DNA of 64,000 nucleotides from Rhodoferax sp. (GTDB lineage: Bacteria > Pseudomonadota > Gammaproteobacteria > Burkholderiales > Burkholderiaceae_C): contig NZ_JAQTXM010000006.1 of the NCBI RefSeq assembly GCF_028688795.1, positions 1 through 64,000 on the forward strand. Reading direction: 5' to 3'. Shown here one piece after another: positions 1-64,000 of this stretch; the stretch's first letter is position 1, and each line of letters starts with the position of its first letter. The notes under the pieces are model-generated. The model did no database searches. It worked only from the letters and a program-made list of their open reading frames with translations, and had not been told where the DNA came from. A program made the position numbers and the translations under genes.

Positions 1-125
1 CCACCAAATTTGGCTGCCAACACCGAGGTGATGGCCGCTGTCAGGGTGGTTTTGCCATGGTCAACGTGACCGATGGTGCCCACGTTGACGTGGGGCTTGG
101 TGCGCGTGAATTTTTCTTTTCCCAT
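1..125 (-). CDS. tuf: Elongation factor Tu, N-terminal fragment (runs off window start)
   Basis: Reverse complement translates [42 protein letters not shown], the EF-Tu N-terminus with P-loop GHVDHGKT. Confidence 0.97.
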
Positions 126-206
126 TTTCAGACTCCGAAGATTAAAAGACGGTCAATAAAAAAGGCGATCAACCTACAACAACCAGTTGAATGCAAAACA
201 CCCAAA

Positions 207-281
207 TGGTGCCCATTCCGGGAATCGGACCCGGGACCTCTCCCTTACCAAGGGAGTGCTCTGCCACTGAGCCAAATGGGC
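207..281 (-). tRNA. tRNA-Thr(GGT)
   Basis: Cloverleaf GCCCATTTGGCTCAGTGGCAGAGCACTCCCTTGGTAAGGGAGAGGTCCCGGGTCCGATTCCCGGAATGGGCACCA; anticodon loop TTGGTAA; encoded CCA. Confidence 0.95.
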
Positions 282-315
282 GATATACCTGTGCACTAGC
301 CAACTGCGCAAACAC

Positions 316-389
316 TGGAGCGGGAGACGGGAATCGAACCCGCGTCATTAGCTTGGAAGGCTAGGGTTCTACCATTGAACTACTCCCGC
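316..389 (-). tRNA. tRNA-Gly(TCC)
   Basis: GCGGGAGTAGTTCAATGGTAGAACCCTAGCCTTCCAAGCTAATGACGCGGGTTCGATTCCCGTCTCCCGCTCCA; anticodon TCC. Confidence 0.95.
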
Positions 390-455
390 CTCGAAGCTGA
401 ACCCGTCAACCTGTCAGCGCACCACGCTTCGCAGCAGCGTCACACTCAAATTCAT

Positions 456-540
456 TGGTGGAGAGGGCTGGATTCGAACCAGCGTACTCGTAAGAGGGCA
501 GATTTACAGTCTGCTGCCATTAACCACTCGGCCACCTCTC
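456..540 (-). tRNA. tRNA-Tyr(GTA)
   Basis: GGAGAGGTGGCCGAGTGGTTAATGGCAGCAGACTGTAAATCTGCC...GGTTCGAATCCAGCCCTCTCCACCA; long variable arm, anticodon GTA. Confidence 0.95.
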
Positions 541-590
541 CACTGTGAGCCGCTGATTATGCCACCAAATCTGCGCTATTGCCAAGTAAT

Positions 591-1331
591 TTACTTTTCA
601 CCGAAATCTGTCCAATAGATGGGCGGCCGACCATGCGACTGCAAAAAATGGTTTGCCTGCGAAAAGTGGCCGCACCCGATGAACGGCTTGGGTGGGCGCA
701 ACGCCGACAAGGGTGAAGGATGGTTAGCCGTCAAGACCAGCACTGTTGGTGATTGCGAATCATCTTCTGCCAAGATCAAGGATTGGTATGCTTGCGCATG
801 GGCGCCCCACAGCATAAAAACCACCGGCTGATGCCGCTGCACCACCGCCTGAATGACTGCACGGGTCAAGCCATCCCAGCCGATGCGCGCGTGGCTGGCA
901 GGCCGCCCCTCCTCCACCGTTAGGCAGGTATTCAGCAACAAAACGCCTTGCCTAGCCCATCCAACGAGTGAGCCCTGGAACCCAGCACCCGAGGCCTGCA
1001 ACTCCGGGTCACGTGCCAACTCCTTGAGAATATTCCGCAGCGAAGGCGGCAAGGCCACACCCGGCGCGACTGAAAAGGCCAACCCTTGCGCCTGGCCGGC
1101 GCCGTGGTAGGGGTCTTGCCCAAGAATCACCACTTTGACGCTAGCCAATGCGGTGAGCTCCAGGGCGCGGAACGGGTACACAGGAAAGATGGTGGCACCC
1201 GCATCCAGGCGCTGCTGAAGCAGGGTGGCCAGTCGCTGGCCCGCGGGGCTGCGCAAATAATCATCGACCAGAGCTGACCAATCAGGCGCAACCGGCCAAG
1301 CATTGGGCGCCCACGCGCGCAGGGCTGCCAT
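591..1331 (-). CDS. ung: Uracil-DNA glycosylase
   Basis: Motifs VVILGQDPYHGAGQAQGLAFSV and ANHPSPLSA. Confidence 0.95.
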   Translation of the reverse strand: MAALRAWAPNAWPVAPDWSALVDDYLRSPAGQRLATLLQQRLDAGATIFPVYPFRALELTALASVKVVILGQDPYHGAGQAQGLAFSVAPGVALPPSLRNILKELARDPELQASGAGFQGSLVGWARQGVLLLNTCLTVEEGRPASHARIGWDGLTRAVIQAVVQRHQPVVFMLWGAHAQAYQSLILAEDDSQSPTVLVLTANHPSPLSALRPPKPFIGCGHFSQANHFLQSHGRPPIYWTDFGEK

Positions 1332-2125
1332 CAGGTCGGATCAAACAACGCGGCCAGCGCCGCCCCTGGCTCTGGGGCACGCATGAAGGCCTCACCGACC
1401 AGAAACGCATTGACCCCGGCCGCACCCATGCGCAGCACGTCGTCCCGGCTGTGAATGCCGCTTTCACACACCAACAAGCGCTCAGCGGGAATGTTGCGCA
1501 TCAGGCTCAGCGTGGTGTCAAGCGACACCTCAAACGTCTTGAGGTTGCGGTTATTGACGCCGATCAGCGGCGTTTTGAGCTTGAGCGCACGCGCCAACTC
1601 ACTGGCGTCATGGACTTCGACCAACACGGCCATGTCCAGACCGTGGGCGATCTGCTCAAAGTCTTTCATTTGCGCATCGTCTAGGCAAGCGGCGATCAGC
1701 AAAATGGCATCGGCGCCCATGGCACGCGACTCATAAATTTGGTAGGAATCAACCATGAAATCTTTGCGCAGCACCGGCAATTGGCACGACGCCCGGGCCT
1801 GCTTGAGAAAGTCCACACAGCCTTGGAAAAATTGCACATCAGTGAGCACTGACAAGCAGGCTGCACCGTATTCTGCATAGCTTTGAGCAATGTCGGCGGG
1901 AATAAAGTCCTCCCGCAACACGCCTTTGGACGGGCTCGCTCTTTTGATTTCGGCGATCACCGCCGCGTGCCCCGAGGCAATTTTTGCGCGCATGGCGCCG
2001 ACAAAATCCCGCGTCAGCACGCGGCTCTCGGCGTCATAACGCACATCGGCCAACGATTTGCGCGACAAGGCAGCGGCGACTTCTTCGCGCTTGACCGCCA
2101 CGATTTTTTCCAGAATATCAGTCAT
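1331..2125 (-). CDS. trpC: Indole-3-glycerol phosphate synthase
   Basis: [20 protein letters not shown]...[17 protein letters not shown]...[12 protein letters not shown] trimmed to internal ATG. Confidence 0.95.
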
Positions 2126-2255
2126 GTTGGGTTGGCTCCTGCGAGCCTTTTTTGAGAATGTTGATAAACACGCGGTGCAACACCAGCCCCGCGACAATAA
2201 AAAGCACCGAGATGCCAATGGCGATCCAGGCGCCGTCCGTGTTCAAAAGTGCCAT
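2118..2255 (-). CDS. 45-aa putative single-pass membrane protein between trpD and trpC (absent from the supplied ORF track)
   Basis: Reverse complement reads [45 protein letters not shown]; starts 1 nt after the trpD stop and overlaps the trpC start by 8 nt. Confidence 0.6.
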
Positions 2256-2256
2256 G

Positions 2257-3303
2257 TCAAACCCCGCTCAGGGCATGTGCGGCCGTCACCAAGGCGGCCA
2301 GCTTGGCTTTGGCGGCACCCGATTCCAGCGCAGCACGCGCCAAGTCAACGCCCTCTTTCATCGAGTTGGCCACATTGGCCGCGTACAGCGCCACGCCTGC
2401 GTTCAGCACCACAATTTCTTTCGGCGGCCCATCCACGTTGTCCAGCACGCCCAGCAACATGGCGCGCGACTGCTCAGGCGTTTCCACCTTGAAGGCGCGG
2501 CTGCTGGCCATCGTCAGACCAAAGTCTTCGGGGTGAATCTCATATTCGGTCACCTGGCCGTTTTTCAGCTCACCCACCAGCGTGGCGGCGCCCAGTGACA
2601 CCTCGTCCATGCCGTCCTTGCCGTAGACCACCACGGCATGGTCGGTGCCCAGGCGCTCCAGCGCGCGCACCTGAATACCCACCAGATCAGCGTGAAACAC
2701 GCCCATCAAAATGTTCGGCGCACCAGCTGGGTTGGTCAGCGGCCCGAGCAGGTTGAAAATGGTCTTGACGCCCATTTCACGGCGCACCGGGGCCACGTTC
2801 TTCATTGCCGGATGGTGGTTCGGGGCAAACATGAAGCCCACACCCACTTGCTCGATGCACTTGGCAATCGCGTCCGGCGTGAGGTTGATATTGACACCCA
2901 GCGACTCCATCACATCAGCGCTGCCGCTTTTGCTTGAGACACTGCGCCCGCCGTGTTTACTGACCTTGGCCCCGGCCGCGGCCGCCACAAACATGGCGCA
3001 GGTGGAGATGTTGAAGGTGAACGCGCCATCGCCACCGGTGCCCACGATGTCAACCATGTGGGTCTTGTCGGCCACATTGACCTTGGTGGAAAACTCGCGC
3101 ATCACTTGCGCCGCGGCGGTGATTTCGCCAATGGTTTCCTTTTTGACGCGCAGACCAGTGATGAACGCCGCCAGCATCACCGGACTCCATTCGCCCGCCA
3201 TGATTTGCCGCATGATGTAGAGCATTTCGTCGTGAAAAATCTCACGGTGCTCAATGGTGCGCAACAGCGCTTCTTGCGGGGTGATGGTGATGAGGTGAGT
3301 CAT
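2257..3303 (-). CDS. trpD: Anthranilate phosphoribosyltransferase
   Basis: [51 protein letters not shown]; start trimmed to [13 protein letters not shown]. Confidence 0.96.
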
Positions 3304-3362
3304 GGCGCTCCTTGGTCTGATGGATAGGGTCTGGTCACGGCGGCCAACCCAGTGGCCGCGCT

Positions 3363-4061
3363 TCACGGGGCTGGATTGTCCGTCAAGGCCAATTTGAGGC
3401 CAAAGCCCACAAACATCACCCCCGCCACACGCTCCAGACCATGCATGCCGCGCTGCACCAACGTGAGGCGGCGGGAGGCCCATGCCCCCAGCCCGGCATA
3501 GGCCAGGTTGATCGGCAAGGCATTGACCGTGAACAGAACGCCCAGCAAGCCAAACGCCAAGGGCTTGTTGGCGGCGCCCGGGGCAATGAACTGCGGCACA
3601 AAGGCCAGAAAAAACAACGCAACCTTGGGGTTGAGCGCATTCGTCCCAAAGCCCTTAAAAAATATAGATTTTAGGCTTCTAGCTCTTGTATCTATTACGC
3701 TAGAAGCTACTGAATTTATAGTATTTCGAGATTTGCTCAACATCAGTTGTAGTCCGACATAAAGCAAATAAAGCGCCCCCACCCACTTCAACACCGTGAA
3801 CGCCGCACTGGACGCGGCCATCAGCGCGCTGACCCCCAAAGCCGCTGCCAACACATGCACAAAGCAACCGGCACTGATTCCCAGCGTGGCCACCACGCCG
3901 GCGCGAAACCCACCGCGCAGCGCGTTCGTCACAATAAACAACACATCAGGCCCCGGGGTCAGGTTCAGCAACCAACCCGCCAGCACAAACAAGCCCAGGT
4001 GATCAATGCCCAAGGCCCCCGGTGACAGGCCCGCCAGCTGGGCGCCCAGCGCTTGCAACAT
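3363..4061 (-). CDS. LysE/RhtB family translocator
   Basis: [31 protein letters not shown] and [15 protein letters not shown]; start trimmed to MLQALGAQ. Confidence 0.88.
3659..3722 (-). repeat. Dispersed AT-rich repeat copy A, inside the LysE-family ORF
   Basis: Minus strand AGTAGCTTCTAGCGTAATAGATACAAGAGCTAGAAGCCTAAAATCTATATT aligns with the other copies in the window. Confidence 0.65.
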
Positions 4062-4125
4062 CGTCACCAGGCCCTTGCTGTTGGCCCTGGCAGCAACGCC
4101 CAAGTCGGCGCATGGCGAGTCGTCG

Positions 4126-5205
4126 TCACTTGAAAAATGCCCTGATGGCAGCCACGGCGTGGTCAATGCCTGCCTGGTCCACATCCAAATGCGTGACAAA
4201 ACGCAGACGGTACAAACCGGTGGCCAGGACACCATACTGCTGTAAATAAGCGAGCAACTCAGGGGCGCGCGCCTTAGCGTTGCCGATCAAATCGACAAAC
4301 ACCATGTTGGTTTGGGGTGGCTCTACCTGTACGCCCGGCAAACCCTGCAAGCCACTCGCCAGCCGCGCCGCCAAGGCATGGTCATCGGCCAGCCGGGTCA
4401 GATGATGGTCCAGCACATGACTACCCGCCGCCGCCAACAGGCCCGCCTGACGCATGCCGCCGCCCGCCATCTTGCGGATGCGATGGGCTTTTTTGATCAG
4501 GTCGGCGCTGCCGCACAACACCGAACCCACCGGGGCACCCAAGCCCTTACTCAGGCACACCGAGACACTGTCAAAACACTGGGCAATGCGCCGGGCTTCA
4601 GCCACGATGGCCGCTTGGCTGGGTGGCACGGCAACACCAGCCGCAGATATCGCCTGCGCCACGGCTGCATTGAACAGGCGCGCGCCGTCCAGATGCCGCG
4701 CCAAGCCGTGGTGCGCGGCCAGTTCCGTCGCCGCCTGCACATAGTCAAACGGCAGCCATTTGCCGCCAAAAGTGTTCTCAAGTGTCAGCAAACGGGTTTT
4801 GGCAAAGTGCACATCGTCGGGCTTGATGGCGGCTTCGATGTCATCAAGGGCCAGCGTGCCATCTGGCTGATGATTCAAGGGCTGCGGCTGCACGCTGCCC
4901 AACACCGCTGCGCCACCGCCTTCCCAGCGGTAGGTGTGGGCGTATTGGCCCACGATGTACTCGTCGCCACGCTGGCAGTGCGCCAGGATGGCGCACAGGT
5001 TGCTTTGCGTGCCGGTGGGCACAAACAGCGCAGCATCGAACCCCAGCATCGCGGCCAATTTGTCCTGCAGCGCGTTGATGCTCGGGTCGTCGCCAAATAC
5101 GTCGTCACCCACCGGAGCGGCGGCCATCACGGCACGCATGGCGGAGGTCGGTTGCGTCACGGTGTCGCTGCGCAAGTCAGCAATGAGGGGGTGTGTTTTA
5201 TGCAT
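4126..5205 (-). CDS. ltaE: Low-specificity L-threonine aldolase (PLP dependent)
   Basis: LRSDTVTQPTSAMRAVMAAAPVGDDVFGDDPS...LSKGLGAPVGSVLCG. Confidence 0.9.
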   Translation of the reverse strand: MHKTHPLIADLRSDTVTQPTSAMRAVMAAAPVGDDVFGDDPSINALQDKLAAMLGFDAALFVPTGTQSNLCAILAHCQRGDEYIVGQYAHTYRWEGGGAAVLGSVQPQPLNHQPDGTLALDDIEAAIKPDDVHFAKTRLLTLENTFGGKWLPFDYVQAATELAAHHGLARHLDGARLFNAAVAQAISAAGVAVPPSQAAIVAEARRIAQCFDSVSVCLSKGLGAPVGSVLCGSADLIKKAHRIRKMAGGGMRQAGLLAAAGSHVLDHHLTRLADDHALAARLASGLQGLPGVQVEPPQTNMVFVDLIGNAKARAPELLAYLQQYGVLATGLYRLRFVTHLDVDQAGIDHAVAAIRAFFK

Positions 5206-5206
5206 G

Positions 5207-5252
5207 ATTATTGCCTCTAGGCCATATTAAATAAGCGCAAGCAGCTATTACT
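5207..5252 (-). repeat. Dispersed AT-rich repeat copy B, between trpG and ltaE
   Basis: Minus strand GTAATAGCTGCTTGCGCTTATTTAATATGGCCTAGAGGCAATAAT. Confidence 0.75.
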
Positions 5253-5849
5253 TCAGGAGCCTCTTGGTTTCAGAAAATTGGCCAACATGGCGTGGCCGTG
5301 CTCGGTCAGGATGCTCTCAGGGTGAAACTGCACACCTTCGATGTCGAGGCTAGTGTGTTTGATGCCCATGATTTCGCCGTCGTCGGTCCAGGCGGTGACT
5401 TTCAGACAGGCCGGGCAAGTGGCGCGCTCGATGGAGAGCGAGTGGTAGCGGTTCACCGTGAACTGCGCAGGCAGGCCCGCAAACACGCCCTCTTGCGTGG
5501 TCGTCATGACACTGGTTTTACCGTGCATGAGCTGCTGCGCCCGGATGATATTGCCGCCAAAGGCCGCGCCAATCGCCTGATGGCCCAGGCACACCCCCAA
5601 AATAGGCAGCTTGCCCGCAAAGTGCTGGATGGCGGGCACCGAAATGCCCGCCTCTTTGGGTGAACAAGGGCCGGGTGAGATCACCAGCCGGTCCAGCTGC
5701 CCGGCAGCCAGCATCGCATCGATGTCAGCTAGGCTGATTTCATCGTTGCGCGCCACGGTCACGTCAGCCCCCAGCTCACCCAGATATTGGACGATGTTAT
5801 AGGTAAAGCTGTCGTAGTTGTCGATCATTAATAGTTTCATGGCAGTCAT
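5253..5849 (-). CDS. trpG: Anthranilate synthase component II (glutamine amidotransferase)
   Basis: [63 protein letters not shown]. Confidence 0.95.
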
Positions 5850-5900
5850 TTAAAGTGGTTCGATTTTCATCAAGGCGGCTTGCTGAAGGCAGCAAGCCGG

Positions 5901-8417
5901 TTAGTAAAGGGGGCTTTGGACGCCAGCCCATTGGCGCCACTGCGGGTCAGTCACAAACGCGCTGGCCCAGGCAAACACCTGCTCTGCAGGCATAGGCCGG
6001 GCAATGCCATAGCCCTGCACCACGTCGCAGCCCAGGCGCAGCAGCAGCCCGCCCTGGTCTTGCGTTTCAACACCTTCGGCAATCACATGCAGCTTGAACA
6101 ACGAGGCAATGTGGATGATGGACTCAACCAAGGCGCGGTCGTCGGCATCTTCCAACATGTCACGCACAAAGCTTTGGTCAATTTTGAGGGTTTGCACCGG
6201 AATGCGCTTGAGGTAACTCAGCGACGAATAACCGGTGCCGAAGTCATCCAGCGAAAAATCAATGCCCAAAGCGCGGCAATTGGCAATCAAGGTCTTCATG
6301 GCCCCAACGTCACCCAACGCCACCGACTCCAAAATCTCAAACTCCAGCAAGCTCGCTGACACCTGCGGATAACAAGCCAACAAGATCTGAAGGCGCGGCA
6401 AGAAGTCTTCCTGCTGAAAGTGCCGCGCCGCAATGTTGACACTCACTGGCCAGGTCTGACCCTGTTGCTGCCACAGCGCCAGCTGTTTCAGGGCTTGCTC
6501 AATGACCCATTCGCCAATCGCCACAATCACATCAGACTGCTCCACCAGGGGCAAGAACGAGAGCGGCGGAATCATGCCGTCTTGCGGGTGCTGCCAGCGC
6601 AGCAAAGCCTCAAAACCCACAACGTCGCCGGTGCGCAAATTCACCTTGGGCTGGTAATACAACAGCAACTCGTTGTCAACAATCGCCTGGCTGACCCGGG
6701 CCAGCGTTTGCTGAACGGATTCTTGCTGAATGTCTTGCAGCACATCAAAGCGGTGGTAGCGGTTGCGCCCAGTTTGTTTGGCAACGTACATGGCTTGGTC
6801 AGCATGGCGCAGCAGCGTGTCGGGGTCAGAGCCATCGGCCGGAAATACCGTAAATCCCAAGCTGCCGGTGATGGCAATGTGGTGACCTTGGAGCTCAAAG
6901 GGCTCAGACAGGGTTTGCAAAATGCGCGCCAGCAGCTTGGTCAAATCCACGTCATCGGCCAGGTCTTCAAGCAAGATCACAAATTCGTCACCGCCCAGTC
7001 GCGTCAGCGTGTCGACGGCGCGCAACTCTTGGTTCAAGCGCGCCGTGAGTGCCACCAGCAGGGCGTCACCCACGGAATGACCATAGGTGTCATTGACGGG
7101 CTTGAACTTGTCCAAGTCAAGCAGGCACACGGCCAGTTGGGTGCTGTCGCGCCTGGATTTTTCAAGTGCCCGCTCAAAACGGTCGGCCAGCAGCACGCGG
7201 TTGGGTAGGCCGGTGAGTGCGTCATGACTGGCCTGCCATTGCAGACGTTCTTGCACCTGGTCACGCTCAGACACATCACGCAGCACCAGCACACAGCCCA
7301 GCACGTGCCCCAATACCGGGCCACGTTCTGAAAAAATTGGCGTGGCCAGGCTTTCTACCGACACCAGGCTGCCCTGCGGCTTGACCAGCACGGTGTGCGT
7401 GCTCGACTGGGCAGCCACGCCTGAGGCCAGCACCTGCATCACCGGATTGGTCAGCCGCACCTGCGTGGCACTGTCTTTGAACACCAAGAAACCAGCCACG
7501 GGCTTGCCCAGCACCTGAGTCAGGGGCCAGCCGGTCAGATGTTGAGCCACTTCATTCATGAAGCTCACCAAACCCCGGGCGTCGGTGGTGATGACGGCGT
7601 CGCCAATCGAGGCCAGCGTGACCTGCGCCAGCTCCTTTTCTGCCTGCAGCGCGTCTTTCAGGTCGCGCTCGGTCTGCCGCTGCACGCCCAACGCGTCCAG
7701 CATGATGTTGAAGGCCCGCGCCAGATGGCTCACCTCGTCGCTGCCGCCCGCCATGGCCCGCACCTGTGATTTGCCGGTGCTCACCTCGTCAGCCACTTTG
7801 GCCAGGGCTGTCAGGCGGCGCGTCAGGCGGCTGGCCAACAACCACGCCAGCACGACACCGACAGCAATTGCCAGCAAGGTGTAAAGCAGGCCGCTTTGGG
7901 TGATCGCCGCAAGCCGGGTGGCAGTGGCACTTTGTGACACACCCACTCGAACCCAGCCAATTCGGTCGCGCTGCACCAGCACCGGCACCACCACATCAGC
8001 CAGGGTGCTGCTGCGCACCAGCAACTGGGGGCTGGGGTCAACCGCAACGGCAAAGCGGTCGGCATCCGCCAAAAACTGGCCACGCAAGCCAGGCTGACCA
8101 TGCGCCACAATTTTGCCGCTGGGCAACACCACCATCACATGTGTGACACCGGGATAGGCGCTGATGGCCATCGTTAACTCCTGCAAGCCGGACAAGTCTG
8201 ACGACAGCAGGGGCGTGGCAGAAATCAGGCTCAAGTTTTGCGCCAGACTGATGGCCTGGCTGGTTTGGCTCTCGATCAAAAAATCGCGCTGGCGCAGCGA
8301 CAAGTCGTACACAAACAAACTCATCATGACGGCATGCACCAGCGCCACGCCCCAGATTAACTGGCGGCGTACCGTGCCCGACAACCAGCCAGGTAGGCGC
8401 ACGGGGTGATCCCTCAT
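5901..8417 (-). CDS. Membrane HAMP-PAS-GGDEF-EAL protein (c-di-GMP turnover)
   Basis: N-terminal TM, LTRLGGDEFVILLEDL (GGDEF), VVGFEALLRWQHP and DDFGTGYSSLSYLKRIPVQTLKIDQSFV (EAL). Confidence 0.93.
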   Translation of the reverse strand: MRDHPVRLPGWLSGTVRRQLIWGVALVHAVMMSLFVYDLSLRQRDFLIESQTSQAISLAQNLSLISATPLLSSDLSGLQELTMAISAYPGVTHVMVVLPSGKIVAHGQPGLRGQFLADADRFAVAVDPSPQLLVRSSTLADVVVPVLVQRDRIGWVRVGVSQSATATRLAAITQSGLLYTLLAIAVGVVLAWLLASRLTRRLTALAKVADEVSTGKSQVRAMAGGSDEVSHLARAFNIMLDALGVQRQTERDLKDALQAEKELAQVTLASIGDAVITTDARGLVSFMNEVAQHLTGWPLTQVLGKPVAGFLVFKDSATQVRLTNPVMQVLASGVAAQSSTHTVLVKPQGSLVSVESLATPIFSERGPVLGHVLGCVLVLRDVSERDQVQERLQWQASHDALTGLPNRVLLADRFERALEKSRRDSTQLAVCLLDLDKFKPVNDTYGHSVGDALLVALTARLNQELRAVDTLTRLGGDEFVILLEDLADDVDLTKLLARILQTLSEPFELQGHHIAITGSLGFTVFPADGSDPDTLLRHADQAMYVAKQTGRNRYHRFDVLQDIQQESVQQTLARVSQAIVDNELLLYYQPKVNLRTGDVVGFEALLRWQHPQDGMIPPLSFLPLVEQSDVIVAIGEWVIEQALKQLALWQQQGQTWPVSVNIAARHFQQEDFLPRLQILLACYPQVSASLLEFEILESVALGDVGAMKTLIANCRALGIDFSLDDFGTGYSSLSYLKRIPVQTLKIDQSFVRDMLEDADDRALVESIIHIASLFKLHVIAEGVETQDQGGLLLRLGCDVVQGYGIARPMPAEQVFAWASAFVTDPQWRQWAGVQSPLY

Positions 8418-9352
8418 TTTTGGTTTTTCACCAGCCGATTGAATTCGGCCATGAACGTCATGACGACCTCAAAGTCCGAGTCACTGGCGCTGACAAAACG
8501 CGTGGTGTCAATGCCTTTCAAGAGCTGTTGCCCTGGGGCAGAGTCTTGCAGAGTAATGAGCACCCGCTTGACTTGCGCCACCACCTCAGGCGGCACATCG
8601 TTGCGTGCAACGATGGCGTTTTGAATCAGGGTGGGCGTTTGCCAGATCACTTTCAGGTCAGCCGCTTCAACCGGGTTGGACTTCTCAAATGCCTGCCACG
8701 CCGTCGGCCAGGTGGCGCTGATGTCGCTCTGATGCAAATAGGCGTTCATGATGGACGAGTTGTGCGTGCCGACGTACTTGTTGGTAATGTCGGTGGCCAC
8801 GTTGATGCCATTTTTTTGCAAGTAGAGCTGCGGCATCATGGCCGCCGCCAAGGCCGTGGGCGCGGGGTATGCCACCACTTTGCCACGCAAGTCGGCAGGG
8901 GTTTGGATGGGGCTGTCTTTGCGCACAATGAAGACCCCGCGAAACAGCTCGTCGTTGCCCATTTTTGCAATCACGTGATAACCCCAATCGCGTGACAGGG
9001 CCGCGTGGTAGGGGTTGGGCAATGAAAAGTGCGATTTGCCCACGCGAAGTTTGCGCTCATAGTCGGCGTAGTCGCTAGAGGTCTCAAGGTCAAACGAGGT
9101 GCCGGGCAACTGGGTTTCCAGGTAAGCCATCAAAGGCTCAAATTTTTGATGCAACAGCTGCGGGTTTTGCAACGGATGCACGGCAAAAATATAGCGTGTG
9201 GTCGGGTCGGTCACCGCGGGCTTGTTGGTGTACTGCGGTGCGGGGGTGGTCTCTTCACGGCTACAGCCTGCCAAGCCCAAAAGGCACACGACAGCCAAGC
9301 CAAGCAAATACCGAATGGCTGGACGCTGTGGGCACTTGAGTAACTCAAACAT
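8414..9352 (-). CDS. PhnD-like phosphate/phosphonate-type periplasmic binding lipoprotein
   Basis: Lipobox VCLLGLAGC; FAVHPLQNPQLLHQKFEPLMAYLE...; RKDSPIQTPADLRGKVVAYPAPTALAAAMMPQLYL. Confidence 0.82.
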   Translation of the reverse strand: MFELLKCPQRPAIRYLLGLAVVCLLGLAGCSREETTPAPQYTNKPAVTDPTTRYIFAVHPLQNPQLLHQKFEPLMAYLETQLPGTSFDLETSSDYADYERKLRVGKSHFSLPNPYHAALSRDWGYHVIAKMGNDELFRGVFIVRKDSPIQTPADLRGKVVAYPAPTALAAAMMPQLYLQKNGINVATDITNKYVGTHNSSIMNAYLHQSDISATWPTAWQAFEKSNPVEAADLKVIWQTPTLIQNAIVARNDVPPEVVAQVKRVLITLQDSAPGQQLLKGIDTTRFVSASDSDFEVVMTFMAEFNRLVKNQK

Positions 9353-9431
9353 CGCGTTCCCTCAGGTTAACTTTCATGGCCCGCATGGCCTTGAAATTTG
9401 ACTTGTAGCGCCGCTGCCAGGTGTTCAACTT

Positions 9432-10664
9432 TTATTTGCATTCACTTCCCCCTGCCCCTTTCGGTGAATCTGCTTGGTCGACACACGCTTCTTGAAGCTT
9501 CTGCTCCAAAAACCGCACAATGTCCTCGCTCTTGGGTAATTCCAACTGGTACTTTGACACGAACAGTTGGTTGTCCATGCCCGCCAGCGCAAACTTGGCC
9601 AGGGAATGCTTTTTATGCGTACACAACAGGATGCCAATGGGTGGGTTGTCCCCCTCTGACATCATCTCTTGTTTGTACCAACTCACATAAGTATTGAGTT
9701 GGCCGATGTTCTCATGGCTGAACTCGGCCAGTTTCAACTCCACCAGGACGTGGCATTTCAGGATGCGGTGGTAAAAAACCAAGTCAACAAAGTAATACTC
9801 ATCGCCAATCAAAATCCGCTTTTGACGGGCCTCAAAGCAAAACCCATGGCCCAACTCAAGCAAGAAATCTTCAATTTTGCCAATCAGTTGCCCCTCCAGA
9901 TGTGATTCATTCATCACCTCCTGAGGGGTCAGACCCAAAAATTCAAACACGTACGGATCACGCACAGTCATCGCAAGCGATGCCTTTTGTGCGCTCAACT
10001 GGACGAGGCCGGACAGCTTCTTCTTGTCTATCGAAAGACCGCAACGCTCGTAGTAAAGGCTATGGATTTGCCGTTTAAGCTCCCGCACTGACCAGTTGCC
10101 TTGAATGCACTCCACCTCAAAAAAAGTCCGTTTGTCGACGTCCTGCAAATTGATGAGCTCCACTATATGAGTGAAGGACAGTCGCGAAACCAATGTTTTG
10201 CCGTCTATCCTGAAGGATGGAGTCGGCTCCACAGTTGACAACGGAGCTGCATCGCCAACGGCTTGCCCTTCTAAACCCACACCCTGCAGCCCAAAGGATA
10301 GCCATTGTGGAGCCGCCGCCTCCACAATTTGGGGATAGGTCAGGTAGAACTGGCGATACCGATAAATCTCGCGACGGTCACAACGCGAAATACCCAACCG
10401 GGTCAGGCTATCGGACAGCCGATCCATCAACTTGTCGCCATACTCAGCCCGGTCAACACCACGACGCTCATACGCCTCAACGTAAAGGCCAATCATCCAA
10501 TTACGCAAGGTCAAGCTGGCATTGACCGCCCGGCTCGCCTGAACTGTCAACTCCTCATGCACTTGCTGAATACGACCCACCAGCGAGCTGAAATTCAGAT
10601 CAAACTCCCCAGGCGAAAGACCCGCTTTGACAATCTTGCGGGGGCGCTTTTCGTCCATGGTCAA
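9432..10664 (-). CDS. YhcG/DUF1016-type PDDEXK nuclease family protein (TTG start at 10664 or ATG at 10658)
   Basis: N-terminal DUF1016-like helical domain; C-terminal FCFEARQKRILIGDEYYFVDLVFYHRILKCHVLVELKLAEF nuclease-like core. Confidence 0.87.
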   Translation of the reverse strand: MTMDEKRPRKIVKAGLSPGEFDLNFSSLVGRIQQVHEELTVQASRAVNASLTLRNWMIGLYVEAYERRGVDRAEYGDKLMDRLSDSLTRLGISRCDRREIYRYRQFYLTYPQIVEAAAPQWLSFGLQGVGLEGQAVGDAAPLSTVEPTPSFRIDGKTLVSRLSFTHIVELINLQDVDKRTFFEVECIQGNWSVRELKRQIHSLYYERCGLSIDKKKLSGLVQLSAQKASLAMTVRDPYVFEFLGLTPQEVMNESHLEGQLIGKIEDFLLELGHGFCFEARQKRILIGDEYYFVDLVFYHRILKCHVLVELKLAEFSHENIGQLNTYVSWYKQEMMSEGDNPPIGILLCTHKKHSLAKFALAGMDNQLFVSKYQLELPKSEDIVRFLEQKLQEACVDQADSPKGAGGSECK

Positions 10665-12907
10665 GGCTCCATCCGCACGGCCACGGGCTGATCCAGCGCC
10701 GGGTCATACACCACATATTGGTCGCGCCCAGCAGACTTGGCGGCGTACATGGCCACGTCGGCGTGGTGCGACAGCGTGGCCTCGTCCTGCCCGTGCTCGG
10801 GGTACATGGCGATGCCGGCGCTGCTTGAAATGTGCACGCTTTGACCACTCATCAAGCGAAAAGGCTCCAGCAGCACGGCATGGATTTTTTCAGCCACCTG
10901 CATCGCATCCAGCGACTGGCGAATGCCATCGAGCAGCACCACAAACTCATCCCCACCGACGCGTGCCACGGTGTCGGACTCGCGCACGCAGGTGCGCAAG
11001 CGGTGCGCCACCGATTGCAGCAGCAGGTCGCCCGCAGCATGACCATAACGGTCATTCACTGGCTTGAACTTGTCCAGATCAACAAAGATCAGCGCCAAAT
11101 GGCCCTTGTCGCGCTTGGCGTGGGTCACCGCATGCACCAGGCGGTCGGTTAGCAGGCGGCGATTGGGCAGGTTGGTGAGCGGGTCAAAAAAGGCCAGGCG
11201 CTTGACTTCGTCCTCGGCCGCTTTTCGCAAGGTGATGTCGGTATGTGTCGCCACGTAATGCGTGATGAGCCCGGCCTCGTCGCACACCGCCGTGATGCAC
11301 TGCCAGCACGGGAACTCCTCGCCACCTTTGCGGGTGTTCCATATCTCGCCCTGCCAACTGTGATGCTCTTGCAGTTCAGCCCACATGGTGGCGTAAAAAT
11401 CGCCCTCATGACGCCCTGATTTGAACAGCCGTGGGTTGTTTCCAACAACCTCACTGGCGGCATAACCAAACAACGCGGTAAACGCCTGGTTGACGCGCAA
11501 TATCTCTACCTGAGCATTGGTCACAAACATGCTTTCATGCGACTCAAACGCGGCTGCCGCCACGCGCAGTTCGGCCTCTTCCAGCTTGCGCGCGGTCACA
11601 TCCTCTGTGGCGCCAATCAAGCGGCGTGGCACACCGTGGTCATCCGTGTACAAGGCCGCACGATTGCGCATGAACCTCACCTGCCCGTCTGGGCGACGAA
11701 TCTGAAACGTCATTTTGAAGGGTTGATCTTGCTTGATGGCAACCCGTGTGGCCTCGCGCATGCGCTGCAGGTCTTGCGGGCTCAGCAGCCCAATCCACTC
11801 GTCATTGCGCGCGCCAGCATTTTTCGGATTCAAGCCAAACAGGGTGAACATCGCGTCATCCCACTGGTAGTGCTTGGTCACCAGGTCAAACTCCCAAATG
11901 CCCACACCACTGGCTTCGGTTGCCAATTTGAGCCGCTTTGCGGTGACGATTTTTTGCGCCCGATGGCGCTGAAATACCGACAGACCAAACACACTCAAGA
12001 GCACAAACAGCAGATAACCCACGACCTGCGCCAGCACCGCCTGCTGCCAGGACCGATACAACACGCTGAGGTCACGGTCCAACACCACCACCAGCGGCTT
12101 GCTCATGGCCAGCGCGACTGGGGCCAGTGTGCGGATAACCGCCAGCCGAGAAATTTTGCTGCCATCCAACACGCCGTTGAAATGACTCAAAGCCTGCTGG
12201 CTGCGCAAATGCTGGCTCAGCGAAGGTGGCGTGGCGGCCAGATCTTGCCCCGGTGCCTGGCCCGTGTAGGGCTGGCTAATGAAAATCTGGCCGTCACCAT
12301 GAACCAGCATGGCCCGCATGTCGTCACTGTAGCGCACCGAATTGAGCAAAATCTCAAAGTCGACAGGGTCAATGGCGGCCGACACCACGCCGGCAAACTG
12401 GCCCTTGTCATCGAGCAGCACCTTCGAAAAATTGATGACGTAATTGTTCAGCACAGACAGAAAGGGCTGGCTCACGTACAGGCGCTTCGGGTCAAGTGTC
12501 TTCAGTGGTGCCTGGACATAATCTCGATGGAAAAAATTCCGCCCCAGCAACTCTTCGCGACTTGAAAAAACCACGACACCTTGCGCATCCGTGACCAAAA
12601 ATGTGCGCACCGATGACACCGCTGCAGCCATGTTTTCCAGGGTTTGCCGCCCCTCAATGTGCCCCACCGGGTTACTCTGCCAATAAGGCAAAACCCGCTG
12701 CACGGCCAACAGGCTTTGGTTGATGGCGTTAAGTTGGCGCGTCAGGTTGTCTTCGATCACGCGGGTCTGGGTGATCAGCCGGTCAAGCTCTTGAGCCTCC
12801 AGGCGGTCACGATCGCGCGACAGACCCAAGCCCAAAAGCGCACCCAAGACCAACAGCACTGCCGCCAGCAGCAGCCACAAGCGCCGGCGCAGCACAAGAC
12901 TTTTCAC
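10661..12907 (-). CDS. Membrane sensor diguanylate cyclase (periplasmic Cache-like, PAS-PAS-GGDEF)
   Basis: N-terminal TM and extracytoplasmic region, PAS segments, VARVGGDEFVVLLDGI; no EAL domain follows. Confidence 0.9.
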   Translation of the reverse strand: MKSLVLRRRLWLLLAAVLLVLGALLGLGLSRDRDRLEAQELDRLITQTRVIEDNLTRQLNAINQSLLAVQRVLPYWQSNPVGHIEGRQTLENMAAAVSSVRTFLVTDAQGVVVFSSREELLGRNFFHRDYVQAPLKTLDPKRLYVSQPFLSVLNNYVINFSKVLLDDKGQFAGVVSAAIDPVDFEILLNSVRYSDDMRAMLVHGDGQIFISQPYTGQAPGQDLAATPPSLSQHLRSQQALSHFNGVLDGSKISRLAVIRTLAPVALAMSKPLVVVLDRDLSVLYRSWQQAVLAQVVGYLLFVLLSVFGLSVFQRHRAQKIVTAKRLKLATEASGVGIWEFDLVTKHYQWDDAMFTLFGLNPKNAGARNDEWIGLLSPQDLQRMREATRVAIKQDQPFKMTFQIRRPDGQVRFMRNRAALYTDDHGVPRRLIGATEDVTARKLEEAELRVAAAAFESHESMFVTNAQVEILRVNQAFTALFGYAASEVVGNNPRLFKSGRHEGDFYATMWAELQEHHSWQGEIWNTRKGGEEFPCWQCITAVCDEAGLITHYVATHTDITLRKAAEDEVKRLAFFDPLTNLPNRRLLTDRLVHAVTHAKRDKGHLALIFVDLDKFKPVNDRYGHAAGDLLLQSVAHRLRTCVRESDTVARVGGDEFVVLLDGIRQSLDAMQVAEKIHAVLLEPFRLMSGQSVHISSSAGIAMYPEHGQDEATLSHHADVAMYAAKSAGRDQYVVYDPALDQPVAVRMEP

Positions 12908-14427
12908 TCCAAGCCTTCTTCAACCAGCTCGGCCGCCCGCAGCAGCGCACGCGCCTTGTGCTCAGTCTCGCGCCACTCCAGCTCGGGCACGCTGTCGGCC
13001 ACCACACCAGCGGCCGCCTGCACGTAAAGCATCTGTTCCTTGATGATGCCGGTGCGAATGGCAATGGCCACATCCATGTCGCCGGCGTAACTCAGGTAGC
13101 CACAAGCGCCGCCGTACAGACCGCGTTTGGTGGGCTCCAGCTGGTCGATCAACTCCATGGCGTGTACCTTCGGCGCACCAGTGAGCGTACCAGCCGGGAA
13201 CGTGGCCTTGAGCACATCCATGCTGGTCATGCCGTCCAGCAAGACGCCTTCGACATTGCTCACGATGTGCATCACATGGCTGTAACGCTCCACGCAAAAG
13301 GCGTCGGTAACCTTGACGCTGCCAGTTTCTGCAATGCGGCCAATGTCGTTGCGTGCCAGGTCAATCAGCATCACGTGTTCGGCGCGTTCTTTGGGGTCGT
13401 TGATCAGCTCGACTTCAGCGGCCTTGTCCAGTTCAGGCGTGGCGCCACGAGGGCGCGTGCCGGCCAGCGGGCGAATGGTGATTTTTTGCACCAACTGCCC
13501 GTCTTGCGTGACTTGCTCCTGACGCACCAGAATTTCAGGCGACGCCCCCACCACATGAAAGTCAGCGCCGTCGGCCGTGGCGCCGCTGAAGTTGTAGTAA
13601 TACATGTAAGGGCTGGGGTTGAGCGAACGCAGTGCCCGGTACAGGCTCAGGGGTGACTGGGTATAGCGCTTTTTGATGCGCTGACCCACCTGCACCTGCA
13701 TGAAGTCGCCACCGGCAATCAGTTCTTTGGCACGCTCCACGGCGGCAATGTAGTCGGCCTTGGCAAAGTCGCGCACAACCTCAAACCCTGCACTGGGCGA
13801 CACCTGCGGTGCGTGCACCGGCTGGTTCAGCTGGGCCTTGAGTTGTGCCAGCCGCTCGGTGGCGCACTGGTAAGCCTGTGGTTGGGCCGGGTCGGCATAG
13901 ACCATCAAATAAAGCTTGCCCGACAGGTTGTCGATGACCGCCAGCTCCTCACATTGCAGCAGCAAGATGTCGGGGCAGCCCAACTCATCGGGCGGACAGG
14001 TGGCTTGCAGTTTTTTCTCGATATAACGCACCGCGTCGTAGCCAAAATAGCCCGCCAGGCCGCCACAAAAACGCGGCATACCGGGCTGCAAGGCCACCTT
14101 GAAGCGTTGTTGGTAGTCGGCAATAAAGTCCAGCGGGTTGGCGCTAGAGGTTTCCACCACCACACCATCGGTGACCACCTCGGTGCGGGCCTGGTCGCCA
14201 AAACCACTGGCGCGCAACAAGGTGCGGGCCGGCAGCCCAATGAAGCTGTAGCGCCCAAAGCGTTCACCGCCCACCACCGATTCAAGCAAGAAACTAAAGG
14301 GGGCACTGTTGGCCAGCTTCAGATAGAGGGAGAGCGGCGTTTCCAGGTCGGCAAAGGCCTGTGCCACCACGGGAATGCGGTTAAAACCCTGTTGGGTCAG
14401 GACGTTGAATTCGGCTTCAGAGATCAC
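12904..14427 (-). CDS. trpE: Anthranilate synthase component I
   Basis: [20 protein letters not shown]...[18 protein letters not shown]...[18 protein letters not shown]; probable GTG start at 14427. Confidence 0.95.
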
Positions 14428-14725
14428 AACTGTCTTTCGTTGGGGGAACTCGGTGGGGCATTCAGGCGGCCCACACACAAAGAATTCATTTTGCCCCAAG
14501 ACGCACCGCAACCACCAACCCGTTTCGCCACCCCGCTTCCTGAATCTGCAGCGATGCCGGACGAGCCCTTCGTGGCACCCGAATTCCTGCCACTTTGATG
14601 GGCACCTGACCGAGATCCCAAACAGCAGATCAAAGGCTCAAAGCGTTGTGGTTACGGGCCAAAAGCAGCGTGAAATCGGTCTTAATGATGACAACCCCAT
14701 CACAAAACGAAGCTGCGAGCCCGCC

Positions 14726-16519
14726 ATGAATCAACTGAAAGTTTCAACCCGACTGGCGATCGCGTTCAGCGTCATCGTGCTGATCACCCTGCTGTCCAGC
14801 GCCTTGGCATTATTTGAACTCAAGAGCATCCAAAACAACCTGGACGAAGTTGTCAACAGCAACAACGCGAAAGTTGCCATCAACACCAACATGGCGGAGT
14901 CGGTCCACATCGTGTCGCGTGTCATGCGCAGCGTGGTACTGCTGACCGACAACGCTGAAAAAGCGACGGAGAAAAAGAAAATCGACGACGAGCGCCTTCG
15001 CTACGACAAGGCCCGTGCAGCGATGGACAAATTCCCCGCCGGTGAGCAGGGCAAAAGCAAACGTGACGCCATTGATGCTGCGGCCGCCAAAGCCCGCCCG
15101 CTGAACACGCAGGTGATTGAACTGGGGCTAGCGGGTAAAACGCAAGAGGCTACCACCTTGCTGATGGCACAAGCAGCGCCCGCCACCACGGCCTGGCTGG
15201 CCACCATTGACGACAACATCATGCGGCAGGAAACGCTCAACACCCAGCAATACGATGCGTCAACCAGCAGCTACGTCAACGGACGAAACGTCTTGATCGG
15301 CTTTGCCTTGCTGAGTTTGCTGGTCGGGTTCGGGTTGGCTGTTCTGGTGACGCGCAGCATCGTCCAGCAGCTTGGCGGCGAACCTGCCGAGGTGTCCAAG
15401 CTGGCCAACGCCATTGCCAACTCAGATTTGAGCAACGCCATTAAGGTGGCTAGTGGCGACAACACCAGCGTGGTGGCTGCCATGGCCCGCATGCAAGACA
15501 ACTTGTTGGGGGTGGTCAGCCATGTGCGCCAAGGCTCAGAATCAGTAGCGACTGCCAGCGCCGAAATCGCCCAAGGCAACCAAGACCTGAGCGACCGCAC
15601 CGAAAGCCAAGCCAGCGCCTTGGAGCAAACTGCCGCCAGCATGGAAGAACTTAGCTCGACCGTGAAACAAAACGCCGACAACGCCCGCCAGGCCAACCAA
15701 CTTGCCATGAGCGCCAGCAGCGTGGCCATCCAGGGCGGCGAAGTGGTAGCCCAGGTGGTTGACACCATGAAAGGCATCAATGAGGCTAGCCGCAAGATCA
15801 GCGACATCATCAGTGTGATTGACGGCATTGCGTTCCAGACCAACATTCTGGCGCTGAACGCTGCCGTAGAAGCCGCCCGCGCCGGCGAACAGGGCCGTGG
15901 CTTTGCGGTGGTGGCCAGCGAGGTGCGCAGCTTGGCCGGGCGCAGCGCCGAAGCCGCCAAGGAAATCAAGACCCTGATCAACGCCAGTGTCGAGCGCGTG
16001 GAGCAGGGCACCACGCTGGTCGATCAGGCTGGCAGCACCATGCAGGAAGTGGTCAGCAGCATTCGCCGCGTGACCGACATCATGGGCGAGATCAGCGCGG
16101 CCAGCAACGAGCAAAGCCAGGGTGTCAGCCAGGTCGGTGAAGCGGTGACACAAATGGACCAGGTGACGCAGCAAAACGCTGCCTTGGTGGAAGAAATGGC
16201 CGCAGCAGCAGGAAGCCTCAGGTCACAAGCGCAAGACCTGGTGCAAACCGTGGCAGTGTTCAAACTCGGCGCAGGTGATGCCACCCACATGGTCGTGCCC
16301 ACCGCCGCCGTGCGCTCCCACCCGCCCAAAGTCAGCAACTTCAAGGGTGCTGACCGACGAGCCGTTGGCACGCCCAAAGGTGCAGCAGCGCGTGGCCAAG
16401 CCGCACCCAGCAGACCAGCACCGACCAAATCAGCCGCCCCGGCACCGCTGGCCGCCCCTGCGCCCAAGCCGGCAGCCCAGGCCAGTGGCAACAGTGATGG
16501 GGATTGGGAAACGTTTTAA
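14726..16519 (+). CDS. Methyl-accepting chemotaxis protein (MCP1), C-terminal pentapeptide WETF
   Basis: N-terminal TM and 4-helix-bundle-like ligand domain; hairpin tip [44 protein letters not shown]; ends DGDWETF. Confidence 0.95.
15514..16519 (+). repeat. Near-identical MCP signalling-domain copy 1 (pairs with 18001..19006)
   Basis: Same sequence at constant offset +2487 over ~1006 bp with no indels; roughly 15.63-16.25 kb looks identical by eye. Confidence 0.9.
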
Positions 16520-16692
16520 CGGCAGACGCCAAAGGCAAGTGGCACGGCTGAGCAGCCCCGTGAAAACCCTTGCCTTTTTTGCTGAACAGCGGACAAAAAC
16601 ATCCGTATCATCGCACTGAGCCAACTTCAGTTTGGCAAAAATGAACCGAAATCAGGGGAGGCAGATCAGTTAATTCTTAGACAGGAGACTCC

Positions 16693-17148
16693 ATGAAACA
16701 GTCCTTTATTCTCTCAGCCCTGGTGTGCGCACTTACTGTTCCGTTTGCCGTTCAGGCCCAAACCAAAGCCACTGCGGCGGAGGCCACTGCCATGGTCAAA
16801 AAGGGTGTGGCGTTCATTAAGACCAATGGCAAAGACAAAGGTTTCGCCGAAATCAGCAACAAAGGCGGCCAATTCAATGACCGAGATTTGTATTTGACGG
16901 TTTACGGAATTGACGGCACGGTACTGGCGCACGGCGCCAACGGCAAAATGGTTGGCAAAAACCTGATTGACCTGAAAGACATTGATGGCAAAGAATTTGT
17001 AAAGGAACGTGTTGAACTTGCCAAGTCCAAAGGCACGTTCTGGCAAGACTACAAGTTCACCAACCCGGTCAGCAAAAAAATCGAACCCAAGAGCATGTAC
17101 TGCGAAAAGCTTGATGACGCGGTTGTGTGTGGCGGCATTTACAAATAG
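16693..17148 (+). CDS. Secreted stand-alone single-Cache-domain protein
   Basis: Signal peptide MKQSFILSALVCALTVPFAVQAQ; DRDLYLTVYGIDGTVLAHGANGKMVGKNLIDLKDIDGKEFVKE, typical of small Cache proteins. Confidence 0.8.
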   Translation: MKQSFILSALVCALTVPFAVQAQTKATAAEATAMVKKGVAFIKTNGKDKGFAEISNKGGQFNDRDLYLTVYGIDGTVLAHGANGKMVGKNLIDLKDIDGKEFVKERVELAKSKGTFWQDYKFTNPVSKKIEPKSMYCEKLDDAVVCGGIYK

Positions 17149-17224
17149 TTCCGCAACGCGTTCAAGAGACTGGCGGGGTGGATTTTGACACCCTGCCTAT
17201 ATTTTCTTTTTTTTGAGAAATGCC

Positions 17225-19006
17225 ATGAAGTTAAGCATCAAGCTGCTGCTCGCACCCTTGTTGACGGCCATCGTGCTGTTGGCATTTGGACAAATCAATG
17301 CCTTCTTGATGACCCGTGCGGCCGATGCCAATGAGGTCGGCTTCAAGGCGGGTCTGGAAAACTTCAAAACCATGGCAGATGTCCAGCATCAGCTTGGGCT
17401 GATTCATTCGGGCATTTACCGAACCCTGGGCTTGATTGGCTCCATGGATGACGCCAAAGTTGCTGCATTTCGCGCCGATGTGGCCAAGCAACTGAGTGGT
17501 GTCTCACGGGTGGCCAGCGCCTTGGCACAGTCCCAGACAAACAACGCCAAATTCCAGACGGACATGGCCGGTGTGGTCGCTCAAATTACCAAGTACGCAG
17601 GCCAAGCCGATTCGGCCATTGACCTGTCGTCCGTCGACCCCAACACCGGCATCGCTGCCATGCAGACAGCCGACAGCACCTTCATCGCGCTGAACAAAAC
17701 CGTCAACGTGCTAGAGGCCAGCTTTGAATCAGACGCCGAAGCAACCGCCACCGCCGCACAGGTTCGATCGCGCAATACCAATGTGGTGCTGACCCTGTTG
17801 GGCTTGTTGGCGGCCGCCGTAGCCGTTTGGTTGTCATGGGTGATGCAGAAGAAAATTGTCAATGAGTTACAGCGGGCGTCCCAGGTGGCGAGCGACGTGG
17901 CCGCGGGCAATTTGACCGTTGACACCAGCACCGCCCGTGCTGACGAAGTAGGTGATTTGATGCGGGCATTGGCAACCATGCAGGCCAGTTTGATCTCCGT
18001 GGTCAGCCATGTGCGCCAAGGCTCAGAATCAGTAGCGACTGCCAGCGCCGAGATCGCGCAGGGCAACCAAGACCTGAGCGACCGCACCGAAAGCCAAGCC
18101 AGCGCGCTGGAGCAAACCGCCGCCAGCATGGAAGAACTTAGCTCGACCGTGAAACAAAACGCCGACAACGCCCGCCAGGCCAACCAACTTGCCATGAGCG
18201 CCAGCAGCGTGGCCATCCAGGGCGGCGAAGTGGTAGCCCAGGTGGTTGACACCATGAAAGGCATCAATGAGGCTAGCCGCAAGATCAGCGACATCATCAG
18301 TGTGATTGACGGCATTGCGTTCCAGACCAACATTCTGGCGCTGAACGCTGCCGTAGAAGCCGCCCGCGCCGGCGAACAGGGCCGTGGCTTTGCGGTGGTG
18401 GCCAGCGAGGTGCGCAGCTTGGCCGGGCGCAGCGCCGAAGCCGCCAAGGAAATCAAGACCCTGATCAACGCCAGTGTCGAGCGCGTGGAGCAGGGCACCA
18501 CGCTGGTCGATCAGGCTGGCAGCACCATGCAGGAAGTGGTCAGCAGCATTCGCCGCGTGACCGACATCATGGGCGAGATCAGCGCGGCCAGCAACGAGCA
18601 AAGCCAGGGTGTCAGCCAGGTCGGTGAAGCGGTGACACAAATGGACCAGGTGACGCAGCAAAACGCTGCCTTGGTGGAAGAAATGGCCGCAGCAGCAGGA
18701 AGCCTCAGGTCACAAGCGCAAGACCTGGTGCAAACCGTGGCGGTGTTCAAACTCGGCGCCGGTGATGCCACCCACATGGCCGTGCCCACCGCAGCCGTAC
18801 GCTCGCACCCGCCCAAGGTCAGCAACTTCAAGGGGGCTGACCGACGTGCTGTTGGCACGCCAAAAGGTGCAGCAGCACGTGGCCAAGCCGCACCCAGCAG
18901 ACCGACACCAGCCAAACCAGCCGCCCCGGCACCATTGGCAGCCCCCTCGCCCAAGCCCGCAGCCCAGGCCAGTGGCAGCAACGATGGGGATTGGGAAACG
19001 TTTTAA
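17225..19006 (+). CDS. Methyl-accepting chemotaxis protein (MCP2), C-terminal WETF
   Basis: [23 protein letters not shown]...; same MCP signalling domain; ends NDGDWETF. Confidence 0.95.
18001..19006 (+). repeat. Near-identical MCP signalling-domain copy 2 (pairs with 15514..16519)
   Basis: See copy 1. Confidence 0.9.
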
Positions 19007-19090
19007 GCAAGCCGCGGGCGCTCAAAAATCCCGAATTGGTTTGAGGCATACTGATTTGCAGCTCAAATAAATTGAGCGAAGGTGATCAAC

Positions 19091-20710
19091 ATGTTTAATT
19101 TCTCCACCATGCCCGTGGCACGTCGTTTAGGGTTTCTGGTGTCAAGTGCCGTGCTGGGCATCGTCATTCTGGCAACGGTATTTCTGTGGTCAGAGCGTGC
19201 CCTGATCTTGGCTGAGCGCCAGAGCGGTGTGCGCCAAACCGTGGAGCTGGCCCACGGTCTGCTGACGCACTATCAAACGCAGGTCGCGCAGGGAAAAATG
19301 CCTGAAGCACAGGCCAAACTGGATGCACTGGCTGCCATAAAGACACTGCGCTACAGCGGTAGCGAGTATTTCTGGGTCAATGACATGCAACCCGCCATGG
19401 TGATGCACCCCATCAAACCAGAGTTGAACGGGCAGGATTTATCGGGATTCAAGGACGCATCGGGCAAGCTGCTCTACAACGACTTTGTCGCGGTGGTTAA
19501 AGCCCGGGGCGAAGGCTTTGTGCCTTACTTGTGGCCCAAACCGGGCAGCACCACACCTGTTGCCAAAATCTCTTACGTTAAAGGGTTTACGCCTTGGGGC
19601 TGGATTATTGGTTCGGGTGTGTATGTGGACACCGTAGATGCTGCGGTGGTCAGCCGGGCCATCAGTTTTGCCGTCGGTGCGCTGCTGTTAATTGGCGCCC
19701 TGCTGGCCATTGGGGTACTGATTTCACGCAGCATTCTTAAACAACTCGGCGGCGAGCCCGCTGATGCAGCCGCCATCACACAACGGATGGCTGAAGGTGA
19801 TTTGTCGGTAGAGATTGCGCTCAAGCACCCTGCAGAGCCCAGCTTGCTCAACGCCATTGCGCAAATGCGCGACAAGTTTGCGCTGATCGTTCACGAGGTT
19901 CGCCAGGGCTCCGAAGGTGTGGCCACGGCCAGCGCCGAGATCGCGCAGGGCAACAACGACCTGTCGGCTCGCACCGAAAACCAGGCCAGCGCCCTAGAAG
20001 AGACCGCGGCCTCCATGGAGCAACTCAGCGCCACCGTCAAGCAAAACGCTGACAGCGCGCTGCAGGCCAATCAACTGGCCATGAACGCCAGCACGGTGGC
20101 CGTGCGTGGCGGCGAGGTGGTAGCGCAAGTGGTGGACACCATGAAAGGCATCAATGCGAGTTCGCGCAAGATTGCCGACATCATTGGCGTGATTGACGGC
20201 ATTGCCTTTCAGACCAACATCCTGGCGCTGAACGCTGCGGTAGAAGCGGCACGTGCTGGCGAGCAGGGCCGCGGTTTTGCTGTGGTCGCCAGCGAGGTGC
20301 GGTCACTGGCCGGGCGTAGTGCCGATGCGGCCAAGGAAATCAAGGCGCTGATTGGCGACAGTGTGACGCGGGTTGAGCAGGGCAGCGCACTGGTTGACCA
20401 AGCCGGCGCAACCATGGCTGACGTGGTCAGCAGCATCCGCCGGGTGACTGACATCATGGGCGAAATCAGCGCCGCAAGTACCGAGCAAAGCCTGGGCGTC
20501 AGCCAGGTGGGTGAAGCCGTGACGCAAATGGACCATGTGACACAGCAAAACGCCGCGCTGGTCGAGCAAATGGCTGCGGCTGCCAGCAGCCTGAAGACTC
20601 AGGCGCATGAACTGGTGCAGGTGGTGGCCGTATTCAAGCTCGGGGCGGCTGATGCCCAACACAGCCAGGCGCTGCCCAGCACATCTGCCGTGCCACGCCG
20701 CCTGTATTGA
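19091..20710 (+). CDS. Methyl-accepting chemotaxis protein (MCP3) with Cache ligand domain
   Basis: [40 protein letters not shown] (sCache_2-like) then MCP signal domain; upstream in-frame start at 19082 possible. Confidence 0.93.
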
Positions 20711-20767
20711 TCTGAATCAAAGCGGGCTACAGGCGTAGAATTTTAAGACGCCTGATTGGAGAATCGC

Positions 20768-22309
20768 ATGAAGTTCAGTTCCCGCATCGCTGCATTTGGG
20801 GTCATCCCATCGGTGCTTTTTATCATCGGGCTGGTCACCAGCATTGGCGCCCTGATGAGTGCCCAACGGGAATTTGACCGCTATATCAACACCGAACAAG
20901 CGGTCGAGCGGTCACTGACCGACATGTATGCCCAAGGCCTGCAAATGGGCCAGGCTATGCGCAACATCTTGCTGGACCCACAAAACCCCAAAGCGTTCGA
21001 CAACCTGAAGGCGGCGCAAGTCGACTACGACAAGGCCTATGCCCGCGCCCAGCAAAGCGCCAAGGGCGGCGCGCTTGACGCACCCTTGGCCAAATTGGCG
21101 CCCTTGCGGGCCAAGCAGGCCCAGGCGCAAGACAAAGTGCTGGCGCTGGTGGCGGCCAACGCAGATGCCAAAGACGTCATCAACAAGGAAGAAACACCGG
21201 CCTGGCGTGCGCTCAAGGCCGAGTTGCTGAGCCAGGGCAAGGTGGCCAGCCAGGCATCCCAAACCACCTACCAGCGCGTGACGCACACCATCAGCACCAC
21301 GATTGCGCTGGCCGTGGGCCTGGCGCTGGTGGCGGTGCTGGCCTCCGTGGTGCTGAGCCTGCACATGCGGACCACCTTGCGCCGAGAGCTTGGCGGTGAC
21401 CCGGCCGACGCCCGCATCGCCCTGCACGCCATTGCCAAGGGCAACCTCAGCATCAACCTGCACAACCAGGGCGGCGAAGACAGCTTGATGGGCGTGATGA
21501 CAGAGATGGACGTTGCGCTGAAGAAACTGGTCACTGAGGTGCGCGATTCCGCAAGCGGCATTGCCACGGCCAGCGCAGAAATTGCCAAGGGCGACGCCGA
21601 CCTGTCCTCACGCACCGAGAGCCAGGCCGCAGCGCTGGAGCAGACCACGGCCAGCATGGAACAGCTGAACGACACGGTAAAGCAAAACGCCGACCACGCC
21701 CGCCAGGCGAACCAGTTGGCAATGAGCGCCAGCCTGGTGGCAGAGCAAGGGGGTGCCGTGGTGGCCCAGGTGGTCGACACCATGAAAGGCATCAACGAAG
21801 CCTCGCGCAAGATTTCCGACATCATCAGCGTCATTGATGGCATTGCGTTCCAGACCAACATTTTGGCCCTGAATGCCGCCGTGGAAGCCGCTCGTGCGGG
21901 TGAGCAAGGCCGTGGTTTTGCGGTGGTGGCCAGTGAGGTGCGCTCTCTAGCCGGACGCAGCGCAGAGGCCGCCAAAGAAATCAAGGCCCTCATCAACACC
22001 AGCGTCGAACGGGTCGAGCAAGGCAGTGCACTGGTGGACCGGGCGGGCAGCACCATGGACGAGGTGGTAAGTGCCATCAAGCGGGTGACCGACATCATGG
22101 GCGAAATCAGCGCCGCCAGCACCGAGCAAAGCCTGGGCGTGTCTCAGGTGGGCGAGGCCTTGGCACAAATGGACCAGACCACCCAGCAAAATGCAGCCAT
22201 GGTGGAAGAAATGGCGGCTGCCGCAGCCAGCCTGAAAACCCAGGCAGATGACCTGGTGCAAACCGTGGCGTTGTTCAAGCTCGGCGCGGGCGACCAGCAT
22301 GCGTTTTAA
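20768..22309 (+). CDS. Methyl-accepting chemotaxis protein (MCP4)
   Basis: [29 protein letters not shown]...; MCP signal domain; no WETF tail (ends GDQHAF). Confidence 0.93.
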
Positions 22310-22328
22310 ATACCCAAAACGCTACTTA

Positions 22329-22386
22329 ATCAATAGCTGCTAACGCTTTCACAACAAGGACTAGAGCCATAAAAAGCATATAAAAT
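22329..22386 (+). repeat. Dispersed AT-rich repeat copy C, intergenic
   Basis: CAATAGCTGCTAACGCTTTCACAACAAGGACTAGAGCCATAAAAAGCATATAAAAT. Confidence 0.8.
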
Positions 22387-22474
22387 CAGCGCACAACCAA
22401 ATCGGCCATGTCACGCCAAAGAACGATGCTGTGCAATCGGCTTGGTGATTTTCAGGCTGTAGCGTGCGCGCAGT

Positions 22475-24355
22475 TCATGCGTCGGGGTTGCCATACGCGA
22501 CACCCATGCCACCGGTAACCACGGCCAGCACGGCGGCGCCATAGGCTTCAAGTTTGCGTGCGCCGATGCCGCTGATGCCTTGCAAATCGTCCAGCGACTG
22601 CGGCGCATTCTGCGCAATGGCGGCCAGCGTGGCGTCATGAAAAATCACGTAGGCGGGCAAGTTGTGGGCTTTGGCCACGTCAAAGCGCCAGGCTTTCAGC
22701 GCTGCAAAACGGGTTTGACCCGCCGTGTCCAAGTCCACCGGGGCTTTGGGTGCGGCACTGGTGGTGGCGCTGCCACGGCGCGACTTGCGCTCAGCCGGCT
22801 GCGCCAGTGACACCCGCAAGCGCACCGGCACGTCACCCTTGAGCACGGCGCGCGACGCATCGGTGAGTTTCAGGGTGTTGAACGCCTGAGCATCAACCGC
22901 CACCGCGCTGATGGCAATCAGCTGGCGCAGCACAGCGCGCCACTGCGTCTCAGACAAATCGGCACCAATGCCAAAGGTGCTGACGCTGGCATGGCCATAT
23001 TGCGTGATTTTGTCGGTGGTTTTGCCACGCAAGATGTCCATCACATGACCGGAGCCAAAACTGAAGCCGCTCATTTGCTGCACGCGGTAGATGGTGGACA
23101 GCAGCTTGCGTGCGGCATCAGTGGCGTCCCACACATCGGGCGGCTGCAGGCAATTGTCGCAATTGCCGCAGGGTGTGCTGGCCTCATCAAAATACGCCAG
23201 CAAGCGCACTCGGCGGCAGTCGGTGGCTTCGGCCAGACCCAGCAAGGCTTCAAGCTTGCCACGCAAGCCTTGCTTGAATTCCTCAGCCGCCGGGCTCTCG
23301 TCAATCATGCGGCGCTGGTTCACCACGTCTTGCAGGCCGTAACACATCCAGGCATCAGCAGCTTGGCCGTCGCGCCCGGCACGGCCGGTTTCCTGGTAGT
23401 AGCCCTCGATGTTTTTGGGCATGTCCAGGTGCGCCACAAAACGCACGTCGGGCTTGTCTATGCCCATGCCAAAGGCGATTGTTGCCACCATCACCACACC
23501 TTCGGTCCGCAAAAACTGATCCTGGTTGGCTTGGCGCACTTTTGAGTCGAGCCCGGCGTGGTACGGCAAGGCGGCAATGCCTTCGTCACACAGCAGGTTG
23601 GCAATGTCTTCGACCCGCTTGCGCGACTGGCAATACACAATGCCGGCGTCGCCCATGTGTTCGCTGCGTATAAAGCGCAGCAGTTGCTGGGTGGCGTCGC
23701 GTTTTTCGACAATGGTGTACCGAATATTGGGGCGGTCAAAGCTGCTGACAAACAGCCGTGCGTCTTCCAGTTGCAGGCGTTCAATGATGTCGGCACGCGT
23801 CAAGGCATCGGCCGTGGCGGTGAGCGCAATGCGCGGCACTTTGGCGTAGCGCTCGTGCAGCACCGTCAAGGCACGGTACTCCGGCCGGAAATCATGGCCC
23901 CACTGGCTCACGCAATGCGCCTCGTCGATGGCAAACAAGCTCAAGGCCCCGCGCTCGTAAAGCGAATCAAGCTGCGCCAAAAAGCGCGACGTGTTGATGC
24001 GTTCGGGCGCGGCGTAGAGCAAGGTGATGTTGCCTTGCACCAGGCGTCGCTCGGTGTCTGACGCTTCCTGCATGCTTAGGGTGGAATTCAAAAACGCAGC
24101 GCTCACACCGGCCTCATGCAAAGCGCCCACTTGGTCATGCATCAGCGCAATCAGCGGCGAAATCACCACCGTGATGCCCTGCCCGGCTTGCTGCCTGGCA
24201 ATGGCCGGAATCTGGTAGCACAGGCTTTTGCCGCCGCCGGTGGGCATCAGCACCAACGCATCACCACCGCCCGTGACGTGCTCAATGATGTCGTGCTGCG
24301 GCCCGCGAAAACTTGCATAGCCAAAAACGGTTTGAAGAATGGATTCGATCGACAA
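22475..24355 (-). CDS. recQ: ATP-dependent DNA helicase RecQ
   Basis: VLMPTGGGKSLCYQIPA, IDEAHCVSQWGHDFRPEY, HRDC-like C-terminus. Confidence 0.95.
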   Translation of the reverse strand: MSIESILQTVFGYASFRGPQHDIIEHVTGGGDALVLMPTGGGKSLCYQIPAIARQQAGQGITVVISPLIALMHDQVGALHEAGVSAAFLNSTLSMQEASDTERRLVQGNITLLYAAPERINTSRFLAQLDSLYERGALSLFAIDEAHCVSQWGHDFRPEYRALTVLHERYAKVPRIALTATADALTRADIIERLQLEDARLFVSSFDRPNIRYTIVEKRDATQQLLRFIRSEHMGDAGIVYCQSRKRVEDIANLLCDEGIAALPYHAGLDSKVRQANQDQFLRTEGVVMVATIAFGMGIDKPDVRFVAHLDMPKNIEGYYQETGRAGRDGQAADAWMCYGLQDVVNQRRMIDESPAAEEFKQGLRGKLEALLGLAEATDCRRVRLLAYFDEASTPCGNCDNCLQPPDVWDATDAARKLLSTIYRVQQMSGFSFGSGHVMDILRGKTTDKITQYGHASVSTFGIGADLSETQWRAVLRQLIAISAVAVDAQAFNTLKLTDASRAVLKGDVPVRLRVSLAQPAERKSRRGSATTSAAPKAPVDLDTAGQTRFAALKAWRFDVAKAHNLPAYVIFHDATLAAIAQNAPQSLDDLQGISGIGARKLEAYGAAVLAVVTGGMGVAYGNPDA

Positions 24356-24370
24356 GGTGTTTTACTACTG

Positions 24371-24429
24371 TATTTATAGCTGCTTGCGCTTATTCTACAA
24401 GGGCTAGAGGCTTAAAATGCTTATAAATT
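24371..24429 (+). repeat. Dispersed AT-rich repeat copy D, intergenic
   Basis: TATTTATAGCTGCTTGCGCTTATTCTACAAGGGCTAGAGGCTTAAAATGCTTATAAAT. Confidence 0.85.
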
Positions 24430-24516
24430 GAGAGCACGGCCAGACGGGCACGGCAAGGCGTCTTGTATTGTCCCACCAGCACCGGGCACATCCCTGGCTT
24501 TCTACAATACCCTGCT

Positions 24517-25563
24517 ATGAAAACCCTGACCTACACCCGCGGCCAAGCGCTGCCCGAGATTTTGCAAAAACGCATCATGGTGCTTGACGGTGCCATGGGC
24601 ACCATGATCCAGCGTTTCAAGCTGGACGAGTCGCAATACCGGGGTGAGCGTTTCAAAGACTTCCACAAAGACATCAAGGGCAACAACGAGCTGCTGAGCC
24701 TGACCCGCCCGGACGTCATCAGCGACATTCATGAGCGCTATTTGGCGGCCGGGGCCGACATGATCGAGACCAATACCTTTGGCGCCACCACCGTGGCACA
24801 GGCCGATTACGACATGGCGGACCTGGCGTTTGAGATGAACCTGGCTTCCGCCAAGTTGGCCCGAGCGGCCTGCGACAAGTATTCCACCCCTGACAAACCG
24901 CGTTTTGCACTGGGCGCGTTAGGCCCCACGCCCAAGACCGCCAGCATTAGCCCCGATGTGAATGACCCTGGTGCGCGCAACATCACTTTCGAGCAGCTTC
25001 GCGCCGCCTACTACGAACAGGTGGACGCGCTGGTGCAAGGCGGTGTGGACGCGCTACTGGTGGAAACCATTTTTGACACGCTCAACGCTAAGGCGGCACT
25101 TTTTGCCATTGACGAATTTTTTGAGGCGTCAGGTGAACGACTTCCCATCATCATCAGCGGCACCGTCACCGATGCGTCCGGGCGCATTCTGAGCGGCCAG
25201 ACCGTCACCGCGTTCTGGCACAGCGTGCGCCATGCGCAGCCCCTGGCAGTGGGCCTGAACTGTGCTTTGGGCGCCGCACTGATGCGCCCGTACATCCAGG
25301 AACTGGCCAAGGCGGCCCCTGACACCTTCATCAGCTGCTACCCCAATGCTGGCCTGCCCAACCCGATGAGCGACACCGGTTTTGACGAAACGCCTGATGT
25401 CACCAGCCGCCTGGTGGGTGAATTTGCCGCCGAGGGCCTGGTCAACATCGTGGGCGGCTGTTGCGGCACAACGCCTGAGCACATTGGCGCGATTCACGAC
25501 AAAGTGGCGCCGCTGCCGGGGCGTGTGTTGCAAAAGAATGTGTTTTACAAGGAAGCCGCCTGA
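24517..25563 (+). CDS. metH: Methionine synthase, homocysteine-binding (N-terminal) half of a split MetH
   Basis: [49 protein letters not shown]; stops before the pterin-binding domain. Confidence 0.92.
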
Positions 25564-25600
25564 AGCCAAGCTTCAGTTAAGCCGCAACAGGTGACTCCGC

Positions 25601-26692
25601 ATGACGCTGCTGATGTTTGTCGCTGGCCTGTTGGCCCTAATTCTGGGTGCGGAACTGCTGGTGCGAGGCGCCTCAAAACTGGCGCTGTCACTGGGCATTT
25701 CACCACTGGTGGTGGGCCTTACCGTGGTGTCGTTTGGCACCAGCGCACCCGAGGTGGCAGTGGGCATTGGTGCGGTACTTGAGGGCAAGACCGATCTGGC
25801 GCTGGGTAATGCGATTGGCAGCAACATCTTCAACGTGCTGTTCATTCTGGGAATTTCCGCGCTGATCACCCCGCTGATCGTCAACATTCAGCTCATCCGG
25901 CAAGAGGTGCCGATCATGCTGGGTGCCAGTTTGCTGCTGTTGTTGTTTTCGTTTGACGGGCGCTTGGGGCTGTCAGATGGCGTAGTTTTGCTAAGTCTGA
26001 TGGTGGTTTACACCAGCTTTCTGGTGTGGCAGTCGCGGCGCCAGGGGCAGGCCGCACAAGACGAATATGCGGGTGAATTTGTCCCCGCTGCAAAAGGCGG
26101 CTGGTTGAACCGCATGCCAGCACAGCTGCTGTTGATTGCCGTGGGCCTGGCGCTGCTGGTGCTGGGCTCGGATTGGCTGGTGCAGGCTTCGGTGGTGTTT
26201 GCCAAATCCCTGGGTGTGAGTGACCTGGTGATTGGGCTGACCATAGTGGCCGCAGGCACTTCCATGCCCGAAGTCGCCACCTCGGTCATGGCTGCCATCA
26301 AGGGTGAACGCGACATTGCCGTGGGCAATGTGGTGGGCAGCAACACCTTCAACATCTTGGGCAGTTTGGGCATTGCCAGCGTGGTGGGCGCGGCCACCGG
26401 CAGCCCTGGCCTGGATGTACCTGCCTCTGCCATCAACTTCGACTTGTGGGTGATGAGTGTGGTGGCGCTGGCCTGCGTGCCGGTGTTCATGACTGGGCGG
26501 GAAATTGCCCGCTGGGAAGGCGCCGTATTTTTGGGCTATTACGTAGCCTATGTGGCGTATCTGGTGCTGGCCGCGCAAAAGCATGACGCACTGGCGGCGT
26601 TTTCAGGCGCCATGCTGAGTTTTGTGTTGCCGCTGACCGTGATCACGCTGGTGGCCGTGGGGCTTCGCAAGCCGGTGGCCACCAGCCCCTGA
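25601..26692 (+). CDS. Calcium/sodium antiporter (YrbG/CaCA family)
   Basis: Two repeats: VSFGTSAPEVAVGI...GNAIGSNIFNVLFILG and AAGTSMPEVATSV...GNVVGSNTFNILGSLG. Confidence 0.92.
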   Translation: MTLLMFVAGLLALILGAELLVRGASKLALSLGISPLVVGLTVVSFGTSAPEVAVGIGAVLEGKTDLALGNAIGSNIFNVLFILGISALITPLIVNIQLIRQEVPIMLGASLLLLLFSFDGRLGLSDGVVLLSLMVVYTSFLVWQSRRQGQAAQDEYAGEFVPAAKGGWLNRMPAQLLLIAVGLALLVLGSDWLVQASVVFAKSLGVSDLVIGLTIVAAGTSMPEVATSVMAAIKGERDIAVGNVVGSNTFNILGSLGIASVVGAATGSPGLDVPASAINFDLWVMSVVALACVPVFMTGREIARWEGAVFLGYYVAYVAYLVLAAQKHDALAAFSGAMLSFVLPLTVITLVAVGLRKPVATSP

Positions 26693-26701
26693 CGCAACGT
26701 G

Positions 26702-26739
26702 AAAATGCCCCGCCACTGCACTTGCAGTGACGAGGCACA
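26702..26739 (-). terminator. Likely intrinsic terminator for icd
   Basis: Imperfect long hairpin around CACTGCA-CT-TGCAGTG, with TTTT following on the minus strand. Confidence 0.55.
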
Positions 26740-26775
26740 TGGTGGTCAAGCGGGCCGCGTGGGGGCCCGCCTTGG

Positions 26776-29007
<2,232 letters not shown>

Positions 29008-29172
29008 GTGTGTCCTCTTGTTTCTTGGTGGGTTGAATTCGCCCATTACTATAAAAGGAATCGCTTGCGCGAACCTTATCGTAGATTGACTTTTCATAAT
29101 GTGACATTACCTTGATCCACAAAATCAACCGACTTGCCAAGACGTGCCCACCAAAGCACCTAAAATCAGGGC

Positions 29173-29240
29173 TCTCCAAGGAGCGTTGCAGCGGGCCAAA
29201 CAGCCTGTCAGGCTTGGATATTCGCAACGACGCTCACCTG
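29173..29240 (+). promoter_or_regulatory. SAH riboswitch-like leader upstream of the distal half of MetH
   Basis: CTCTCCAAGGAGCGTTGCAGC...GTCAGGCTTGGATATTCGCAACGACGCTCACC; matches remembered conserved elements of the S-adenosylhomocysteine riboswitch (CCGAGGAGCGCUGC... / GYCAGGCUCGG / CAACGGCGCUCACC). Confidence 0.85.
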
Positions 29241-29266
29241 ATTTTTGATGTTTACAGGTGAGTTGC

Positions 29267-32032
29267 ATGTCTGAAATGATTGTTCCCCCCATGAAGTTGT
29301 CTGGCCTGGAGCCAGTCACTATCGGCACACTGTCGCCCACGCAAGACGGCGCTGCGCCCAGCGCATCGTTTGTCAACATTGGCGAGCGCACCAATGTGAC
29401 CGGCTCCAAGGCATTTGCCCGGATGATCTTGAACGGTGAGTTTGACCAAGCCCTGAGCGTGGCGCGCCAGCAGGTGGAAAACGGCGCACAAATCATCGAC
29501 ATCAACATGGACGAGGCCATGCTCGACAGCCAGGCGGCCATGGTGAAGTTTCTGAATTTGATAGCATCAGAGCCAGATATATCAAGGGTTCCAATCATGA
29601 TTGACTCCAGCAAATGGAGTGTCATTGAGGCCGGTCTGCGCTGCGTGCAAGGCAAGCCCGTGGTGAACTCGATCAGCATGAAAGAAGGCGTGGACGCTTT
29701 CAAACACCAGGCCAAGCTGCTGCGCCGCTACGGCGCTGCCGCCGTGGTGATGGCATTTGACGAGCAAGGCCAGGCCGACACCTATGAGCGCAAGGTTCAA
29801 ATCTGCGAGCGCGCATATCGCATCCTGGTTGACGAGGTGGGCTTTCCGCCGGAAGACATCATTTTTGACCCCAACATCTTCGCCATTGCCACCGGCATCG
29901 AAGAGCACAACAACTACGCGGTCGATTTCATCAACGCCACGCGTTGGATCAAGGCCAATCTGCCAGGGGCCAAGGTCAGCGGCGGTGTGAGCAACGTGAG
30001 TTTTTCTTTCCGCGGCAACGATCCGGTGCGTGAGGCGATTCACACCGTATTCCTGTACCACGCGATTCAAGCCGGCATGGACATGGGCATCGTCAACGCC
30101 GGCATGGTGGGGGTCTATGACGACCTGGAGCCCGAGTTGCGCGAACGGGTGGAAGACGTGGTGCTAAACCGCCGCCCCGACGCTGGTGAGCGGCTGGTGG
30201 AGATTGCCGACAGCGCCAAGAGCGGCGCCAAAGATGAATCGAAAAAGCTGGTATGGCGCGGCACACCCGAGCATCCGGTGACGGTTGAGCAGCGCCTGAG
30301 CCACGCCATGGTGCACGGCATCACCGATTTCATCGTGCCAGACACCGAAGAAGCCTACCAAGCCATCATCGCCAAAGGTGGCCGTCCGCTGCATGTGATT
30401 GAAGGCCCGCTGATGGCTGGCATGAGCATCGTGGGTGACCTGTTTGGTCAGGGCAAAATGTTTTTGCCGCAGGTTGTCAAGAGTGCCCGCGTGATGAAGT
30501 CGGCTGTGGCGCATTTGATTCCGTACATTGAAGAAGAAAAGCTGCGCGACGAAGCGGCCGGGCGTGACGTGGCCACCAAGGGCAAGATCATCATCGCCAC
30601 CGTGAAGGGCGACGTGCATGACATTGGCAAAAACATCGTCACCGTGGTCTTGCAGTGCAACAACTTTGACGTGGTCAACATGGGTGTGATGGTGCCCTGC
30701 CACGAGATTCTGGCGCGCGCCAAGGCCGAGGGCGCAGACATCATTGGCCTGTCGGGCCTGATCACGCCGAGCCTGGAAGAAATGCAATATGTGGCCGCCG
30801 AAATGCAGAAAGACGATTACTTTCGCATCAAAAAAATCCCTCTGCTGATTGGTGGCGCCACCACCAGCCGGGTGCACACCGCCGTCAAAATTTCGCCGCA
30901 TTACGAGGGGCCGGTGGTTTACGTGCCCGACGCGTCCCGCAGCGTAGGCGTGGCGCAAAGCCTGCTGGGCGAGGGGGTCAACGGCTTTGTGGCCGAGCTC
31001 AACACCGACTACGAACGTGTGCGCCAGCAACATGCCAACAAAAAGGTCACGCCGCTGTGGCCGCTGGCCAAGGCGAGGGCCAACAAGACGCCGATCGACT
31101 GGGCCAGTTACCAGCCCACCCAGCCGAAGTTCATTGGCAAACGCGTCTTCAAGAACTTTGACCTGGCCGAGATTGCGCAATACATCGACTGGGGCCCGTT
31201 CTTCCAAACTTGGGATTTGGCTGGGCCGTTTCCGGCGATTCTGGACGACGAGGTGGTCGGTGTCGAGGCCAAAAAGGTGTTTGCCGACGGCCAGGCCTTG
31301 CTGAAGAAAATCATTGAAGGCCGCTGGCTCACCGCCAACGGCGTGCTGGGCATTTACCCGGCCAACACCGTCAACGACGACGACATTGAGTTGTATACCG
31401 ACGAAACCCGCAGCACCGCGGCCATGACCTGGTTTGGCCTGCGCCAGCAAGCCGCCAAGGAAGAGATCGATGGCGTGATGCGCCCGAGTCGCTGCCTGGC
31501 TGATTTTGTGGCGCCGAAGTCGAAAACCCAGGACTATGTGGGTGTCTTTGCCGTGACTGCCGGCATTGGCAGCGAGAAGAAGGAAGCGCAGTTTCTGGCG
31601 GCGCATGACGACTACAGTGCCATCCTGTTCAAGTCCCTGGCGGACCGGCTGGCTGAGGCTTTTGCCGAATGTCTGCACAAAAAGCTGCGCGCCGATTTGT
31701 GGGGCTATGTGCCTGATGAAGCACTGCCCACCAAAGACCTGATCGCCGAAAAATACCAGGGCATCCGCCCGGCCCCCGGCTACCCGGCCTGTCCCGACCA
31801 CAGCGTGAAAAAAGACATGTTTGCCCTGTTGCAGTGCGAAGACATCGGCATGACGCTGACCGAGAGCCTGGCCATGAACCCCGCGGCCAGTGTCAGCGGC
31901 TTCTACCTGGGCCACCCTGAAGCCACCTATTTCAGTGTCGGCAAGATTGGCGACGACCAGCTCAAGGACTTGGCGGCGCGGCGCGGCATGAACGAGCGCG
32001 ATCTGCAGCGCTTGCTGGCACCTAACTTGTGA
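29267..32032 (+). CDS. metH: Methionine synthase, pterin/cobalamin-binding and activation half of a split MetH
   Basis: [63 protein letters not shown] (B12 binding), [15 protein letters not shown] (activation domain). Confidence 0.95.
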
Positions 32033-32493
32033 GCCGTATCATGAGAGACCCAACCCACATCCCAGCCCAGACCCCCTCATCGGGCGGCAGCAAAACGCTG
32101 TGGGCCGCCACCCTGGTGCTGGTTGTGGTGGTGCTGGCCATGGGTGCCGCGCTGATCCGCATCCAAAGCCAACCGATTGAGCCCCGCATGGCCGTGCTAC
32201 CCCAGCCGGCTTCAGTGGCCAGCACCAGCCCACCCGCCACCGATGCAAGGTCCGCCACACCTGCGGCATCTGCCGTTGCGGGCCCCGCGACGGCGACCTC
32301 AGCCGAATCGGCCAGTCCAAAAGTTATAGAACAAAATAGGGCTCCAGCCCTTACAAATAAAGCGCAAGAAGCTATTAATTCTGAAACAAGTCAGGCCATT
32401 GAGATCACCGCGAAGCCTAGGCCCGTCTTGCCACGCCAACCCGAGCCGGCGGTTTTGAAGCCGCCCGCACTGGGCACGTCTCATACCCCCTGA
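32029..32493 (+). CDS. Pro/Ala-rich single-TM hypothetical protein
   Basis: GTG start overlapping the metH stop (or ATG at 32041); [17 protein letters not shown]; low-complexity tail. Confidence 0.55.
32318..32390 (-). repeat. Dispersed AT-rich repeat copy F, inside the hypothetical ORF
   Basis: Minus strand TTAATAGCTTCTTGCGCTTTATTTGTAAGGGCTGGAGCCCTATTTTGTTCTATAAC. Confidence 0.8.
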
Positions 32494-32559
32494 ACCACAG
32501 CAACCCTTGCCACGCTGACCCGGTGGCGAGGTTGATCGCACCATCCGTCAGCTCGTGGC

Positions 32560-33801
32560 TCAGACGTCGCGGACCGGGTGCCGTTGTGCCAGCGCCAAAG
32601 CCAACACGCCCAGCACACTCAAGGCCAGCAGCAGCCACAAACCGTGGCGGTAGCCGACCTGTGGCGACCACATCACCCCCAGCAACAGCGGTGCCGCTGC
32701 CCTGGCCAGCGCCAGTGGCACGCCCAGAGCGCCGTTCAAACTGGCCACATGATCACGGCTCACGTACTGCGCCATGGCGGTGCCTTTCACGATGGTGAGC
32801 ATGCCATTTCCCAGGCCATAAACCGCCACAAACAAACCCACCACCGCCACCTGCCATGCGCCCGTGAAAGGCGCTAGCAGCAACACCAGCACCCCGAGCG
32901 GAATCAGCATGGGAATCAGGCGGTTCACCACATGCAGATCGGCATGGTGCTCAAACAAATACAACAGCAGGCGCCCCAGCACCTGCGCCAGACCAATGGC
33001 GGCGGGCAGAGCAATCACCCAAGTTTCTGGCAGATGGTTCTCACGCAGCAAGCTCACCATGTGGGCGGGAATGGCCACGGTGACCGACATCATCGTGACC
33101 GTGAACACGCCAACCCACAGAAAAGGGGCAGTTCGCACCAACTGCCGCAACGCCGCCGATCTGGCCTGGCCAGCCTGCGCATTTGCTGACGCCCCGGCCC
33201 CGGCGCGGTTTTTTGGCACAGGATACGCCGGCGCACCTTTGAGTGTCAGGGCGTGCAGCGGCGCGCACACCAGCCAATGCAGCAGCGCCAGACAGAGCAG
33301 GGTCTGGCGCCAACCCAAACTATTGATCAAGCTGGAGGTGAGTGGAATAAAAACCGTACTGGCCAGCCCACCCAAAAATGTCAAGGTGATGATGGCGCGG
33401 CGAAAGTCATGCGGAAAGCGCCGTGTCACCAATGCAAACGCGGGCGAATAAAGAACCGCGGCCATCGCCGCGCCCAGCCCCAACCAGACCACATACAAGC
33501 CAGCCAAACCAGTCACCTGACTGTGCAGGGCCAGGCACAGGCCCGCCAGCAGCGAGCCCCCGGTCATGACTAGCCGCTCATGGCCCTGGTCAATCCAGCG
33601 CCCGACCGGGTAAGCCATCAGGCCCTCGGCCAGCAAGCCCAGGCTAAAGGCCAACGAAACCTCGGCCCGGCTCAAGCCCAGGTCGCGCTCCAGCGGCTCC
33701 AAGACCAGCGAGAACATATAAAAGATGCTGCCCCAGCTGATCAGTTGCGCCAATGACAGGCGCCACACCAGGCGCGGGCTGTACACCGTGCTTGGCGCCA
33801 T
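32560..33801 (-). CDS. MFS transporter
   Basis: ~12 hydrophobic segments; GRWIDQGHERLVMTGG MFS loop. Confidence 0.88.
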   Translation of the reverse strand: MAPSTVYSPRLVWRLSLAQLISWGSIFYMFSLVLEPLERDLGLSRAEVSLAFSLGLLAEGLMAYPVGRWIDQGHERLVMTGGSLLAGLCLALHSQVTGLAGLYVVWLGLGAAMAAVLYSPAFALVTRRFPHDFRRAIITLTFLGGLASTVFIPLTSSLINSLGWRQTLLCLALLHWLVCAPLHALTLKGAPAYPVPKNRAGAGASANAQAGQARSAALRQLVRTAPFLWVGVFTVTMMSVTVAIPAHMVSLLRENHLPETWVIALPAAIGLAQVLGRLLLYLFEHHADLHVVNRLIPMLIPLGVLVLLLAPFTGAWQVAVVGLFVAVYGLGNGMLTIVKGTAMAQYVSRDHVASLNGALGVPLALARAAAPLLLGVMWSPQVGYRHGLWLLLALSVLGVLALALAQRHPVRDV

Positions 33802-33803
33802 GC

Positions 33804-35342
33804 TTACAACGCCGCTTTAAGCGCCCGCCGGTACTGCATGGCTTCTGCCACGTGAGTAACTTGCGTGCTATGGGCACCGGCCAGGTCGGCAATGGTGCGC
33901 GCCACTTTCAGTGCGCGGTGGGTGCTGCGTGCCGACCAACCCAGACGCGCGGCGGCCACATTGAGGAACTTGGCGGCGGCGGCATCGAGCAGCAGGTGCT
34001 GGTCAAGCTCCTGGCCCTGTAAGGCCTGGTTCGCCACACCCTGACGCTCAATCGCTCGCTGGCGGGCGGCTGTGCAGCGCGCCTGGATGGCCGCAGTGGG
34101 CTCACCAGGCGGTGCGTTCATCAACTCGTTGGTGTTCACCGCTGGCACTTCCACATGCAAATCAATGCGGTCAATCAGTGGGCCGCTGAGCTTGCCCTGG
34201 TAGCGCGACACTTGGTCGGGCGTGCAGCGGCAGGTTTTTTGCACCGAGCCCAAATAACCGCAGGGACAAGGGTTCATGGCGGCGATCAACTGAAAGCGCG
34301 CCGGGAAATCAGCGCGCCGCGCGGCGCGCGAAATGGTGATGTGGCCCGTTTCAAGTGGCTCGCGCAAGGCCTCCAGCGCGGCGCGGGGGAACTCGGGCAA
34401 TTCGTCTAAAAACAGCACGCCGTTATGAGCCAGGGAGATTTCACCAGGGCGCGGCGGTGAGCCACCACCCACCAGCGCCACTGCGCTGGCCGTGTGATGC
34501 GGGTGACAGGTAGGCCGCTGCGCCCACTGGTCAAGCGAAAAGCGCCCACCCAGGCTGGCCACCGCCGCGCTTTGCAGCGCCTCTTCAACCGTCATGGCAG
34601 GCAGCAGCCCGGCAAAACGCTGCGCCAGCATGGACTTGCCGGCCCCCGGCGGGCCCATCAGCAACAAGCTGTGGCCACCAGCGGCCGCAATCTCAAGCGC
34701 CCGTTTGGCACCCAACTGACCTTTGACATCAGCCATGTCGGGGTAACACGCCTGCTTGCCCTGCAGATTGGCAACCACCCGGCTCCAGCCAGGGCCCGGC
34801 TCGGCGGCAGCGGCCTCTGTGCCAACAGGCAAGAAGTGCTGCACCACATCGAGCAAATGGTGGGCACGGTACACCTGTGCGTCAGGAATCAGGGCCGCTT
34901 CTTCTGCGCTGCCAGGAGGCAACACCAATTGCGTCACCACATGGCCAGCGTGCAGTGCCAGGCTCATGGCCAGCGCTCCGCGAACGGCGCGCAACTCACC
35001 AGACAGCGACAACTCACCTGCAAATTCATAACCCGCCAGCCGTGCGCCATCAATTTGCCCACTGGCCGCCAGAATGCCCAAGGCAATCGGCAAGTCAAAG
35101 CGGCCTGAATCTTTCGGCAAATCGGCTGGCGCCAGGTTCACGGTGATGCGTTTGTTGTTGGGAAACTCCAGGCCCGAGTTTTGAATGGCCGAGCGCACCC
35201 GCTCACGTGCCTCTTTCACTTCCACATCAGCCAAACCTACGAGCGTAAAGCTGGGCAACCCATTGGCAAGGTGCACCTCAACGGTGACCGCAGCAGCATC
35301 AAGCCCCAGCAGGGCTCGGCTTTGCACCAAAGACAGACTCAT
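33804..35342 (-). CDS. YifB family Mg-chelatase-like AAA ATPase (ComM-like)
   Basis: GPPGAGKSMLAQRFAGLLPAM, FLDELPEFPRAALEALREPLE, AAMNPCPCGYLG. Confidence 0.93.
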   Translation of the reverse strand: MSLSLVQSRALLGLDAAAVTVEVHLANGLPSFTLVGLADVEVKEARERVRSAIQNSGLEFPNNKRITVNLAPADLPKDSGRFDLPIALGILAASGQIDGARLAGYEFAGELSLSGELRAVRGALAMSLALHAGHVVTQLVLPPGSAEEAALIPDAQVYRAHHLLDVVQHFLPVGTEAAAAEPGPGWSRVVANLQGKQACYPDMADVKGQLGAKRALEIAAAGGHSLLLMGPPGAGKSMLAQRFAGLLPAMTVEEALQSAAVASLGGRFSLDQWAQRPTCHPHHTASAVALVGGGSPPRPGEISLAHNGVLFLDELPEFPRAALEALREPLETGHITISRAARRADFPARFQLIAAMNPCPCGYLGSVQKTCRCTPDQVSRYQGKLSGPLIDRIDLHVEVPAVNTNELMNAPPGEPTAAIQARCTAARQRAIERQGVANQALQGQELDQHLLLDAAAAKFLNVAAARLGWSARSTHRALKVARTIADLAGAHSTQVTHVAEAMQYRRALKAAL

Positions 35343-35364
35343 GGGCTTTCCTCACAATAAAAGC

Positions 35365-35379
35365 GCACCATGTTGGTGC
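35365..35379. promoter_or_regulatory. NtrC-type binding site upstream of glnK
   Basis: GCACCA-TGT-TGGTGC dyad, matching the known NtrC half-sites. Confidence 0.75.
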
Positions 35380-35407
35380 TTACTGGTTATTTATACAGAC
35401 ATCTTAG

Positions 35408-35878
<471 letters not shown>

Positions 35879-35907
35879 CCCGTCAACCCAGATACGAGAA
35901 CATCACC

Positions 35908-37464
35908 ATGAAAAAATTACTCGCAACCCTCACTCTAGGTTTGAGTCTGCTTATTGGCGGCGCGGCAATCGCCCAAACCCCTGCAGCACCCGCCGCATCG
36001 GAAGCGGTGGCTACGGCATCTGCACCAGCGACTGCCGCCATGGCTGAAGCCAAACCTGCCGATGCAGCTGCACCCGCTGTAGCACCCGCTGCAGCGGCAC
36101 CCGCCGAAGCAGCCGCTGCCCCGGCACCCGTTCCCAACAAGGGCGACACATCCTGGATGATGGTCTCCACCCTGTTGGTGATTCTGATGACGGTGCCTGG
36201 CCTGGCGCTGTTCTATGGCGGCCTGGTCCGCAGCAAGAACATGCTGTCAGTGCTGATGCAGGTCATGGTCACCTTCTCGATGATCGTGGTGCTGTGGTTC
36301 GTTTACGGCTACAGCCTGGCGTTCACCGAGGGTAATGCGTTCTTTGGCGGGTTCGACAGGCTCTTCATGAAGGGCATCTGGGACAACGCCGCAGGCACGT
36401 TTGCCAACGCTGCCACCTTCAGCAAGGGTGTGGTCATTCCTGAAATCGTGTTTGCCGCGTTCCAGGCCACGTTTGCCGGCATCACCGGTGCACTGATCGT
36501 CGGCGCCTTTGCCGAGCGCATGAAGTTCTCTGCCGTGCTGATGTTCATGGTGCTGTGGTTCACATTCAGCTACGCCCCAATTGCCCACATGGTGTGGTTC
36601 TGGATGGGCCCTGACGCTTACGGCGCCAAAGACGTGGTCGATGCCATGAACGCCAAGGCCGGTTACATCTGGCAATCCGGCGCACTGGACTTTGCTGGCG
36701 GCACGGTGGTGCACATCAACGCGGCTGTGGCTGGCTTGGTAGGTGCTTACATGGTGGGCAAGCGCATTGGCTACGGCAAGGAGTCCATGGCACCTCACAG
36801 CCTGACCTTGACCATGGTCGGTGCATCCCTGCTGTGGGTCGGCTGGTTTGGCTTCAACGCCGGTTCTGCGCTGGAAGCCAACGGCTTTGCCGCCCTGGCC
36901 TTCATCAACACCTTTGGTGCCACGGCAGCTGCGGTGCTGGCATGGTGCATCGGAGAAGCGCTGATGAAGGGCAAGGCGTCGATGCTGGGTGCTGCATCAG
37001 GTTGCGTGGCTGGCTTGGTAGCCATCACACCAGCGGCTGGCAACGTCGGCATCGGTGGTGCGCTGATCATCGGTTTCCTGTCCGGCTTTGCTGGCTTGTG
37101 GGGCGTGAATGGCCTGAAGAAACTGCTAGGTGCTGACGACTCGCTGGACGTGTTCGGTGTGCATGGCGTCTGCGGCATTTTGGGCGCCATCCTGACTGGC
37201 GTGTTCAACAGCCCAGCCCTCGGCGGCCCTGGCTACGTAGCTGACTGGGTGACAGCCACCATGGTGACACAGGCTGACTACTCCATCGCAGCCCAAGTGT
37301 GGATTCAGACCAAGGCGGTGCTGACCACCGTGATCTGGTCTGGCGTGGTGTCCTTCGTGGCCTACAAGATTGTTGACCTGACCATTGGTCTGCGTGTCAG
37401 CGAAGAAGCCGAACGCGAAGGTCTGGATGTCACCTCACACGGCGAGACGGCTTACGGTCGTTAA
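35908..37464 (+). CDS. amtB: Ammonium transporter
   Basis: Signal peptide, Ala/Pro linker, then GDTSWMMVSTLLVILMTVPGLALFYGGLVRSKNMLSVLMQ; HGVCGILGAILTGVF. Confidence 0.96.
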   Translation: MKKLLATLTLGLSLLIGGAAIAQTPAAPAASEAVATASAPATAAMAEAKPADAAAPAVAPAAAAPAEAAAAPAPVPNKGDTSWMMVSTLLVILMTVPGLALFYGGLVRSKNMLSVLMQVMVTFSMIVVLWFVYGYSLAFTEGNAFFGGFDRLFMKGIWDNAAGTFANAATFSKGVVIPEIVFAAFQATFAGITGALIVGAFAERMKFSAVLMFMVLWFTFSYAPIAHMVWFWMGPDAYGAKDVVDAMNAKAGYIWQSGALDFAGGTVVHINAAVAGLVGAYMVGKRIGYGKESMAPHSLTLTMVGASLLWVGWFGFNAGSALEANGFAALAFINTFGATAAAVLAWCIGEALMKGKASMLGAASGCVAGLVAITPAAGNVGIGGALIIGFLSGFAGLWGVNGLKKLLGADDSLDVFGVHGVCGILGAILTGVFNSPALGGPGYVADWVTATMVTQADYSIAAQVWIQTKAVLTTVIWSGVVSFVAYKIVDLTIGLRVSEEAEREGLDVTSHGETAYGR

Positions 37465-37528
37465 GAGACAGTTCGGCTGCTGGCGCCAAGAGCTTGCAGC
37501 CTAAAATCAAGACGTTTGCCTTGAGACT

Positions 37529-37566
37529 TAGCCCACCCAGCCCCGGCTGCGGTGGGCTTTTTTGTC
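37529..37566 (+). terminator. Intrinsic terminator after amtB
   Basis: AGCCCACC-cagccccggctgc-GGTGGGCT followed by TTTTTTG. Confidence 0.85.
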
Positions 37567-37684
37567 TAATGCGCGCCACCTCAGAGGTCAATTCATGCGC
37601 CACATTTTGGAATGAATTAAGGTGCAGGCTTCCCCGGTGACACACGGTCATCGGATTTCTTTTTTGGCTCAACTTTGGTTCTTT

Positions 37685-38548
37685 ATGACTCAACTCTCCC
37701 CTGCTGGCATCAACGCCATACAAGACATTGCCCAGCGCCACGGCTTCAGTTTTGAGGCCGTACAAAGCATGCTCATTTCCGTGATCAACGGCAATGGCAG
37801 CATGGCGCAATTCAGCCACTATGAATTTGGCGGGTCCGGCCAGTGGATGCAAGGCGGCATGACCATGATTGGCGACATGTTCAACAACAACCTCAAGGGC
37901 CGGGTCGACAACTTATGCGCCGAACTGTCCCGCCTGATCGCCAACCAGCCAGATTTGATGCGCACGGGCAGCTTCCAGAGCCAGACCCAAAACGGCAACA
38001 CGTCTTACAACAGCTTTGGCGGCTCTTCTGGCGACAACACCAACCCCAACAGCCTGTTTGTGGCTGCCCCGGCGCAAGCCAACTGGTGGGGCCCAGACCT
38101 GAAGTGGCCCAACAGCTCCGGCGGGCAAAACGGCATGCGTTACGCCTGGTTTTCACAAGCTCACCGCCTGGCCATGGAAATCAACGGGCAGGTCATCATC
38201 TATGACACGCTGGACCACAACATCGGCGGCGTGTCGCAACAAAGCGGTAGCAACTCGGCGTCGTTTTCCAGCCAGTATGGCTATGTGGATTTGCAGCAAC
38301 TGCCGGTCATCAGCATCAATGGCCAGCCACCCCTGGCACCGGCACCGCCGCCCATGCCCAGTTACGCCCCCAGCGACAGCAGCCACGCCCAGAGCAGTTT
38401 TGCATCGCCCAACCAAGTGGCAACATCAACCGGCGGCCACCACGATATTTTTGCCAGCCTGGAGAAGCTCGCCGCCCTGCAAAGCCGGGGCATTTTGAGT
38501 GATCAGGAGTACGCCAGCAAAAAGGCAGAGTTGCTCAGCCGCCTGTAA
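37685..38548 (+). CDS. SHOCT-domain-containing protein
   Basis: C-terminus ASLEKLAALQSRGILSDQEYASKKAELLSRL (SHOCT). Confidence 0.75.
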   Translation: MTQLSPAGINAIQDIAQRHGFSFEAVQSMLISVINGNGSMAQFSHYEFGGSGQWMQGGMTMIGDMFNNNLKGRVDNLCAELSRLIANQPDLMRTGSFQSQTQNGNTSYNSFGGSSGDNTNPNSLFVAAPAQANWWGPDLKWPNSSGGQNGMRYAWFSQAHRLAMEINGQVIIYDTLDHNIGGVSQQSGSNSASFSSQYGYVDLQQLPVISINGQPPLAPAPPPMPSYAPSDSSHAQSSFASPNQVATSTGGHHDIFASLEKLAALQSRGILSDQEYASKKAELLSRL

Positions 38549-38593
38549 TCCGGGGTCGCAAGGGGGTTTGCCCCCTTGTCCCGCCGTCTGGTG

Positions 38594-39475
38594 TCATTCG
38601 AGGTATTCAACCACACCGTGGTTGATAACCATGACCTCACGCTCCACCGAATGGCATTGGAATGCGGCGCGGCCTTGCGCCACTTTCCAGAACGAGGTTT
38701 TCAAGGTTTCACCTGGATAAAACGGCGAAGAAAACCTGAGCTTGAGTTTTTTCAACCGGGCTGGGTCATAGGCACACAACGTGCGCAAGGCGGCGTGCCC
38801 CGCCATGCCAAACGTGCACAGGCCATGCAGAATCGGCCGCTCGAAGCCCGCTCTTTGCGCCACCCGAATGTCGGCATGCAAGGGGTTGTCATCACCGCTG
38901 AGTCGATAGATCAGCGCAGATTGCACATAGCTTGGCAACACGCAGATGATGTCTGGTCGGTCGTTTGGGCCTGTCAACATGCGCTCTGACACTTGCTGTG
39001 CAGACGGGCCCGCCGGGTCGCCACCACCAAAATTGCCATTGCTTCGACACAGCATCACTGCGCGGCTGACGGCCACCAGTTCACCAGTGGCGGCATCGCA
39101 CACATCGCGGCGCGTTGTGAGCAGTGCGCCGGCCGAGCGCTTGTCTACCAGGGCTTCAACGGCGGTTTTCCCAACCACCTCACCGCAGGGTCGTAAGGCC
39201 TGGTGCAGCGTGAGTTCCTGAGCAACATGCAAGATGTTTTGCCAGTCAAGCCCAGTGTCAGGCGCGCGCACCCAAAAGCCCGGGCAGCCCAACACCGCAG
39301 CCATGGTCGGCACGGCAAGCAGGTCTTTTTCATAGACAAACCGTAGCTGATCCAAGTCTTGCGGGTCTGCTCCCAGGCCGATGCCCAAGGCGTACAACAT
39401 GCTGTCCTTGGCGCCATAGCTGTGCCGAACGTCGTCAAATTGCCGGTTTTTTAGCGCTAGGTAATTGATCGCCAT
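38594..39475 (-). CDS. MaoC-family acyl dehydratase (hot-dog hydratase)
   Basis: YALGIGLGADPQDLDQLRFVYEKDLLAVPTMAAVLG and SGDDNPLHADIRVAQRAGFERPILHGLCTFGMA. Confidence 0.88.
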   Translation of the reverse strand: MAINYLALKNRQFDDVRHSYGAKDSMLYALGIGLGADPQDLDQLRFVYEKDLLAVPTMAAVLGCPGFWVRAPDTGLDWQNILHVAQELTLHQALRPCGEVVGKTAVEALVDKRSAGALLTTRRDVCDAATGELVAVSRAVMLCRSNGNFGGGDPAGPSAQQVSERMLTGPNDRPDIICVLPSYVQSALIYRLSGDDNPLHADIRVAQRAGFERPILHGLCTFGMAGHAALRTLCAYDPARLKKLKLRFSSPFYPGETLKTSFWKVAQGRAAFQCHSVEREVMVINHGVVEYLE

Positions 39476-39583
39476 CATGCCGCCCACAGGTAGGGCTGGC
39501 GCTTGTGTGTTGACGCGGGCATGGCTCCGGTCAGGTTCGGCTGTGAAGATAATGGCATTTTGATTTGCTCCGGCATCCAACTT

Positions 39584-40261
39584 GTGACACATCCAAACCC
39601 TGAATTGTTGACCAGACTCGTCACAGAGCGGCAATCCGTGCGCACCTATTTGCCAAAGCCGGTGCCAGACGCCCTGCTGGCGCAGGTTTTGACGGATGCG
39701 CGACGCGCACCCAGTTCATCGAATTTGCAACCCGGCTCGTTTCTATCGGTTGAAGGCGAGGCAAGAAAACGACTTTCGAGTGCACTGACCGACGCATGGC
39801 GAAATGACCAGCGCGAGGACTACGCGTATTTTCCCCAGCCGTGGCCAATGGCCATGCGGCGGCGGCAAGTGGCGGCAGCGCAAGCCTTGTACGGCGCACT
39901 GGGTATTGCCCGCGAAGACCAGTCTGCGCGAGATGCCCAGTTTGCGCGCAACTTCCAGTTTTTTGACGCGCCCGTAGCCCTGGTCGTCACCCTCCACCGC
40001 GATTTCGGCGGTGCTGGCCACATGGATCTGGGCATGGCCGTTTACGGGCTGATGCTGGCTGCGCAGTCCCATGGGCTGGCAACCTGTGCCATTGGGGCGA
40101 TAGCCAGCTACCCAGACCTGGTGCGCAGCAGCCTCCAGCTGGACGCACATTGCGCCATCGCGTGCGGGCTGGCGCTGGGGTACGCCGACCCGGGGGCACC
40201 GGCGAACCAGGCTGAGACCACACGCTGCAAGCTGGACGACTACTTTCGGGTCATTGCCTGA
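39584..40261 (+). CDS. Nitroreductase family protein (probable GTG start)
   Basis: TERQSVRTYLPKPVPDALLAQVLTDARRAPSSSNLQPGSF. Confidence 0.85.
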   Translation: MTHPNPELLTRLVTERQSVRTYLPKPVPDALLAQVLTDARRAPSSSNLQPGSFLSVEGEARKRLSSALTDAWRNDQREDYAYFPQPWPMAMRRRQVAAAQALYGALGIAREDQSARDAQFARNFQFFDAPVALVVTLHRDFGGAGHMDLGMAVYGLMLAAQSHGLATCAIGAIASYPDLVRSSLQLDAHCAIACGLALGYADPGAPANQAETTRCKLDDYFRVIA

Positions 40262-40263
40262 GT

Positions 40264-41451
40264 TCAGAGCCGCTCAAGAATGGCCGCCGCACCAATGCCA
40301 CCGGCGCCTGCGATGGCAACCAGCCCACGAGCGCCAGAGTGCTCATCACCTTGCAAATCAGACAGCAAGCGCACCATGGCGATGGCCCCTGACGCGCCAA
40401 TCGGGTGACCCCGTGCCAAGCCGCCGCCACGCCGGTTGATGCGGCTTGGCTCAAGCCCAAAGGCCTGACAAAAGCTCAAGCCCTGAACCGCAAAGGCGTC
40501 GTGCATTTCGATCAGGCGCATGCTGTCCATTGACGCCAGCCCGGCCCGCGACAGTGCTGCAGCCGCCGCTTGCTCCGCCGCGACCAATGGCATGGCCGAA
40601 TCACACCCCACCGAGGCAGACGTGACCCAGGCTGCCCGCGCACTGATGCCAAGCGACTTGCAAGCCTGAGGGGTGGCCAGCAACACCAGCGCAGCGCCGT
40701 CTGCCTTCGACGAGATGGCCAAGGTACTTACCGTGCAATCCACCGGGCTCTTCTCAAGACCCCTGGCATCGCCTGGGAAAGTCAAAGCATTCACCGCAGC
40801 CGGCATGCGGGCTGCGCGCACAAGGTCGATTGCCCGAGGGTAAGCGTCCTGCTGCACGCCATGGACATTGACGATTTCTGCGGCCAAAGTGGCCACATGA
40901 GCCATGGCGCGCTGGTGGCTGAGCACCGCGTAAGCGTCTTGCTGCGCGCGGCTGAATCCGTGCTGCTGCGCGTAGTCGGCGGCGGCGGTCAGCAGGTCCG
41001 GGTCGCGTGATGGGTCAGGTGAAAACGCTGGCTTTTCATACGCCACGGCAGGCTCACCTGCGTGCAGGGGGCGCACCTGGCGAATTGGGGAACGGCTCCA
41101 GGCCTCTACCCCACCGGCAATAACAACCGAGGCCTGGCCAGACGCCAGCAGCCCCACCGCCATCGTGACCGAGTCAATGCCAGAGCAGCACTGTGTGTCC
41201 ACGGAGAACGCGGCGCAACGCTGCGGCAGGCCCGATGCCAGCGCCAGCATGCGGGCCGGGTTGCCGCCGGCGCCCAGTGCATTGCCGAGCACCACCGCGT
41301 CAACGGCCTGCCCGGGCACGCCGGCACGCTGTAGCAAGGCACGCAACACCGGTGCGCCAATCTCATGCGGCTGCAACGCCCGAAACGCGCCGCCGTGGGG
41401 TGCCACCGCGCTGCGCGCCCAGGCTGCGATCAGCGCAAGGGAGTCAGACAT
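40264..41451 (-). CDS. Thiolase family protein / acetyl-CoA acyltransferase
   Basis: SVDTQCCSGIDSVTMAVGLLASGQ, NRRGGGLARGHPIGASGA, AGAGGIGAAAILE. Confidence 0.9.
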   Translation of the reverse strand: MSDSLALIAAWARSAVAPHGGAFRALQPHEIGAPVLRALLQRAGVPGQAVDAVVLGNALGAGGNPARMLALASGLPQRCAAFSVDTQCCSGIDSVTMAVGLLASGQASVVIAGGVEAWSRSPIRQVRPLHAGEPAVAYEKPAFSPDPSRDPDLLTAAADYAQQHGFSRAQQDAYAVLSHQRAMAHVATLAAEIVNVHGVQQDAYPRAIDLVRAARMPAAVNALTFPGDARGLEKSPVDCTVSTLAISSKADGAALVLLATPQACKSLGISARAAWVTSASVGCDSAMPLVAAEQAAAAALSRAGLASMDSMRLIEMHDAFAVQGLSFCQAFGLEPSRINRRGGGLARGHPIGASGAIAMVRLLSDLQGDEHSGARGLVAIAGAGGIGAAAILERL

Positions 41452-42890
41452 GGCGAGCTTGGGGGCACAGCGGCCTCAAGATGGTGGTGCAGCAGCTTTG
41501 CAAGCGCGCGGTGGTCGGTCTTGCCGCTGGGGGTCAGACACCAGTTATGGCAAACAAAAAATTGCCTCGGTGCCTTGTAAGCCTCCAGACTTTGTCGGCA
41601 CCAGGCCACCAGCTGCAAGGCACTGAACGGGGCATCAGACCCGCCTTGTCGAGGCTTGAGGATGGCGACAATTTGGCGACCACGAAGCGCATCATTCACA
41701 CCATGCACCGAGGCGCTTTCAAACGCCGGATGCATCGCCAGAACGGTTTCCAGCTCTTCTGCAAACAGGTTTTTGCCCTTGGTCACGATCATGCGGCTTT
41801 GCCGGCCGGCCAGGCAAAGGCGACCCAGCGCATCAAGATAACCCTGATCGCGCACGCACAGCCAGTCGCCGTCCCGAAGTGCCGCCGTGTCGTCCGCGGC
41901 ACCGCCCACGTAGCCCATGAACACCATAGGGCTGCGCACGTAGATTAAGCCCACGCGTTGACCGCTGTCGCTCAGCTCGTCACCCACAACGTCTCGAATC
42001 TGCACCTCGACGTTTTTAAAAGGCCTGCCAACCACCTGCATCGGGGCTGTGTCGTCGGTGTCCATCCAGGCAATGAAGCTGGTCTCGGAGGCACCATAAA
42101 ACTCGATGATCCGGGCGCAGGGAAACAAGGCGCGGAGCTCTGCGGTACGGGCACGAATCCAGCGCGAGCCACTGATCAGAATGAGTCTGACAGCATCAAT
42201 AGGCCCCGCACCGCGGCGTTTCGCCACCTCGACCATCAGCATCAGTTGGCTGGGCACAGCCACCAGGCACGGCGTGAGCCCGCTACCCAGCGTGTCAAGC
42301 GCACGGGCGGCAGAAAACTGCGCTTGCACCACCACCCCAGCGCCACTCCACAGCGCCAACAACATGCCAAACAGAAAGAGTGAATTTGACTCCTTGCCGG
42401 GCGCCAAAATGCAGCGACCTGCATCAGGTCCGAACTCATCCAGGCAGGCTCGAAAACTGCTGGTCCACGACCGGTGATCACGCCTATAGCCCTTGGGGGT
42501 GCCGCTGCTGCCAGACGTGTAGCCCACATAAAAAGCGGACTCAGGCCGCGGCGCGGGCAAGTCGGCGGCTGCGGTTGGCATGGCGTCCGATACCGACTGG
42601 CGAACGGGCGCTGGCCATTCGGGGTCGGCCACGGCAGCACAGCGGCCACTGGCAATGATGCCCAAAAAGTCCACCAACCGATCGATCATCGGCAACGCAT
42701 CGTTGACCATCAGGGTGGCTGGTGCCTGGGCTGTCACGAGGTCAAGAGATCGCTGCTGCACTGCCTCATGAAGCTGAGCAAATGTGATTGCCTGTAGCCC
42801 ACAACGAATGGCTACGGCATCCCCGCGCGAATACGCCCACCCTGCCAGGGGCGCATGAACCAGATCGGCTAGCTGCTGCCCCTGGTTCAT
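41430..42890 (-). CDS. AMP-forming acyl-CoA ligase family protein
   Basis: YVGYTSGSSGTPKGYRRDHRSW, EFYGASETSFIAW, C-terminal TPSGKTDHRAL. Confidence 0.88.
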   Translation of the reverse strand: MNQGQQLADLVHAPLAGWAYSRGDAVAIRCGLQAITFAQLHEAVQQRSLDLVTAQAPATLMVNDALPMIDRLVDFLGIIASGRCAAVADPEWPAPVRQSVSDAMPTAAADLPAPRPESAFYVGYTSGSSGTPKGYRRDHRSWTSSFRACLDEFGPDAGRCILAPGKESNSLFLFGMLLALWSGAGVVVQAQFSAARALDTLGSGLTPCLVAVPSQLMLMVEVAKRRGAGPIDAVRLILISGSRWIRARTAELRALFPCARIIEFYGASETSFIAWMDTDDTAPMQVVGRPFKNVEVQIRDVVGDELSDSGQRVGLIYVRSPMVFMGYVGGAADDTAALRDGDWLCVRDQGYLDALGRLCLAGRQSRMIVTKGKNLFAEELETVLAMHPAFESASVHGVNDALRGRQIVAILKPRQGGSDAPFSALQLVAWCRQSLEAYKAPRQFFVCHNWCLTPSGKTDHRALAKLLHHHLEAAVPPSSPCLTPLR

Positions 42891-43456
42891 TTCACCGCGC
42901 GGCCCCCAAAGTGCCAGTCGGGCACGCCACGGGCCACGGTGTGGACCACCATGGCGCACATTGCGCACTTGATCAAGTCACCAGGCACAAACACCAAGGT
43001 GCCAAAAAATGCCTGCGTCCAAGTCAATTTGGCCAGCATCACCAAACCAGCCACACCAAACGCATGCACAGTCAGCAAACCTCCCAGGCTAGAGGCAATG
43101 AAGGCACTGATGGCGGCGCTCCGGGGTGTAGAACCCGGCAGCAGGTTCATCATCCAGCCCGTCACAAATGCGCCAAACGGAAAGCCGATGAGGTAGCCAG
43201 CGGACGGTGCCATGAACACCCCAAAGCCTCCGCGACCACCCGACAACAACGGCAAACCCAAAGCCACTGCGGCCAAAAACAGCAGGATGGCTTGAAGGCC
43301 TTTCTTGGGCCCGAGCATGCAACCTGCCAGCATGACACCCAAGGTCTGCAGCGTGATGGGCACACCCAGAGGCAAATCAATTTTTGGGATCAGCCCAAAA
43401 ACCGCCAGCAGGGCAGCAAACAGGGAAACAAGGGCCAGGGAACGGGATGATTTCAT
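42887..43456 (-). CDS. bioY: Biotin ECF transporter S component
   Basis: LIPKIDLPLGVPITLQTLGVMLAGCMLGPKKGLQAILLFLAAVALGLPLLSGGRGG. Confidence 0.94.
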   Translation of the reverse strand: MKSSRSLALVSLFAALLAVFGLIPKIDLPLGVPITLQTLGVMLAGCMLGPKKGLQAILLFLAAVALGLPLLSGGRGGFGVFMAPSAGYLIGFPFGAFVTGWMMNLLPGSTPRSAAISAFIASSLGGLLTVHAFGVAGLVMLAKLTWTQAFFGTLVFVPGDLIKCAMCAMVVHTVARGVPDWHFGGRAVK

Positions 43457-43468
43457 GATGCGAAGAAT

Positions 43469-43499
43469 TTGTCTTGGTAATTATTAATTTTATCGACAA
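43469..43499. promoter_or_regulatory. Candidate operator upstream of bioY
   Basis: TTGTC-N21-GACAA inverted arms in an unusually AT-rich 60-bp gap. Confidence 0.3.
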
Positions 43500-43516
43500 G
43501 TGTGCGATGCGCCGCG

Positions 43517-44110
43517 TCACTCACCCAAGCGTAATTCGAGCGTGTCCGCGACATGGCGCGCAGAGATCAGCATCTTGATGGTCAGCGGCGCCAGCAGCTT
43601 CAGCCCCCCCGCCTTGCCCGTGCGAATGCGATAGGCATCATCAAGCCGCTTCCAGACCACAAAAAAATGCTCGGCAAAACGCAGCATCATGGCCAACTGC
43701 AAGGCCAGCCGCTCGGTGCGGATGCCAACGCGCTGCAGCGGCGAAAGAACGCGCTCAAACACGCTCAACAAATCCCGCGACCGCGTGGTCAGGGTCAGCG
43801 CAATACCAAGCAGTGCAGCACTGAATAACCGCATTGCACTCACCACACCCAGCATGGGCTGGCTCATCCAGGCATGAAAGACCATGATCAACAACCCGGC
43901 CAGCAGCACAGAGATCACCAGCTTGCGCGCCGGGTACACGGCCCGCCCGAGTGAAGCGAACAACATGCAACAGGCAAGCGCGCTGCCCATGAGCACAGTG
44001 GGGCTGGTCAACAGAAACTGCAACACCCCCAAGAGCGCAAAAAAAATCAGCTTGATCGCCGCTGGCACCCGATGCAACCAGGTGGTTTGTTCGCTGTAAA
44101 GGCTTCCCAA
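43517..44110 (-). CDS. bioN: ECF transporter T component
   Basis: Polytopic; LARHVADTLELRLGE end, SLYSEQTTWLHRVPAAIKLIFFALLGVLQF; adjacent to bioY and bioM. Confidence 0.88.
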   Translation of the reverse strand: MGSLYSEQTTWLHRVPAAIKLIFFALLGVLQFLLTSPTVLMGSALACCMLFASLGRAVYPARKLVISVLLAGLLIMVFHAWMSQPMLGVVSAMRLFSAALLGIALTLTTRSRDLLSVFERVLSPLQRVGIRTERLALQLAMMLRFAEHFFVVWKRLDDAYRIRTGKAGGLKLLAPLTIKMLISARHVADTLELRLGE

Positions 44111-44131
44111 GATGTGTTTCCCTGCCTGCGC

Positions 44132-44908
44132 TCAGTGGCTTGAATTTGCGCCATCCGCTGGGCCGTCATTGAACGACAAAGCCTGCGCGGCAAGGCGTAC
44201 GGCCACATCTGACTCATAAGCGGCGCAAACGCCCGGACCCGGCCCATCGGCGCGCACCTGTCCTTTGTCCAGCCAGATAACGCGCTCGAAGCTGCGAACA
44301 TGCTGAAGCAGATGCGTCGACACAATGACTTGTTGGCTGGCCTGAGCGATGTCAATGCCCAGCAGCGCCTGCCCGGGCAAATCGAGGCTGGCAAAGGGCT
44401 CATCGAGCAGCAGCAATTCGGGCGAGGCAATCATCAAGGCGAGCCAGCACACATGTTGACGCTGCCCCTGGCTCAGGCTGCCAATGGTGCGCTCAGACCA
44501 GTGAGCCAAACCCCGTGACGTCAGAAAAACGCGCGCCCTGCCAATAGCCTCGCGTCGCGAGATACCACTGGGGCTCAAACCCAGCGCCAGTTCTTCCTCA
44601 ACGGTGGGGAAGATGATCTGGTCATCGGGGTTCTGAAACATCATGCCGACCAGGCCGGGCCGCTTGGTGTTGACTTGGTGGGCATCTAGGGTGCGCACCC
44701 GCACCGTGCCCGACTGCGGCGCATCCAGGCCACAAATCATGCGAAAAAGGCTGCTTTTGCCTGCGCCGTTGTCGCCAATCAGACCAATGCGTGACTCATT
44801 GAGCTGCAATGTCAAGGCGTCAAACACCTTGCAGGTGCCACGCACAAGCGTGACATCTTGAATGTCAAGCAGGGGCGTTGTGTTCGATTTGGCATGCACG
44901 GGCGACAT
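44132..44908 (-). CDS. bioM: ECF transporter A component (ABC ATPase)
   Basis: LIGDNGAGKSSLFRMICGLDAPQSG, LSQGQRQHVCWLALMIASPELLLLDEPFASLD. Confidence 0.88.
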   Translation of the reverse strand: MSPVHAKSNTTPLLDIQDVTLVRGTCKVFDALTLQLNESRIGLIGDNGAGKSSLFRMICGLDAPQSGTVRVRTLDAHQVNTKRPGLVGMMFQNPDDQIIFPTVEEELALGLSPSGISRREAIGRARVFLTSRGLAHWSERTIGSLSQGQRQHVCWLALMIASPELLLLDEPFASLDLPGQALLGIDIAQASQQVIVSTHLLQHVRSFERVIWLDKGQVRADGPGPGVCAAYESDVAVRLAAQALSFNDGPADGANSSH

Positions 44909-44949
44909 AGGATCTCATGGTTGGGGCTGAAGTGTAGTAAAAACCCGCC

Positions 44950-45924
44950 ATGACCCTGAACACCGCCTATTCGCCAGAAGTCTGGCAAACCGTCACCCCC
45001 CATGTCTGCGCCCTGGGGGAATCGCCGTTCTGGCACCCGCATGAACAAATGCTTTACTGGGTGGATATTTCCGGCAAGCAGATCCTGCGCGCCAACATTT
45101 ACATGGGCACCGTCGACACTTGGGACATGCCCAGCGAGCCCGGTTGCATGGCGCCTGCAGCCAGCGGCGGCTTGGTGCTGGCCTTGCGCGATGGTGTGTT
45201 TCGTGCGCCGGGCTGGGGCGGGCCGCTCACGCGTATTGCCACGCTTGACTACGACCCAGCCGTGATGCGCGCCAACGATGGCAAGTGCGATGCCCTGGGC
45301 CGCTTTTGGGTTGGCACCATTGACGAGACGCGCACCCTGCACAACGCCGGCTTGTATTGTGTTGATGCCCGTGCCGGTTGCCAGACGGGCGCGCCCGCCG
45401 TGACCTGCAAGATCAGCCCAACCTCAGGCATGACCACCGCCAACGGCCTGGCTTTCAGCCCCGACAACCGCACCCTGTACTGGGCCAACACCCCCAGCCA
45501 CACGGTGTGGGCCTGGGACCATGACCTGACCAGCAACACCATGACTGCCCAGCGTGAATTTGCCAGCTTCAAGCCAAAACCTGCTGACTGGCTACCAACG
45601 CCCGCAGACGCCAACAACGGCGGCTACCGGGGCCGCCCGGACGGCGCAGCGGTGGATGTGCAGGGCAACTACTGGGTCGCCATGTTTGAGGGGCGGCGTG
45701 TGTGCCAGTTTGCCCCCGACGGCACACTGCTGGCCGAGTTTTCCGTGCCCCTTCAGTGCCCCACCATGCCCTGTTTTGGTGGCGAAGACCTCAAAACGCT
45801 TTACATCACCAGCGCCCGGCATCACCGCAGTCCAGCCGAACTGGCAGCATTCCCCTTGTCCGGCCAAGTGCTGTCCATGCGGGTTGACGTGGCGGGCTTG
45901 CCGGTGAACTTTTTTGTCGATTGA
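44950..45924 (+). CDS. SMP-30/gluconolactonase/LRE family protein
   Basis: LGESPFWHPHEQMLYWVDISGKQILRAN, NDGKCDALGRFWVGTID, ANGLAFSPDNRTLYWANT. Confidence 0.92.
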   Translation: MTLNTAYSPEVWQTVTPHVCALGESPFWHPHEQMLYWVDISGKQILRANIYMGTVDTWDMPSEPGCMAPAASGGLVLALRDGVFRAPGWGGPLTRIATLDYDPAVMRANDGKCDALGRFWVGTIDETRTLHNAGLYCVDARAGCQTGAPAVTCKISPTSGMTTANGLAFSPDNRTLYWANTPSHTVWAWDHDLTSNTMTAQREFASFKPKPADWLPTPADANNGGYRGRPDGAAVDVQGNYWVAMFEGRRVCQFAPDGTLLAEFSVPLQCPTMPCFGGEDLKTLYITSARHHRSPAELAAFPLSGQVLSMRVDVAGLPVNFFVD

Positions 45925-46036
45925 TATTGACAATCCTCATTGTTTTTGGACCCATTGCAACACGAAGAAATGGTCTCCGCAACGCATAAGGACTAAACTG
46001 AAGTGTCAAATTTTTGATTTTCAAGGAGTAAGCACC

Positions 46037-46348
46037 ATGTCAGAAGCCCTTCAACTCAGCAAAGAAAAACTCATCAACGACCTGAACCAAGGCATAGCCG
46101 ATTCAGAAGAATTGCTCAAACTCACTGCCGACGAAGTCAGTGCGGGTGCGATGCAGTTGCGCGAGCGTGTGCGTGAACGCATGAACAAGGCCAAGGCCGA
46201 ATTGATTCACCTGCAACAAGTCACGGTAGAAAAAGCCAAGGCGGCAGGCCATGCCACCGATGAATTTGTGCACGAAAACCCCTGGAAATCCATCGGCATC
46301 GCCGCAGGCTTGGGTTTGGTGGTGGGCCTGCTGATCAGCCGCCGCTAG
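46037..46348 (+). CDS. YqjD/ElaB-like DUF883 inner-membrane protein
   Basis: Helical coil then HENPWKSIGIAAGLGLVVGLLISRR. Confidence 0.88.
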   Translation: MSEALQLSKEKLINDLNQGIADSEELLKLTADEVSAGAMQLRERVRERMNKAKAELIHLQQVTVEKAKAAGHATDEFVHENPWKSIGIAAGLGLVVGLLISRR

Positions 46349-46353
46349 ACCAC

Positions 46354-46755
46354 ATGCCGGACAACAACGCCCCGCGTGGTTTGTTTGACCAATTGCAGGG
46401 GTCACTGGGTTCAGTGATTGAACTCGTGCGGGTTCGCCTGGCCCTGTTGGGCACCGAGCTCGCACTTGAAAAGCACCGCATTGGCCTCGGGCTATTTTGG
46501 GGGGCGGCTGCCTTCATGAGCATGACCATCGCCGCGGTCCTGTTTTGCGGCTTTGTCATCTTGCTGCTGTGGGACGGCTACCGACTAGCCGCCGTGGGTA
46601 CGCTGGCCGTGTTGTTTTTGAGTTGTGGCGTGATGTTGTTGCGCGTGGCCCGACACCGGCTGAGCGCTGAGTCCAACCTGTTCAGCGTCAGTCTGGCTGA
46701 GCTTGAGCGAGATCGTGCCTCGCTGACACCCTCGACATCCCATGACGCCCGATGA
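46354..46755 (+). CDS. YqjE-like phage-holin-family membrane protein
   Basis: LFDQLQGSLGSVIELVRVRLALLGTELALEKHRIG, two TM segments. Confidence 0.82.
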   Translation: MPDNNAPRGLFDQLQGSLGSVIELVRVRLALLGTELALEKHRIGLGLFWGAAAFMSMTIAAVLFCGFVILLLWDGYRLAAVGTLAVLFLSCGVMLLRVARHRLSAESNLFSVSLAELERDRASLTPSTSHDAR

Positions 46756-47056
46756 CGTGCGTTTGCGCCAGCAACTGCTGCTGATCCGCAGCACCGAGTT
46801 GCGCCAGGCTCTGAGCCGTGACCTGCAACGCTTGCAGCGACCTGCTGCGTGGGGCGATCAGATCAAGGCGGGCTGGCACTGGCTCTTGCAGCACCCGGAA
46901 TGGCCCGCTGCGGGCTTGGTGCTGATGGTGATTCTCAAGCCGCGGCGCTTCTTATCCTGGTCGGGCAAAGCCTGGTGGCTATGGAAATCGGCCCAGCAAC
47001 TGCGCCGCCTGCGTGACGCGCTGATGCAGCGCCTGTCCCAAATCCGACTGTCGTAG
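46742..47056 (+). CDS. YqjK-like protein
   Basis: Position after yqjDE; RQQLLLIRSTELRQALSRDLQRLQRP. Confidence 0.65.
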   Translation: MTPDDVRLRQQLLLIRSTELRQALSRDLQRLQRPAAWGDQIKAGWHWLLQHPEWPAAGLVLMVILKPRRFLSWSGKAWWLWKSAQQLRRLRDALMQRLSQIRLS

Positions 47057-47204
47057 GGCGGCTTAATCCGCCAAAAACCGCGCTAGCTGGCTGGTTGGCT
47101 TCACCATTGCCATCATTTTTGGAACATCAGTTGTTCAAAAAATTCAACGTGTGATGTGCCGCTTGGCCCTAACATGGCAGGCAAATGGAGACCTGAGCCG
47201 ACCT

Positions 47205-48353
47205 ATGGAAAACACCCTGACCGCCCTCACCGAGCGCATCCGCGACGCTGCTGCACACCACGCGCCTTTACGCATTCGGGGCAGCGGCAGCAAAGACTTT
47301 TACGGCCAATCTTTGCAAGGTGAGGTGCTTGACACCCGCGGCTACAGCGGCATCACCAGCTACGAGCCAAGCGAACTGGTCGTCACGGTGCGCGCCGGCA
47401 CGCCGCTGGTGGAGCTGGAGGCCGCGCTGGCTGAAAAAGGCCAGTGCCTGGCGTTTGAACCGCCACGTTTTTCAACGCCCAATGAACCAACCGGTGGCAC
47501 CTGTGGCGGCATGGTCGCCGCAGGCCTCAGTGGCCCGGCGCGCGCCAGCGTGGGCAGCTTGCGCGACTACGTGCTGGGTGTGAAGCTGCTCAACGGCCGC
47601 GCCGAACACCTCACTTTTGGTGGCCAGGTGATCAAAAACGTGGCGGGTTATGACGTGTCGCGCCTGATGGCCGGTGCCATGGGCACACTCGGGCTGCTGA
47701 CTGAAATCTCGCTGAAAGTGCTGCCTGTAGCGCCCGCTGAAGCCACGCTGGTGTTTGAGCTGGACCAAGCCCGTGCCCTAACCCAGTTGCAGCGCTGGGG
47801 CGCACAACCGTTGCCGCTCAATGCAAGTTGCTGGGTGCGCGACAACACCGCGCCCAACACGCCCGAATTGCTGTTTGTGCGCCTGCGCGGTGCCGTGGCT
47901 GCGGTGGCATCGGCCTGCACCAAGATGTTGGCCGACCTGCCGGGCCGCCTCACCGACAACGATCAAACCACGGGTGACTGGACCGCCTGCCGCGACCTGA
48001 AATTGCCTTTTTTCACGGCGCCCGCCCAAGCGGCCGAGTCCCTGGCCCTGTGGCGCTTAAGCGTGCCACAAACCGCGCCGGTGCTGGCCCTGCAGTGGGC
48101 GCAATTGGTGGAATGGCACGGCGGCCAGCGCTGGCTCTGGGCGCCCGAATCGGCCCTGGCAGAGTTACGCCAAGTGGCCGTCAGCGTTGGCGGAACTGCA
48201 TCTATTTTTATAGCTACTAACGCAAGTAATGAAAGGGCTAGAGGCCAATTTCATCCATTAAATCCATCAATTGACCAGATTCACAAATGCCTCAAGGCCG
48301 AATTCGACCCGACGGGCATTTTTAACCCTGGCCGGATGTACCCAGGCCTGTAA
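47205..48353 (+). CDS. glcE: Glycolate oxidase FAD-binding subunit
   Basis: EPSELVVTVRAGTPLVELEAALAEKGQCLAFEPPRF, GGQVIKNVAGYDVSRLMAGAMGTLG, FDPTGIFNPGRMYPGL. Confidence 0.93.
   Translation: MENTLTALTERIRDAAAHHAPLRIRGSGSKDFYGQSLQGEVLDTRGYSGITSYEPSELVVTVRAGTPLVELEAALAEKGQCLAFEPPRFSTPNEPTGGTCGGMVAAGLSGPARASVGSLRDYVLGVKLLNGRAEHLTFGGQVIKNVAGYDVSRLMAGAMGTLGLLTEISLKVLPVAPAEATLVFELDQARALTQLQRWGAQPLPLNASCWVRDNTAPNTPELLFVRLRGAVAAVASACTKMLADLPGRLTDNDQTTGDWTACRDLKLPFFTAPAQAAESLALWRLSVPQTAPVLALQWAQLVEWHGGQRWLWAPESALAELRQVAVSVGGTASIFIATNASNERARGQFHPLNPSIDQIHKCLKAEFDPTGIFNPGRMYPGL
48203..48262 (+). repeat. Dispersed AT-rich repeat copy G, inside glcE
   Basis: TTTTTATAGCTACTAACGCAAGTAATGAAAGGGCTAGAGGCCAATTTCATCCATTAAA. 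Confidence 0.78.
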
Positions 48354-48357
48354 CACC

Positions 48358-49590
48358 ATGCAAACCCAACTCGCACCCCAATACCAAGGCACGCCCGACG
48401 GCCTGGCCGCTGAAGCCATTTTGCGCAAATGCGTGCACTGCGGTTTTTGCACCGCCACCTGTCCCACTTACCAGTTGCTAGGCGACGAGCTTGATGGCCC
48501 ACGGGGTCGCATCTACCTGATGAAGCAGGTGCTTGAAGGCACCACCCCCACGCGCAAAACGCAACAGCATCTGGACCGCTGCCTGACCTGCCGCAACTGC
48601 GAAAGCACTTGCCCCAGCGGTGTGCAATATGGCCATTTGCTCGACATTGGCCGCAAGCTGGTCGACGCGCAAGTGCCCCGCCCTGCCGGCGAACGAGCGC
48701 TGCGTTGGGCATTGAAAGAAGGCCTGCCGTCGCCCTTGTTTGCACCCGCTTTTGGCCTGGGCCAACTGGTGCGCCCATTGCTTCCCGCTGCCCTGAAAAA
48801 CAAGGTGCCGGCCAAACAAAACGCCGGTCTCACCCCAACCCGCACCCACGCCCGCAAGGTGCTGGTGCTGGCCGGCTGCGTGCAACCCGCCATGAGCCCC
48901 AACATCAACAGCGCCACAGCGCGGGTGTTTGACGCAGCGGGCATCCAGTGCGTGGTGGCGCCAAAAGCCGGTTGCTGCGGCGCCGTCAAGTTTCACCTGA
49001 ACGATCAGGATGGCGGCATGGCGGAGATGCGCGCCAACATCGACGCCTGGTGGCCCGACATTGAGCGCGGCGTGGAAGGCATCGTCATCAACGCCTCGGG
49101 CTGCGGCGTCACGGTGAAAGACTACGGCCACATTCTGCGAGATGACCCCATCTACGCGGCCAAAGCACAACGTGTGAGTGAGCTGACCAAAGACGTGAGC
49201 GAATGGCTGCCCAATCTGGTGGGCCAGCTCAAGGGCAAGGTGTCTGACAGCGCGAGCCGCATCGCCTTTCACCCGCCCTGCACCTTGCAGCATGGCATGC
49301 AGTTGCGCGGTGGCGTGGAGAAATACATGAGCGAGCTGGGCTTTAACATCAAAACCACTGGTTGCGAAGCGCACCTGTGCTGCGGCTCGGCAGGGACCTA
49401 CAGCGTGCTCAACCCCGAGATTTCTTACCAGCTGCGTGACCGCAAACTGGGCAACCTGGCCAGCACCTTTGGCGCCGAGGCACCAGACCAGATCGTGTCG
49501 GCCAACATTGGCTGCATCACCCACCTGCAAAGCGGCACCCAAACCCCGGTGAGGCATTGGATTGAGGTGCTGGACGAGGCGTTGCAATAA
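48358..49590 (+). CDS. glcF: Glycolate oxidase iron-sulfur subunit
   Basis: ILRKCVHCGFCTATCPTYQ, CLTCRNCESTCPSGVQYG, two CCG motifs. Confidence 0.95.
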   Translation: MQTQLAPQYQGTPDGLAAEAILRKCVHCGFCTATCPTYQLLGDELDGPRGRIYLMKQVLEGTTPTRKTQQHLDRCLTCRNCESTCPSGVQYGHLLDIGRKLVDAQVPRPAGERALRWALKEGLPSPLFAPAFGLGQLVRPLLPAALKNKVPAKQNAGLTPTRTHARKVLVLAGCVQPAMSPNINSATARVFDAAGIQCVVAPKAGCCGAVKFHLNDQDGGMAEMRANIDAWWPDIERGVEGIVINASGCGVTVKDYGHILRDDPIYAAKAQRVSELTKDVSEWLPNLVGQLKGKVSDSASRIAFHPPCTLQHGMQLRGGVEKYMSELGFNIKTTGCEAHLCCGSAGTYSVLNPEISYQLRDRKLGNLASTFGAEAPDQIVSANIGCITHLQSGTQTPVRHWIEVLDEALQ

Positions 49591-49595
49591 TTACT

Positions 49596-49658
49596 ATTAA
49601 AAATATAGCTACTAGCGCTTATTCCATAATCGCTGAGGCCATATTTTTCTTATAAAAC
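49596..49658 (+). repeat. Dispersed AT-rich repeat copy H, intergenic
   Basis: AAATATAGCTACTAGCGCTTATTCCATAATCGCTGAGGCCATATTTTTCTTATAAAA. Confidence 0.8.
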
Positions 49659-49693
49659 AACACGCTACTCCATACACACCAGGCCCGCTGGCG

Positions 49694-50320
49694 CTAGCGC
49701 CAATAGCCGTGCCCGCGATGACCACCCCAATAGCCCCAACCCAGGTCCAGGTAAACAGGCACATCGGTCGGCTGCGCCACGATCACCTGCCCAGGTTGAG
49801 CATAAGTAACCTGGCCCTGCTCCGGGTGGTTACCCGGGACTGCCGCCGCGAAAGAGCCCACAGGTGTGACTTGTAGCTGCAAGGTAGGCCCGGGATCGTT
49901 TGGCATTTGCACGGCGTATTGCTTGCCAGCATAGTCATAGACCACGTCGTAGGCCACCGTCCGGTTTTCATAGAAAGTCTGGGTGGCACATCGCTGCACG
50001 TTTTGCACTTGCGCAGCCGCCGGGACTTCAATGCGGTCCCCAATCACAGCCCCGCCAATGATGCCGATCATGGTCGCCGCTGTCTGACCTGGGCCGTGGG
50101 CGGCCGCATTGGCCAGTGCACCACCGGCAATGGCACCTAAAACAGCACCGGCCCCTGATTTGGGCTGGGCGACCTGCACCTGTTGGGTGGTGCAGACCTG
50201 CCGCGGCACACCCACCTGCTGAGTGATCGGTGTAGATGACAGCACCCTGCCCAATTCTTGGGCAAAACCTGCCCAGCCAGCCAAGGCCAAGCTGGTAAAA
50301 AGTATCAATTTCTTCATCAT
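49694..50320 (-). CDS. Glycine-zipper 2TM domain periplasmic/outer-membrane protein
   Basis: Signal peptide; GAGAVLGAIAGGALANAAAHGPGQTAATMIGIIGGAVIGDRIE. Confidence 0.85.
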   Translation of the reverse strand: MMKKLILFTSLALAGWAGFAQELGRVLSSTPITQQVGVPRQVCTTQQVQVAQPKSGAGAVLGAIAGGALANAAAHGPGQTAATMIGIIGGAVIGDRIEVPAAAQVQNVQRCATQTFYENRTVAYDVVYDYAGKQYAVQMPNDPGPTLQLQVTPVGSFAAAVPGNHPEQGQVTYAQPGQVIVAQPTDVPVYLDLGWGYWGGHRGHGYWR

Positions 50321-50393
50321 GAACTCCGTGTCAAAGACCCAAGCTGGCGACCTTCAATGAATGTCGGTTTTGCCAGATACCTACCAGAAAACG

Positions 50394-50921
50394 TCATGAC
50401 CCACCTCTCATGCCACGGCCGCGCCCTGCGTCCGTTCCCGACTTGGACCTTGGCTCCTGCGCAGTGCCCGGGCAACTGGCCTGCGGTGCAAACCCAGGCA
50501 GAGTTCCCAGTAGAAATTGGTTGGCTAATTGCTGCTGAGTGGGGTCAAGGCTGGCATACAGGGCTTTGGCCGCCAGGTCCACATCCTCAAGCGCAGCAAG
50601 CCGGTTCTGCTGCTGGCCCAACCACTGGGTAAACTGCCGCGTGGCCGCAAGCTCCAAGCCGGGTTGCACCGGTTTTTCGCGGTAATAGAGACCCAAATAC
50701 GCAGCCACACGGGCCTCAAATCCGGTCCAAAGCGGCTGCTGCTGCGCCGTCATGGCCAGGCGATCCCGCAACTCCGGCAGTGTCAGTTTGAGTTGCCCGG
50801 ATGCGGAAAACCCGGCACCAGGTGCTGCGGGCGGCAGAGACACTGGCCCTGCGCCCTGTCCCCATGTCAACGCGGGCAACACCACGGCCAACACACTGAG
50901 CGAATATTTATAAATCGGCAT
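50394..50921 (-). CDS. Small exported Spy/LTXXQ-like protein
   Basis: Signal peptide MPIYKYSLSVLAVVLPALTWGQ; helical, Spy-like layout. Confidence 0.55.
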   Translation of the reverse strand: MPIYKYSLSVLAVVLPALTWGQGAGPVSLPPAAPGAGFSASGQLKLTLPELRDRLAMTAQQQPLWTGFEARVAAYLGLYYREKPVQPGLELAATRQFTQWLGQQQNRLAALEDVDLAAKALYASLDPTQQQLANQFLLGTLPGFAPQASCPGTAQEPRSKSGTDAGRGRGMRGGS

Positions 50922-50931
50922 GTGTGACCAC

Positions 50932-51846
50932 TCAGGGGTTGTATTGCAGCTGATTGCGCACGGCAAATGTTTCGCATAAGACGTGCATGCGTTGCCGCTG
51001 GGATTCAATTTTGGTCGGCGCGCTGCAACGGAAGTTGGCGGGTTGACTGGCGTAGGTACGCAATGATGCAGAAACTTCACCGACATCTTGTCGGCTGGCA
51101 CAACCCACTGCACGTAGAGCAGGTCGTCTGGTGCCCGCCTTGTACCGGGTCAGCCTGGCCAAATAATTCCCAACAACCTTGCCAACACTGAGCGACCGAA
51201 GCAGTGGCTTATGCAAAACCAAGGGTGCAAACTCACGCTCAATGGTGGCCAGCCAATCACGCCACTTGAAGTCATTGAACCGGTGAGCCAGCACACACGG
51301 GGCCCAGTCGATGCCCATGGCATCTGCACAAATGCCCCCATGCAAGGACTCCGTGAGGATCCGCGAGCAACTGCGCATTTGGTCAATCACCAGCTGCGGT
51401 GGCTGGCGCGGGTTGATCGCCACCATTCCGGCTTGGCGCGCCACCTCTGGCCAATCAAAGCTGTCCCAGGTCCGGTAATGCGGGATAAGCCCAACCGGGG
51501 CATTTTCTTGCACCTGGCCAATGGGCTCAAGACCAGGCCACAGCAGAGCCGGGTCGCCAATGCCCATGCTGGCTGGCAAACCGAACTCCCGCGCCGTCAG
51601 CGGACCGCGAACCCAGTAAAAATCCCAACTTGCGTCTGCTTGCGCCATACCTACCTCACCCAAACCCGTGCCTAACACCACTTTACGATGAGACTGGTCG
51701 TGGAAGCCGTCGAGCAAGGTGCCAATGCCATAAAACGAAACCCCACTTGACACGGCATGCAGACCAGGAAACAGGCGAGGCCAAAGCAGAAGGTTCAGGT
51801 CGTCGCCGAAGTTCCCGCCATCTATTTTGCAGTAGGTGATGTCCAA
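50932..51846 (-). CDS. Polysaccharide pyruvyl transferase family protein
   Basis: GGNFGDDLNLLLWPRLFPG, YWVRGPLTAREFGLPASMGIGDPALL, SCSRILTESLHGGICADAMGI. Confidence 0.88.
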   Translation of the reverse strand: MDITYCKIDGGNFGDDLNLLLWPRLFPGLHAVSSGVSFYGIGTLLDGFHDQSHRKVVLGTGLGEVGMAQADASWDFYWVRGPLTAREFGLPASMGIGDPALLWPGLEPIGQVQENAPVGLIPHYRTWDSFDWPEVARQAGMVAINPRQPPQLVIDQMRSCSRILTESLHGGICADAMGIDWAPCVLAHRFNDFKWRDWLATIEREFAPLVLHKPLLRSLSVGKVVGNYLARLTRYKAGTRRPALRAVGCASRQDVGEVSASLRTYASQPANFRCSAPTKIESQRQRMHVLCETFAVRNQLQYNP

Positions 51847-51847
51847 C

Positions 51848-52531
51848 TCAGCGTTCCATCGGAGTGGTCACAATGGCTAGGTAATCAGCCTCAACCATGT
51901 ACTGCGGCACGTAGGTCACGCCTTGCTTGGCAAGGGTGCTGACAAAGGAGCGCAGGTGGTTGCGTGAGCCCTTGAGCAAATTCTGATAGACCAGCGTGAT
52001 GTCCTGGTTGTCAACAGCAAGCAAGGCTTTGTTGATGTCGATCATGTCGACTTCCTCAATGGTCGCGCCCACTTTAAGCCCTTCCACCAACGACACCGAA
52101 CCCGCCGTTAACAACTGGGTATAAAGATTTTGCAGCGTGGTGTTTTGAAACACGCCAGCAGTCAGGGTGGCCGTGGGGTCTGGCAGGTTGTAGCGCACCA
52201 ACAGCTGCAGCACCGACTCGGTGTGGGTTGATTCGCTGTTGGCAATGTTGCCAAACACCTTGGTGTAGCCGCGCCACAGGCCGTCGAGCTGGATGTACAC
52301 GTCATGCGCGAGCTTTTCTTCTTCGCGCATGAAGGCCAGGGACTCTTGCTCAGCCTCGCTCAGCGTCTCGACGGGCAAAGCCGCCAGCGTGGCGGTCAGT
52401 GCCGCGCTGTTGGTGGCCAGTCCTGCGGTGTTGTCTGCCGTACCCATACCCGCGTCGCCACCGCCACCACAACCCGCCAAGGCCAAGGTCACCATACAGG
52501 CCACTGCCCAGGTTTTACTGAATTGATTCAT
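51848..52531 (-). CDS. DUF2202 ferritin-like lipoprotein
   Basis: Lipobox LALAGC; FMREEEKLAHDVYIQLDGLWRGYTKVFGNIANSESTHTESVLQLLVRYNLPDP. Confidence 0.88.
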   Translation of the reverse strand: MNQFSKTWAVACMVTLALAGCGGGGDAGMGTADNTAGLATNSAALTATLAALPVETLSEAEQESLAFMREEEKLAHDVYIQLDGLWRGYTKVFGNIANSESTHTESVLQLLVRYNLPDPTATLTAGVFQNTTLQNLYTQLLTAGSVSLVEGLKVGATIEEVDMIDINKALLAVDNQDITLVYQNLLKGSRNHLRSFVSTLAKQGVTYVPQYMVEADYLAIVTTPMER

Positions 52532-52609
52532 GCTTTGCTTTCTGAAATAGGAGAAGGAAACTGCCAGGGGCTCACGCAGCACCTGGCAATCCATGTGCGC
52601 CATGGGCGT

Positions 52610-52951
52610 TTACTGGGCAACCGCCGCCGTGCCGTCAGTGGAGGTGGTCAAACCCGTACCAGGGGTATGAATGCCGCGCGGTGTGCCCGTGCCAGTGGCA
52701 ACACCTGTGCCAGCAACTCCGTCAGCGCTCATGGTTTGCAGGCGAGTACGGATGCTGTCTTCAGCCTGTACATGGGTTTGGGCATGAGCTTGTGTGCGCG
52801 TTTGCGTGCCCACGCCGGGGTCGCCTGCTCTGCTCTGTGCACCAGCACCTGTGCCACCAGCTTGCCCATTCATGGGACCTTTGGCATAAGCCGCCGTGCC
52901 GAAGGCGAGCATGAGGGCCAATGTGGCCAAGGTGAATTTTGATGATTTCAT
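52610..52951 (-). CDS. Small exported low-complexity protein (Gly/Thr/Gln-rich)
   Basis: Signal peptide MKSSKFTLATLALMLAFGTAAYA. Confidence 0.6.
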   Translation of the reverse strand: MKSSKFTLATLALMLAFGTAAYAKGPMNGQAGGTGAGAQSRAGDPGVGTQTRTQAHAQTHVQAEDSIRTRLQTMSADGVAGTGVATGTGTPRGIHTPGTGLTTSTDGTAAVAQ

Positions 52952-52981
52952 GATGAGACTCCTGATAGATTGAAAAACCAA

Positions 52982-53353
52982 CTAACGCCCACGACCTGAG
53001 CCGCCCCGGCCACCACCACCATTGCCAGAACCACCGGATCCGCCTGATCCGCCTGACCGCCCAGAGCTTCCTGCATTACTTCCCGCAGTGTTGCCTGACG
53101 TGCTGCCCAACTGCCGGTTTTCAAAACCAGCGCCATAAGGCAACTGCGTTGGCATCTGCTCAAGTGCCTGACCGGTGGCTTGCGCCGCCTGCTCTTGCAC
53201 GATCAGCGCCTCATCAGTCAATGCCTTGGCAGGGCGCTGCGACAGATTCAGCGGACGGGTGGACGAGTTGCCCACATCGGCCAGGAGAGACTGCGCCTGC
53301 GCGCCAGACATGGCAACCAGCAGCAAGGAGAAAAGGAAAGGTCGTGTGTTCAT
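52982..53353 (-). CDS. Small exported protein with Gly/Ser/Arg-rich C-terminal tail
   Basis: Signal peptide MNTRPFLFSLLLVAMSGAQA; tail GGSGGSGGSGNGGGGRGGSGRGR. Confidence 0.6.
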   Translation of the reverse strand: MNTRPFLFSLLLVAMSGAQAQSLLADVGNSSTRPLNLSQRPAKALTDEALIVQEQAAQATGQALEQMPTQLPYGAGFENRQLGSTSGNTAGSNAGSSGRSGGSGGSGGSGNGGGGRGGSGRGR

Positions 53354-53367
53354 GGTGTTTGTTTTCG

Positions 53368-53460
53368 GGTAGGTGTATGGTGCGATGCGCCTGTCGCGGC
53401 AGGATGTCGGCAAAGCCTTGTTTTGTAACAGTGTGTCGCCAAGCGTTTGCAATGGGTATC
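53368..53460 (-). promoter_or_regulatory. Duplicated upstream region, copy 1 (pairs with 54048..54140)
   Basis: Ungapped alignment at offset 680, about 74% identity by hand; shared core GTGTGTCGCCAAGC. Confidence 0.6.
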
Positions 53461-53555
53461 CAGGGGGTTGGGCAAGGCATTGGCCTATCCATAAATGCCA
53501 AAAGCCGCCGAACCCGGAAGGTTCCGCGGCTGACCAATACGCCTTGGGTTCTGAA

Positions 53556-53966
53556 TTACTTTTTGGCACCAGGGCCGGCACCCATGCCTGCACCAGCGCC
53601 CACACCTGCCCCTGGGCCGATACCGGCGCCGGCTCCGCGGGCAAGGGGTTCAGCGGGCAAGGTAATGCCTTTCACCTGTGCGCGCTCCTGCATCAATTTG
53701 TGATGTTCCAAGCGGAGGGCGTCACGCTCTTGTGAAGTCTTCATACTGCGCATCTTGGCGCGATATTCGTTGCGCTCGACTTGCGTCATCAACTGGCTGC
53801 CATAAATCTGATCCTGCGTGCGGTCTTGCACGCGCGCCTGCGTTTGATCCTTGGCTTGATCCTGGGTCTTGTCCTGCGCCACCGCACCCGTAGCCACCCA
53901 GGCTGCCGACAGCGAAACTGCAGCAACCAGTGCCAGCCGGGTCAGGATAGTTTTTTGTGATGTCAT
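53556..53966 (-). CDS. Small exported protein, Gln/Asp-rich centre and Gly/Ala-rich tail
   Basis: Signal peptide; DKTQDQAKDQTQARVQDRTQDQ; tail GAGAGIGPGAGVGAGAGMGAGPGAKK. Confidence 0.6.
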   Translation of the reverse strand: MTSQKTILTRLALVAAVSLSAAWVATGAVAQDKTQDQAKDQTQARVQDRTQDQIYGSQLMTQVERNEYRAKMRSMKTSQERDALRLEHHKLMQERAQVKGITLPAEPLARGAGAGIGPGAGVGAGAGMGAGPGAKK

Positions 53967-54047
53967 GATTCACTCCTTTTGGTCGTCAATAGAAATGCCA
54001 AGACTATGGATACCCCCATGCCTGAGCTGCCCTGATTCATTCACCGG

Positions 54048-54140
54048 GCAGGTAGATGGTGCAGCGCGGACGTCGCGGCAGCATGTCGGCAAAAGCCGGT
54101 TGTGTATCAGTGTGTCGCCAAGCATATCGCGCAGGTATCA
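54048..54140 (-). promoter_or_regulatory. Duplicated upstream region, copy 2
   Basis: See copy 1. Confidence 0.6.
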
Positions 54141-54189
54141 GAGCAGCCCAATGATGGATGGCGTGCCGTAAACTGCACCAAAACACATC

Positions 54190-54909
54190 ATGACCACCTC
54201 ATTTCCCCCCAAAATTCTTGTCGTTGACGACGACCCCGACCTGCGTGAGCTGCTGGCCACTTATCTGGGCAGCAATGGCTTTGTTGTATCAAGTGCCAAC
54301 GATGGCACTGCCATGTGGGCGGCCCTGGAAGAAGGCATGCCCGATGCCATCGTGCTTGACTTGATGCTGCCCGGCGTGGATGGCCTGGCCCTGACACGGG
54401 CGCTGCGGACCAAGTCATCGGTGCCTATTCTGATGTTGTCAGCGCGTGGCGAGGAACTTGACCGCGTCATTGGCCTTGAGGTGGGCGCCGATGATTACCT
54501 GGCCAAGCCGTTTGGTCCGCGCGAATTGCTGGCGCGCTTGCGAGCCTTGCTTCGCCGTGGCCAGACACCCGAGTCGGAGTCGCCAGCGATCACAGCGCAG
54601 ACCCGGTTTGGGCCATTTGCGCTCGACACGTTGGGACATCGCCTGCTGCGTGACGGTCAGGAAATCACCCTGACCAGCGCCGAATATGACCTGCTGGCCG
54701 CACTGGTGGCGCACCCCAACCGGGTGCTGTCGCGCGACACGCTGGTGGACATGTTGCGCGGCTACGAGCGTGACCCGTTTGACCGCAGCATTGACAACCG
54801 CGTGACCCGGTTGCGCCGCAAGATCGAGCCCGAACCTGCCTCGCCAGTGTTCATTCGCACCGTGCGTGGCGAGGGCTATCTGTTTAACCCGCGGGGCGGC
54901 CAGCCGTGA
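54190..54909 (+). CDS. OmpR/PhoB-family response regulator
   Basis: ILVVDDDPDLRELLATYLGSNGF...VLDLMLPGVDGL...KPFGPRELLARLRALLRR; winged-helix C-terminus. Confidence 0.95.
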   Translation: MTTSFPPKILVVDDDPDLRELLATYLGSNGFVVSSANDGTAMWAALEEGMPDAIVLDLMLPGVDGLALTRALRTKSSVPILMLSARGEELDRVIGLEVGADDYLAKPFGPRELLARLRALLRRGQTPESESPAITAQTRFGPFALDTLGHRLLRDGQEITLTSAEYDLLAALVAHPNRVLSRDTLVDMLRGYERDPFDRSIDNRVTRLRRKIEPEPASPVFIRTVRGEGYLFNPRGGQP

Positions 54910-56216
54910 ACCAACACCCCAGCCTGGCGCGCCAAAACACGGTGCGACTGGCGCTGGCCTTTGTCCTGATGGCGTTGTTGGTCGTTGCGCTGTTCACCTT
55001 CTGGGTGCTGCGGCCTCTGGCGCAACGATCCGCCGACGACCTGGCCGGGCTGATGGTGCTGTCCGCCCAAACCTGGGCAGAATTACCCCCGCAAACCCGA
55101 CCTGCGTTTGAAAAAGAGCTTTTAACCAGCCATGCATTGGCGCTGCGCGCGGAGCTGCCCGGGCCGGGCCGCGACGAATGGCATCCGCCCTTCTTTTACC
55201 TGCTGGAAGATGCACTGTCGCAACGCACGGGTTTAAAACGCCACCTCAGCAGTGAGCACCTCGACACCGGCACCTGGTACTGGGCCGAGGTGCCCACCGG
55301 CAATAGCCATTTGGTGGTGGGTTTGTCGGCCACTCGCATTGACAGCCAGCCGGTGGCCGCCTTGGCTATGGCCTTGCTGGCTGGCTTGCTGTTTGCCATA
55401 GGCGTGGCCATTTGGCTGGCGCGCCGCCTGACCCAGCCACTGGCCCAACTGGAAGCCGCCAGCGCGCTGATTGGTCAGGGTGGCAGCCCGGCCTTGCTGC
55501 CCGAGACCGGCCCGCGCGAGCTGGTGAGCTTGAGCCGCCGTTTCAATGCCATGGCACTGCAGGTGCGCGACCTGCTCAGCGCGCGCACCACCTTGCTGGC
55601 CGGTGTGTCACATGATTTACGCACCCCGCTGGCACGCATGCGCCTGGCCCTTGAGATGCTCAAAGACAACCCCAACCCGGCGCTGATTGAGCGCATGGAG
55701 CGCGACATTGAGCAAATGAACCGCTTGATTGGCAATGTGCTGGCACTGGCGCGCGGGCTGGAGCATGAACCCCCTGTTGCCACCGAGTTATCCGATTTCT
55801 TGCACCAGATCGCCGCCGACTTTTCAACACCCACAAGCCCGGTCACTGTGACCTGCCCACTCGGCAGCTGGCCTGTCGCCACCACCGCCTTGCAGCGCGC
55901 CATTGGCAACCTGCTGCAAAACGCGCAACGCTACGCGCCGAATTTGCCGGTGGAACTGGTGGCCAGCTTTCAGGATGCGCACTGCCGCATTGGCGTGATA
56001 GACCACGGCCCCGGCATTCCGGCAGACCAAATGGCAGCGGTTTTCCAGCCCTTTCATCGGCTGGATGCCTCGCGCAGCCCGTTGACCGGTGGCTCGGGTC
56101 TGGGGCTGGCCATTGTGCGGGAGTTGGCGCGGGCCAATGGCTGGCAAGTGGCCTTGAAAGCCAACCCGGGTGGCGGTTTGCAAGCCTGGCTTGAACTACC
56201 GCGGCCTGCGTCCTAA
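54906..56216 (+). CDS. Membrane sensor histidine kinase
   Basis: HAMP, LAGVSHDLRTPLARMRLALEM, GVIDHGPGIPADQ, GGSGLGLAIVRELARANG; ATGA overlap with the RR gene. Confidence 0.94.
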   Translation: MNQHPSLARQNTVRLALAFVLMALLVVALFTFWVLRPLAQRSADDLAGLMVLSAQTWAELPPQTRPAFEKELLTSHALALRAELPGPGRDEWHPPFFYLLEDALSQRTGLKRHLSSEHLDTGTWYWAEVPTGNSHLVVGLSATRIDSQPVAALAMALLAGLLFAIGVAIWLARRLTQPLAQLEAASALIGQGGSPALLPETGPRELVSLSRRFNAMALQVRDLLSARTTLLAGVSHDLRTPLARMRLALEMLKDNPNPALIERMERDIEQMNRLIGNVLALARGLEHEPPVATELSDFLHQIAADFSTPTSPVTVTCPLGSWPVATTALQRAIGNLLQNAQRYAPNLPVELVASFQDAHCRIGVIDHGPGIPADQMAAVFQPFHRLDASRSPLTGGSGLGLAIVRELARANGWQVALKANPGGGLQAWLELPRPAS

Positions 56217-56229
56217 CGAAAAACTTCAA

Positions 56230-56286
56230 AAACAATAGCTGCTTACGCCTATAAAATAAGGGCTACAGCCCAATTTTTCATATAAC
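56230..56286 (+). repeat. Dispersed AT-rich repeat copy I, intergenic
   Basis: AACAATAGCTGCTTACGCCTATAAAATAAGGGCTACAGCCCAATTTTTCATATAAC. Confidence 0.8.
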
Positions 56287-56289
56287 ACC

Positions 56290-57345
56290 ATGACCTTCCC
56301 AAACGCCTTTGAAAACCTGAACGTGGTGGCACAACAAACCCTGCTGCCACCCAGCGCGCTGCACGACGACGTGCCCGCCACCGCACGTGCCACACAAACC
56401 GTAAGCAGCGCCCGCGCCACTGTGGCCAACATCCTGCAAGGGCAGGACAAGCGCTTGCTGGTGGTGGTGGGGCCTTGCTCGATTCACGACATCGGGGCGG
56501 CCAAGGAATACGCGCAACGCCTCAAAACCATGGCCGATGAATTGCATGACCAACTCTTCGTGGTGATGCGGGTTTATTTCGAGAAACCCCGCACCACGGT
56601 GGGCTGGAAGGGCCTGATCAACGACCCGCGTATGGACGACACGTTCCGCATTGAAGAAGGCCTGCACATTGCCCGCCAGTTGCTGGTCGATCTCAACGAC
56701 ATGGGCCTGCCCTGTGGCACTGAGGCGCTGGACCCGATCACACCGCAATACCTGGGCGACCTGATTGCCTGGAGCGCGATTGGCGCGCGCACCACCGAAA
56801 GCCAAACGCACCGTGAAATGGCCAGTGGCCTGTCGAGCCCGGTGGGTTTCAAGAACGGCACCGACGGCAACCTGGAAGTGGCCCTCAACGCCATGCTCTC
56901 AGCCGCGCAGCCGCACACCTTTTTGGGCATCAACGGCGAGGGCCAAGTGGCCCTGACGCAAACCCGCGGCAACTCTTTTGGCCATCTGATTTTGCGTGGC
57001 GGTGCACAGCCTAATTACGACTCGGTGGCGGTGGCTCAGGCCGAGGTCGAGCTGACCAAGGCGAAGTTACCGGTCAACATCGTGGTCGACTGCAGCCACG
57101 GCAACTCGCGTAAAAACCACGCGCTGCAAAGCCTGGTGCTGAAAGACGTGGTGGGTCAGATCGTGGACGGCTGCCAGTCCATCAAGGGCGTCATGCTGGA
57201 GTCCAACCTGTTTGAAGGCAACCAGAAACTTGGCAACCCGCAGGATTTGCGCTATGGCGTGTCCATTACCGATGCCTGCCTGGGTTGGGAAACCACTGAG
57301 ACAGGCTTGCGTGAGGCAGCGGCACGGCTACGCGTTCGCAAATGA
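56290..57345 (+). CDS. aroG: 3-deoxy-7-phosphoheptulonate synthase (class I DAHP synthase)
   Basis: LLVVVGPCSIHDIGAAKEYA, VMRVYFEKPRTTVGWKGLINDP, NIVVDCSHGNSRKNH. Confidence 0.94.
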   Translation: MTFPNAFENLNVVAQQTLLPPSALHDDVPATARATQTVSSARATVANILQGQDKRLLVVVGPCSIHDIGAAKEYAQRLKTMADELHDQLFVVMRVYFEKPRTTVGWKGLINDPRMDDTFRIEEGLHIARQLLVDLNDMGLPCGTEALDPITPQYLGDLIAWSAIGARTTESQTHREMASGLSSPVGFKNGTDGNLEVALNAMLSAAQPHTFLGINGEGQVALTQTRGNSFGHLILRGGAQPNYDSVAVAQAEVELTKAKLPVNIVVDCSHGNSRKNHALQSLVLKDVVGQIVDGCQSIKGVMLESNLFEGNQKLGNPQDLRYGVSITDACLGWETTETGLREAAARLRVRK

Positions 57346-57459
57346 GGTGACCTCGGCTGACGGCTTGCTGGCTTGAGGCGCAGGCCACACACCGCTGCAT
57401 CGGCAAGTGCCAGCTTGGCATGCCCGACCTGACTCAGCCTTCAGAGTTGAAACAGTTGT

Positions 57460-57486
57460 AATTTTTGGGAATTTTTCCCAAAAATT
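57460..57486. promoter_or_regulatory. Palindromic candidate operator upstream of dsbD
   Basis: AATTTTTGGGAA-TTT-TTCCCAAAAATT; core TTTGGG-N7-CCCAAA at 57464..57482. Confidence 0.75.
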
Positions 57487-57527
57487 ATGATCCAATCAAG
57501 ATTTCAGTCTCGATTGGAGTTTTAGCC

Positions 57528-59438
57528 ATGGCACAGTGTTACCGGATTTTTCGCAGTCTCTTGATTTGGGCCAGCATGCTGGCAGGTGTGGGCGCAAGCA
57601 GCGCGTGGGCCGAGGAGTTCTTGCCACCCGAACAAGCGTTTGCATTTACCGCCAGCGCCATCAACGACAGCACCGTCAGGCTGCACTGGACCATTGCGCC
57701 GGGTTACCACCTGTACCGTGACCGCATCAGCGTGCAAGCTGATGCCCCCAACGTGACATGGCAAGCCCTGATGATCCCGGCTGGCACGGAAGAATTCGAC
57801 ACCAATTTCAGCAAAATGGTGGCTGTGTTCAGAAACACACTCGATGTTGATGTGAAGATGACACAAGGCAATGCAGCCATTCCCCTAACCGTGGGCTGGC
57901 AGGGTTGTGCCGATTCCGGTCTGTGTTACCAGCCTGACAGCCAACAGCTGCAAGTTGCGCTGACCGGCATGGGTGCCGGAAAAAACGGCATTCAACTGGC
58001 CAGTGTCGGGGCGACAGAGGACACCGCTGCCCCGATCACCCCAAGCGGCGTTACGGCAACAGCATCAGTCGCACTAAATGCATCAAAAATACCTGTAGCC
58101 CTTTCAATAAAAACGCAACAAGCTCCTGATTCAATAGCACAAACCCTAGCTTCAGGCAGTCTGATGCAAACCTTGGGGGCATTTTTGCTGGCGGGTTTGT
58201 TGTTAGCTTTTACCCCTTGTGTGTTGCCCATGGTGCCAATTTTGTCATCACTGATCGCCGGGCAAACTGGCCCGGTCAGCCGTGGCAAAGGTTTTGGCTT
58301 GTCACTCGCTTACGCATTTGGCATGGCCTTGGTGTATGCCGGTTTTGGTGTGGCAGCCGGGTTGGCGGGCGAAGGCTTGGCTGCAGCGCTGCAAAACCCC
58401 TGGGTGCTGGGCGCCTTTGCCTTGCTGCTGTCAACCTTGGCGATGTCGATGTTTGGGTTCTATGAGTTGCAGATGCCCAGCTTTATCCAGAGCCGCGCCA
58501 CCGAATGGTCCAACAGCTTCAAGGGCGGCTCGTTTGTTGGCGTGTTCATCATGGGTGGCGTGTCGGCGCTGGTCGTTGGCCCTTGCGTGGCGGCACCCTT
58601 GGCGGGGGCATTGGTGTACATCAGTCAGACACGCGATGTGGTGCTGGGTGGTCTGGCCTTGTTTTCGATGGCGCTGGGCATGAGTGTGCCCCTGCTGCTG
58701 GTGGGTTTGTCCGCAGGTAGCCTACTGCCACGCGCCGGCGCCTGGATGGAGCGCGTCAAGCAGGTGTTTGGCATGATGCTGTTGGGGGTGGCGATCTGGA
58801 TGGTGTCACCGGTGATACCGACTGCAGCGCACATGTTGTTATGGGCTATCTGGCTGCTGACGGCCGCCGCGCTGCTGGGTGTTTTTGGCGCTGCCACACC
58901 TCAGCACGCACGTACCCCCGTGGCGGCGCGTGCCAGCGGGGCCGGTTTTACTGCCGTGGCACTGGTGTTGCTGATTGGCGCTGCCTCCGGGGGCCAATCG
59001 GTTTTGCAGCCTTTGAGCCATTTGGGTCTGGCGCAGGCGGGGAATCTACCGGGTGCCATCGCCCATGCCGGCCTGAAGTTCGAACGAGTCGCCAACGTGC
59101 AGGCGCTGAACGCTGCACTGACACAAGCCAAGCAGCACGGGCAAACCGTAATGCTGGATTTTTATGCTGACTGGTGTGTGTCGTGCAAAGAGTATGAGAC
59201 GTTTACCTTCAGCGACAGCAGCGTACAAAAACGCTTGAACGGCGTCAAATTGCTGCAGGTGGACGTCACCGCCAACAGCGTTGATGACAAAGCCTTGCTC
59301 AAGCGCTTTGGCCTGTTCGGCCCACCGGGCATCGTCTTTTTTGATGGCGAGGACAATGCACAGGTGATTCACAAGGTCATTGGGTACCAGGCCCCTAAGG
59401 ATTTTTTGGCCTCCTTGGGCACCGCCCAAATACTTTAA
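57528..59438 (+). CDS. dsbD: Thiol:disulfide interchange protein DsbD
   Basis: N-terminal DsbD-alpha, FTPCVLPMVPILSSLIAGQ, GPCVAAPLAGALVYI, C-terminal FYADWCVSCKEYE. Confidence 0.94.
   Translation: MAQCYRIFRSLLIWASMLAGVGASSAWAEEFLPPEQAFAFTASAINDSTVRLHWTIAPGYHLYRDRISVQADAPNVTWQALMIPAGTEEFDTNFSKMVAVFRNTLDVDVKMTQGNAAIPLTVGWQGCADSGLCYQPDSQQLQVALTGMGAGKNGIQLASVGATEDTAAPITPSGVTATASVALNASKIPVALSIKTQQAPDSIAQTLASGSLMQTLGAFLLAGLLLAFTPCVLPMVPILSSLIAGQTGPVSRGKGFGLSLAYAFGMALVYAGFGVAAGLAGEGLAAALQNPWVLGAFALLLSTLAMSMFGFYELQMPSFIQSRATEWSNSFKGGSFVGVFIMGGVSALVVGPCVAAPLAGALVYISQTRDVVLGGLALFSMALGMSVPLLLVGLSAGSLLPRAGAWMERVKQVFGMMLLGVAIWMVSPVIPTAAHMLLWAIWLLTAAALLGVFGAATPQHARTPVAARASGAGFTAVALVLLIGAASGGQSVLQPLSHLGLAQAGNLPGAIAHAGLKFERVANVQALNAALTQAKQHGQTVMLDFYADWCVSCKEYETFTFSDSSVQKRLNGVKLLQVDVTANSVDDKALLKRFGLFGPPGIVFFDGEDNAQVIHKVIGYQAPKDFLASLGTAQIL
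58074..58138 (-). repeat. Dispersed AT-rich repeat copy J, inside dsbD linker
   Basis: Minus strand CAGGAGCTTGTTGCGTTTTTATTGAAAGGGCTACAGGTATTTTTGATGCATTTAG. Confidence 0.65.
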
Positions 59439-59474
59439 GGATGGCAACTGCTTAAAGGCATTGGCAGGTTGGCA

Positions 59475-59512
59475 TGATGAAAAAAGCGGCACATGTGCCG
59501 CTTTTTTCATCA
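59475..59512. terminator. Bidirectional intrinsic terminator, perfect 38-bp palindrome
   Basis: TGATGAAAAAAGCGGCACA|TGTGCCGCTTTTTTCATCA between convergent dsbD and DUF5666 genes. Confidence 0.92.
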
Positions 59513-59525
59513 GCGCATGACGCGA

Positions 59526-60683
59526 TCAGTCGTCAAACTCCAGCTTAGTCACCAGCAGTACATCACCCACCGTGCTGCCCTTGACTTTGATCTGGACGCC
59601 AACTTTCAAGTCGCTGGCGTTGCCGTGGCTGATCTCGGCAGTCGAGGCATCACAGCGTTGGCCGCGCACGATAAAGCTGGCAATGCTGGAAAAACTGGTG
59701 ATGGTTCCACTTATTTCTGTGACGTGTGCAGACTGCTCATCTTCAAGCTCAACGCGGCGGGCTTTGAGCAAGCCAGCCACCCAGGTGCCATAAATTTCCA
59801 CCCGCGCGCCCAAGCCAATTTGCGCACCAACCGGGCTGTAGCTGGCGTTGCTGATGTCCACCTCAATGTTCCCCAGGGTGAGCTGGCTGCCAGCCACCAA
59901 CGCTGTCACAAAACCCTCAATTTCAACCTCGCCTTCACTCGGGTTGACCGCAGCTGCAGCAAGAGACCGCACCTGTGTCACGTTCAAACCAAGCCCATCC
60001 ACAGACGGCACGCCTTCGACACGCACCAGACTGCCGGCGGCCAGTTCGGCCAGTTTGCTGCCCGTCAAGACCCAGGCATTCAAAGACACTTGCTGATTTG
60101 CCACCAGCACCTGGCCACTGCTCACCACCTGCGTCACGGCCGGCAAGGTGGCCACGCGCGTGGCCTGCCAGACATTGCCGTCAGCGCTCACCTGCAGCCC
60201 CCACACGGCCACCGCCTGGCCCACGCGCAATTGGCTCACCGCGGCCACCCCGTCAAACACGGTGTTGGCTTTGGTTTGAATGGTCATGCCAGAGACGACA
60301 AAATCACTGCCGACGATTTGGCTGATGACCCCTTGCCCGATGGACCAGACTTCGATTCGGGTAGCCGTTGCCATCGTCAGGTCAATCCCGCGTTCGCCCT
60401 CGATATCGGCCACCATGCCAAGACGCAAGTCGGCGGACGTGGCTGCAACGCCATTGAGCTGCACTTGCGCTTGAACATCGTTGAAGGTGATGCCGTTGAC
60501 AATGACACTGCCAAACCCGGCGATTGAGCCTTGGGCATACAGCGGCGACCCCGTGCCACCGGTTCCAGGCGAACCAGCATACTGACCGCTCCCGCTCCCG
60601 CCACAGGCGCTCAGGGCGGTCCCGGCCATGATGATCCAGGCACGCCGGTTCAGGCTATTTTCAATAAGGTCAACGTCACTCAT
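59526..60683 (-). CDS. DUF5666-type repeat lipoprotein
   Basis: RRAWIIMAGTALSACGG (twin-Arg plus lipobox); YAQGSIAGFGSVIVNGITFND and repeated VRVEG/GTWV OB-like units. Confidence 0.8.
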   Translation of the reverse strand: MSDVDLIENSLNRRAWIIMAGTALSACGGSGSGQYAGSPGTGGTGSPLYAQGSIAGFGSVIVNGITFNDVQAQVQLNGVAATSADLRLGMVADIEGERGIDLTMATATRIEVWSIGQGVISQIVGSDFVVSGMTIQTKANTVFDGVAAVSQLRVGQAVAVWGLQVSADGNVWQATRVATLPAVTQVVSSGQVLVANQQVSLNAWVLTGSKLAELAAGSLVRVEGVPSVDGLGLNVTQVRSLAAAAVNPSEGEVEIEGFVTALVAGSQLTLGNIEVDISNASYSPVGAQIGLGARVEIYGTWVAGLLKARRVELEDEQSAHVTEISGTITSFSSIASFIVRGQRCDASTAEISHGNASDLKVGVQIKVKGSTVGDVLLVTKLEFDD

Positions 60684-61609
60684 GGCTTGGCTTGTCGTTT
60701 GGTTTGTTTTATGGTCTGAGGCTTGGCCAGGCTGGCTGCCGGTCGGGTTGACATGGCGTCATGAAAATACACGCCAAATCTGACCCGGTGTTTGGGGCCG
60801 CTGTCCGCCAGGCTGCGCTGCTTGGCAACCGTCGCTGTTTGTAAAAATTGCTGCAACGCAACCGACCAGAGTTGTCGCGCCCTGATCTGCAATTGCTGCG
60901 CTTGCGCCTCTGAGAGGTCAAGCGAAAAGGCGCTTTGCTCAAGCATCAGAGGCCCAGGGCGATCTGGCGCCAGGTTGTGCACAGCAGTAGCCAGATGGTC
61001 GCTGACGTTGGCTGCCAAAAAGTGGAACGACTCACTTAAACCCTCTTTGGGCACAAAGGCGTTGCTCTTGAGCGCGACGTAGCCGTCGTCTTGCAGGCTC
61101 ACCACGCCAAGCCGCTCCAGTTCATCAAGCACCGCACGGGCCCCAACGTCGCGGCTCACCTCGGCGACGAGTGTGGTGAAGTCTGGCTCGCCCATCTGCC
61201 CGCGCTTGGGCGTACGCGCCAGTGGGCGGGCGCTTTGGTCGGCATTGAGGTAGTGCGGCTCACTGATCCATCGAGCCACCACAGAGGCCGCAACCGGCAC
61301 CATGGGCGTGACCAGATCGGTTGATTCTGGCGCTTCGCGCAGGCGCTTCACATCTTTGCGGTGCACGCCTGTGAGTAAGGCAATACGGGTATCCGAGCTG
61401 CCTTTGTCGGCTAGGCCATAAGCACCTACGGCTTCATCGACCAAGGCTTTTTTAAGTAATTCGACCATCGATGGCAATTGCAGACCATGCCCAATCATCA
61501 GACGAGCCAAGGGCTGCAACACCTGTGCAATGGCCTGCCCAGCCAAGGCAGGCTCAGGCAAACCTGCAGTACGCAGGGCAGGCTGAGGGGTTTCTTGAGG
61601 GGTGGACAT
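60680..61609 (-). CDS. DUF6502 family protein
   Basis: LARLMIGHGLQLPSMVELLKKALVDEA...RIALLTGVHRKDVKRLRE; ATGA overlap with the DUF5666 gene. Confidence 0.75.
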   Translation of the reverse strand: MSTPQETPQPALRTAGLPEPALAGQAIAQVLQPLARLMIGHGLQLPSMVELLKKALVDEAVGAYGLADKGSSDTRIALLTGVHRKDVKRLREAPESTDLVTPMVPVAASVVARWISEPHYLNADQSARPLARTPKRGQMGEPDFTTLVAEVSRDVGARAVLDELERLGVVSLQDDGYVALKSNAFVPKEGLSESFHFLAANVSDHLATAVHNLAPDRPGPLMLEQSAFSLDLSEAQAQQLQIRARQLWSVALQQFLQTATVAKQRSLADSGPKHRVRFGVYFHDAMSTRPAASLAKPQTIKQTKRQAKP

Positions 61610-61683
61610 GGATGGCGGGCGTAAGGAGTGCGCAATGCGTTTGGTGCCTGAATTGTGCCTTAACGTTCAGTTACACACAAAAA

Positions 61684-61702
61684 TTCGGGTTTTTTTCCCA
61701 AA
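61684..61702. promoter_or_regulatory. Degenerate third copy of the palindrome
   Basis: TTCGGG-TTTTTTT-CCCAAA, same GGG-N7-CCC spacing. Confidence 0.45.
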
Positions 61703-61740
61703 GTTTTAAATTTCAATGATAATCCCTCACCGACATATTT

Positions 61741-61759
61741 TTTGGGAAATTTTCCCAAA
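61741..61759. promoter_or_regulatory. Palindromic candidate operator upstream of tlpA-like gene
   Basis: TTTGGGAAATTTTCCCAAA, perfect dyad; same TTTGGG-N7-CCCAAA as at dsbD. Confidence 0.75.
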
Positions 61760-61800
61760 TTAAGACACTTTTTGACACACATTTTGAAAGTCATTCGCTC

Positions 61801-62295
61801 ATGAAAAAAGTCATCACCAAAATCGCCGCCTTGCTGCTGACCACCCTGCTGGGCGTGACTGCACAAGCACTGGACCTTGGTCAGCCCGCGCCGCTCTTCA
61901 GCTTGCCCGGCGTACAGGCGGCAGTGGACCTGAGCAGCTTCAAAGGCCAAACCGTGTACCTTGACTTCTGGGCGTCATGGTGCGGCCCCTGTAAGCAGTC
62001 GTTTCCCTGGATGAACGAGATGCAAACCAAATACAGCAGCAAGGGCTTGCGTGTGGTCGCAGTCAACGTGGACCAACGCCATGCTGACGCCACCTTGTTC
62101 CTGAAAGACAACCCGACCAATTTCACCGTGGCGTTTGACGCAATTGGCCAAACACCGAAGAACTACGCCATTCGCGGCATGCCCACCTCGGTGCTCATTG
62201 GCCCGGACGGCAAAGTGATCAGCATTCACAACGGCTTCAAGGCCGAACATCGGGCGGAGCTGGAGACACAAATCAAGCAAGCCCTGCACCTCTGA
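61801..62295 (+). CDS. TlpA-family periplasmic thiol-disulfide reductase
   Basis: Signal peptide; YLDFWASWCGPCKQSFPWMNEMQ. Confidence 0.93.
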   Translation: MKKVITKIAALLLTTLLGVTAQALDLGQPAPLFSLPGVQAAVDLSSFKGQTVYLDFWASWCGPCKQSFPWMNEMQTKYSSKGLRVVAVNVDQRHADATLFLKDNPTNFTVAFDAIGQTPKNYAIRGMPTSVLIGPDGKVISIHNGFKAEHRAELETQIKQALHL

Positions 62296-62315
62296 AACGC
62301 CTCAATGGAAACCCG

Positions 62316-62543
62316 ATGAAAAATGCTTTGATGAAGATCCTGACGGTCACGGCAATGGCGTGGCTAAGCGGCTGCAGCAGTCTGGGACAGGTCACAGCCT
62401 GGGAAAAAGGCAACCTGGCCAAACCCATGATGACCTTTGAAGGCGATGCACTCGAGCAGCGCTTTGTGCAACACATCTATGGCAGCAAAGAGAACTCCAG
62501 CGGCGGCTATGGCGTTGGCGGCGGCGGCTGTGGTTGCAACTAA
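62316..62543 (+). CDS. DUF4266-like small lipoprotein with Gly-rich CGC C-terminus
   Basis: Lipobox WLSGC; VTAWEKGNLAKPMMTFEGDALEQRFVQHIYGSKENSSGGYGVGGGGCGCN. Confidence 0.82.
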   Translation: MKNALMKILTVTAMAWLSGCSSLGQVTAWEKGNLAKPMMTFEGDALEQRFVQHIYGSKENSSGGYGVGGGGCGCN

Positions 62544-62558
62544 AGCATAACTTTCAGC

Positions 62559-63734
62559 ATGAAAAAATCAAACCCCATGTCTCAGCAGCACGCCACCGGG
62601 ATCTTGTTGGCCTCTTTGGTGCTACCTGGCCTGGTGGCCTTGGCCGGCTTTGCCCCTCTGTCGGCAGTTGCCGAAAACGCCCCGGAAAAAACCACCATCG
62701 CCATCAAGTACGGCATCTATGACGATGGCCAGGCCGGCTGGGATCGCGTCAGCGTGAAGGCGCCGCACGTATACGTGCAGGCGCCCATCGGCAGTGAATG
62801 GGCCCTTGAAGGCTCTTGGGTAGGCGACAGCGTGTCAGGCGCTTCACCGCGGTGGCATTCCCAAAAAAGCGGTGCCAGCCGGATGAGTGATTACCGCAGT
62901 GCCAGCGACCTTAAAGTCACCCGCTATTTTCCCCGTGCGGCGGTGTCGGCAAGCGTGGCCTATTCTGACGAACACGACTACACCTCGACCGCCATTGGGC
63001 TGGATGCACGCTGGTCCAGCGAAGACAACAACCGAACCTGGACAGTGGGTTATGGCACGTCCAATGACAGCATCGACAACAGCCTCACCCTTGGCACTGC
63101 CATTGACAAACACAAGCGTACACATGAGTACATGGCAGGCGTCACGCAAGTGCTTACCCCCACAGACATTGCCCAACTCAACCTGACCCGCAGCGTTGGC
63201 AGCGGCTATTTCACTGACCCCTACAAACTGTTTGACCAGCGCCCCGAGCAGCGCAACACCTGGATTGCATTGGCACGCTGGAACCACTATGTTGAGCGTT
63301 TTGACGCCGCCATTCACAGCAGCTACCGCTATTACAGCGACACCTTTGGCGTGAACTCACACACTTTTGGGGTTGAATGGGTGCAACCCATTGGCAAATG
63401 GACGTTCACGCCAGGCGTGCGCTACTACAGCCAGAGCGCAGCCAATTTCTACTTTGACGCGGTGCTGGACGCACAAGGTCAATACGACCTGGGTGCCACG
63501 CTGGCGCCTACAGGCAACATGACTTACAAGTCCGCCGACCAGCGTCTTTCTGCCTTTGGTGCGGTCACACTGTCGATCAAGGCCAGCTATGCCGTCACAC
63601 CCAACACCGTGGTGGATGTCAAGTTTGAGAACTACCGCCAGACCTCGGGGTTGCACCTGGGCGGCAGCGGTAGTCCAGGGTTAGACACGTTCAATGCCAA
63701 CTTCACCCAAGTTGGCCTGACGCACCGCTTCTAG
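62559..63734 (+). CDS. DUF3570-like predicted outer-membrane beta-barrel protein
   Basis: Signal peptide, alternating beta-strand pattern, C-terminal aromatic FTQVGLTHRF; contains GDSVSGASPRWHS. Confidence 0.8.
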   Translation: MKKSNPMSQQHATGILLASLVLPGLVALAGFAPLSAVAENAPEKTTIAIKYGIYDDGQAGWDRVSVKAPHVYVQAPIGSEWALEGSWVGDSVSGASPRWHSQKSGASRMSDYRSASDLKVTRYFPRAAVSASVAYSDEHDYTSTAIGLDARWSSEDNNRTWTVGYGTSNDSIDNSLTLGTAIDKHKRTHEYMAGVTQVLTPTDIAQLNLTRSVGSGYFTDPYKLFDQRPEQRNTWIALARWNHYVERFDAAIHSSYRYYSDTFGVNSHTFGVEWVQPIGKWTFTPGVRYYSQSAANFYFDAVLDAQGQYDLGATLAPTGNMTYKSADQRLSAFGAVTLSIKASYAVTPNTVVDVKFENYRQTSGLHLGGSGSPGLDTFNANFTQVGLTHRF

Positions 63735-63744
63735 AAAGCCGTCC

Positions 63745-64000
63745 ATGAGCCGCTGGCGCGCGTTGCGTTTTGACTTTTCAGCCATGGCCTCGCCTTGTAG
63801 CTTGCTGCTTGATGGCCAGGATGAACGCGTCATGCGTCGGGCTGCCAAGGCGGCGATCGCCGAGGTGCAGCGCATTGAACACAAATTTTCACGTTTCCGC
63901 GCCGCCAGCGTCATCAGCAGTATCAACCGTGCGGCCGGGATGGCGGCCGTGCCAGTAGATGCCGAAACCATGGGCCTGCTTGACTTTGCCCAAGCGCTTT
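63745..64000 (+). CDS. apbE: FAD:protein FMN transferase (ApbE), N-terminal part, truncated by window end
   Basis: MSRWRALRFDFSAMASPCSLLLDGQDERVMRRAAKAAIAEVQRIEHKFSRFRAASVISSINRAAG...VPVDAETMGLLDFAQAL; open to the last base. Confidence 0.88.
   Translation, partial: MSRWRALRFDFSAMASPCSLLLDGQDERVMRRAAKAAIAEVQRIEHKFSRFRAASVISSINRAAGMAAVPVDAETMGLLDFAQAL

Follow-up and report, generated by a model that had tools for sequence, protein, structure and literature searches.

The window, that is, the whole stretch of 64,000 nucleotides of Rhodoferax sp. DNA that was analyzed, encodes near its end a DUF3570 protein for which the attachment of one or two covalent flavins by the neighboring ApbE is well supported by the sequence evidence. 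The first-pass annotation had proposed a covalently flavinylated outer-membrane barrel at this place, a reading that held up, although the class itself had been published in 2021: DUF3570 is a known ApbE substrate, and the locus belongs to that known system (Meheust et al., 2021, eLife, PMC8238504). Four points go beyond the text of PMC8238504, namely the topology of the barrel, an ApbE without a signal peptide, cytochrome lipoproteins, and a sister clade carrying SNAS or SSAS. The outward topology and the flavinylation before export are worth following. Should the flavins prove to face outward and to be attached ahead of export, the cofactor would be fixed to a precursor in the cytosol and would reach the surface by way of Sec and BAM, which would give a Gram-negative cell a simple way to move thiol electrons out. 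The whole explanation, a DUF3570/DsbD-type flavinylation system with cytosolic modification, FMN on the outer face, and an electron route fed by thiols, is in our judgment reasonably probable.

In the 2021 study, orphan apbE genes were found to adjoin genes for DUF3570 proteins with two conserved [S/T]GA[S/T] motifs, and for the Chlorobium luteolum DUF3570 protein, in-gel fluorescence and Ser-to-Ala mutants showed flavinylation at both of them by the cognate ApbE, which was lost when both serines were changed (PMC8238504). The cluster of DsbD, thioredoxin, DUF4266, DUF3570, and ApbE was described in the same paper: DUF3570 was present in 227 DsbD clusters, and 316 clusters contained ApbE, DUF3570, thioredoxin, and DUF4266 with DsbD not nearby. 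The authors pointed out that DUF4266 ends in CxC and called the role of the DUF3570 system uncertain (PMC8238504). A barrel is mentioned for DUF3570 neither in the main text of that paper nor in that of the 2024 follow-up, PMC8238504 leaves barrel topology and the lack of an ApbE signal peptide out of its main text, and DUF3570 and DUF4266 were named in no further paper of the literature searched, which comprised the running text of the papers. The 2021 publication, the DsbD, thioredoxin, and DUF4266 genes upstream, and the absence of a signal peptide from ApbE had been missed in the first-pass annotation.

Gene organization of the locus

The thioredoxin, DUF4266, DUF3570, and apbE genes form a tight run on the + strand, and together with the DsbD gene they occupy the last 6.5 kb of the window (Table 1). 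The complete DsbD cluster set lies within 57465–64674, with the DsbD gene being two divergent genes (DUF5666 and DUF6502) away from the thioredoxin-to-apbE run. As had been noted before, apbE begins 10 nt past the DUF3570 stop codon, with its ATG at 63745 and the stop ending at 63734; around 675 of its bases extend beyond the window end, the whole gene being at L006:7746–8675.

Table 1. Features of the DUF3570 locus. Positions are those of the window unless marked L006
Feature	Position	Strand	Evidence
dsbD, transmembrane thiol reductase DsbD	57465..59438	+	Pfam DsbD_TM (313 bits), DsbD_N, Thioredoxin_7
DUF5666 putative lipoprotein	59526..60683	-	Pfam
DUF6502 protein, divergent from the thioredoxin gene	60680..61609	-	Pfam
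TlpA/ResA-like periplasmic thioredoxin, WCGPC, signal peptide	61801..62295	+	Pfam Redoxin/AhpC-TSA; ResA-like NCBIfam match below cut-off
DUF4266 small lipoprotein, lipobox LSGC, Gly-rich tail ending in C-G-C-N	62316..62543	+	Pfam PF14086 (74.6 bits)
DUF3570 predicted outer-membrane beta-barrel, 391 aa	62559..63734	+	Pfam PF12094
Flavinylation motif 1, D90-S-V-S-G-A-S96, loop beta3-beta4	62826..62846	+	
Flavinylation motif 2, S104-G-A-S107, same loop as motif 1	62868..62879	+	
apbE, FAD:protein FMN transferase, 309 aa	63745..64000, on to L006:8675	+	Pfam ApbE

Directly 3′ of apbE lie the genes of two putative lipoproteins (L006:8551–11648), each with a single CxxCH cytochrome c domain at its C-terminus. 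Each of them was found in 17 of the 88 long loci with apbE and DUF3570, mostly in the nearest relatives of the window and alongside DUF5666, which itself occurred in 20 of the 88, chiefly in the same relatives, while DUF6502 occurred in 24. DUF5666 and DUF6502 are thus parts of an extended cluster in near relatives.

Compared with the system of Meheust et al. (2021), the locus has the same DsbD, thioredoxin-like protein, DUF4266 with CxC, DUF3570 with two motifs, and ApbE. It differs in that DsbD is set apart by the divergent DUF5666 and DUF6502 genes, that the thioredoxin is of the TlpA/Redoxin type whereas the paper counts PF13899, and that two monoheme cytochrome lipoproteins follow downstream (PMC8238504).

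The DUF3570 protein and its flavinylation motifs

The protein that had been called DUF3570-like is a true member of the family by Pfam, with a match of 204.3 bits against a gathering score of 25 (PF12094). It has a signal peptide from residue 1 to around residue 38, with the cleavage site between AVA and EN, and a C-terminal Phe, and the mature protein is free of Cys. Both motifs seen in the first-pass annotation were recovered: D-S-V-S-G-A-S, residues 90–96, lies exactly at 62826–62846, and the second SGAS occupies residues 104–107. The two [S/T]GA[S/T] cores thus span residues 93–96 and 104–107, the second without the Asp that opens the full motif. Composition-preserving shuffles of the protein contained the strict D..[ST]GA[ST] in 0.7% of cases and two [ST]GA[ST] in 0.6%, and the window has 231 stop-to-stop ORFs with a length of 100 aa or more, of which the DUF3570 ORF alone encoded the strict motif. 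The strict motif is therefore not expected by chance, given its shuffle frequency and its single carrier. From the motif sequence, S96 (62844–62846) is the predicted FMN acceptor, and S107 is probably a second one; Ser as acceptor gives 10%–55% less flavinylation than Thr.

NqrC, RnfG, and NosR share the D-x-x-[ST]-G-A-[ST] recognition motif and phosphoester-linked FMN. However, they have the FMN_bind fold and reside in the inner membrane or periplasm, whereas a Pfam search found no FMN_bind domain (PF04205) in the DUF3570 protein, DUF3570 being the sole match.

Predicted barrel and position of the motif loop

The AlphaFold2 model of the DUF3570 protein, built with 55 aligned homologues, had 16 strands and a mean pLDDT of 93.2. 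Foldseek returned 433 PDB matches with E ≤ 0.001, and the 50 matches listed were all outer-membrane barrels or their assembly or secretion partners. OmpG, FadL, and OccK were among the matches, at a TM score of around 0.5, which indicates a barrel of no particular family; a search of the PDB for a sequence relative of DUF3570 found none. With its even strand number, signal peptide, and C-terminal aromatic residue, the protein is predicted to be an outer-membrane beta-barrel.

In the model, motif 1 opens in the final residues of strand 3 and continues into the low-confidence loop beta3-beta4 (precursor residues 93–110; pLDDT ~54), in which both acceptor serines lie. Burial of the serine in the membrane, raised in the first-pass annotation as a point against flavinylation, was not seen, with S96 being placed just past strand 3 in this loop, outside the strands. 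Loops of more than 10 residues, five in all, were confined to the odd side, which is that of the motif loop, and the even turns were all short. The motif loop ranged from 15 to 62 residues among homologues, and the even turns averaged 4; over all 15 loops of the barrel, the difference in mean length between odd and even loops was not significant by a rank test. Even-stranded barrels have both termini in the periplasm, which puts the loop beta3-beta4 on the outside. Consequently, by strand parity in the predicted model, both flavinylation motifs lie in one flexible loop opposite the termini and are hence probably extracellular, although a loop of such low pLDDT could fold into the lumen.

A relative from the Chlorobiaceae, the lineage in which DUF3570 flavinylation was proven (PMC8238504), was likewise modeled with 16 strands. 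The Chlorobiaceae genome at L190:1919–10202 has four DUF3570 genes close together in tandem, and in three of these copies an insertion between strands 1 and 2 carries added SGAS, SGAT, or TGAS sites. In the longest copy, which was the one modeled, the inserted loop beta1-beta2 holds the extra SGAS/SGAT and likewise lies on the odd side. The three copies with added sites may possibly be multi-flavinylated barrels.

ApbE without an export signal

The ApbE of the window matched Pfam ApbE (PF02424) with 244.5 bits over the whole gene and has the catalytic residues, His in C-H-V-L-N-P and Ser in A-T-S-G-D. The analysis of its N-terminus revealed neither a signal peptide nor a lipobox, and with at most 16 codons from the upstream stop to the domain start, there is no room for a signal peptide. 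None of the 112 ApbE ORFs of DUF3570 clusters, a set in which some ORFs come from one genome drawn twice, had an N-terminus of signal-peptide hydrophobicity, and 30 had fewer than 18 residues available upstream. By comparison, 9 of 27 other ApbEs reached this hydrophobicity, among them the two further copies in this genome, which have clear signal peptides. At least three of these 27 (L206, L208, and L210) belong to sister-clade operons and likewise lack a signal peptide.

In the column of the conserved Vibrio Asp285, assigned by alignment to the motif, Gly was present in all 106 aligned cluster ApbEs, including those of Chlorobiaceae, and close relatives of the tested Chlorobium ApbE also have Gly there. 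For this reason, the Gly-bearing cluster ApbEs make up a distinct subtype, which is nevertheless likely to be active.

ApbEs are usually periplasmic, and the known cytosolic ones have cytosolic partners. Since the cluster ApbEs lack an export signal and their partner is exported, modification in the cytosol before export is the simplest reading, and it would explain how a flavin on an outside loop can come from an enzyme that is never outside the cell. The N-termini thus suggest that the DUF3570 precursor is flavinylated before it leaves the cytosol. SecYEG reportedly tolerates bulky attached groups. In the published co-expression in E. coli, the proteins were made without their signal peptides, and DUF3570 was recovered from the insoluble pellet by denaturing purification (PMC8238504), so that a folded barrel is probably not needed for flavinylation. 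In Klebsiella pneumoniae, a cytosolic ApbE without a signal peptide also has a dedicated partner, a soluble fumarate reductase; that partner stays in the cytosol, whereas the one here is a secreted outer-membrane protein (PMC12052999).

In the proposed mechanism, ApbE would transfer FMN from FAD to S96, and probably to S107, of the signal-peptide-bearing DUF3570 precursor while it is still unfolded in the cytosol. The flavinylated chain would then pass through Sec and be inserted by BAM as a 16-strand barrel, with its FMN-bearing loop ending on the outer face. We infer the cytosolic timing, the extracellular side, the electron route, and the acceptor.

As a less likely reading, the flavin would act in the periplasm or the barrel lumen as a thiol/flavin relay, for example in metal reduction for uptake, with ApbE being exported by an unrecognized route. 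It agrees with the usual periplasmic location of ApbEs, with DsbD, thioredoxin, and DUF4266 all being periplasmic, and with the VIT1 iron transporters in 25 DUF3570 clusters, from which the authors suggested iron assimilation (PMC8238504). However, in two models strand parity puts the motif loop and the termini on opposite sides, the hydrophobicity result for the cluster ApbEs argues against export, and no iron gene was recognized in the stretch annotated around this DUF3570 copy.

Proposed electron route and the DUF4266 tail

For the surface flavin with cytosolic attachment, DsbD would pass electrons to the TlpA-like thioredoxin in the periplasm, which would hand them on to the CGC tail of the DUF4266 lipoprotein. 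The FMN on DUF3570 would come next, followed by either an external acceptor or the downstream monoheme cytochrome c lipoproteins. DsbD is the probable source according to the gene content, and DsbD and thioredoxin can supply thiol electrons. The position of the cytochrome c lipoproteins downstream suggests that they may be an acceptor chain at the cell surface. The function is likely to be thiol-to-flavin electron transfer across the outer membrane, but we know of no redox group that carries electrons across the barrel to a flavin on the outer face.

MtrAB-type conduits also use an outer-membrane barrel in electron transfer to the outside and offer an analogy in working only; the DUF3570 barrel has no multiheme cytochrome inside, and its flavin would be covalently bound to the barrel itself. 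That the cytosolic ApbE, FMN attached before Sec, and the extracellular loop, together with DsbD, thioredoxin, the CGC tail, and the monoheme lipoproteins, make up a conduit without multiheme cytochromes is a tentative proposal, which we would not yet call likely.

The CxC end of DUF4266 was present in 138 of 138 homologues, after a Gly-rich tail. The C-terminal sequence GGGGCGCN (window 62472–62543) is almost unchanging across phyla. Such a tail is more conserved than a plain thiol pair needs, and metal binding or modification is possible. It would also fit a role in which the CGCN tail and thioredoxin handle a metal such as copper, with the flavin barrel being a metal reductase or uptake port rather than an electron conduit. 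This role is improbable, with no metal transporter or chaperone recognized in the cluster, and with DsbD and thioredoxin pointing to thiol electron supply.

Conservation of the motif and the sister clade

Conservation was assessed with an unbiased sample of 56 DUF3570 homologues, obtained from genome searches by profile and not by motif. Every one of the 38 loci with apbE near the gene had [ST]GA[ST] at the place of motif 1, so that the lack of conservation beside apbE, which had been raised earlier as a possible objection, was not observed. Seventeen loci had no apbE in the fetched flanks, and in 14 of them [ST]GA[ST] was missing, 12 being one clade with S-N-A-S and two having S-S-A-S; the motif was kept in L095, L118, and L120. 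This difference was wholly due to 16 sister-clade rows and L095, corresponding to around two changes on the tree. Therefore, the association of motif and apbE is phylogenetically non-independent and was not used as a statistical test.

In a set of 140 homologues that was partly motif-selected, this one loop contained each of the 125 strict motifs and 207 of the 214 loose ones, and a second [ST]GA[ST] was common there. The nine-member alignment set (80 loci) was excluded from conservation, as one of its two search patterns was the motif itself. Nine of these 80 loci had the motif without a nearby apbE (L149, L160, L163, L165, L182, L184, L185, L186, and L196), and apbE was found elsewhere in all seven genomes checked, which covered six of the nine.

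In the sister DUF3570 clade, SGAS is replaced by SNAS or SSAS, with D-x-x-S-[NS]-A-S being kept at the same place. The idea that this clade is without apbE was rejected by a whole-genome check, in which most genomes had apbE around 7 kb off on the same strand. The clade thus differs from the apbE-adjacent DUF3570 proteins in adjacency and motif only. In the Klebsiella fumarate reductase, changing the Gly of the motif to Ala leaves about half of the flavinylation, so that the sister clade could also be modified.

That D-x-x-S-G-A-S is a structural turn matching the ApbE motif fortuitously, on a flavin-free barrel whose ApbE neighbor has another substrate, would agree with the partial conservation in the sister clade without the canonical Gly and with the two or so changes on the tree, but is very improbable in view of the C. 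luteolum homologue, which lost its flavin only with both serines changed (PMC8238504), of the motif in all 38 loci with a nearby apbE, and of the location of the genome's one FMN_bind protein elsewhere, near another ApbE, with DUF2271 not found in this genome.

In the one sister-clade operon of this kind that was annotated (L231), apbE lies beside a gene with an HZS_alpha-like domain. In both L231 and L233, the operon of the SNAS/SSAS DUF3570 is longer and includes an HZS_alpha-like lipoprotein, with apbE several kb away; the lipoprotein of L231 is accompanied by cytochrome c, and the operon of L233 also encodes small OMP and SH3 proteins. Double-length DUF3570 proteins of 890 and 912 aa with the motif D-T-W-S-G-A-T were observed at L089 and L108.
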